From the NCBI GenBank assembly GCA_021781655.1, contig JAJXWJ010000035.1:1-34162 (forward strand): a stretch of 34,162 nt of DNA, given 5' to 3'. Positions 1-34,162 of the stretch are shown piece by piece. Source of the stretch: Bacillota bacterium. GTDB taxonomy: Bacteria > Bacillota > Clostridia > Clostridiales > Clostridiaceae. Both the position numbers and the translations under genes were made by a program. The notes under the pieces are model-generated. The model ran no database searches. It was not told the origin of the DNA and was given only the letters and a program-made list of their open reading frames with translations. Position 1 is the stretch's first letter; the number at the start of each line of letters is the position of its first letter.

Positions 1-133
1 ATTGTTTGATGTTAGCTCATCGCTATTTTATTAAACTTGCCTTAGCAAGCTCAAATGAATTGCTGGTTTACTTATTATTCTTACATCTGTTTAATTTTCA
101 AGGACCATCTTGCTGTCATCTGACAGCCTGTTT
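1..133 (-). other. Leader of an rRNA operon (16S gene begins beyond the left edge)
   Basis: Read on the minus strand, the promoter at 134-162 is followed by a perfect 7-bp hairpin (GCTGTCA/TGACAGC, 112-127), then the stretch GGTCCTTGAAAATTAAACAG (about 85-104), typical of firmicute 16S leaders, and a second small hairpin (GCTTGC/GCAAGT, about 43-56). No mature 16S sequence is present, so the 16S gene should start within a few tens of bases outside the window. No open reading frame here looks real. The assignment is by leader resemblance and promoter quality. Confidence 0.75.
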
Positions 134-162
134 AGTTTATCAAACAAACTCATACTTGTCAA
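134..162 (-). promoter_or_regulatory. SigmaA promoter of the rRNA operon
   Basis: On the minus strand there is TTGACA (157-162), a 17-base spacer and TAAACT (134-139). The upstream DNA (163-190) is A/T-rich and could act as an UP element. The transcript would start near 127, directly at the leader hairpin. A weaker, less certain second promoter may lie further upstream near 215-245. Confidence 0.8.
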
Positions 163-330
163 CTGTTTTTTTAGTTGATTTTAAGTTTGTTTGTCATCAC
201 CTCTCGGCGACAGATAATATAATAACATAAACAATTAACTTGAATTCTTTATAAAATTAATTTTATTAAAATTATATGCAGTTTACTACATATTATTCTA
301 AAATACTTCATTTTTCTTATATTGATACAC

Positions 331-361
331 AAGGATAAGTTTTTGTATAAAACTTATCCTT
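331..361. repeat. Perfect 13-bp inverted repeat in the gap between two RNA operons
   Basis: Arms AAGGATAAGTTTT (331-343) and AAAACTTATCCTT (349-361) flank a 5-base loop. Neither side has a clear T run, so it is not a canonical intrinsic terminator. It lies between the tRNA-Ala terminator and the rRNA promoter. The rest of 231-451 is A/T-rich with no convincing gene. Confidence 0.6.
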
Positions 362-452
362 GATTAACATATTACATGTGAATTCATTAAGGTCAAATCT
401 TTGAACCTATTTATTTTCATTTCTATACAACACAAAATATTTTTTTATGCGC

Positions 453-484
453 AAAAAAAAACAGGTTAAAAAACCTGTTTTTTT
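453..484 (-). terminator. Intrinsic terminator of the 5S-tRNA-tRNA unit
   Basis: An 8-bp stem AACAGGTT/AACCTGTT (460-467 and 472-479) with an AAAA loop is flanked by A runs and T runs on both sides. On the minus strand it directly follows the tRNA-Ala CCA end and is followed by a run of T. By sequence it could work in both directions. Confidence 0.85.
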
Positions 485-559
485 GGTGGAGATAAAGAGA
501 TTCGAACTCTTGACCCCCTGCGTGCAAGGCAGGTGCTCTCCCAGCTGAGCTATACCCCC
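484..559 (-). tRNA. tRNA-Ala (anticodon TGC)
   Basis: A 76-nt cloverleaf with encoded CCA. The acceptor begins GGGGGTA, the D arm contains AGCTCAGCTGGGAGAGC, the anticodon loop is CTTGCAC (TGC) and the T arm contains GTTCGAATC. It is the last gene of the 5S-tRNA-tRNA unit, 3 bases after the tRNA(CAT) and immediately before the terminator. Confidence 0.95.
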
Positions 560-562
560 ATA

Positions 563-639
563 TGGTGGACCTTCAGGGACTCGAACCCCGGACCGACCGG
601 TTATGAGCCGGTTGCTCTAACCAACTGAGCTAAAGATCC
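563..639 (-). tRNA. tRNA with CAT anticodon (probably Ile2, possibly Met)
   Basis: A 77-nt cloverleaf with encoded CCA: acceptor GGATCTT, anticodon loop CTCATAA and T arm GGTTCGAGTCC. A different CAT tRNA at 19098-19174 resembles the usual firmicute elongator tRNA-Met, and 19180-19255 is the initiator. That makes this third CAT tRNA the best candidate for tRNA-Ile2, whose C34 TilS (encoded at 14711-16099) would convert to lysidine. The Ile2 versus Met choice is inference. Confidence 0.9.
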
Positions 640-642
640 AGT

Positions 643-760
643 ACCTGGCAACAACCTACTCTCCCACTAGGCCTCCCCAGCAGTACCATCGGCGCTTTAG
701 AGCTTAACCTTCGTGTTCAAAATGGGAACGGGTGTTTCCTCTAAGCTATAGATACCAGAT
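643..760 (-). rRNA. rrf: 5S ribosomal RNA
   Basis: About 118 nt. The ends pair (ATCTGG with CCAGGT), and the interior holds conserved 5S blocks such as CCCGTTCCCATTTTGAACACG and CGCCGATGGTACTG, each seen on the minus strand. No 23S lies upstream: the next gene is a chemoreceptor-like CDS, and a promoter is found only 36 bases before the 5S. It is therefore an orphan 5S, cotranscribed with the two tRNAs that follow. Confidence 0.93.
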
Positions 761-795
761 AGATAATAACCATAAATAAGCTATTACAGTAAATA

Positions 796-824
796 AGTAT
801 ACTGTAAAAACTATTATATGTCAA
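796..824 (-). promoter_or_regulatory. SigmaA promoter of the 5S-tRNA unit, with inverted repeat over the -10
   Basis: TTGACA (819-824), 17 bases, TATACT (796-801) on the minus strand is almost consensus. An inverted repeat TACAGTA/TACTGTA (785-791 and 800-806) straddles the -10 and could be an operator, or chance in A/T-rich DNA. Confidence 0.85.
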
Positions 825-914
825 TCTATTTTTCACACTATATAATTTTCTATATAAAGTCTATTTTCCCAAAAGATTATACGTAGAGGTTTTTCTTATC
901 CAACCTTACTTATA

Positions 915-1733
915 CTATATCTTTGTTGAATCTATAAGCCCGTTAGACGTTTCTGTTATTTGTTCTATAGTTGCATTCATTTCTTCTGTTGCCGCCGCGT
1001 GATTTTCAGCAATTGAATTAGCCTTATTTACATAAGTCATTATATCATCTATAGATTGTTTCATTTCAGTAAGTAGCTTTAATACCTTTTTTGATGATTC
1101 ACTGCTGTTTTGTGATAAATTCCTCATTTCTTGAGAAACAACAGAAAAACCTTTACCTGCTTCACCAGCTCTAGCTGCTTCTATTGCAGCATTTAATGCT
1201 AACAAATTTGATTGTGACGCTATACTTTGAATAGAACTAATTATTACATCAGTCTCATTAATTTTATTTTTTGTATTATTAGCAAATAGTACAATATCAT
1301 TTATTACGGTTGATAAATCTTGAGAACCCTTTGCTATTTCTTGAATCGCACTGCTTGTATTATTAATAGATAAAATCAATTCTTTTGCCATATCCTCAGC
1401 GTGTGATTTATTTTCCAAACTTTTTGCCACACCAATTGCACCAATTACTTGACCATTTGAATTCATTAAAGGATAAGCAATAGCCATAAACTCGATTCCA
1501 TAAGCTTCCTTAGGCACAACAGCAGAAAGCGTCTTATTTGCTTCCATAGCTAAAAATAGAGGATTGTCTTTTGGAATTATATCACCCTCTTTAAAATCTA
1601 TAGGAACTTTGTTATTTATATAAGATATAATACATTTTTCTCTGTCAGTAATGCATGTTGATATATCTTCATGAATTAGACCACCTAAAATTGGCAATAC
1701 ATCTTTAAATGAATTTATTATGTTGCTTTCCAT
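915..1733 (-). CDS. Soluble methyl-accepting chemotaxis-type signalling protein
   Basis: A 272-residue cytoplasmic receptor-like protein. Residues 1 to about 105 form a small sensor region of unidentified ligand, with a PAS/Cache-like end ([20 protein letters not shown]). Residues about 110-272 are a short MCP signalling coiled coil. The highly conserved hairpin tip ([20 protein letters not shown], about 177-196) is the part that contacts CheA and CheW. There is no transmembrane segment, so it should act in the cytoplasm. The signalling domain is shorter than in classical MCPs, as in many clostridial one-sensor soluble receptors. The ATG has a strong AAAGGAGG site and a good promoter lies at 1804-1832. 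It is a single-gene unit by spacing. The signal sensed is unknown. Confidence 0.88.
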
Positions 1734-1803
1734 ATATCTTCCTCCTTTGAACTGTATATCTTATACCAAAAATCCTAATTAATTTCTAGCATTAGCCTTT
1801 TTA

Positions 1804-1832
1804 ATTTTATCAAACAACAATTAAAAGGTCAA
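1804..1832 (-). promoter_or_regulatory. SigmaA promoter of the chemoreceptor gene
   Basis: TTGACC (1827-1832), 17 bases, TAAAAT (1804-1809) on the minus strand. It gives a leader of about 65 bases before the ATG at 1733. Confidence 0.7.
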
Positions 1833-1910
1833 TAATAATCTGAACTTTCAGTAAATTTCAACTCAGAGGTTGTCGCAATCTTTTTTCATTTGCTGCAGCC
1901 CCTATAAAAT

Positions 1911-3296
1911 TTAATTTTCTGTTATTGAATTCACAAGTTCTTTAAATCTATTACCTCTAACTTCAAAATTCAAAAACATATCAAAACTTGCACATGCTGG
2001 AGAAAGAGTTACTATATCACCTTTAACTGCTATTTGTTCAGCTTTTTTAACAGCTTCTTCAATATTATTTACTACATATATAGGTATCTCTATTTTTTTA
2101 TTTGCCATAACTTCATCAAATACCTTTTTTATTTTTTCTTTTGTAGCCCCAAATAAAATTAAACTTTTAATACTATCGTAACCTTTTTCAGCTAAAGGCT
2201 CAAATGGTATGAGTTTATCATATCCACCTGCTATTAAAATTACTTTTTCATCAAATGCACTTAAACTAGCTAAGGTTCTAGTTGGACTTGATGCTATTGA
2301 ATCATTATAATAATTTACACCATTTACTTCTTTAATAAATTCTGCTCTATGTTCAACTCCCTTAAAGCTTTTAGCAACTATCCTCATGCTTTCAATACTA
2401 GCATCGTCTACTGTAGCACAAAATGCAGCCAAATAATTTTCTACATTGTGCATCCCTTTTATTATAATTTCGTCCTTTTTACAAACATAATTATCCCTTA
2501 CATATAGATTACCTTCAGAATAATATGCTCCTTTTTTAACTTTTTCTTTAGTGCTAAATTCTAACACTTTACCCTTAACTTCATTTTTCATAGCTGCAGT
2601 AATTTTATTATCTTTGTTTAATATAGTTATTCCATCTTGCATTTGAAATTTAAAAATATTTTTTTTCGCTTCAATATATTCTTCCATTCCTTTATGCATA
2701 TCTAAGTGGTTTGGACTTAAATTTGTAATTACTGAAATGTCGGGAGATACATTCATGGTCATTAATTGAAAACTAGACAGTTCTAATACGACTCTATCTT
2801 CATCTTTTATCTCCTCTATTTTAGTAAATAAAGGTGTTCCTATATTACCACCTACCCATGTTTTATATCCCTCTTGTTTTAAAATATTGTATATTAGAGA
2901 TGTAGTAGTAGTTTTACCATCGCTACCCGTTACTCCTATTATTTTTCCGTTGCAATATTTTACAAACTCCTCCATTTCGGATGTTATATATGCTCCTTCA
3001 TTTTTAGCTTCAACAAATTCTTTTATATCAATCCTCATTGAAGGGGTCTTAAATATAACTTCAAAACCCTTTAAGTTTTCTAGATAATTATCACCTAATT
3101 CCAAATCCACACCCATATTTTCAAGTTCAATTGCTAAATCTTTGATATCTTCTTTATTTTTTTTATCAAAAGCGGTAACCTTTGCACCTAATTTGACCAA
3201 AAAATATATTAACGGTCTGTTACTTATACCTATTCCGACTACTGCTGTTTTTTTATTTTTTATATAATTCTTAAATTCTCCAAAATTTTTATTCAT
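1911..3296 (-). CDS. murD: UDP-N-acetylmuramoyl-L-alanine--D-glutamate ligase
   Basis: Adds D-glutamate to UDP-MurNAc-L-Ala with ATP, a cytoplasmic step of peptidoglycan precursor synthesis. At 461 residues it has the usual family length. Residues 16-25 ([10 protein letters not shown]) begin the N-terminal Rossmann-like UDP-binding domain. The ATP-binding P-loop of Mur ligases is [12 protein letters not shown] (121-132), followed by the SSFQL and [10 protein letters not shown] segments of the central domain. The C-terminal ligase domain contains [16 protein letters not shown] and GGYDK. The ATG is preceded by AGGAGG at 6 bases. It stands alone rather than in a dcw cluster; its likely promoter is at 3418-3446, next to the Spo0A-box-like cluster. 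Confidence 0.95.
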
Positions 3297-3417
3297 TTTT
3301 CCCTCCTAATGTTACATTATTTTATTATATAGCTTATAAAAACAAGTAAATACTTACATGTTTCTTGAAAAATAATGCAATGAAATTAATTTTAATTTTC
3401 AATATAATTAAAAAATA

Positions 3418-3446
3418 ATTATAAATCAATTTCCTATTTTATACAA
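3418..3446 (-). promoter_or_regulatory. Leftward promoter toward murD
   Basis: On the minus strand, TTGTAT (3441-3446), 17 bases, TATAAT (3418-3423). The leader to murD would be about 115 bases and includes an imperfect hairpin at about 3340-3363 (AAACA.GTAA/TTAC.TGTTT). The weak -35 and the 0A-like boxes just upstream suggest possible activation by Spo0A; this is inference. Weaker -10-like sequences nearer murD also exist. Confidence 0.55.
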
Positions 3447-3453
3447 TTCGGCA

Positions 3454-3488
3454 GTTCGACAATAATATATTGTCGATATTTGTCGTAA
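3454..3488. promoter_or_regulatory. Cluster of three Spo0A-box-like sites between divergent promoters
   Basis: Compared with the known Spo0A box TTTGTCRAA: minus strand ATTGTCGAA (3455-3463), plus strand ATTGTCGAT (3469-3477) and plus strand TTTGTCGTA (3479-3487). The two plus-strand sites are exactly 10 bp apart, one helical turn, as in known tandem 0A boxes. The first two also form a perfect inverted repeat CGACAATA/TATTGTCG (3457-3475). The cluster is about 10 bp upstream of the leftward -35 and about 42 bp upstream of the rightward -35. Binding is inferred from sequence only. Confidence 0.55.
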
Positions 3489-3528
3489 TTTTTAGAATAG
3501 AAAAGCTTGAAAAATATTTTTGTAGGTA

Positions 3529-3558
3529 TTGCATATTTATTCTCACATATGCTATAAT
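3529..3558 (+). promoter_or_regulatory. Rightward promoter of the candidate sRNA
   Basis: TTGCAT (3529-3534), 18 bases, TATAAT (3553-3558) on the plus strand. The start should be near 3564-3566. It is the only convincing plus-strand promoter in the window that leads to a matching terminator. Confidence 0.65.
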
Positions 3559-3564
3559 AATGTT

Positions 3565-3672
3565 GTGCCGTAAGGAAACATTAATATAATTCCCCAAATT
3601 TTAATTGAACATATAACATATCCCCATGATTAAACCCTATTTTTGCCGAACACCGTGTTCGGCATTTTTTTT
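3565..3672 (+). ncRNA. Candidate small RNA of about 108 nt between murD and glyS
   Basis: A near-consensus promoter, an A/U-rich body without a plausible ORF and ribosome site, and a strong terminator bound this unit. The 5' part holds a small stem capped by GTAA (CC-GTAA-GG, 3568-3575). The largely unstructured middle carries three C-rich motifs, TTCCCC (3590-3595), TCCCC (3621-3625) and ACCC (3634-3637). Such motifs pair with G-rich ribosome binding sites in known firmicute sRNAs such as RsaE/RoxS. I do not recognise the RNA as a named family; similarity to RsaE is only in motif type. It runs against the direction of both flanking genes, so it is not simply a leader or 3' UTR. Confidence 0.6.
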
Positions 3673-3677
3673 ATTTT
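3644..3677 (+). terminator. Terminator of the candidate sRNA
   Basis: TGCCGAACAC (3644-3653) pairs with GTGTTCGGCA (3655-3664), at least 8 bp around a short loop, followed by eight T (3665-3672). The minus-strand exit side reads AAAAATAGGG, so the terminator acts for the plus strand only. That is strong support for a rightward transcript. Confidence 0.85.
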
Positions 3678-3693
3678 CTAAGTAATACAGACT

Positions 3694-3732
3694 ATTAGAT
3701 GTAACATATACATTAAAAATATTACATCTAAT
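3694..3732. repeat. 11-bp inverted repeat downstream of glyS
   Basis: Perfect arms ATTAGATGTAA (3694-3704) and TTACATCTAAT (3722-3732) with a 17-base loop lie 20 bases past the glyS stop. There is no T run on the minus-strand exit side, so it may stabilise the glyS mRNA end rather than terminate it. Confidence 0.5.
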
Positions 3733-3751
3733 TAGCTTGCACCTTAGTAAT

Positions 3752-5143
3752 TTAAAAAATCAGTTTATTCTCTAAAAAGTTCTCTAATTCATCAATTTTT
3801 ATTCTTACTTGATCCATTGTATCTCTATCTCTTATAGTTACAGTATCATCTTCTAATGTATCAAAATCAACAGTAATGCAATATGGAGTTCCAATTTCAT
3901 CTTCTCTTCTATATCTCTTTCCTATACTTCCAGCTTCGTCGTAATCGATGTTAAATTTCTTACTTAAACTATCGAAAACCTGTAAAGCTTTATCTGATAA
4001 TTTCTTGCTAAGCGGAAGAATTGCAGCTTTGAAAGGAGCTAGTGCCGGATGTAAATGAAGAACAGTTCTAACATCTCCACCTTCTAATTGTTCTTCGTCA
4101 TATGCATCAACTAGAAATGCCAAAGTCACTCTATCCGCTCCAAGAGATGGCTCTATAACATATGGTACATATTTTTCGTTTGTTACTGGATCTAAATATG
4201 TTAAATCCTCACCAGAATGTTCCATATGTTTCTTTAAGTCATAATCTGTTCTATCAGCTATGCCCCAAAGTTCTCCCCATCCAAAAGGAAATCTGTATTC
4301 TAGGTCTGAAGTTGCTTTGCTGTAAAAAACTAGTTCTTCTTTAGAATGATCCCTCATTCTAATTGATTCTTTTGTAATTCCTAAACCTAATAAAAAATTC
4401 AAGCAATAATCTTTCCAATAATTAAACCATTCTAAATCTGTTCCTGGCTTACAAAAAAACTCTAATTCCATCTGCTCAAATTCTCTTATTCTAAAAATAA
4501 AATTTCCAGGTGTTATTTCATTTCTAAAAGCTTTACCTATTTGACCTATTCCAAATGGTACTTTTTTTCTAGAAGTTCTTTGAACATTTTTAAAATTAAC
4601 AAATATACCCTGTGCAGTCTCAGGTCTCAAGTAAATTTCAGCTTTAGCATCTTCTGTTACACCTTGGTAAGTTTTGTACATCAAATTAAATTTTCTAATA
4701 TCCGTAAAATTAGTTTTGCCACACTTTGGACATGCAATTCCATTTTTATCAATATACTCTTTTAATTGTTCATTGGTAAATCCATCCGCACTTGCTACTT
4801 CTACACCATTATGAGACATATGCTCTTCAACAAGCTTATCTGCTCTAAAACGAGATTTACATTCCTTACAATCCATTAGCGGATCTGAAAAACCTCCAAC
4901 ATGACCAGAAGCTACCCAAACTTCTCTATTCATTAGTATAGCACAATCAAGTCCAACATTATAAGGATTACCTTGAACAAATTTTGACCACCATGCTCTT
5001 TTTATATTGTTTTTAAGTTCTACGCCTAAAGGACCATAATCCCAAGAGTTAGCAAGACCTCCATATATATCTGATCCCGGAAATACAAAGCCTCTGTTTT
5101 TTGCTAATCCAACTATTTTGTCCATTGTTTTTTCAATAGCCAT
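3752..5143 (-). CDS. glyS: Glycyl-tRNA synthetase, class II dimeric type
   Basis: Charges tRNA-Gly in the cytoplasm. At 463 residues it is the single-chain homodimeric form, not the two-gene alpha2beta2 form. The N-terminus has [18 protein letters not shown], typical of this type. Two Cys pairs (CKEC near 87 and CPKC near 138) suggest a zinc-binding insertion. Class II motif 2 is [25 protein letters not shown], here in shorter pieces FRNEITPG and REFEQME, and motif 3 is [14 protein letters not shown]. The C-terminal anticodon-binding domain starts near 365 ([11 protein letters not shown]). The ATG follows AGGAGG closely. Expression should be controlled by the glycine T-box directly upstream (5170-5346), with tRNA-Asn ahead of that on probably the same transcript. 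Confidence 0.96.
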
Positions 5144-5169
5144 TATTATTACCTCCTAAAAATAAATAT

Positions 5170-5238
5170 AAAAAAAGACTAATACCTCTAAGGGACGAAA
5201 GCTATACTTCCGCGGTTCCACCCTTATTGGCATCAGCC
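5170..5238 (-). terminator. Conditional terminator of the glyS T-box
   Basis: GGCTGATGCCAATAAGGG (5221-5238) can pair with CCCTTAGAGGTATTAGTC (5177-5194), 16 of 18 positions, followed by seven T (5170-5176) in the minus direction. This excludes the antiterminator, because both use the AAGGG and CCCTT segments. Confidence 0.85.
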
Positions 5239-5346
5239 CTACTTTTTAAAGTATTACACTCAAAAGCTCCATTCACATCAAAATTATAGTTACTTCCACC
5301 AAACCGTAACCTCTCTAAAAAAAATTTTAATGTTACTTTTCTTTAT
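5170..5346 (-). promoter_or_regulatory. T-box leader (glycine) of glyS
   Basis: The signature T-box AGGGTGGAACCGCGG is at 5211-5225 on the minus strand. Its UGGA matches the UCCA end expected of tRNA-Gly (discriminator U). A compact Stem I is formed by CATTAAAATT and AATTTTGATG, capped by GGTTAC/GTAAC. The AGTA...GAA pair looks like the usual loop E, followed by GGA, a glycine codon and the likely specifier. Antiterminator pairing is AAGGG/CCCTT plus CGGAAG/CTTTCG around the T-box bulge. Uncharged tRNA-Gly would favour read-through into glyS. Confidence 0.92.
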
Positions 5347-5380
5347 CACAGTGTAGTTTATTCATAACAAAAAATAAAAA

Positions 5381-5455
5381 TGGCTCCGCGAAAAGGATTC
5401 GAACCTTCAACCTATCGGTTAACAGCCGAGTGCTCCACCATTGAGCTATCGCGGA
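5381..5455 (-). tRNA. tRNA-Asn (anticodon GTT)
   Basis: A 75-nt cloverleaf with encoded CCA: acceptor TCCGCGA, anticodon loop CTGTTAA and T arm GGTTCGAATCC. It lies only 35 bases ahead of the glyS T-box with no terminator between, so the tRNA is probably processed from the 5' end of the glyS transcript. Confidence 0.96.
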
Positions 5456-5470
5456 ACGATTACATATACT

Positions 5471-5498
5471 ATTATATCAATTTTTTTTCCTTTTGCAA
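5471..5498 (-). promoter_or_regulatory. SigmaA promoter of tRNA-Asn and probably glyS
   Basis: TTGCAA (5493-5498), 16 bases, TATAAT (5471-5476) on the minus strand, with the tRNA 5' end 16 bases past the -10. I see no better promoter between tRNA-Asn and the T-box. Confidence 0.7.
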
Positions 5499-5515
5499 TA
5501 GTTAATTTTATTTTT

Positions 5516-6100
5516 TTAATAATTTTCTGTAAAAATTTCAAAATAACTTTTTGGATATAAGCATGCGGGGCATGCCTCTGGAGCCGATGCCCCTATATAA
5601 ATATATCCACAGTTATTGCATTTCCATAAGGTTTCTTTATCTTTTGAAAACACTTTATTAGCTTCCATATTCGCAAGTAATTTTCTAAATCTCGTTTCAT
5701 GTCTCTTTTCAACTTCAGCAATTGTACTAAATGCTGATGCTACTGCTTTAAAGCCTTCTCCCTGGGCTTCATTTCCAAAGGCAGGATACAAATCAGACCA
5801 TTCTTCATTTTCACCAATAGCCGCTGATAATAGATTACCTTTAGTATCCCTTATAGCCACTGGATATTCTCCTGTAATTTCAATTTGATCCCCATTAGTA
5901 TCCTCTTTTAATAAATCAAAAAATCTTTTTGCATGTGCTCTTTCATTTTCTGCCGTTTCATAAAAAACATTAGAAATTTGAACATATCCTTCTTCTCTAG
6001 CAATTGCTCCATAAAAAGTATACCTATTCCTAGCTTGAGATTCACCAGCAAAAGATTTTAATAGATTTTCAGCTGTTTTTGTTCCTTTCAAATTTGCCAT
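5516..6100 (-). CDS. rbr: Rubrerythrin
   Basis: A cytoplasmic non-haem iron protein that reduces hydrogen peroxide in anaerobes, taking electrons through rubredoxin-like partners. At 194 residues it has the usual length. Residues 1 to about 145 are the ferritin-like diiron domain with Glu20 and the pair ENERAH (51-56) and EVEKRH (129-134). Residues 158-194 are the rubredoxin-type FeS4 domain with CNNC (161-164) and CPAC (177-180). The ribosome site is AGAGGTG. It is monocistronic by spacing. The tRNA-Asn promoter begins directly after its stop, and no hairpin terminator is visible. Confidence 0.96.
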   Translation of the reverse strand: MANLKGTKTAENLLKSFAGESQARNRYTFYGAIAREEGYVQISNVFYETAENERAHAKRFFDLLKEDTNGDQIEITGEYPVAIRDTKGNLLSAAIGENEEWSDLYPAFGNEAQGEGFKAVASAFSTIAEVEKRHETRFRKLLANMEANKVFSKDKETLWKCNNCGYIYIGASAPEACPACLYPKSYFEIFTENY

Positions 6101-6164
6101 TTTAATTTCACACCTCTTCCTTTATCAATATAATTATATATTTGTAAAACTTAATATAATTATG

Positions 6165-6206
6165 CAAAAAAAATAAAGAGTTTATTTATAAACTCTTTAT
6201 TTTTTA
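6165..6206 (-). terminator. Terminator of the greA-lysS operon
   Basis: A 14-bp inverted repeat AAATAAAGAGTTTA/TAAACTCTTTATTT (6171-6184 and 6189-6202) lies 27 bases after the lysS stop, with a run of T on the minus exit side (A run at 6165-6171) and T on the plus side too. Confidence 0.8.
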
Positions 6207-6232
6207 ATTTTAATAAAAGAAGTAAAGTATAA

Positions 6233-7771
6233 CTAGTTTAATGGTTTCATTGTTGGGAATAATAGTACATCCCTTATAGAATAAGCATCTGTTAAGAACA
6301 TAATTAATCTGTCTATACCTATTCCAAGTCCGCCTGTGGGAGGCATTCCTATTTCTAATGAATTAATAAAATCATCATCCATCATATAAGCCTCATCGTC
6401 TCCAAGTTCTCTTTCCTTAAGCTGTTGCAAAAATCTTTCCTTTTGAACTATCGGATCATTAAGCTCTGAGTATGCATTACAAACTTCTCTTCCAAAAACA
6501 AAACCTTCAAATCTTTCTGTAAAAGCTTCATTTCCTCTCTTCTTCTTTGTTAGTGGAGAAATTTCAACTGGATAATCATAAATAAAGGTAGGTTGTATCA
6601 ACTTATCTTCTCCAAATGCTTCAAAGAATAGGTTTAATATCTCTCCTTTTGTGTAATCTTCAAGCTTTTTCTTTAATTCAATATTTTTCTCTTTTGCAAC
6701 AATTCGTGCTTCTTCATCAGAATTTATTTCATTGAAGTCAACGCCTGAATATTCCTTAACTGCATCCACCATTGTAACTCTTCTCCAAGGTGGCGCAAAA
6801 TCTATTTCTGTTCCTTGATATGAAACTTTAGTTGTACCTAAAACTTTTTCACAAACATATGCAACTAAGTTTTCTGTTATCTCCATCATATCATTATAGT
6901 CTGCATAAGCTTCATATAGCTCAATTACTGTAAATTCTGGATTATGCCTAACATCCATACCTTCATTTCTAAAGTTTCTGCCAATTTCATATACCTTTTC
7001 AAAACCACCAACTATTAATCTTTTTAAATATAATTCTGTAGCTATTCTTAAGTACATATCTATGTTCAAAGAATTATGGTGAGTTGTAAAAGGCTTTGCA
7101 GCAGCTCCCCCAGCTATTGGAGAAAGTATTGGAGTTTCAACTTCTAAATAATCTTTATTATCAAGGAATTCTCTAATAGCCTTTATTATTGCCGTTCTTT
7201 TAAAAAATGTGTCTCTAACTTCTGGATTAATTATTAAATCCACATATCTTTGTCTATATCTTAAATCTGGATCCTTTAATCCATGAAACTTTTCTGGAAG
7301 TGGCTTTAATGATTTAGTTAAAAGTTCAAAGTCGGTTATATGAATACTAACTTCCCCTGTTTTAGTTTTAAACACTTTTCCAGTAATAGCAACAAAGTCT
7401 CCGATATCAAAAGTTTTATAAAACTTTAATTTTTCTTCTCCTACATCATCAATCTTTATATATAGCTGAATTTTACCATATCTATCATGAATATCTGAAA
7501 ACCCAGCTTTTCCGTGAACCCTTTTAGACATTAGCCTTCCAGCTACTGTTACTGTCTTTTCTTCTAATTCATCATAATTTTCTTTTATTTCTTTAGATGT
7601 ATGAGTTCTATTTACCTTATATACATCAAAAGGGTCTCTTCCTTCTGCTTGTAAATCCGATAGTTTCTGTCTTCTTTCCCTAACAAGGACATTAAATTCT
7701 TCCTCTGCTTTTGCTTCCATTTTTAAAGCCTTAATTTCTTCCTTTGTTAACTGCTTTTCTTCGTTAGACAT
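6233..7771 (-). CDS. lysS: Lysyl-tRNA synthetase, class II
   Basis: Charges tRNA-Lys in the cytoplasm. At 512 residues it is slightly longer than typical because of a charged N-terminal tail (residues 1 to about 35). An OB-fold anticodon-binding domain spans about 70-165 ([18 protein letters not shown]). The class II core carries motif 2 ([15 protein letters not shown]) and motif 3 ([14 protein letters not shown]) near the C-terminus. The start is ATG after GGGAGGG. It is second in the operon, 71 bases after greA, with no promoter visible in the gap. The same greA-lysS pairing occurs in other clostridia. Confidence 0.97.
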
Positions 7772-7842
7772 TTATTACCCTCCCGTATTTTCATAATACT
7801 GAAAAGTTATCACCATAATTAACTACAAAACTCTTTCCAATA

Positions 7843-8325
7843 TTAATGTCTATGAATTTCTAAAATTTCAAATTTTGCTAAGCCGTCTGGAACTTGTGCT
7901 TCAACAACATCTCCAACTTTTTTCCCCATAAGAGCACTGCCAACTGGTGATTCGTTAGATATTTTATTTTCAAGAGGATCCGCTTCTGCTGAACCCACTA
8001 TAGAAAAATCAATAACTTCATCAAAATCAAAATCTTTTACTCTTACTATTGTACCTACATTTACGATATCATCAGATATTTCTGATTCATCTACGATAGT
8101 TGCATTCTTTAACATATTTTCTAATTGAATAATTCTTCCTTCCAAGAATGCCTGGTCATTTTTTGCTTCATCATACTCGGAATTTTCGCTTAAATCTCCA
8201 AAGGAAAGAGCAACCTTTATTTTTTCAGTAATTTCTTTTCTTTTTGTTGTTTTAAGATATTCCAATTCATCTTCTAATTTTTTAACACCCTCGTAAGTCA
8301 TAACATATTTCTTTGTTTCACTCAT
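7843..8325 (-). CDS. greA: Transcription elongation factor GreA
   Basis: Rescues backtracked RNA polymerase by stimulating cleavage of the nascent RNA 3' end. From the ATG at 8325 the protein has 160 residues, the normal length. The reading frame is open 13 codons further upstream, but only the 8325 ATG has a ribosome site (AAGGGGAG, 9 bases). The N-terminal coiled coil (about 1-75) carries the acidic tip [12 protein letters not shown], whose residues act in the polymerase channel. The C-terminal FKBP-like domain follows ([11 protein letters not shown] to the end). First gene of the greA-lysS operon, behind a near-perfect promoter and a leader of about 104 bases. Confidence 0.96.
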
Positions 8326-8402
8326 TATATTTTCTCCCCTTTTGATTACTAAAAAATTATTCATTTATAATAAATAAAATATTTTTATATATACTAATAA
8401 AA

Positions 8403-8426
8403 GACTACTAATGCAACCGTGTAGTC
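8403..8426 (-). promoter_or_regulatory. 5' leader hairpin of greA mRNA
   Basis: GACTAC (8421-8426) and GTAGTC (8403-8408) on the minus strand form a 6-bp stem right at the expected transcript start and are followed by TTTTATT. It may be a stabilising 5' stem or a weak attenuator. The stem is short and its function is unknown. Confidence 0.4.
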
Positions 8427-8435
8427 ATTTAAGTA

Positions 8436-8464
8436 ATTATAAATCAGCTCCTTACTATTGTCAA
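8436..8464 (-). promoter_or_regulatory. SigmaA promoter of greA-lysS
   Basis: TTGACA (8459-8464), 17 bases, TATAAT (8436-8441) on the minus strand: both hexamers are perfect. Confidence 0.9.
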
Positions 8465-8522
8465 TATTTACGTTATTAAACAATACACAATTTAGATATA
8501 TATAAATATATTACAATCTGAA

Positions 8523-9506
8523 TTATTCTATTCCATATACTTTATTTAGTTCATTCCTATATTTCTCCAAAATATCAAATACTTCTACACTATTTTTCTG
8601 AACATTTATTTTATTCTTAATATCTGTAGCATTTCTAAGTCCTTTTATATACCAAGCAATATGTTTTCTAAGCTCTCTTACTGCTTTTTCTTCTCCAAAA
8701 TATTTTACAGCCTCTTGAATATGATTTATGCATACATCAATTTTTTCATTATATGTCGGTTTTACTGGATTTTTGCCAGAAAAGGCTTCTCCTATTTCTC
8801 TAAAAATCCAAGGATTTCCTTGTGCCCCTCTTGCTATTATTATACCATCACAATTAGTCTTTTCTACAAGATTTATAGCATCTTCAAATGTAAATACATC
8901 TCCATTACCTATTACAGGTATAGAAACAGCAGCCTTAATCTGTCTTATTATTTCCCAATCTGCCTTACCTTCATACATCTGTTTTCTAGTTCTTCCGTGC
9001 ACTGCTACAGCGTCCGCGCCAGCAGCTTCCATTGCCTTTGCAAAATCAACAGCATTTATATTATCCTCGTCAAAACCTTTGCGAAACTTTACTGTAACTG
9101 GTTTAGATGATGCTCTTTTGATTTCTTTAATAATTTCAGAAGCAAGCTTAGGATTTTTCATCAATGCAGAGCCATCTCCATTTTTTACAATCTTAGGTGC
9201 TGGGCATCCCATATTTATATCTACAATACATATTTTTTCATCATTATTAAATTGCTCACAAGCTTTTGCCATAGCTAGCGGATCGCTACCAAATATTTGA
9301 ACCGCAACTGGAGCTTCCTTTTTTGAAATCTTTAGTAGTTCCTCTGTATTTTTGCTTCCATACTGGAGTGCCTTTGCACTCACCATTTCAGTGTAAACCA
9401 GTCCACAGCCCATGCTTTTACATATACCTCTAAATATTATATCCGTTACGCCTGCCATTGGTGCAAGAAATACATTATTTTTAAATTCAAGGTTTGCTAT
9501 TTTCAT
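8523..9506 (-). CDS. dusB: tRNA-dihydrouridine synthase
   Basis: An FMN-dependent enzyme that reduces uridines in the tRNA D loop to dihydrouridine with NADPH. At 327 residues it is typical. It has an N-terminal TIM barrel with FLAPMAGVTD near residue 13, VQIFGSDP for flavin contacts, and NMGCPAPKIVKNGDGSALM, where Cys101 is the catalytic proton donor. HGRTRKQMYEGKADW and ARGAQGNPWIF follow, and a small helical domain ends the protein. The ATG has GTAGGTG 7 bases before it. It lies 8 bases after coaX and is clearly cotranscribed, an arrangement also known in Bacillus and clostridia. Assignment to the DusB subfamily is by overall resemblance. Confidence 0.93.
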   Translation of the reverse strand: MKIANLEFKNNVFLAPMAGVTDIIFRGICKSMGCGLVYTEMVSAKALQYGSKNTEELLKISKKEAPVAVQIFGSDPLAMAKACEQFNNDEKICIVDINMGCPAPKIVKNGDGSALMKNPKLASEIIKEIKRASSKPVTVKFRKGFDEDNINAVDFAKAMEAAGADAVAVHGRTRKQMYEGKADWEIIRQIKAAVSIPVIGNGDVFTFEDAINLVEKTNCDGIIIARGAQGNPWIFREIGEAFSGKNPVKPTYNEKIDVCINHIQEAVKYFGEEKAVRELRKHIAWYIKGLRNATDIKNKINVQKNSVEVFDILEKYRNELNKVYGIE

Positions 9507-9514
9507 TTCAGCAC

Positions 9515-10294
9515 CTACTTTTTATTCTTTTCATAGATTATCCTTAATCCTTCTAATGTTAAAAATGGATTTACTATATCAACATTTGACGATTCCGCAC
9601 TAATTAATTTTGCTAAGCCACCAGTGGCAACTACTAAAGGCTTTTCTTCCTCTAATTCAAGCATTTCTGCTTTCATCTTTTCTACTATATATTCAACTTG
9701 CCCTATATAACCAAATACAATCCCGGCCTGCATACTATTAATTGTATTTCTAGCAATTATAGTTTCCGGTTTTACAAGTTCAACTCTTGGAAGCTTTGCT
9801 GCTCTTTGAAATAATGCATCCGAAGATATTTTGATTCCTGGGCATATAGCTCCACCAAGGTAGTCTCCATTTTTCCTAACTGCACAAAAAGTAGTGGCAG
9901 TTCCAAAATCAATTATTATAAGGGATCTTTTATATATTTCATGTGCCGCAACTGCATTTACAATTCTATCGGCACCTACTTCCTTTGGATTATCATACTT
10001 AACATTAATGCCAGTTTTTACACCTGGTCCTACTACTATTGGATCCAATTTGAAATATTTTCTAATCATATGCTCAAGAGAATACATAATATTAGGTACT
10101 ACAGAAGATATTATAACTCCTTCAACCGAAATAACTTCCAGATTTGCTTGAGAAAATAGGTTCGAAACCTGAATTCCATATTCATCTGCAGACCTTAACA
10201 CGTCTGTTGATAGCCTCCATTCAACAATTAACGTATTCTCTTTGTATACACCTAAAACTATATTAGTGTTCCCAACATCTAGTACTAAAATCAT
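9515..10294 (-). CDS. coaX: Type III pantothenate kinase
   Basis: Phosphorylates pantothenate in the first step of coenzyme A synthesis; type III enzymes are not feedback-inhibited by CoA. 259 residues from the chosen ATG. Motifs of the acetate kinase/hsp70-like fold are visible: DVGNTN (6-11, phosphate loop), [18 protein letters not shown] and IDFGTATTF. An upstream extension of 18 codons is open but lacks a ribosome site and crosses a hairpin (about 10324-10343). The chosen ATG follows AAGGGG at 9 bases. First gene of the coaX-dusB operon. Confidence 0.95.
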
Positions 10295-10383
10295 GGCATT
10301 ACACCCCTTAAAAAATTTTAAGAGCGGCTTAAAAAAGCCACCCTTCATTACGAAAACTAAAAAGTTTAAATTACAATAGCTTT

Positions 10384-10412
10384 ATTTTATCAAGTTACTT
10401 TGAGTTGGTCAA
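10384..10412 (-). promoter_or_regulatory. SigmaA promoter of coaX-dusB
   Basis: TTGACC (10407-10412), 17 bases, TAAAAT (10384-10389) on the minus strand. The leader then contains a 7-bp hairpin (GTGGCTT/AAGCCGC, about 10324-10342) followed by T-rich sequence just before the coaX ribosome site. Confidence 0.7.
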
Positions 10413-10439
10413 GTAAATTCATTTTTTTAAAATAGGCTT

Positions 10440-12104
10440 TTAAAATAATCCCTCAATAGAGCCATCTTCATGAATATCCATTCTTTCTGCAGCAGGAACT
10501 TTAGGAAGTCCAGGCATTGTCATCACATTTCCTGTTAATACTACTATAAAGCCAGCACCATTTGATACTTTAACCTCTCTAACATTTATTTTGAAACCAC
10601 TTGGTCTTCCTAGTAAAGAAGCATTATCTGAAAGAGAATATTGGGTTTTTGCCACGCAAATTGGAAGTTTATCAAGATTAAAATTATGAAGCTCATCAAT
10701 TTGTTTTTTTGCTGCATCTGTAAATGTTACTCCATCTGCACCATATATTTCTGTTGCAATTATATTGAGTTTTTCATCTATTGATAGTTTTTCATCATAT
10801 AAACACTTAAAATTATTATCTTCCTTTTCAATAGCTTCAAGTACATTCTCTGCTAATTCTAATCCACCTTCTCCACCTTTTTCCCATACATCTGCTAGTG
10901 AGCATCTAACATTCAACTTATTACAATATTCTTTTATAAATTGTACTTCCTCTTGGCTATCAGATACAAATTTATTTATAGCGACAACCACAGGAATTTT
11001 ATATTTTTTTACATTTTCAATTTGTTTTCCTAAATTTTCGATTCCTTTTGCCAACGCATCTATATTAGGAATATTTAATTCGCTCTTCATTAGTCCACCA
11101 TGATGTTTTAAAGCTCTAACAGTTGCAACTATAACGGTACAGGATGGCTTGATATTACCATATCTACATTTGATGTCAAAGAACTTTTCTGCTCCAAGAT
11201 CTGCCCCAAAACCTGCTTCTGTTACAGTATAATCAGAAAGACTAAGGGCCGTTTTTGTAGCTAAAATACTGTTGCAGCCATGTGCTATATTAGCAAAGGG
11301 TCCACCATGAATTATAGCAGGTGTGTTTTCCAATGTTTGAACAAGATTTGGTTTTATTGCATCTTTCATTAAAAGAGCAAGCGCTCCCTCTACATTTAAT
11401 TGTTTGCAATAAACCGGATTGCCATCTATATCATAGGCTACAACTATATTGCTTATCCTTTCCTTTAGGTCCATTAAACTTGTTGAAAGGCATAAAATTG
11501 CCATAATCTCTGAAGCAACTGTTATCATAAACCCATCTTCTCTAGGAACACCATTAATTTTACCACCTAGTCCAACTACAGTATTCCTAAGTGCTCTATC
11601 ATTAATGTCTAAAACTCTTTTAAATACTATTCTTCTCTGATCTATTTTTAAGCTGTTACCTTGATGCAAATGGTTGTCTATAGTTGCACATAAAAGATTA
11701 TTTGCAGAAGTTATTGCATGCATATCGCCAGTGAAATGCAAGTTTATATCCTCCATTGGAACCACTTGTGCATATCCGCCGCCAGCTGCTCCGCCTTTTA
11801 CTCCAAAGACAGGCCCTAAGGAAGGTTCTCTTAATGCTATGATTACATTTTTATTTTTTCTGGCAAGTGCATCACCAAGTCCAACTGTAACAGTAGATTT
11901 ACCTTCTCCTGCTGGAGTTGGATTTATTGCAGTTACTAAAATCAGCTTTCCTTCACTTTTGCCTCTTTTTAAAACATCTAAAGAAATTTTACACTTATAT
12001 TTACCATAAAAATCTATGTCATCTTCTTTTAGTCCAATTTTTTCTGCAACCTTACTAATTGGGTTCATTTTAGCCCCTTGTGCTATCTCTATATCTGTTT
12101 TCAT
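10440..12104 (-). CDS. fhs: Formate--tetrahydrofolate ligase
   Basis: ATP-dependent synthesis of 10-formyltetrahydrofolate, a step of the methyl branch of the Wood-Ljungdahl pathway and of general one-carbon metabolism in anaerobes. 554 residues from the ATG at 12104, close to the usual 556. The nucleotide-binding loop TPAGEGKST is near residue 65; [22 protein letters not shown], here cited in parts as REPSLGP and [10 protein letters not shown], and [12 protein letters not shown] near the end are family landmarks. A GTG three codons earlier is too close to the ribosome site AAGGGG, so the ATG 10 bases after it is preferred. The gene stands alone here and does not by itself show that the cell is an acetogen. 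Confidence 0.97.
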
Positions 12105-12160
12105 TAAAAACACGCCCCTTTTTAATACAAATATTATTTACAATGATAATAACAAGAAAC

Positions 12161-12189
12161 ATTATATCACAACATTTTACCATCTACAA
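12161..12189 (-). promoter_or_regulatory. SigmaA promoter of fhs
   Basis: TTGTAG (12184-12189), 17 bases, TATAAT (12161-12166) on the minus strand, giving a leader of about 50 bases. Confidence 0.7.
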
Positions 12190-12229
12190 AAAAAGTTATT
12201 AAAATTCAGCAATTTAAAGATTTGATTTG

Positions 12230-12289
12230 TTTTTTAAAAAATAAATAGAGCAGTCGCTATTATAAAATAACGGCTACTCTATTTATTAG
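12230..12289 (-). terminator. Terminator of ftsH
   Basis: A long imperfect hairpin with an outer stem AATAAATAGAG/CTCTATTTATT and an inner stem AGTCG.TATT/AATA.CGGCT overlaps the ftsH stop codon. On the minus strand it is followed by ATTTTTTAAAA. Confidence 0.75.
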
Positions 12290-14091
12290 CTTTCAGCAAA
12301 TATTTCTTCAAATTCTGATGCTTCTAGTTTTTCCTTTTCCAATAAAGCTTCTGCTACTGCTTTTAGTTTGTGCATATTTTCAGTTAATAGATTTTCTGCT
12401 TTTTTATAAGCTTGATCTATCAATCTTTTAATTTCACCATCAATCTTTGCTCCAACTTCTTCACTGAAGTTCCTATTTCTTCCTAGATCTCTTCCAAGGA
12501 ACACCTCATCTTGATCACTTCCAAAAGCAATAGGTCCCAAAGCATCACTCATACCATATTCCATTATCATTTTTCTAGCTATACTTGAAGCTCTGTCGAT
12601 ATCATTTTTTGCACCAGTGCTTATATCTCCAATTACTAACTTTTCAGCTACTCTTCCACCAAGAAGACCTACCATCTCATCTTCTAATCTACTTTTAGAC
12701 ATATATGCTCTATCTTCAACAGGTAGATGCATAGTATATCCACCAGCCATACCTCTTGGAATTATACTGATTTGATGAACTGGATCACTATTTGGCAATA
12801 ATTTTGCAACAACTGCGTGACCAGCTTCATGGAAAGCAGTAAGCTTTCTATCTGCTTCGTTAATAACTCTACTTCTCTTCTCTGGCCCTGCTATAACCCT
12901 TGTTATTGCTTCCTCAAGTTCCTGCATACTTATTAAAGTCTTACCGCTTCTAACAGTTAATAGTGCTGCTTCATTCATTAAGTTCTCAAGATCAGCACCT
13001 GTAAATCCTGGAGTTCTTTTTGCTAAAACACTAAGATCTACACCTTCTTCAAGATGCTTGTTAACTGAATGCACCTTTAAAATTTCTTCTCTACCCTTAA
13101 CATCTGGTGCACCAACTAATATTTGTCTATCAAAACGACCAGGTCTAAGTAAAGCTCTATCTAATATATCAGGTCTATTTGTAGCTGCAAGTATAATTAT
13201 ACCTTCATTTACCCCAAAACCATCCATTTCAACAAGAAGCTGATTTAAAGTTTGTTCTCTTTCATCATGACCACCACCAAGACCTGCTCCTCTTTGTCTA
13301 CCTACTGCATCTATTTCATCGATAAAAACAATACATGGAGAATTTTTCTTAGCTTGCTCAAATAAGTCTCTTACTCTTGAAGCTCCAACACCAACGAACA
13401 TTTCAACAAAGTCCGAACCAGAAATACTGAAAAACGGAACTCCTGCTTCACCAGCAACAGCTTTTGCAAGAAGTGTCTTACCTGTTCCTGGAGGTCCTAC
13501 TAAAAGAACACCTTTCGGTATTCTAGCACCTAATTCTAAATATCTTTTTGGAGTTTTCAAAAAATCTACTATTTCTGCAAGTTCTGCTTTTTCTTCATCT
13601 GCCCCGGCCACATCTCCAAAGGTTACTTTGTTTTTAGGATCTGGTGTTGCCATTTTAGCTCTGCTTTTACCAAAACTCATAACACCTTTTCCACCGCCGC
13701 CTTGTGTTTGCTGCATAAACATAAACCAAAATACTATCATGAATACTACAAATAATATTGTTGGCAGCCAATTTAACCACATCGGTAAACTTGATGGTGC
13801 ATCATAAGTTTCTTTTATATTTCCCTTATTAGGATTTTCACCTAAAAATTGCAACAACCTCTGCATGGGAACCACTGTTTCAAAAGTATTTCCATCTGTA
13901 TATGTTCCATCAACCGTCATTTTGTCATCATTTACTTCAAAACTTTTAATTTGATTCGATATATATTTCTTTTGGAAAACGTCAAAACTTATCTCATTAC
14001 TACTTTTCCCATTATTAAAAACGGATAGCAGCATCAATACAACAAAAATTGATATTATAACCCAGACCATAGTGGTTGATAATTTCTTCAC
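12286..14091 (-). CDS. ftsH: ATP-dependent membrane zinc metalloprotease FtsH
   Basis: A membrane-anchored AAA+ protease that degrades misfolded membrane proteins and short-lived regulators; in Bacillus it also affects sporulation. 601 residues with a GTG start after AGGGGGG. Layout: membrane segment about 8-25, extracytoplasmic domain 26-105, second membrane segment about 108-127, a Gly-rich link, then the AAA domain with Walker A GPPGTGKT (199-206), Walker B IVFIDEID (about 254-261) and the second region of homology [17 protein letters not shown]. The zinc site HEAGH is at 421-425. The hpt-ftsH order is conserved in firmicutes. It also has its own promoter at 14127-14155. Confidence 0.97.
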
Positions 14092-14126
14092 TATAGGGCC
14101 CCCCTCTCTTTAATAGATACTTTAAA

Positions 14127-14155
14127 ATTGTACCATAACAAAATTTTCTTTACAA
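14127..14155 (-). promoter_or_regulatory. SigmaA-type promoter of ftsH
   Basis: TTGTAA (14150-14155), 17 bases, TACAAT (14127-14132) on the minus strand, within the 80-base gap between hpt and ftsH. Confidence 0.65.
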
Positions 14156-14171
14156 TAATTTAAAATTTTAA

Positions 14172-14708
14172 TTATTTATAAACATGTTCATTCAATATAC
14201 CGACAAATGGTAGGTTACGATATTTTTCTGCATAATCTAATCCATATCCAACTAAAAATTCATCAGGCACTTTAAATCCAACATACTTAGCGGTAATATC
14301 GACTCTTCTACCTGTAGGTTTATCTAATAAAGCTACAATTTCTAATGAGTTTGGTTTTCTAGAAACTAAATATTCTTTTAAATAATTTAAAGTAACACCT
14401 GAGTCTATTATATCTTCAACTATAATAACATCTTTACCTTCAATCTCAAAATCTAGATCCTTTAATATCTTTACAACTCCAGACGACTTAGTTGCATTCC
14501 CATAACTAGAAACAGCCATAAAATCCATGGAACACGGTATATAAATTTCCTTCATAAGATCTCCCATGAATATAACTGAACCTTTAAGTATTCCAACAAG
14601 CACAAGATCTTTTCCTTTGTAATTTTCGCTAATTAATGTACCTAGTTCTTTTACTTTAACTTTTAAATCCTCTTCTGATATTATAATTTCTTTTATATCT
14701 TCTCTCAT
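14172..14708 (-). CDS. hpt: Hypoxanthine phosphoribosyltransferase
   Basis: Purine salvage: converts hypoxanthine or guanine plus PRPP to IMP or GMP in the cytoplasm. At 178 residues it has the normal length. The PRPP-binding motif VIIVEDIIDSGVTL lies at about 92-105, LVGILKGSVIFMGDL (about 37-51) gives the N-terminal binding loop, and KVPDEFLVGYGLDY near the C-terminus contacts the base. It starts 2 bases after the tilS stop, with its ribosome site (AGGAGAG) inside the end of tilS, so the two are translationally close. In Bacillus the TilS and HprT proteins cooperate in activating ftsH transcription; that role here is only inferred from synteny. Confidence 0.96.
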   Translation of the reverse strand: MREDIKEIIISEEDLKVKVKELGTLISENYKGKDLVLVGILKGSVIFMGDLMKEIYIPCSMDFMAVSSYGNATKSSGVVKILKDLDFEIEGKDVIIVEDIIDSGVTLNYLKEYLVSRKPNSLEIVALLDKPTGRRVDITAKYVGFKVPDEFLVGYGLDYAEKYRNLPFVGILNEHVYK

Positions 14709-14710
14709 CC

Positions 14711-16099
14711 TTATTTAGCTCTCCTAACCTTTATCTTTAATATTTTTTTAGTATCACAATCTATTTTGAACCTGTTACTAATTTTATACCCAACAATCCA
14801 GGCGATCTCATCATTAAAACATATTAGAGGTATTTTATCCCTTAATTGCTTATTAATTTTTAAATTTATAAATATATCTTTTAATTTTTTGCCCTCTTTA
14901 TTATTGTTTGTAATTTTAAATTTATCTCCTTCTCTTCTAAATCTAACTTTGATATTACCGTTTATTTTATCATAATCGAAATACTTAGTATAACTATCTT
15001 CTGAAAATTTAATATTCTGTTTACAATCTAACACTTCAACATCAACTATTAAATCTTTTTCATATAAAAAATTTTCTTTATTTAAAGACAATGTATTTTC
15101 GCTGTTGTCTGAAAAAACTTTTATTTCTTTAAATTTAATAATTATATCTTTATAGTTATTATATACTACTATGTTTTTAGGCATCGATATCTGAAGACCA
15201 CTACTTTGTTTTTGTAGCTCTATTATATCCAAAATATGTTTTCTTTCAAAATTGTATGTACTGCCTAGAAGTTCTGAAAGTGCTTTTCTGATTAGCCTTC
15301 TAATAATAGCTGGTTCTTCATTGAAAGCTTCTTTTTTTATTATAACCTTTTCCTTTTCTGTTTTACATAATGTTATAAATTTTTTTTCAACTACTTTGTT
15401 TACATACTCATTATCGACTTTTAAATTTTCTCCTAATCTTATCAAAGCATTTACTATGTCCTTATTAAAGTTTTCTGCTATGTAAGGTAGAAGTTCTAAT
15501 CTTACTTTATTCCTACTATAAATGTTTTCCAAATTTGTTTTATCTATTCTTGGTTTTAAATTATTTTTTTCGCAATATTCATCGATTTCCTTTCTAGTTA
15601 CGTTTATAAGGGGTCTAACATATATATTATCTCTAACCGCATCTATCCCTATAAGTCCTTCACTTCCAGTTCCCCTCATTATTCTCATTAAAATAGTTTC
15701 GGCTTGATCATTGGCATTATGGGCTATTGCAATTTTATTAGCACCTAAAGCATTTTTTATTTCAGAGAAATATTCATATCTAACAAGTCTTCCTGCCATT
15801 TCTGAGGAAACACCTTTCTCTTCAGAAATTTTATTGACATCGAAAGCTTTGCTATAAAACGGTATATTAAGCTTATTTGAAAATTCTTTTACATATATTT
15901 CATCTAAATCCGCCTCAGCACCACGCAAGCAATGATTTACATGCACTACAGACAAATTTATATTTAAATCTGCTTTAAGCTTATTTAACATATGCAGGAG
16001 GCAAATTGAATCTGATCCTCCCGAAACAGCAACAATTACCTTATCTCCAAAATCAAACATATTATTTTCTTTTATAGTTTTCAAAACTTCATTTTTCAA
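14711..16099 (-). CDS. tilS: tRNA(Ile)-lysidine synthetase
   Basis: Converts C34 of tRNA-Ile2 (CAT anticodon) to lysidine so that it reads AUA and is charged with Ile. A possible substrate is encoded at 563-639. I chose a TTG start at 16099 because AGGAAG lies 9 bases before it, and the resulting N-terminus (MKNEVLKTIKENNMFDFGDK) resembles clostridial TilS. That gives 462 residues. ATGs at 16126 and 16144 have no ribosome site, and the latter lies inside the MITE-like element. The PP-loop ATPase motif is SGGSDS (26-31), followed by HVNHCLRG and AHNANDQAETILMR. The C-terminal substrate-binding domains are divergent. The element at 16131-16457 ends 31 bases upstream of this start. Confidence 0.93.
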   Translation of the reverse strand: MKNEVLKTIKENNMFDFGDKVIVAVSGGSDSICLLHMLNKLKADLNINLSVVHVNHCLRGAEADLDEIYVKEFSNKLNIPFYSKAFDVNKISEEKGVSSEMAGRLVRYEYFSEIKNALGANKIAIAHNANDQAETILMRIMRGTGSEGLIGIDAVRDNIYVRPLINVTRKEIDEYCEKNNLKPRIDKTNLENIYSRNKVRLELLPYIAENFNKDIVNALIRLGENLKVDNEYVNKVVEKKFITLCKTEKEKVIIKKEAFNEEPAIIRRLIRKALSELLGSTYNFERKHILDIIELQKQSSGLQISMPKNIVVYNNYKDIIIKFKEIKVFSDNSENTLSLNKENFLYEKDLIVDVEVLDCKQNIKFSEDSYTKYFDYDKINGNIKVRFRREGDKFKITNNNKEGKKLKDIFINLKINKQLRDKIPLICFNDEIAWIVGYKISNRFKIDCDTKKILKIKVRRAK

Positions 16100-16130
16100 T
16101 AAGTAACACTTCCTAAAACACTTCATTTTA

Positions 16131-16457
16131 AAGATGCGACGCAAGTTGCCTCTATAAAAATCCTAAGAAAGTGCAACGCAGGGAGTTTTAATTGACAATG
16201 GACAATTGACAGTTGACAATGAAGGATGTTTTTCTTCCTTTTAGTCAGAAAAACTACAAATTATTATTTTTAGGTTTTGCATAGAAAAACCATCAGTTTC
16301 CATTGGCTTTAGCCAATTTAAATAAATTATAGATTTTCCGTAGCTTAGCGTAGGAGAATCAACCATCATTGTCAATTGTCCATTGTCAACTGTCAATTAA
16401 AACTCAATGCGTTGCACTTTTAAACTTTTTATAGCTTAACAATGTGCGTCGCATCTT
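16131..16457. mobile_element. MITE-like palindromic element between tilS and spoIIE
   Basis: 327 bp without a coding region. Long imperfect terminal inverted repeats of about 95 bp: the left end starts AAGATGCGACGCA (16131-16143) and the right end closes with TGCGTCGCATCTT (16445-16457). Inside each arm are shared blocks CTATAAAAA, AAAGTGCAACGCA, GAGTTTTAATTGACA and a run of TTGACA/GGACAA units (about 16190-16220 and 16368-16398). The centre (about 16229-16363) has a further palindrome TTGGCTTTAGCCAA (about 16300-16315). Base order is unlike the flanks, and transcripts across it would fold into one long hairpin. No clear target-site duplication is seen. The remaining 57 bases up to spoIIE hold nothing evident. 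Confidence 0.7.
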
Positions 16458-16514
16458 ATTTCTTATCAGTAACTGGATTATACCACAACAAACTTAGTTA
16501 TTCTACCGATTATT

Positions 16515-18902
16515 TTAGTGTAAGCAATAAATTTTTGAAGCTATAGCCGTCATATCGTCTTTTGCCTTTCCTCCACTCAATTTTATAGCTTCTTCTACTA
16601 ATCCATCTGCTATTTCTTTCGAATTTTTAACATCACAATTTTCTAGATAATCAACAATCCAATTTAGTTTACCTGCATTTTCTTTATCATAATCTACAAT
16701 ACCATCACTAAGCATTAATATTATATCTCCATTTTGAATTTTCTTGTCCTTTATATCTATATCTGCTTTATCCATTACCCCTATTGGCAAAGTTTTAGCA
16801 TTTACTATTTCAACTTTATTTTTCCTTTTAATAAAAGATGCAACTGCTCCCACTTTCATAAATTGAGCTTTTCCATTATATAAATCTATACTGCATAAAT
16901 CTACTGTAGAAAATTTTTCATCTTCTGCAAACTTAAAAGTCATTATAGAATTCACACAATTAATTGCTGTTATTTTACTTAAACCTGATGCAGTAAATTT
17001 TTCAATGAGTTCAATTGCTGCCTTACTTTCATGTTGCGCCTCAGAGCCTGTACCCATTCCATCACTAATAATAACAACATAACTACCATCCTTTACTTTT
17101 CCAAAACTATAATTATCACCATTTTCTTGCTCTCCAAATTTACTCTTTCTACTAACAAAAGATTCTACATAATATTTAGGTGTTTCCTCAAAGGTTATAT
17201 CGCATATATTTGTATTTGGATCAATTTTGCAACCTTCATTAGATATGCTCATATATCTTTCAGTGACTTCATTAATAATAGGAAGTATCTTTTTAATACA
17301 AAGTTGATCTCCACTGCAAGCATTCATAGAAATATTTATAATAAGCCTATCATTTTTATCATTTGTACACATTATATCTAAAACATTTATTTCTAATCTA
17401 TTAAATGCATTAATAATACTTTTTTCAGTACTATTGTTAAAATTAAAATTGCTACTAAATTCTTTTTGAATTTCTTTTATTGAGGCTCCCATATTATCAA
17501 TTTGATTTGCAAGCACTCCTCTTCCTTCACTGAGTCTAATTCTCCACATTTCATTTATTATATAATTATTTACTATCTCCTCGGCATTTTTAATAAGAGC
17601 AGATCTTTTTATACATTTCCTTTCTATTTCTTCTGGGATTATGTTATTTCCATCCTGATAATTTGAAATTAATTCTTCAAACGAAGCATAGGTATAGTAC
17701 AATTCACGTTTCCAGCATATTGTTTTCATGTTGCAGTTATTGCAAACCCTATCAGCTAAGTTTTCGATTAAAGCACTACTTTTACTTTTTAAAGCAAGCT
17801 TCTCATTATCAGATAAATTAGTTAAAATATCAGACATACTATACAATACATCTGAAAAGCTTTCTAATCGTTTTACTAGAAGTCCTTTTATTTTTCTAAT
17901 ATATTCTTCCGTTATAATATGTTGCTTACTTTCAAAATTCAATTCTAATTCAATCTTATTTAAAAGGTCTGTTGGAATGATAAAAAACAATACACAGCTT
18001 ATAAGTTCTTCATATAAATTAAAAGTTTGCACTCCTTTTTCATAAAATATAAAAATTAAAAATATTATAGTAGCTGCTATACCACTAATCCATTTTGTAG
18101 AACTTTTAAATATACCGCTAACAAATCCACAAACTCCAAAAATGCTAGTATATGCATACATGCTTTCTGTGGACATACCTATTATTATACCCGCTGCTAT
18201 ACCACTTGCAGCTCCAACTGCAGTGCCTCCTACATATCCTATTAATATTACACTTAAAAGAGCAATTATATTTCTAATACTAATACCAAATAAAATTAAA
18301 CCTCTAAAACCTGCAATTACTAATGCTAAGGTTATTGCCATACTAATTATTTCTTCGCTATTAAATAGGTGTCTTGTATTTATACTATTATAGCAACATA
18401 AAGAGTAGTCTATAACATAGTATGCTGGAATTATGCAAAGCAATTGTATAATTGCTGAAATTGATGATACCATCAAACTTAAGCTTTCTGAAAACGTTTT
18501 AAATAGAGTCAATTCTAAAAATACTATAGTTAGATAAATTATAGTTTGCTTCTTATATGAAATTTTATTTATAAAAAAGCTAAGAAAGGTTATGTTTAAT
18601 ACTATTATAATGTAAATATAAAAACTTTTCATTTCACTGCATAAGCTAAGGTACCCTAAGATTGATCCTATTGTAATTATGAGTTTTTCAACAATTTCTT
18701 TTTTGTATATTATAGCCATAAAAAAAGCAATTCCAAAGGGTGCAGTTCCATTTAGCATTAAAACTCTACTAGTAAACACAGCACATATAAAACAAAGTAT
18801 CAACCTAGCATCAATAATGCTAAATACATATCTTTTATTTTCAATATCCTTCGCATTTTTTTTTGCTCCTTGATGGGTATAAACTTCTGAATTATATTGC
18901 AT
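16515..18902 (-). CDS. spoIIE: Stage II sporulation protein E, PP2C-type serine phosphatase
   Basis: A membrane phosphatase that dephosphorylates SpoIIAA in the forespore, releasing SigmaF, and also helps polar septation by binding FtsZ. 795 residues from the ATG at 18902 (GGGGG at 8 bases); a GTG five codons earlier overlaps that ribosome site. Residues about 30-325 hold many hydrophobic segments (about ten). A central region of about 330-575 contains a Cys cluster CNNCNMKTIC. The C-terminal PP2C domain starts near 585, with metal-binding signatures SDGMGTG (about 607-613), LSDGIVDYD (about 728) and DDMTAI (about 785). Family length in Bacillus is about 830. The upstream promoter has a 0A-like box. 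Confidence 0.96.
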   Translation of the reverse strand: MQYNSEVYTHQGAKKNAKDIENKRYVFSIIDARLILCFICAVFTSRVLMLNGTAPFGIAFFMAIIYKKEIVEKLIITIGSILGYLSLCSEMKSFYIYIIIVLNITFLSFFINKISYKKQTIIYLTIVFLELTLFKTFSESLSLMVSSISAIIQLLCIIPAYYVIDYSLCCYNSINTRHLFNSEEIISMAITLALVIAGFRGLILFGISIRNIIALLSVILIGYVGGTAVGAASGIAAGIIIGMSTESMYAYTSIFGVCGFVSGIFKSSTKWISGIAATIIFLIFIFYEKGVQTFNLYEELISCVLFFIIPTDLLNKIELELNFESKQHIITEEYIRKIKGLLVKRLESFSDVLYSMSDILTNLSDNEKLALKSKSSALIENLADRVCNNCNMKTICWKRELYYTYASFEELISNYQDGNNIIPEEIERKCIKRSALIKNAEEIVNNYIINEMWRIRLSEGRGVLANQIDNMGASIKEIQKEFSSNFNFNNSTEKSIINAFNRLEINVLDIMCTNDKNDRLIINISMNACSGDQLCIKKILPIINEVTERYMSISNEGCKIDPNTNICDITFEETPKYYVESFVSRKSKFGEQENGDNYSFGKVKDGSYVVIISDGMGTGSEAQHESKAAIELIEKFTASGLSKITAINCVNSIMTFKFAEDEKFSTVDLCSIDLYNGKAQFMKVGAVASFIKRKNKVEIVNAKTLPIGVMDKADIDIKDKKIQNGDIILMLSDGIVDYDKENAGKLNWIVDYLENCDVKNSKEIADGLVEEAIKLSGGKAKDDMTAIASKIYCLH

Positions 18903-18934
18903 AAAAACAACCCCCACATTAATAAATTATTTTT

Positions 18935-18967
18935 ATTATACCAATTCATATTCGAATTATTTGTCGG
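18935..18967 (-). promoter_or_regulatory. spoIIE promoter with overlapping Spo0A-like box
   Basis: A good -10 TATAAT (18935-18940 on the minus strand) lacks a consensus -35 at the right distance. Instead TTTGTCGG (plus strand, 18960-18967) lies over the -35 position; it matches the first seven bases of the Spo0A box TTTGTCRAA. In Bacillus subtilis spoIIE is activated by Spo0A with SigmaA, so this layout fits, but it is inference. Confidence 0.55.
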
Positions 18968-19063
18968 TTGTTGATTTATACCAATATTTTTTTAATGACA
19001 TTTTAATTTTGTTTTTTATAATTTCTTCTAATAAAATATAAATACCCCTAAAATTTTATTTCT

Positions 19064-19095
19064 AAAAAAATGAAAGCTCATACAAATGTATGAGC
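19064..19095 (-). terminator. Terminator of the tRNA cluster
   Basis: GCTCATACA/TGTATGAGC (19076-19084 and 19087-19095) followed on the minus strand by TTTCATTTTTTT, starting 3 bases after the tRNA-Met CCA end. Confidence 0.88.
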
Positions 19096-19097
19096 CT

Positions 19098-19174
19098 TGG
19101 TAGCGGAAATAGGACTTGAACCTACGACACTTCGGGTATGAACCGAATGCTCTAGCCAGCTGAGCTATTCCGCC
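19098..19174 (-). tRNA. Elongator tRNA-Met (anticodon CAT)
   Basis: A 77-nt cloverleaf with encoded CCA: acceptor GGCGGAA, anticodon loop TTCATAC and T arm GGTTCAAGTCC. It resembles the standard firmicute elongator tRNA-Met. Last gene of the Leu-Leu-fMet-Met cluster. Confidence 0.94.
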
Positions 19175-19179
19175 AAATT

Positions 19180-19255
<76 letters not shown>

Positions 19256-19263
19256 ATATTATG

Positions 19264-19353
19264 TGGTGCCGAAGACCGGAATCGAACCGGTACGGTGGTT
19301 TAAGCACCGCAGGATTTTAAGTCCTGTGCGTCTGCCAGTTCCGCCACTTCGGC
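19264..19353 (-). tRNA. tRNA-Leu (anticodon TAA), copy nearer tRNA-fMet
   Basis: A 90-nt class II tRNA with long variable arm and CCA: acceptor GCCGAAG, anticodon loop ACTTAAAAT and T arm GGTTCGATTCC. Its sequence is identical to the copy at 19506-19595. Confidence 0.96.
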
Positions 19354-19377
19354 ATTTGTTCAGTGAGAACAATAATT

Positions 19378-19406
19378 ATTATAATACAAACCGTGTTACT
19401 TGTCAA
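19378..19406 (-). promoter_or_regulatory. Promoter of the Leu-fMet-Met tRNA unit
   Basis: TTGACA (19401-19406), 17 bases, TATAAT (19378-19383) on the minus strand: a perfect match. An A/T-rich near-palindrome (19418-19442) lies just upstream. Confidence 0.9.
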
Positions 19407-19505
19407 CATTTATTTTTAAATTTTATTTTAAAAATAAAATTTGATATTATAATTTTATTGTTTTGAATGAAATAGCTCCAAACCTTATAGCATAAGCTTT
19501 ATGGA

Positions 19506-19595
19506 TGGTGCCGAAGACCGGAATCGAACCGGTACGGTGGTTTAAGCACCGCAGGATTTTAAGTCCTGTGCGTCTGCCAGTTCCGCCACTTCGGC
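19506..19595 (-). tRNA. tRNA-Leu (anticodon TAA), upstream duplicate
   Basis: 90 nt, with base-for-base identity to 19264-19353. It has its own promoter. No clear terminator follows in the 150-base spacer, so it may read into the second copy. Confidence 0.96.
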
Positions 19596-19619
19596 AATTC
19601 ATTCACTGCAACATAAAAT

Positions 19620-19648
19620 ATTGTAATATATTATGCCGCCTTTGTCAA
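19620..19648 (-). promoter_or_regulatory. Promoter of the upstream tRNA-Leu
   Basis: TTGACA (19643-19648), 17 bases, TACAAT (19620-19625) on the minus strand, preceded directly by a 25-bp direct repeat. Confidence 0.85.
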
Positions 19649-19698
19649 CAATAATTTTCATTTTGATTTTAACACAATAATTTTCATTTTGATTTTAA
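19648..19698. repeat. Two tandem 25-bp direct repeats upstream of tRNA-Leu
   Basis: ACAATAATTTTCATTTTGAT plus TTTAA occurs at 19648-19672 and again at 19674-19698, separated by one base (26-bp period). It starts at the -35 edge and extends upstream between the promoter and the yabR terminator. Confidence 0.85.
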
Positions 19699-19721
19699 AA
19701 ATAATAGAGGCTTAATGCCTC
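19690..19721 (-). terminator. Terminator of the yabR unit
   Basis: GAGGC/GCCTC (19707-19711 and 19717-19721) with a 5-base loop, just after the yabR stop, followed on the minus strand by TATTATTTTTAAAA. The stem is short, so strength is moderate. Confidence 0.55.
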
Positions 19722-19723
19722 CA

Positions 19724-20137
19724 TTAATTTGAATTCTTTCTATATCCACCACGACCTTTTGCTTCTTGGTGTCTTTTCAAATCTTGAAATCTTTCTTCGC
19801 TATCTTTTAAAAATTTAGAAATTCTATCTTCGAAATCTGCTCCTCCTTGCTTGGGCTTACTGTTCTTTCCCCAATCTATATCTACTGGTTTGCTAGACTT
19901 CTTTGGTACAGATGCTTGTTTGATTGATAAGCTTATTTTACCATTATCATCAACCGATAACACCTTAACCTTAACCTTGTCTTGTTCTTTTAAAAAATCT
20001 TTTATGTCTTTAACGAAACTATCTGCGACCTCTGATATGTGCACAAGTCCTGTTTTACCTTCCACGTCAACAAACGCACCAAAGTTTGTAATGTTAATTA
20101 TTGTACCTTCTAGAATTGTTCCTGCCTTTAAGGTCAT
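19724..20137 (-). CDS. yabR: S1 RNA-binding domain protein, YabR-like
   Basis: 137 residues. An S1 domain covers about 1-75 (GTILEGTIINITNFGAFVD, GLVHISEV, VKVKVLSVDDNGKISLSIK). A basic, low-complexity C-terminal tail with Lys, Arg and Gly follows. It should bind RNA or ribosomes; the exact role of YabR is not established. It sits 49 bases after divIC, as in Bacillus (divIC-yabR-spoIIE). The ATG has AAGGAGGAG upstream. YugI/GSP13-type S1 proteins look similar, and the synteny favours YabR. Confidence 0.88.
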   Translation of the reverse strand: MTLKAGTILEGTIINITNFGAFVDVEGKTGLVHISEVADSFVKDIKDFLKEQDKVKVKVLSVDDNGKISLSIKQASVPKKSSKPVDIDWGKNSKPKQGGADFEDRISKFLKDSEERFQDLKRHQEAKGRGGYRKNSN

Positions 20138-20186
20138 ATTAAAAAGACTCCTCCTTGATTCAATGATATTTTAAATATATAATAAT

Positions 20187-20468
20187 TTACTTATTATTAC
20201 TGCTATTATTTATTACAGGAACTTCACCTGCTTTTACAAGGCCTAATTTTTCTCTTATGAGTTCCTCACTATATTCATCAGTTTGTGACATCTTCACTTT
20301 ATCCTGTAATTTCTGGTTTTCCTTACTAAGTTGTTGATTTTCCTTATTAACAGAATCAGTTTGTGATTGAATTTTTTCCATCTTCATTTGCTGACTATAA
20401 ACTATGTAACAAATATTTACTATGAAAAATATTAAGATTACCTTCTTCCACAAAGATCCTTTTTTCAT
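20187..20468 (-). CDS. divIC: Septum formation initiator, DivIC/FtsB family
   Basis: A 93-residue bitopic membrane protein of the divisome, which with FtsL and DivIB links the septum to wall synthesis. Short basic cytoplasmic N-terminus (MKKGSLWKK), one membrane segment at about 10-25, then an extracytoplasmic coiled coil (about 28-62, rich in Gln, Lys and Glu) and the conserved tail EELIREKLGLVKAGEVPV. Length and order fit the family. It follows yabQ after a 124-base gap with its own likely promoter. Confidence 0.92.
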   Translation of the reverse strand: MKKGSLWKKVILIFFIVNICYIVYSQQMKMEKIQSQTDSVNKENQQLSKENQKLQDKVKMSQTDEYSEELIREKLGLVKAGEVPVINNSSNNK

Positions 20469-20516
20469 AATTAGGCTTCCTTTCTAAGTAAAACTCACAT
20501 ACTTCCATTCTATTAT

Positions 20517-20545
20517 ATTTTAAAATCATTTTGCATTTTATTCAA
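20517..20545 (-). promoter_or_regulatory. Probable promoter of divIC-yabR
   Basis: TTGAAT (20540-20545), 17 bases, TAAAAT (20517-20522) on the minus strand. A second TATAAT-like sequence overlaps a few bases downstream. It would allow vegetative expression independent of the sporulation-type promoter before yabP. Confidence 0.5.
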
Positions 20546-20592
20546 GTTTTATTTTTATTTTAATCAAATTAATTTACAAAAATAAAATAATG

Positions 20593-20982
20593 TTATTTTT
20601 TTAAAAATATAAATTTTAAAATCCTTAATGGAAAAATACATAAATTAAAAGAAACCCTTAAAAACTTTAAAATATTTGATATTGAGAATTTGTAAAACTT
20701 TATAAGCCTTTCACTAATTAGTTTAAAGTACATAAATGCACCAGTAAACACAAATATGAACACATACAAATTTACTATAGCCTGGATTTTATAAAGCATA
20801 AATATAAAAATACAAATTGCGGCTAATATCCAAAATAATATATCCTCAATAAATCCAATAATTTTTATTTTAGGGCCTTCCCCTCTGATTACCCTATAAA
20901 TATCGAAAAATACACCGGTAAATATTCCTGCTAAAATACTATTAACAAGTAAATTAAGCTGAAAAGAATTAGATAATATCAT
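20593..20982 (-). CDS. yabQ: Spore cortex biosynthesis protein YabQ
   Basis: A 129-residue integral membrane protein with about four hydrophobic segments (roughly 8-27, 40-62, 66-86 and 105-125). The N-terminal part with GIFTGVFFDIYRVIRG and a following FIEDILFW is typical of YabQ. In Bacillus it sits in the outer membrane of the forespore and is needed for cortex formation. It starts 3 bases after yabP and has only a weak ribosome site, suggesting coupling to yabP. Confidence 0.88.
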   Translation of the reverse strand: MILSNSFQLNLLVNSILAGIFTGVFFDIYRVIRGEGPKIKIIGFIEDILFWILAAICIFIFMLYKIQAIVNLYVFIFVFTGAFMYFKLISERLIKFYKFSISNILKFLRVSFNLCIFPLRILKFIFLKK

Positions 20983-20985
20983 ACT

Positions 20986-21267
20986 TTACCTAAAAAGTTT
21001 TGACAAGATACTTTCTTTATTTTTGGAACTTTCACTGCCATAATATATTAATGAATTAATTTTACCGGTTATAACCATTTCACCATTTTGAACATCCAAT
21101 TTATTCATCTTTAGTTCATTACCTTTAACAGTTAGATTACCTAAATTAGTATTTAAAACTATATTTTCATCATTAAAACTTACTACTTCTTCAACACCAG
21201 TAATAGCTATCTTTTTTCTATTTTCAATTACTAAGTCGCTCTTTTTTTCTGCTTTGTTTAGCTCCAT
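20986..21267 (-). CDS. yabP: Sporulation protein YabP
   Basis: 93 residues without membrane segments. The central part (about 17-80) has the YabP/YqfC-type beta-rich pattern: R..I.ITGVEEVVSFND, LNTNLGNLTVKGNELKMNKLD, cited in parts, and GEMVITGKINSLIYY. Required for spore formation at the cortex/coat stage in Bacillus; its biochemical role is unknown. The ATG has ATGGAGG upstream, and a SigmaE-like promoter lies at 21299-21327. Confidence 0.92.
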   Translation of the reverse strand: MELNKAEKKSDLVIENRKKIAITGVEEVVSFNDENIVLNTNLGNLTVKGNELKMNKLDVQNGEMVITGKINSLIYYGSESSKNKESILSKLFR

Positions 21268-21298
21268 ATATTTACCTCCATCCTACTTTATCTTTTAA

Positions 21299-21327
21299 AA
21301 TATATGTAGAATGAAGCTCTCATATTC
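21299..21327 (-). promoter_or_regulatory. SigmaE-like promoter of yabP-yabQ
   Basis: On the minus strand: GAATATG (21321-21327), 14 bases, CATATATT (21299-21306). Compared with the Bacillus SigmaE pattern KMATATT - 13 to 15 bases - CATACAnT, one mismatch in each element. The start of transcription would lie about 25 bases before the yabP ATG. The -35 overlaps the region just after the rqcP stop. Confidence 0.55.
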
Positions 21328-21328
21328 T

Positions 21329-21589
21329 TTATTCTGTATCTTCTTCTCCAGAAATTATATTATACATCTCTTTAGCTGCATCTTTTAATACATGTTCTTT
21401 AATGTTCACAATCCTTGCTTTAAGAACCTTTTCTGAATACCTTATTTCTATAATATCATTTTCTTTTACTTCCGTACTTGGTTTTGCTACTTTATCATTA
21501 ATGCTCACTCTTCCATTTTCACAAGCTTCTTTTGCTACTGTTCTTCTTTTTATTATTCTTGATACCTTTAAATATTTATCTAATCTCAT
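21329..21589 (-). CDS. rqcP: S4-domain RNA-binding protein RqcP (YabO)
   Basis: 86 residues from the ATG at 21589, which has GGAGGG at 8 bases. The frame is open further upstream, but that part is the hup terminator. An S4 domain begins at residue 1 (MRLDKYLKVSRIIKRRTVAKEAC, cited in parts) and continues GRVSINDKVAKPSTEVKENDIIEI. In Bacillus this protein works with RqcH at the stalled 50S subunit in C-terminal alanine tailing of nascent chains. The RqcH partner is not in this window. It lies between hup and yabP, as in Bacillus. Confidence 0.93.
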   Translation of the reverse strand: MRLDKYLKVSRIIKRRTVAKEACENGRVSINDKVAKPSTEVKENDIIEIRYSEKVLKARIVNIKEHVLKDAAKEMYNIISGEEDTE

Positions 21590-21609
21590 GAATTTAACCC
21601 TCCAAAATG

Positions 21610-21637
21610 AAAAAGCCTGGTTTAATCCAGGCTTTTT
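21610..21637 (-). terminator. Terminator after hup
   Basis: AAAAAGCCTGG/CCAGGCTTTTT (21610-21620 and 21627-21637) with a 6-base loop lies 14 bases after the hup stop. It is symmetrical with T runs on both strands. rqcP starts 20 bases later, so its expression would need read-through or an unseen promoter. Confidence 0.88.
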
Positions 21638-21650
21638 CATAAAAACTATG

Positions 21651-21926
21651 TTATTTATTTACTCTGTCTTTAAATTCTTTTCCTGCTTTAAATACTGGAG
21701 CTACTGAAGCAGGTATAGTTATTTCTTCTTTTGATCTAGGATTTCTACCCTTTCTTTCAGCTCTTTCTCTAGTTTCAAAAGTTCCAAAGCCAACTAATTG
21801 AACTTTTTCACCTTTTTCTAGTGCTTCTTCAATACTTTCTACTACTGCCTTTAATGCAACTTCTGCATCTTTCTTTGTTAAACTACTTTTTTCAGCTATA
21901 CTTGCTATTAATTCAGATTTATTCAC
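21651..21926 (-). CDS. hup: DNA-binding protein HU
   Basis: A nucleoid protein that bends DNA without sequence preference. 91 residues from a GTG start at 21926, with AAGGAGG 8 bases before it. An ATG 12 codons earlier has no ribosome site. Contains [18 protein letters not shown], the hallmark DNA-binding arm, at about residues 46-63, and ends [13 protein letters not shown]. Normal family length is 90. The order mazG-hup-rqcP is as in other clostridia. Confidence 0.96.
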
Positions 21927-22025
21927 TTTTGTTACCTCCTTAATATTATGAATATACTTCAACTCATAAGCATATTCTTCATAAATCGTAAAAATCCTTC
22001 TTTTTGAAGTATTTTTATTATTTTT

Positions 22026-23480
22026 TTATAAACTTATACTACTTTTTGCTTTATTCCAAAGCTCATTCATTTCTTCAATGCTCATTTCCTCTAAATCTTG
22101 ATTTTTTTCTTGAGCACTGATTTCAATAAACTCAAAACGTTTTATAAATTTATCTATAGTATAATTTAATGCATTTTCAGGGTCAATGTCAAGAAATCTC
22201 GCAATATTTACTACACTAAATATTAAATCACCAATTTCTTCTAATATTCTTTCCTTATTATCAGTTTTATATACTTCCTTTACTTCTTTTATTTCTTCTA
22301 TAAGCTTCTCCATTGGCCCTTCAACATCTTTCCAATCAAAACCAATATTTGCTGCTTTTTTTTGTACCTTTTCTGCCCTAATTAATGCTGGCAAAGTTTT
22401 AGCAACATGCTTTAAGTTATCTGTATAACTATTTAACCCTTGTTCTTTATATTTTATTTTATCCCAATTATTAATTACTTCTTCTGAATTTTTAGCTACT
22501 ACTTCACCAAATACATGTGGATGCCTATTAATCATTTTATTACATATTCCTATTATGACATCGTTAATATTAAAATAACCCTCTTCACGTCCAATTTGAG
22601 CATGAAAAACTACTTGAAGCAATACATCTCCAAGTTCTTCAATCAGAAGGTCTTCATCTTCGTTTTCAATAGCCTCAATAACTTCATAGCTTTCCTCAAT
22701 AAGGCATCTTTTTAAAGAATCATGATTTTGTTCTCTGTCCCATGGACATCCATCTTTGCTTCTTAAAACCTCTATAATGTCAATTAAATCGTTAAAGTCC
22801 TTTGTATTGTTGATGTCCTTCGGAATGAATATAGACGTAAGATAATCGATATCCTCCTGCCTATCAAGCTCATATAATGGTATTCTTTTAATTTTTTCTT
22901 CATTTTTCACTCCAGCAGCTCTAACAAAATATATTTCTGTATCAGCTTTATAATACTCTAACAAAAATAACTTAACCTCTGATGCGATAAATTTATTGTA
23001 TACTTGTGTAATAATCGTTCCTATTCTTTTATCAAATATCTGATTTTTCATGTCAAAAGCGTCAATAATCTTTATACCTTCTACTGGATCTATTTTTAGT
23101 GCTTCCATAACTGCATCAATAAAGCTAACTGCTGGGAGAACTTCAACTTCAATATTTTTATCCTTTGAAAGCTTCAAAATATTGGAAACCGATTTTTCCG
23201 CAACTAAAGGGTGTCCAGGAACAACATATACTACATCACCAAAAGTTTTATGTTTTTCAATAATATCTTCTGCTATATTTTTATAAACTTCATCAAAATT
23301 TTCATTACTCTCATATTGATTGTCATATGTTTCAAATTGAATTCCTTTGTCAATTAAAAACTTCACCGTTGGATGCTTTTTTGTTCTAAGAAAAATATTT
23401 TTACTGCCCTCCAGTAAATTTAAAGTTCCAAGGGTTATTGATTCAATAGAACCTGGACCTAAACCAACCACCTTAATCAT
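22026..23480 (-). CDS. mazG: MazG-family protein with N-terminal tetrapyrrole-methylase-like domain
   Basis: A 484-residue two-domain protein (YabN type). Residues 1 to about 215 form a SAM-dependent methylase-like domain (VKVVGLGPGSIESITLGT near the start and VPGHPLVAEKSV). Residues about 230-484 form a MazG NTP pyrophosphohydrolase with two repeats: LRSKDGCPWDREQNHDSLK, then EESYEVIEAIENEDEDLLIEELGD, cited in parts, and later EEIKEVKE...EEIGDLIFSVVNIAR, whose Glu and Asp residues bind Mg. The MazG part should hydrolyse NTPs or damaged nucleotides; the role of the methylase part is unknown. It starts 3 bases after the flippase gene, with AAGGAG inside the end of that gene. Confidence 0.94.
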   Translation of the reverse strand: MIKVVGLGPGSIESITLGTLNLLEGSKNIFLRTKKHPTVKFLIDKGIQFETYDNQYESNENFDEVYKNIAEDIIEKHKTFGDVVYVVPGHPLVAEKSVSNILKLSKDKNIEVEVLPAVSFIDAVMEALKIDPVEGIKIIDAFDMKNQIFDKRIGTIITQVYNKFIASEVKLFLLEYYKADTEIYFVRAAGVKNEEKIKRIPLYELDRQEDIDYLTSIFIPKDINNTKDFNDLIDIIEVLRSKDGCPWDREQNHDSLKRCLIEESYEVIEAIENEDEDLLIEELGDVLLQVVFHAQIGREEGYFNINDVIIGICNKMINRHPHVFGEVVAKNSEEVINNWDKIKYKEQGLNSYTDNLKHVAKTLPALIRAEKVQKKAANIGFDWKDVEGPMEKLIEEIKEVKEVYKTDNKERILEEIGDLIFSVVNIARFLDIDPENALNYTIDKFIKRFEFIEISAQEKNQDLEEMSIEEMNELWNKAKSSISL

Positions 23481-23483
23481 AAA

Positions 23484-25031
23484 TTAATGCTCCTTATAAA
23501 TATTTTTTTTCTTAATCCTACTCTTTACTCGTGTATAATCGAAAATACCAAATATGAAGGTTAAAGCTATATATATAACCATTCCTGCCGATATAGAGAT
23601 TAAACACGATATACCGTTGCTCTTTGTAATATTATAGACATTTGCAAACAAAATTACAACAGATATAATCATTATGACTGAGGCATAAGCTGGCTTAATT
23701 ATGACTTCATGTATATTTAACTTTAATTTAAGTATTTTTTTTACTCTAAGCAAATTTAAAACAGCTGCCGTGCCATATCCAAAAATAGTACCTATTACAG
23801 CTCCATAAATATTTATATTCGGTACACTAACTAAAATTAATGTAATTACTATTTTTACAAAACATCCAAAAAATAAATTCTTCACTGGAATACTATATCT
23901 ACCAATACCTTGCAATATAGCTGTGCAGGTTTGTGCTAAAATAATAAATGGAATTGCAATGCTTAAATATTTCAAAATATTATATCCATCTCCATGACCC
24001 GGAAAAATTAAATTAAGTACTTGATATGACATAAAATATAGTCCAAAACATGAAGGTAAAGCAATTACCATAGAAACTCCTATGGCCATCTGAGTTTTTT
24101 TGTGCACCTCTTCTAATTTGTCCAATATAAAGGCTTCAGAAATTATAGGCACTATAGATGCACATAATGCTATCGATAAAGTTAATGGAACATTCACTAA
24201 TACAAATGCTTTTCCCGTTAATTGTCCATATAGCATCGTTGCTTCCCTTTGACTAAAACCTGCTATTAATAGCTTTTGTGGTACTATTATAGAATCAATA
24301 AGACCCATTACACTACTAACAGCTGCACCTATAGAAATAGGAATAGCTATATAGAGTAACTTACCAATCATCCACTTTTCTTTTATATTTATGGCTAAAC
24401 TAAATTTTTTACTATAAAACGTTATTATTAGATAAATACTTGAAAAAAATGCACCTGCTACAGCTCCAAAAGCTGCTCCTCCTGCTGCATACTCTATTCC
24501 CTTAGGTAAAAGAATATAAGCTAATGTTACCCCAACTACAACCCTTCCAAGTTGTTCGATTATTTGGGAAATTGCTGTAGGATTCATGTTTTGCTGTCCT
24601 TGAAAAAATCCACGGAAGGAGCCTACAATACAAATAAATAAGGGTGCTAAAGCGATTGCTAATAAGGAATAGTATGCTTTTTGATCCCACTTTAAAGTTA
24701 TTGTTATTTGCCTGCTAAAACAATAAATAAATAAGGTAAAGGCTACTCCCATTACTAGCATTAAAAATATTGCCTGTCTTAACACTAAAATAGCCTCTTC
24801 CTTATTATTCGTGGCATTTCTCTCAGAAACCATCTTTGAAATTGCTACGGGTATTCCAGAAGCCATTGCAATAAAAAACATATATAGCGGATATGACATC
24901 TGGTAATAGCCTATTCCTTCGTCACCTATAAGCATGATTAACGGCCATCTAAAAAATATACCTAAAAACTTTGCAAAAATACCAGCAATACCTAACACAG
25001 CAGTAGCTTTTGCAATAGATTGTTTTTTCAT
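23484..25031 (-). CDS. spoVB: Polysaccharide-type flippase, stage V sporulation protein B family
   Basis: A 515-residue membrane protein of the MATE/MOP superfamily with about 14 hydrophobic segments over its whole length. The N-terminus (AVLGIAGIFAKFLGIFFRWP) and the segment YYQMSYPLYMFFIAMASGIPVAISK, cited in part as MSYPLYMF and GIPVAISK, are typical of SpoVB/YabM. Such proteins move lipid-linked glycans across membranes; SpoVB is tied to the spore cortex. The position between spoVT and mazG corresponds to yabM in Bacillus, so it could be YabM rather than the strict SpoVB orthologue. The ATG follows GGGGGAAATACTAA. Confidence 0.9.
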   Translation of the reverse strand: MKKQSIAKATAVLGIAGIFAKFLGIFFRWPLIMLIGDEGIGYYQMSYPLYMFFIAMASGIPVAISKMVSERNATNNKEEAILVLRQAIFLMLVMGVAFTLFIYCFSRQITITLKWDQKAYYSLLAIALAPLFICIVGSFRGFFQGQQNMNPTAISQIIEQLGRVVVGVTLAYILLPKGIEYAAGGAAFGAVAGAFFSSIYLIITFYSKKFSLAINIKEKWMIGKLLYIAIPISIGAAVSSVMGLIDSIIVPQKLLIAGFSQREATMLYGQLTGKAFVLVNVPLTLSIALCASIVPIISEAFILDKLEEVHKKTQMAIGVSMVIALPSCFGLYFMSYQVLNLIFPGHGDGYNILKYLSIAIPFIILAQTCTAILQGIGRYSIPVKNLFFGCFVKIVITLILVSVPNINIYGAVIGTIFGYGTAAVLNLLRVKKILKLKLNIHEVIIKPAYASVIMIISVVILFANVYNITKSNGISCLISISAGMVIYIALTFIFGIFDYTRVKSRIKKKNIYKEH

Positions 25032-25094
25032 TTAGTATTTCCCCCAAAAATTATTTATTATAAATATATTAAATTTAGGGGTTTTCATACACCT

Positions 25095-25649
25095 TTATTG
25101 TTCAATTTGTTTACCTAAAAATATTGCTGCTGTTTCACTCAATTTAACCTCCATCTGTCCAAACTTCACATCATTTTCTTTTGACAATATTAAAACCGCC
25201 CCAATAGCGTCACCTTGTGCAACAATGGGAACAGCAATCTGAGCAAAATACTTATTTGATAAATCTTCATCATCGTAAATAGGTATTGCCTTATCGTCCC
25301 TATCATTCATATTAAAGGTCTTTCTTTCTTCCATAACCTTTTCCAGTTCGTTACTAATACGTTTGTCCAAGTATTCCTTCTTTACTGCACCGCTTACCGA
25401 TATAATGCTGTCCTTATCACAAATTATAACTATATGTCCTATAGTTGCATTTAAAGATTCTGCATATTCTTTTGAAAAATCACTAAGCTCACCAATTGGC
25501 GAGTACTTTTTTAAAATTACTCCACCCTCTCTATCTGTGAATATTTCAAGAGGGTCACCTTCTCTTATCCTTAATGTTCTTCTTATTTCTTTTGGTATAA
25601 CAACTCTGCCAAGATCGTCTATTCTTCTTACAATACCTGTTGCCTTCAT
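25095..25649 (-). CDS. spoVT: Stage V sporulation protein T, AbrB-type regulator
   Basis: A forespore transcription regulator that tunes SigmaG-dependent genes. 184 residues: an N-terminal AbrB swapped-hairpin DNA-binding domain (1 to about 50, MKATGIVRRIDDLGRVVIPK, RTLRIREGDPLEIF) and a C-terminal GAF domain (about 56-180, ending SETAAIFLGKQIEQ) with an unknown ligand. The ATG has AAGGAGGG upstream. A SigmaG-like promoter lies at 25687-25717, as expected for this regulon. Confidence 0.96.
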   Translation of the reverse strand: MKATGIVRRIDDLGRVVIPKEIRRTLRIREGDPLEIFTDREGGVILKKYSPIGELSDFSKEYAESLNATIGHIVIICDKDSIISVSGAVKKEYLDKRISNELEKVMEERKTFNMNDRDDKAIPIYDDEDLSNKYFAQIAVPIVAQGDAIGAVLILSKENDVKFGQMEVKLSETAAIFLGKQIEQ

Positions 25650-25686
25650 ATTTATTCCCTCCTTATATTAAATTATCTTACAAACT

Positions 25687-25717
25687 TAGTATCCTACTAA
25701 TAATGAAATTTTATGCA
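25687..25717 (-). promoter_or_regulatory. SigmaG-like promoter of spoVT
   Basis: On the minus strand: TGCATA (25712-25717), 18 bases, GATACTA (25687-25693). This is close to the Bacillus SigmaG pattern TGMATA and CATACTA, with one mismatch. The transcript would start near 25680, about 30 bases before the ATG. Confidence 0.6.
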
Positions 25718-25740
25718 TAATTGCTAACTTTTTTAAAAAT

Positions 25741-25778
25741 AAAAAAATCTGCCAGTATTTTAACTGACAGATTTTTTT
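25741..25778 (-). terminator. Terminator of prsA
   Basis: AAAAAAATCTG.CAGT/ACTG.CAGATTTTTTT (25741-25756 and 25763-25778), a long stem with one mismatch that starts 2 bases after the prsA stop. T runs on both strands. Confidence 0.88.
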
Positions 25779-25780
25779 AA

Positions 25781-26812
25781 CTATTCATTTTGAGGATATT
25801 CTTTTATTTTAGCCGCATTTTTCCAGCTCTTTACTGAATTGTTGTATGCTGTTTGTTTTGCATTTTGTAAAAGTGTATCAGAAATAGATTTCTTAAGCGT
25901 TGCATCTAAAGGCTTAAGTGGATTATTAGTTCTAGATATACATTTTATAATATGCCATCCAAACTGTGTCTGCACTGGATTTGAAATCTCTCCTTGTTTT
26001 AGTTTAACTGCTGCTGCTAAAAATGTTGGATCTAATTGTGATTGTGCATCTGTATAAGACATTGAACCTAAATCACCACCATTAGCACTTGAACCAGTAT
26101 CAGTTGAATCTTTTTTAGCTTCTGTTGCAAAGTCTGCACCTTTATCTAGTTCAGCTTTAATCTGCTCTGCTTCTGCTTGGGTTTTAACTAATATGTGAGC
26201 AAAATCAAAAGTATTTGGTGTTGTTGTGTAATTTTCTGGATTTTGATTATAATAATCTTGAATTTGCTTATCTGTTATTTTTGTATTTTTAGTAAGATAA
26301 TCTACAACTTTATTTGTTATTATGTTAGTTTTTATTTGATCTTTTAACATATCCACTGTATATCCGTTTTGCTTTAAATAATCGCTCCATGAAGTTGCAG
26401 CCGAACCGGATGATGATGCTTGGGTCTGATAGCTTGATTCATAACTATTATATTGGGTTGTAATTTCCTTATTTAGTTCAGTATCACTTGGTATTAAATT
26501 CTTTGACTTAGCATACTGAGTAGTCAACAGTTCATTTTCCATCTGTGTAACCATGGATGCCTTATCAGTTTTTAACTGAGTTGCAACTTGAGAGTTAGAT
26601 GCATAATCATTTCCATATTGAGATTTAAGCTGTGCAATTTCTGGAGCCATCCTAGCATCCAATTGTGCTTTCGTAATTGTGTCATCATTAACCTTTGCTA
26701 CTGGACTATTTGCTATTCCTTGTGGTGTCTTTACTATCAAGTTACAACCACTAACTGAAGCTACAGTAACAACCATTACTGCTGCTAAAGCTATCTTTTT
26801 TATACTTTTCAA
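25781..26812 (-). CDS. prsA: PrsA-type peptidyl-prolyl isomerase lipoprotein
   Basis: A lipoprotein foldase on the outer face of the membrane that helps secreted proteins fold. 343 residues, with a TTG start after AGGGGG (7 bases). Signal peptide: basic MKSIKK, hydrophobic 8-19 and lipobox VSGC with Cys23. SurA-like N-terminal region about 35-190 with a Ser/Thr/Gln-rich stretch near 120-145. The parvulin domain is about 203-297 (FDFAHILVK, GGDLG, QTQFGWHIIKC). It replaces no known gene in the Bacillus order, where none lies between spoVT and mfd, but a similar placement is common in clostridia as far as I recall. Confidence 0.93.
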   Translation of the reverse strand: MKSIKKIALAAVMVVTVASVSGCNLIVKTPQGIANSPVAKVNDDTITKAQLDARMAPEIAQLKSQYGNDYASNSQVATQLKTDKASMVTQMENELLTTQYAKSKNLIPSDTELNKEITTQYNSYESSYQTQASSSGSAATSWSDYLKQNGYTVDMLKDQIKTNIITNKVVDYLTKNTKITDKQIQDYYNQNPENYTTTPNTFDFAHILVKTQAEAEQIKAELDKGADFATEAKKDSTDTGSSANGGDLGSMSYTDAQSQLDPTFLAAAVKLKQGEISNPVQTQFGWHIIKCISRTNNPLKPLDATLKKSISDTLLQNAKQTAYNNSVKSWKNAAKIKEYPQNE

Positions 26813-26881
26813 TTTTATTCCCCCTACGCGGTTTATTTATAGCTAAGTATTTAGCTTTAATTTTAACACAAAATCATTTTT

Positions 26882-29800
26882 TTAAATTTTTGATTTCATG
26901 TATTCTAACAATTCAATTAATTTTGCTACGATATCACCTTTTAAGATATTCTTTGTATTATATATTATTACCGGTTTCACTTCAACCTTAAATATTACAG
27001 CTTTGAAATAATCCTTCATAATTCCTTTTACTAATTCTTCTGTTATTTTTTCCTTATTTTCGAAAATTATTTGCACAAAATCTTTTTTATCCTTTATTTC
27101 AACAATTCCAACCTTCTTAGCTATACTTTTTAAATATGCAATATTCATAAGTGTAACTACAGAAGGCGGTATATCAGAATATCTATCTTCAAGTTCCTCT
27201 TGAACTTCATAATATTCTTCTTTAGAATCTATAGCCGCTATTTTCTTGTATATTTCAATTTTTTGTACAACGTCTTCTATATACTTATCTGGAATGTATG
27301 CATCAACTTTAAGTTCAATTGTAGTATCTATAGGTTCTCTTTCTATATCGCCCTTTATTAATTTTATAGTATCTTCTAACATTCTACAATACAAATCGTA
27401 ACCTATTGCAGCCATATGACCATGCTGTGCAGAACCCATCATGTTACCTGCACCTCTTATTTCTAAATCTCTCATAGCTACTTTAAAACCAGAACCTAGC
27501 TCTGTAAAATCTTTTATCGCTTTTAGTCTCTTTTCTGCTACCTCAGACATTATTTTATCTTTTCTATGTGTTAGGTAAGCATAGGCCATACGGTTTGTTC
27601 TGCCAACCCTTCCTCTCAATTGGTATAGCTGCGATAATCCCATTTTATCGGCATCATAAATTATCATTGTATTTGAATTTTGAATATCTATACCTGTTTC
27701 AATTATAGTTGTACATAACAATATGTGATACTGCTTATCCATGAAACCGAGCATAACCGCTTCCAGCTCTCTCTCTGTCATCTGACCATGTGCAATAGCA
27801 ATTTCAGCTTCTGGAATCAATTTTGAAAGTTCAGCTGCCATTTCTTTAATGGTTTCAACTCTGTTATAAACAAAAAACACCTGACCTCCTCTATTTATTT
27901 CCCTTAGCACTGCATCTCTAATTAACTGTTCATTATATTCAACTACATAAGTTTGAACTGGATGCCTTTCCTCTGGCGGAGTTTCTATTAAGCTAATATC
28001 TCTAACCCCAGATAGGGACATATGGAGCGTTCTAGGTATAGGTGTAGCCGTAAGTGTAAGTACATCTATATTATTTTTAAATTTTTTAATTTTTTCCTTA
28101 TGCGTTACACCAAACCTTTGTTCCTCATCTATTATTAAAAGTCCTAAATCTTTAAATACTATATCCTTCTGAATTATTCTGTGAGTGCCAATTAGTATGT
28201 CCACATTTCCTTCTTTAACTGCTTTAATAGTATTTTTCTGCTGAGCCACTGATCTAAATCTACTCATCATATCGATTTTCACAGGGAAATCCGAAAACCT
28301 TTTAATAAAATTATTATAATGCTGTTCTGCTAAAATAGTAGTTGGAACTAAAAAAGCAACTTGTTTTCCATCCATAACAGCTTTGAATGCAGCTCTTACT
28401 GCTACTTCCGTCTTTCCATAACCAACATCACCACAAAGTAGTCTATCCATTACCTTACCATTTTCCATATCATTTTTAATTTCTTCTATAGCATTTAGCT
28501 GATCTGGAGTTTCATCGTATGGAAATTCTTCTTCAAATTGCTTTTGCCATACTGTATCTTTTGAGTAATGATAACCTTTTAAAGTAGACCTTACAGCATA
28601 AAGCTTTACAAGCTCCTCTGCAATTTCATTAATAGATTTTTTCACTTTATTTTTTGCTTTGTTCCATTCGCTTCCACCTAATTTACTAACCTTAGGAGCA
28701 TTTCCTTCACTTCCAATATACTTTTGAACTAAGTCCAACTGTTCAACTGGAACAAATAGTTTATCTTCTCCTGAAAAGCTTAGCTCCAGATAATCTTTTT
28801 TTATTCCATCCACATCTAACTGTCTTATACCTTTGTAGATTCCAATTCCATGATTTACATGAACAACATAATCACCTAATTTTAGCTCAGAAAAGCTTTT
28901 AATTTTGCTTACACCTTTTTGCTTCTTACGTTTTGTTTTTCTTTTGGTTTCACCAAATATTTCTTTATCGGAAATTACACAAAGCCTCAAGTCAGAATAT
29001 TCAAATCCCTTATTTAAACTACCGAAGGTTATTACAACCTCTCCATACTCAAGACTCTTAATATCATCTCTATAGCTGCATTCTATTCCCTTATCTCTAA
29101 GGTTATTGGCCATTCTTTCTCCTCTAGGCCTACTTCCACATAAAATAACAACTTTATATCCTTTTTCTTTTTTCGTTCTCACTTCATTTTCAAAAAGATC
29201 TAAAACTCCTCCAAAGCTTCCAATAGTAATTTCATTAAAGGTTTCAGAATATTCTGGTTCAATTAAAGCTCCGCTTTTGTTTAGAGAACTTAAGGATACA
29301 ACAGTGCTACTACCTAAAAGTTCAACCAATTCATCTTTAGGTACGAGTAGTTTTCCTTGACTTGGCAAGATATCCGCTCTTTCGAGAAAATGGATGTAAT
29401 TTTGTTCAAACTCATAGTATGTACTCTCTAACTTTCCCTTGCACCTTACCGGATCATCAATAACTATAAGGGCATTTTTAAAAAATTCTAAAAAAGTAGA
29501 TGGCTTTTCATAAAAATATGATAAAAAACTATCTATAGTTTCAAAGGTTGATGTTTCCTTTAGATTCTCAAGATTAGCATTAATAATGTTTGTTAACTTA
29601 TCTACCTTTTCCTTATCATCTTTAATATTGTTTATTATAGCTCCAAGTTCTTTTTTAATTTTTTCATATCCAGCTTCAATATTACCTCTCTCTAAAATAA
29701 TTTCCTTTGCTGGAAACACCTCGATTTTATTGACCTTTTCTATGCTTCTTTGGGATTCAGCATTAAAGGTTCTAATAGAATCAACTTCATCTCCAAAAAA

Positions 29801-30385
29801 CTCTATTCTATATGGCATTCTTAAGGTAGGAGGATATAAATCTAAAATTCCACCTCTAAAAGAAAACTGCCCTTTATTTTCAACGATTTCAACTCTGTCA
29901 TAACCTGAAAGTACAAGCTTTTCATTTAATTCCTTCAAACTCAAGCTATCCCCAATTTTAATTGAGAAACTATACTTTTTATAAAGTTCTACTGGGGTAT
30001 AGAAAGAAGTAAATGCATCAATAGTAGTAACAATTATTTTTCTTCCTTTTGAAATCATCTCTTTTATTACTTTTATTCTTTCCCAACGCAAATCACCTGA
30101 AATGGCATCGATATTGTAAAACACTACCTCCATTGCAGGAAAATAATATACATTTGGTATGTATAAAGATAAATCTTCATAAATCTTTTTAGCTTCTATA
30201 TCATTATCCGTTACTACAATTATTTGATCATTGCATTCCTCATATAGCCCATAAACAAAATGGCTCTTTGCCGATTCTGATAGTCCTAATACACCAACAG
30301 AAAATCGATCTTTTTTTATACTTTCTATTATATTTACAAACTTTTTATTTTCTCTGAAAGGCTGTACAAGCCCCCTTAATCTCAT
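26882..30385 (-). CDS. mfd: Transcription-repair coupling factor
   Basis: An ATP-driven translocase that removes RNA polymerase stalled at DNA lesions and recruits UvrA. 1167 residues from the ATG at 30385 (GAGGTG at 6-7 bases); a GTG three codons upstream lies within that ribosome site. Order: UvrB-like N-terminal part (about 1-330), polymerase-interaction domain about 490-550 (GDYVVHVNHGIGIYKG), RecG-like motor with Walker A GDVGYGKTEVA near 650, DEEQ near 750, TATPIPRTL, and motif VI region QLRGRVGR. C-terminal TRCF domain from about 1010. Starts 20 bases after pth; the small fin gene found between them in Bacillus is absent. Confidence 0.97.
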   Translation of the reverse strand: MRLRGLVQPFRENKKFVNIIESIKKDRFSVGVLGLSESAKSHFVYGLYEECNDQIIVVTDNDIEAKKIYEDLSLYIPNVYYFPAMEVVFYNIDAISGDLRWERIKVIKEMISKGRKIIVTTIDAFTSFYTPVELYKKYSFSIKIGDSLSLKELNEKLVLSGYDRVEIVENKGQFSFRGGILDLYPPTLRMPYRIEFFGDEVDSIRTFNAESQRSIEKVNKIEVFPAKEIILERGNIEAGYEKIKKELGAIINNIKDDKEKVDKLTNIINANLENLKETSTFETIDSFLSYFYEKPSTFLEFFKNALIVIDDPVRCKGKLESTYYEFEQNYIHFLERADILPSQGKLLVPKDELVELLGSSTVVSLSSLNKSGALIEPEYSETFNEITIGSFGGVLDLFENEVRTKKEKGYKVVILCGSRPRGERMANNLRDKGIECSYRDDIKSLEYGEVVITFGSLNKGFEYSDLRLCVISDKEIFGETKRKTKRKKQKGVSKIKSFSELKLGDYVVHVNHGIGIYKGIRQLDVDGIKKDYLELSFSGEDKLFVPVEQLDLVQKYIGSEGNAPKVSKLGGSEWNKAKNKVKKSINEIAEELVKLYAVRSTLKGYHYSKDTVWQKQFEEEFPYDETPDQLNAIEEIKNDMENGKVMDRLLCGDVGYGKTEVAVRAAFKAVMDGKQVAFLVPTTILAEQHYNNFIKRFSDFPVKIDMMSRFRSVAQQKNTIKAVKEGNVDILIGTHRIIQKDIVFKDLGLLIIDEEQRFGVTHKEKIKKFKNNIDVLTLTATPIPRTLHMSLSGVRDISLIETPPEERHPVQTYVVEYNEQLIRDAVLREINRGGQVFFVYNRVETIKEMAAELSKLIPEAEIAIAHGQMTERELEAVMLGFMDKQYHILLCTTIIETGIDIQNSNTMIIYDADKMGLSQLYQLRGRVGRTNRMAYAYLTHRKDKIMSEVAEKRLKAIKDFTELGSGFKVAMRDLEIRGAGNMMGSAQHGHMAAIGYDLYCRMLEDTIKLIKGDIEREPIDTTIELKVDAYIPDKYIEDVVQKIEIYKKIAAIDSKEEYYEVQEELEDRYSDIPPSVVTLMNIAYLKSIAKKVGIVEIKDKKDFVQIIFENKEKITEELVKGIMKDYFKAVIFKVEVKPVIIYNTKNILKGDIVAKLIELLEYMKSKI

Positions 30386-30414
30386 ATTTAACACCTCATT
30401 AAGCTTAACATAAA

Positions 30415-30978
30415 TTATGCCTTGAATCCATTGAATTTATTCATAGCCTCACTAATACCATCAACTATAATACTTTCTGAAGCATCCATAGCTGCTTTAA
30501 ATGTTTCTGATACGATTTCTTGGTCCTCTTTACTAAATGAACCTAGTACATGCGAAACCAAATCCCCTTTTGGGCCGCCAACTCCCACCTTTATTCTTGG
30601 AAAAATCTCACTATTAAGTCTTAAAATCAAACTTTTGATTCCGTTGTGACCACCAGCACTTCCAGACTGTCTTATTCTTATTCTTCCTACTTCTAAACTG
30701 ATATCATCATAAATTACTATAATGTTTTCTTTGGGAATCTTGTAAAAGTTAACCACTTCTATTACACTATCTCCACTTAAATTCATATATGTTGAAGGCT
30801 TAAGTAAAATCACTTTCTCATTACCTATTTTACCTTCTCCGTACATACCTTTAAATTTTGTCCTATTAATATGAATATTATACTTTTCTGAAATCATATC
30901 TAAAACATCAAACCCTACATTATGCCTGGTATGATTGTATTCTATTCCAGGATTTCCAAGTCCTACAATTAAATACAT
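30415..30978 (-). CDS. pth: Peptidyl-tRNA hydrolase
   Basis: Cleaves peptidyl-tRNA released prematurely from ribosomes, recycling tRNA. 187 residues, the standard length. The active-site region [19 protein letters not shown] has catalytic His19. [24 protein letters not shown] and [11 protein letters not shown] (with conserved Asp and His) follow, then VGVGGPKGD. The ATG has AAGGAAGTG upstream. Forms a pair with mfd. Known as spoVC in Bacillus. Confidence 0.97.
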
Positions 30979-31035
30979 TGCTTATCACTTCCTTTTATTT
31001 TATCACAATTTTAATTATATAAATATATTTATCAA

Positions 31036-31066
31036 ATAAAAATACGCAGTAATATTAATTTACTGC
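31036..31066 (-). terminator. Terminator after the HtrA-like gene
   Basis: GCAGTAA/TTACTGC (31046-31052 and 31060-31066) with a 7-base loop, 11 bases past the stop, followed on the minus strand by GTATTTTTATTT. Confidence 0.7.
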
Positions 31067-31076
31067 TTTTAAAAAT

Positions 31077-32201
31077 TTAATTATCATCTGCTTTTCCTGA
31101 AAGAACTATGCTTATATTTAAATACTTGCCATTTCTATATATTACACAAGGCACACTGTCTCCAACCTTATGGGCTTCCAAAATATCACCAATTTCATCA
31201 ATAGATTTTATTGGTATTGTATCTAATTGTGTAACTATATCTCCTATTTTAATTCCAGCATTACTTGCACCAGAACCAGCTAAGACACTTTTCACAATAA
31301 CTCCTGTAATTTTTTTGCTTTTATCATAATAATCCCTTGAAGTGAACCCTATATCTGGTCTTATTACATGACCAGTTTTTATTATTGAATTAACAATAGT
31401 ATTTACATCATTAATTGGCACTGCATTTCCAAGTGCACCGTCACTATTACTAAAACTATTTATACCAATAACATTTCCGTTAGCATCGCAAAGTGCTCCC
31501 CCAATATTTCCAGTATAAATTCTAGCATCTGTCTGGAGTACCTTATAGTTTACATTATCTCCATTTTCGCTTCTCTCAACCTGTTTATTTAATGCACTTA
31601 TTACTCCTGTGGTTACAACACCTGAAAATTGTTCTCCACTTGGATTGCCTATTGCAATTGCAATATCTCCTACTTCAAGCTTTGAAGAATCACCTAATTT
31701 TGCATAAGGTAAACTTTTTGCAGCAACCTTTAAAACAGCTAAATCATATAAAGGATCATACCCTACAACAGACGCTGCTAAAGGCGTATTATTTTTGCTG
31801 CTAGGAAAATTTACCACATGACTACTTTTACCTTTAATTATATGGTAACTTGTAATTATATATCCATCAGAACTAAATATTACTCCTGAGCCAATACTAG
31901 TAACGCCTCCATTGCTATTGCTGTTGCTAATGCCTACAATTGACTGTCCAACCTTTTCTGCAACGTTTTTTACTGTATTGTTAGTGTCATTAGACTTTGT
32001 AGATTTTTGAAGGAGTGCTGCTATATCAACATTGCTCTTACTTGAAAAATAGTAACCGGATACTCCACCAGAAATTATAGCAAGTAAAACAAATGTAATC
32101 ACTCTAAAAATATTTTTTACAAAAGAATATTTTTTTTCTTTAATAAAATTAATTTCTCCAGTGTTTCTATTTTGTAATTCATTAGAATCTTGTTTGTTCA
32201 T
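31077..32201 (-). CDS. HtrA/DegP-family protein lacking the catalytic serine
   Basis: 374 residues: cytoplasmic tail 1-28, one membrane segment at about 30-51, trypsin-like domain about 78-270 and a PDZ domain about 280-370 (GVIVKSVLAGSGASNAGIKIGDIVTQL, cited in parts). His120 (in TSYHIIKG) and Asp153 (in DPLYDLAVLKV) of the triad are present. However the normal GNSGG is GNIGG (231-235): Ile233 replaces the nucleophilic Ser, encoded by ATT at 31503-31505. The preceding NPG is also changed to YTG. The rest of the frame is intact, so it reads as a pseudoprotease rather than a broken gene, perhaps acting as a chaperone, sensor or decoy. It follows the kinase gene by 27 bases with AAGGAGG, and is probably cotranscribed. 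Confidence 0.9.
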   Translation of the reverse strand: MNKQDSNELQNRNTGEINFIKEKKYSFVKNIFRVITFVLLAIISGGVSGYYFSSKSNVDIAALLQKSTKSNDTNNTVKNVAEKVGQSIVGISNSNSNGGVTSIGSGVIFSSDGYIITSYHIIKGKSSHVVNFPSSKNNTPLAASVVGYDPLYDLAVLKVAAKSLPYAKLGDSSKLEVGDIAIAIGNPSGEQFSGVVTTGVISALNKQVERSENGDNVNYKVLQTDARIYTGNIGGALCDANGNVIGINSFSNSDGALGNAVPINDVNTIVNSIIKTGHVIRPDIGFTSRDYYDKSKKITGVIVKSVLAGSGASNAGIKIGDIVTQLDTIPIKSIDEIGDILEAHKVGDSVPCVIYRNGKYLNISIVLSGKADDN

Positions 32202-32228
32202 AATACAGCACCTCCTTCAAAGTAATTT

Positions 32229-33647
32229 TTATCCTCTTTTTAAAGTAAAAATGAATTCTATACCACTTTCATGACTATTTTCTACCCGTATCTCTTCCCC
32301 ATGTCCAGCCAATATGCTCTGAACTATAGGAAGACCAAGCCCTGTGCTCACCTTAATAGTTCTAGATTTATCTCTTTTATAAAATCTATCCCAAATATGT
32401 TTAAGCTCTTCTTCTGATAAAGGCTCACAATCGTTATAAATGGAAATATTTACTTTGTCACCTTTAGTTTTTGAGACTATTTTAATATTTCCTTCATCAA
32501 GTACATATTTAATAGCATTATCAAATAAATTTGTAATAACTTGAGTGATTTTATCTAAATCTGCCAATACAAACAGCTCATCACTACTAAACATTACATC
32601 TACCTTTAGCTTTCTATCTCTAACCTTATCTTCAAACTTTATTATTGTACGCCTAATAACTTCATTTACATCAAACCTTATAATATTTAGACTTAATTGA
32701 CCTGCATCAATTGTAGATAAATCTAGTAAATCATTTACAAGCCTAGTAAGCCTTTGGGTTTCATCATATGCTAAGGATAAATAATATTTTTCTTTTTCAG
32801 GCGGAATTACTCCATCCATAATTCCGCCAATAAATCCTTTAATCGAAGTTATCGGTGATCTTATTTCATGAGAAACATTTGAAACGAAATCTCTTCTATT
32901 TTCTTCAACCTTTGCAAGGGTATCTGCCATCGAATTAAAGGACTTTGTTAAGTCTCCAATTTCATCATCCGATTGAATTTTTACCCTTTTATCGATTTCA
33001 CCTTTTGATATTTTTTCAGCAGCATTATTTATTTCTGCCAATGGCTTTATTATCATTCTTTGAGAAAAATAATAAATTATAAAACATGGCACTATTATTG
33101 CTATAATGGCAAGCATCCATATAATTTCATAAACCTTAGCAATAGGCTTATTTATTTCTGAAATAGGTGTATTCATCATTAAAGCACCTTCAAAAACATT
33201 ATATCGATTGAACAAAGGAAATATATAAGTATTAACAGAATTACCAAAAAATTTCTCATATCCACCTTGTGTTGCTACGATACTTCCACTTCTAAGATAG
33301 TTTAAATCATCAGTAATTATTTGTTTATTTATGATACTTTTATTATTGTAATAATCGCTTGAAAATGCATTTGCATAGCCATAACGATCCACAAAAACTA
33401 TTTTTACATTAAAAGAAGAACCAATATTATCAAAGCTGTTACTAAGCATATCATCAGACATAAATCCATTGATAAAATCTTCAACGGATGGTTGTAATAA
33501 TTGCGATGCTCTTTCCAGATCTACTTCCTTCTGATCGAAATAATACCTTTGAAACCATATGGATAGTATTCCGGACATTGCAACAAAACTTACAGCAATT
33601 ATTATTGTGTATGCTGTAATCATTTTTGAAAATAGTCCTTTTTTCAT
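32229..33647 (-). CDS. Sensor histidine kinase
   Basis: 472 residues. Membrane segment about 9-32, extracytoplasmic sensor region about 33-173, second membrane segment about 174-196, HAMP (about 197-250), HisKA with the H box SHEIRSPITSIKGF and phospho-acceptor His260, and an ATPase domain (about 355-470) with N box ITNLFDNAIKY and G2 box GTGLGLPI variant STGLGLPI. The G1 box is atypical: NDCEPLS (405-411) where DxGxGI is usual. It starts right after the regulator stop (GAGGTGAAGTAATAGATG), so the pair is translationally coupled. The signal is unknown. Confidence 0.94.
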   Translation of the reverse strand: MKKGLFSKMITAYTIIIAVSFVAMSGILSIWFQRYYFDQKEVDLERASQLLQPSVEDFINGFMSDDMLSNSFDNIGSSFNVKIVFVDRYGYANAFSSDYYNNKSIINKQIITDDLNYLRSGSIVATQGGYEKFFGNSVNTYIFPLFNRYNVFEGALMMNTPISEINKPIAKVYEIIWMLAIIAIIVPCFIIYYFSQRMIIKPLAEINNAAEKISKGEIDKRVKIQSDDEIGDLTKSFNSMADTLAKVEENRRDFVSNVSHEIRSPITSIKGFIGGIMDGVIPPEKEKYYLSLAYDETQRLTRLVNDLLDLSTIDAGQLSLNIIRFDVNEVIRRTIIKFEDKVRDRKLKVDVMFSSDELFVLADLDKITQVITNLFDNAIKYVLDEGNIKIVSKTKGDKVNISIYNDCEPLSEEELKHIWDRFYKRDKSRTIKVSTGLGLPIVQSILAGHGEEIRVENSHESGIEFIFTLKRG

Positions 33648-33650
33648 CTA

Positions 33651-34162
33651 TTACTTCACCTCAAATTTATATCCAACTCCCCAAACAGTTTCGATTTGCC
33701 AGTTTGATCCACCTTGTAATTTCTCTCTTAACCTTTTTACGTGAACATCTACTGTCCTAGAATCACCCGGATAATCATATCCCCATACTTCACAAAGAAG
33801 CTGTTCTCTAGTGAATACTCTGTTTTTATTATTTGCTAGATAGTGCAAAAGTTCAAATTCCTTTGGAGGCATCTTAATTTCCTCACCATTATAGATTACT
33901 ATGTAAGAATTTATATCAATTGATAACTGATCAAACTTTAAAGTCTCTTTTCCTTGAACATCAACGTTATATCTTCTAAGCACAGCTTTAACTCTTGCAA
34001 TAAGCTCTTTGGGTTCAAAAGGTTTAACCACATAGTCATCTGCTCCAAGTTCTAAGCCTAGCACCTTATCGAAGGTTTCACCTTTTGCCGTAAGCATAAT
34101 TACAGGAGTTGTGTTTTCTTTTCGAATATATTTTAAAATGTCTATTCCATCAATATGCGGAA
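33651..34162 (-). CDS. OmpR-family response regulator (N-terminus beyond the window)
   Basis: Partial: 170 residues seen, and the reading frame continues to the right edge without a start (it reads PHIDGIDILKYIR before PVIMLTAKG). A Met within the receiver domain at 34097 is not the start. Visible receiver features: the Thr switch in MLTAKGE and the conserved Lys in DDYVVKPF. The phosphorylated Asp lies outside the window or at its very edge. Residues after PFEPKELIARVKAVLRR lead to a winged-helix DNA-binding domain (about the last 95 residues: EFELLHYLANNKNRVFTREQLL and DSRTVDVHVKRLREKL, cited in parts, and VWGVGYKFE). It should control genes together with the kinase at 32229-33647. Confidence 0.95.
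   Translation of the reverse strand, partial: PHIDGIDILKYIRKENTTPVIMLTAKGETFDKVLGLELGADDYVVKPFEPKELIARVKAVLRRYNVDVQGKETLKFDQLSIDINSYIVIYNGEEIKMPPKEFELLHYLANNKNRVFTREQLLCEVWGYDYPGDSRTVDVHVKRLREKLQGGSNWQIETVWGVGYKFEVK

Follow-up and report, generated by a model that had tools for sequence, protein, structure and literature searches.

Within a clostridial DNA window (the whole stretch of 34,162 nucleotides analyzed here, labeled contig C47 in G000, a genome of 3.7 Mb), the gap between murD and glyS almost certainly holds a small RNA gene, a conclusion strongly supported by sequence conservation, by synteny, and by covariation in the terminator. Our best reading is that the RNA represents an uncatalogued, strikingly conserved family of clostridial trans-acting, C-rich sRNAs, RoxS-like in design and not a RoxS member. 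An earlier sequence-only reading of the same DNA had proposed a sporulation-linked RNA suited to pairing with ribosome binding sites; its small RNA gene stands and its link to Spo0A finds statistical support, but the proposed pairing with ribosome sites in general does not. The features concerned are the following.

1911–3296, minus strand: murD, the conserved left neighbor, outside the RNA
3455–3461, minus strand: 0A-like box, TTCGACA, an exact TGTCGAA on the minus strand
3471–3497, plus strand: upstream region with tandem 0A-like boxes (TGTCGAT 3471–3477, TGTCGTA 3481–3487, degenerate TTTAGAA 3491–3497)
3529–3558, plus strand: sigma-A-type promoter (TTGCAT 3529–3534, an 18-nt spacer, extended −10 TGcTATAAT 3550–3558)
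about 3565–3671, plus strand: predicted small RNA gene of ~107 nt, starting GTGCCGTAAGG
3565–3609, plus strand: module 1, beginning GTGCCGTAAGGAAACATTAATATAATTCCCC, whose weak AT-rich hairpin has TTCCCC (3590–3595) in its loop
3610–3641, plus strand: module 2, CATATAACATATCCCCATGATTAAACCCTA, predicted unpaired, with TCCCC (3621–3625) and ACCC (3634–3637)
3644–3672, plus strand: intrinsic terminator, stem TGCCGAACA-CCG-TGTTCGGCA (3644–3664, nine pairs), then T8 (3665–3672)
3752–5143, minus strand: glyS (single-chain glycyl-tRNA synthetase), the conserved right neighbor, outside the RNA

The RNA locus and its conservation

The locus occupies the plus strand of a 455-base gap between two minus-strand genes, which we take from their sequences to be murD and glyS. 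Its own promoter and intrinsic terminator lie on one strand with a body of about 80 nt between them, the arrangement by which a stand-alone intergenic sRNA is recognized, and its 5′ end was placed from the promoter spacing and from the point at which homologs begin to align (GTGCCGTAAGG). The promoter had been called near-consensus, which is right for its perfect extended −10 but generous for its weak −35, as TTGCAT matches TTGACA at three of six positions and so escapes a promoter scan that needs four. Both elements are nevertheless kept in 60 aligned homologous promoters, as tATTGaAA and TaTGnTATACT. The one-sided terminator described about 80 bases past the promoter was found as described, with a nine-pair stem and T8 on the plus strand only, and between 2500 and 5000 three terminator-like sites occur where 0.6 are expected. 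Across homologs, 96.7% of the cells of its stem are paired, changes on both sides occur at five of six pairs, and the sequence differs between genera, which constitutes covariation.

Homologs of the RNA are widespread in the family. Specifically, a BLASTN search with 156 bases against 98 genomes, including its own, gave matches at E ≤ 1e-10 in 23 of the 97 other same-family genomes, at 77–95% identity (at least 84% in 18 of the 23), and a 32-nt core recurred at E below 1e-7 in nine of 17 genomes of another family of the order, taken as Caloramatoraceae. In named genomes of 84,980 species, an exact pattern was found in 48 stretches, all titled Clostridium, Haloimpatiens, Clostridiaceae/Clostridiales bacterium, Caloramator, Fervidicella, or Thermobrachium; carriers include the gas-fermenting C. 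ljungdahlii and C. carboxidivorans, as well as C. tyrobutyricum. A covariance model was then built from 45 distinct sequences gathered by BLAST and by the exact module 2 pattern, a gathering that favors conserved copies, while the model search itself carried no pattern requirement. The model matched 74 of 206 family genomes at E ≤ 0.01 and 72 at E ≤ 1e-6, the latter carriers spanning 22 of 46 genera with one strong copy each. Diverged homologs (L124–L128, L130, and L131) still match at 45–66 bits, with the C-rich motifs kept and their spacing altered, and three Caloramatoraceae loci match at 40–44 bits. At the level of the class (291 genomes), only same-family matches fell below E 0.004, and six matches at E 0.004–0.008, two of which were inspected, were treated as chance, as were those in G138 and G161 (E 3e-4 and 8e-4), where murD and glyS are not nearby. 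A locus so deeply conserved is more than chance.

The degree of conservation exceeds that of the neighboring gene. Among 39 loci with a full glyS, which were chosen by similarity, mean identity to the window was 92.5% for the RNA body and 97.4% for module 2, as compared with 77.1% for the whole glyS DNA and 56.4% for glyS third codon positions. The RNA body was more identical than third positions in 39 of 39 loci and more so than whole glyS in 35; judged by this comparison, the RNA sequence is under purifying selection.

Both murD and glyS lie within 1 kb of the RNA in 56 of the 57 distinct Clostridiaceae loci counted, which were module 2 pattern carriers or listed diverged ones, including genera g14, g22, g30, and g35; the exception, G050, has glyS and no murD within 1.5 kb. 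Outside these 57, G190 has murD at the RNA and glyS on another contig. In Caloramatoraceae, murD lies 1.7–2.7 kb away in seven of eight loci, and in L069 two intervening ORFs carry motifs that we take to be uracil-DNA-glycosylase-like. Absence was checked in the DNA adjoining glyS in 20 no-match genomes, from 16 of 24 match-free genera plus g25: the covariance model gave no match at E ≤ 0.01 beside glyS in any of the 20, and the best score (L163, E 0.035) fell on the wrong strand. In 16 of these genomes murD was within the stretch, and in 14 it was separated from glyS by a gap of 101–792 bases. Such a distribution suggests that the RNA has been either kept or lost at a single ancestral site. 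As a separate observation on this neighborhood, glyS in the window has a T-box leader (5188–5358, minus strand) with a tRNA gene (5384–5455, minus strand) just upstream on the same strand, and the same order is found in C. ljungdahlii (L060; T-box 4328–4496, tRNA 4581–4652).

The upstream block and its candidate regulators

Three 0A-like boxes had been noted upstream of the promoter, two of them 10 bp apart, and all three are present: the exact inverted box at 3455–3461, and TGTCGAT and TGTCGTA, each with one mismatch and followed in phase by the weak TTTAGAA. The tandem region, 3471–3497, aligns with a block, GTCgAAATTgtnaGAA, that is conserved in 60 homologous promoters; these distinct promoters align as gTC.AAATTgT.aGAA.aTAtTTAATtTAaaaAcTTTatt, followed by the −35 TATTGaAA and the −10 TaTGnTATACT. 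By eye, the exact inverted box was not seen at that place in aligned homologs. The same holds (again by eye) for a perfect nine-pair inverted repeat at 3456–3476, TCGACAATA-ATA-TATTGTCGA, which consists of two opposed 0A-like boxes with a weak T run after them.

As described for C. difficile Spo0A in PMC3485338, TGTCGAA is the 0A core used, and G2, C4, and G5 matter for binding. In the 60 promoters, C4 is kept in more than 75%, G2 in over half, and G5 in fewer. Exact TGTCGAA occurs in 14 of the 60 (shuffles: mean 0.3, maximum 2), matches within one mismatch in 36 (10.3, maximum 19), and boxes in 10-bp tandem in 13 (0.9, maximum 4), the loci being related, such that shuffles overstate the significance of the enrichment. 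TGTCGAA further ranks first of its 630 permutations, and box positions peak 70 nt (20 loci) and 80 nt (seven loci) upstream of the TG of the extended −10. Downstream of glyS in non-carriers, by way of control, exact boxes numbered 0 of 20 and one-mismatch boxes eight of 20, vs 5.8 in shuffles. Boxes are not universal: 24 of the 60 promoters, and all eight Caloramatoraceae loci, lack a 0A-like box within one mismatch. Two further comparisons discriminate little. The spo0A promoter, used as a positive control, had an exact box in 20 of 20 genomes, but the control is confounded, as the box overlaps what we take to be the sigma-H −10. Likewise, a spo0A gene turned up in 71 of 72 carriers, including G000 (the exception, G219, is 82% complete), but its presence is uninformative for the link, since 124 of 134 non-carriers have it too.

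The sporulation link has statistical support: the boxes are enriched, positioned, and in tandem, but they are not universal, and the block they occupy also resembles a CodY site. The main competing reading is that the same RNA answers to another regulator that reads AAATTG-N3-GAA (CodY or some other factor), with the 0A resemblance being secondary. AAATT and GAA indeed rank with the best-conserved positions of that block, and the CodY consensus used, AATTTTCWGAAAATT-like, scores above chance (z −6.4), with up to three mismatches in 24 of 60 promoters vs 5.0 in shuffles. Further, the diverged homologs L125, L128, and L130, all without a good 0A box, have two-mismatch CodY-like sites (AACTTTCTGAAAAAT, AATTTTCAGAATATA) where other loci carry the 0A-like block upstream of the RNA, possibly an exchange of regulators. 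However, TGTCGAA outscores CodY (z −8.5) and brings exact matches and the 10-bp tandem geometry, only one of the 60 promoters reaches two CodY mismatches, and the CodY palindrome is disrupted by a G that in most cases comes directly after AATT. We regard control by such another factor as a serious though minority possibility. Control of the RNA by Spo0A we had placed at evenly balanced and, because of the CodY-like sites in diverged homologs, now place slightly below that.

The RNA body and its candidate partners

The predicted fold has hardly any structure apart from the terminator hairpin (−15.2 kcal/mol, z −1.38, with 20 of 200 shuffles folding as well); the folding energy is unremarkable by itself. 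The hairpin around the first C motif is weak, with 73% of cells paired and double changes at two of 10 pairs, and complete pairing is confined to L039, L046, L057, and L073. The three C-rich motifs singled out in the sequence-only reading are kept in homologs. Module 2 is the most conserved part of the RNA and is kept in Caloramatoraceae, where aligned loci have a short GACCCTTT-type stretch in place of module 1 and an additional AACTGACC ahead of the terminator (L086 2750–2840, and others); because of this swap and this addition, the RNA looks modular. In the diverged homologs L124, L125, and L131 (g35) and L126 (g14), an extra C-rich stretch, ATATCCCAT or ATATCCCCAT, is followed by ACCCCATGATTAACCCC or similar, which suggests a duplication of the C-rich motif within the RNA of these homologs.

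The C-rich motifs had been proposed to pair with AGGGG-type ribosome binding sites, and the target searches give this no general support. Across 337 translation starts, called with a home-made caller in the window and 344 kb of its genome (~10% of the genome), pairing energies averaged −12.1 kcal/mol for the real RNA and −13.1 kcal/mol for 30 dinucleotide-shuffled versions. As its pairing is on average the weaker, the RNA does not appear to be a general anti-Shine-Dalgarno RNA. The two best duplexes, at −28.0 and −27.1 kcal/mol, are unconvincing as targets, since 53 and 17 of 300 shuffles, respectively, equaled or exceeded them (30 and 4 of 300 when ranked by z-score). Pairing with candidate genes was likewise indistinct from shuffles for the neighbor murD (mean z −0.16, 49 loci), acpP (0.44, 28 genomes), the window gene spoIIE (0.19, 24 genomes), and spo0A leaders (0.03, 20 genomes, in none of which did 5% or fewer of the shuffles do as well), such that no target emerged among these sets. 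In these counts, loci without a start found were dropped (acpP in G006; spoIIE in G046, G020, G206, and G014), as were those split by stops (acpP and spoIIE in G021, spoIIE in G033); in G006 and G196, spoIIE was probably read at the wrong place because contig ends cut these loci. The G033 spoIIE homolog (L309) is in two pieces, one with four internal stops (one TGA, three TAG), in a genome that is 99% complete; this split reflects either decay or sequencing error.

For the exact complements ATGGGGATATG and TTGGGGAATTAT, sought in 30 carriers, a start codon with a short upstream open frame followed the match in none of 40 contexts outside the RNA, and several matches were plain coding sequence (e.g., response-regulator codons). 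Reversed-pattern controls were fewer (56 vs about 139, and 16 vs about 40, with self matches subtracted by estimate), an excess that codon bias could cause. In spo0A leaders, TGGGAATT, which is complementary to AAUUCCC, occurs in 11 of 32 carriers, in 0 of seven genomes with a diverged RNA, and in one of 19 non-carriers (21 were taken, G227 and G228 being dropped for want of a start, and in G010 and G188 the start used seems to be wrong). It may be that the element has nothing to do with the RNA and that the carrier difference is phylogenetic. More broadly, the spo0A leaders L310–L369 show a TTGTTAAGATATGGnAAT-like element between the promoter and the ribosome site in many carriers and non-carriers, with three G in part of the carriers and two G (TGGAAT) in 12 of 19 non-carriers (by eye).

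These results bear on whether the RNA acts on mRNAs at all. It could instead bind a protein or another RNA, as a sponge or titrator, with its invariant single strand serving as a binding platform; the invariant stretches are longer than the usual 7–9 nt that a seed needs, the target tests were negative, and at translation starts its pairing is weaker than that of shuffled versions. However, the targets sampled amount to ~10% of one genome plus four candidate genes, and pairing sRNAs are typically built with exposed C-rich motifs ahead of a terminator that has a U tail. RoxS has C-rich regions likewise (PMC4409812). Such a platform role seems unlikely to us, and we consider that the RNA is probably a base-pairing regulator.

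A small peptide is a far weaker candidate. The sequence-only reading saw no believable ORF, and the homologs agree: frames of at least 12 codons do exist in 17 of 45 (maximum 24, some of them across module 1), but the longest frame is at most eight codons in 23 of 45, the longest frames differ in place and phase, and a simple test for a ribosome site was negative for all 17 of the longer ones. The spacers between conserved motifs are 13–17 and 21–24 nt long, varying by 1–4 nt and not in multiples of three, which excludes a common reading frame, and coding is accordingly very improbable. Weakest of all, and close to negligible, is the idea that the RNA belongs to a neighboring gene as its leader, attenuator, or 3′ end, which the short intergenic location might suggest but against which stand the RNA's own promoter and terminator, the placement of both neighbors on the other strand, the lack of any listed plus-strand ORF of at least 80 aa between 1 and 5615, and the murD-glyS gap that exists without the RNA in 14 of 20 no-match genomes.

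Proposed role and comparison with known RNAs

Taken together, the locus would produce a stand-alone non-coding sRNA of ~107 nt, transcribed rightward from its own sigma-A promoter and ended by the intrinsic terminator. As many as three single-stranded C-rich sites would be exposed, one of them in a hairpin loop and the other two in the unpaired tail ahead of the terminator. Through these sites the RNA most likely base-pairs, perhaps with the help of Hfq, to G-rich leaders or translation starts in a small and specific group of mRNAs. In the family, hfq is present in 177 of 206 genomes, including G000; Hfq was not found in at least four of the 72 carriers (G014, G178, G219, and G220), and G053 is also not among the matches listed. 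Transcription would most likely be governed by Spo0A~P through the tandem 0A-like boxes ~70–80 nt upstream of the extended −10, and the RNA would then carry the switch to stationary phase and sporulation to the post-transcriptional level. As a whole, this account of a trans-acting, base-pairing, Spo0A-governed sRNA is one that we hold with modest confidence. Bolder, and in our view rather improbable, is the idea that the RNA dates from the common ancestor of Clostridiaceae and Caloramatoraceae and serves as the post-transcriptional arm of Spo0A across many clostridia, feeding back on spo0A itself; the bias of TGGGAATT toward carrier leaders speaks for such feedback, and the pairing energy gives it no support.

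If Spo0A drives the RNA, it would offer a route from a transcriptional switch to translational control. Few clostridial sRNAs have, in our judgment, a known function, and the way in which clostridia adjust their entry into sporulation and solvent formation is an open question. A single-copy gene of almost fixed sequence in 22 genera is also a simple one to delete and test.

We found no earlier description of the RNA in the literature searched, and a prior computational listing is possible, for example in Chen et al. 2011, which reportedly provides a computational sRNA catalogue of Clostridium. In Rfam, the gap gave no credible match at gathering score or at E up to 10, and no family reached its gathering score for the RNA region of five homologous loci. 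SorX, MicF, and RprA scored far below gathering (22.4 of 46.6, 25.3 of 79, and 23.7 of 70); they and the window RNA alike have a C-rich stretch and then a terminator hairpin, and we read these weak matches as terminator likeness only. The C. acetobutylicum small RNome (PMC3879012) treats clostridial intergenic sRNAs, predicted or detected, and its main text mentions neither glyS nor 3194 or 3195, which we assume to be the relevant locus numbers.

Among sporulation-linked RNAs, SpoX and SpoY are C. difficile sRNAs that were found by Hfq RIL-seq and act on spo0A (PMC10267692). As these are described there, the likeness is that they too are clostridial sRNAs, theirs being tied to the sporulation switch, whereas they act on spo0A mRNA and the window RNA pairs with 20 spo0A leaders as shuffles do.

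The comparison with RoxS/RsaE, of Bacillus and Staphylococcus, is one of design. The window RNA belongs to another lineage, RsaE is not among even the weak Rfam matches (the Rfam search being how the sequences were compared), and a ResD-like motif, which we took to be TTTGTGAAT, is not enriched in the promoters (z −0.4); because of the missing Rfam match and the lack of ResD enrichment, we do not file the RNA under RoxS/RsaE. According to PMC4409812, those RNAs have conserved C-rich regions, one of them key for binding ribosome sites, and a conserved promoter with a box for the response regulator ResD near −65. It is in these respects that the two resemble one another: each is a small intergenic sRNA that bears several exposed C-rich motifs, with a response-regulator-like box upstream.
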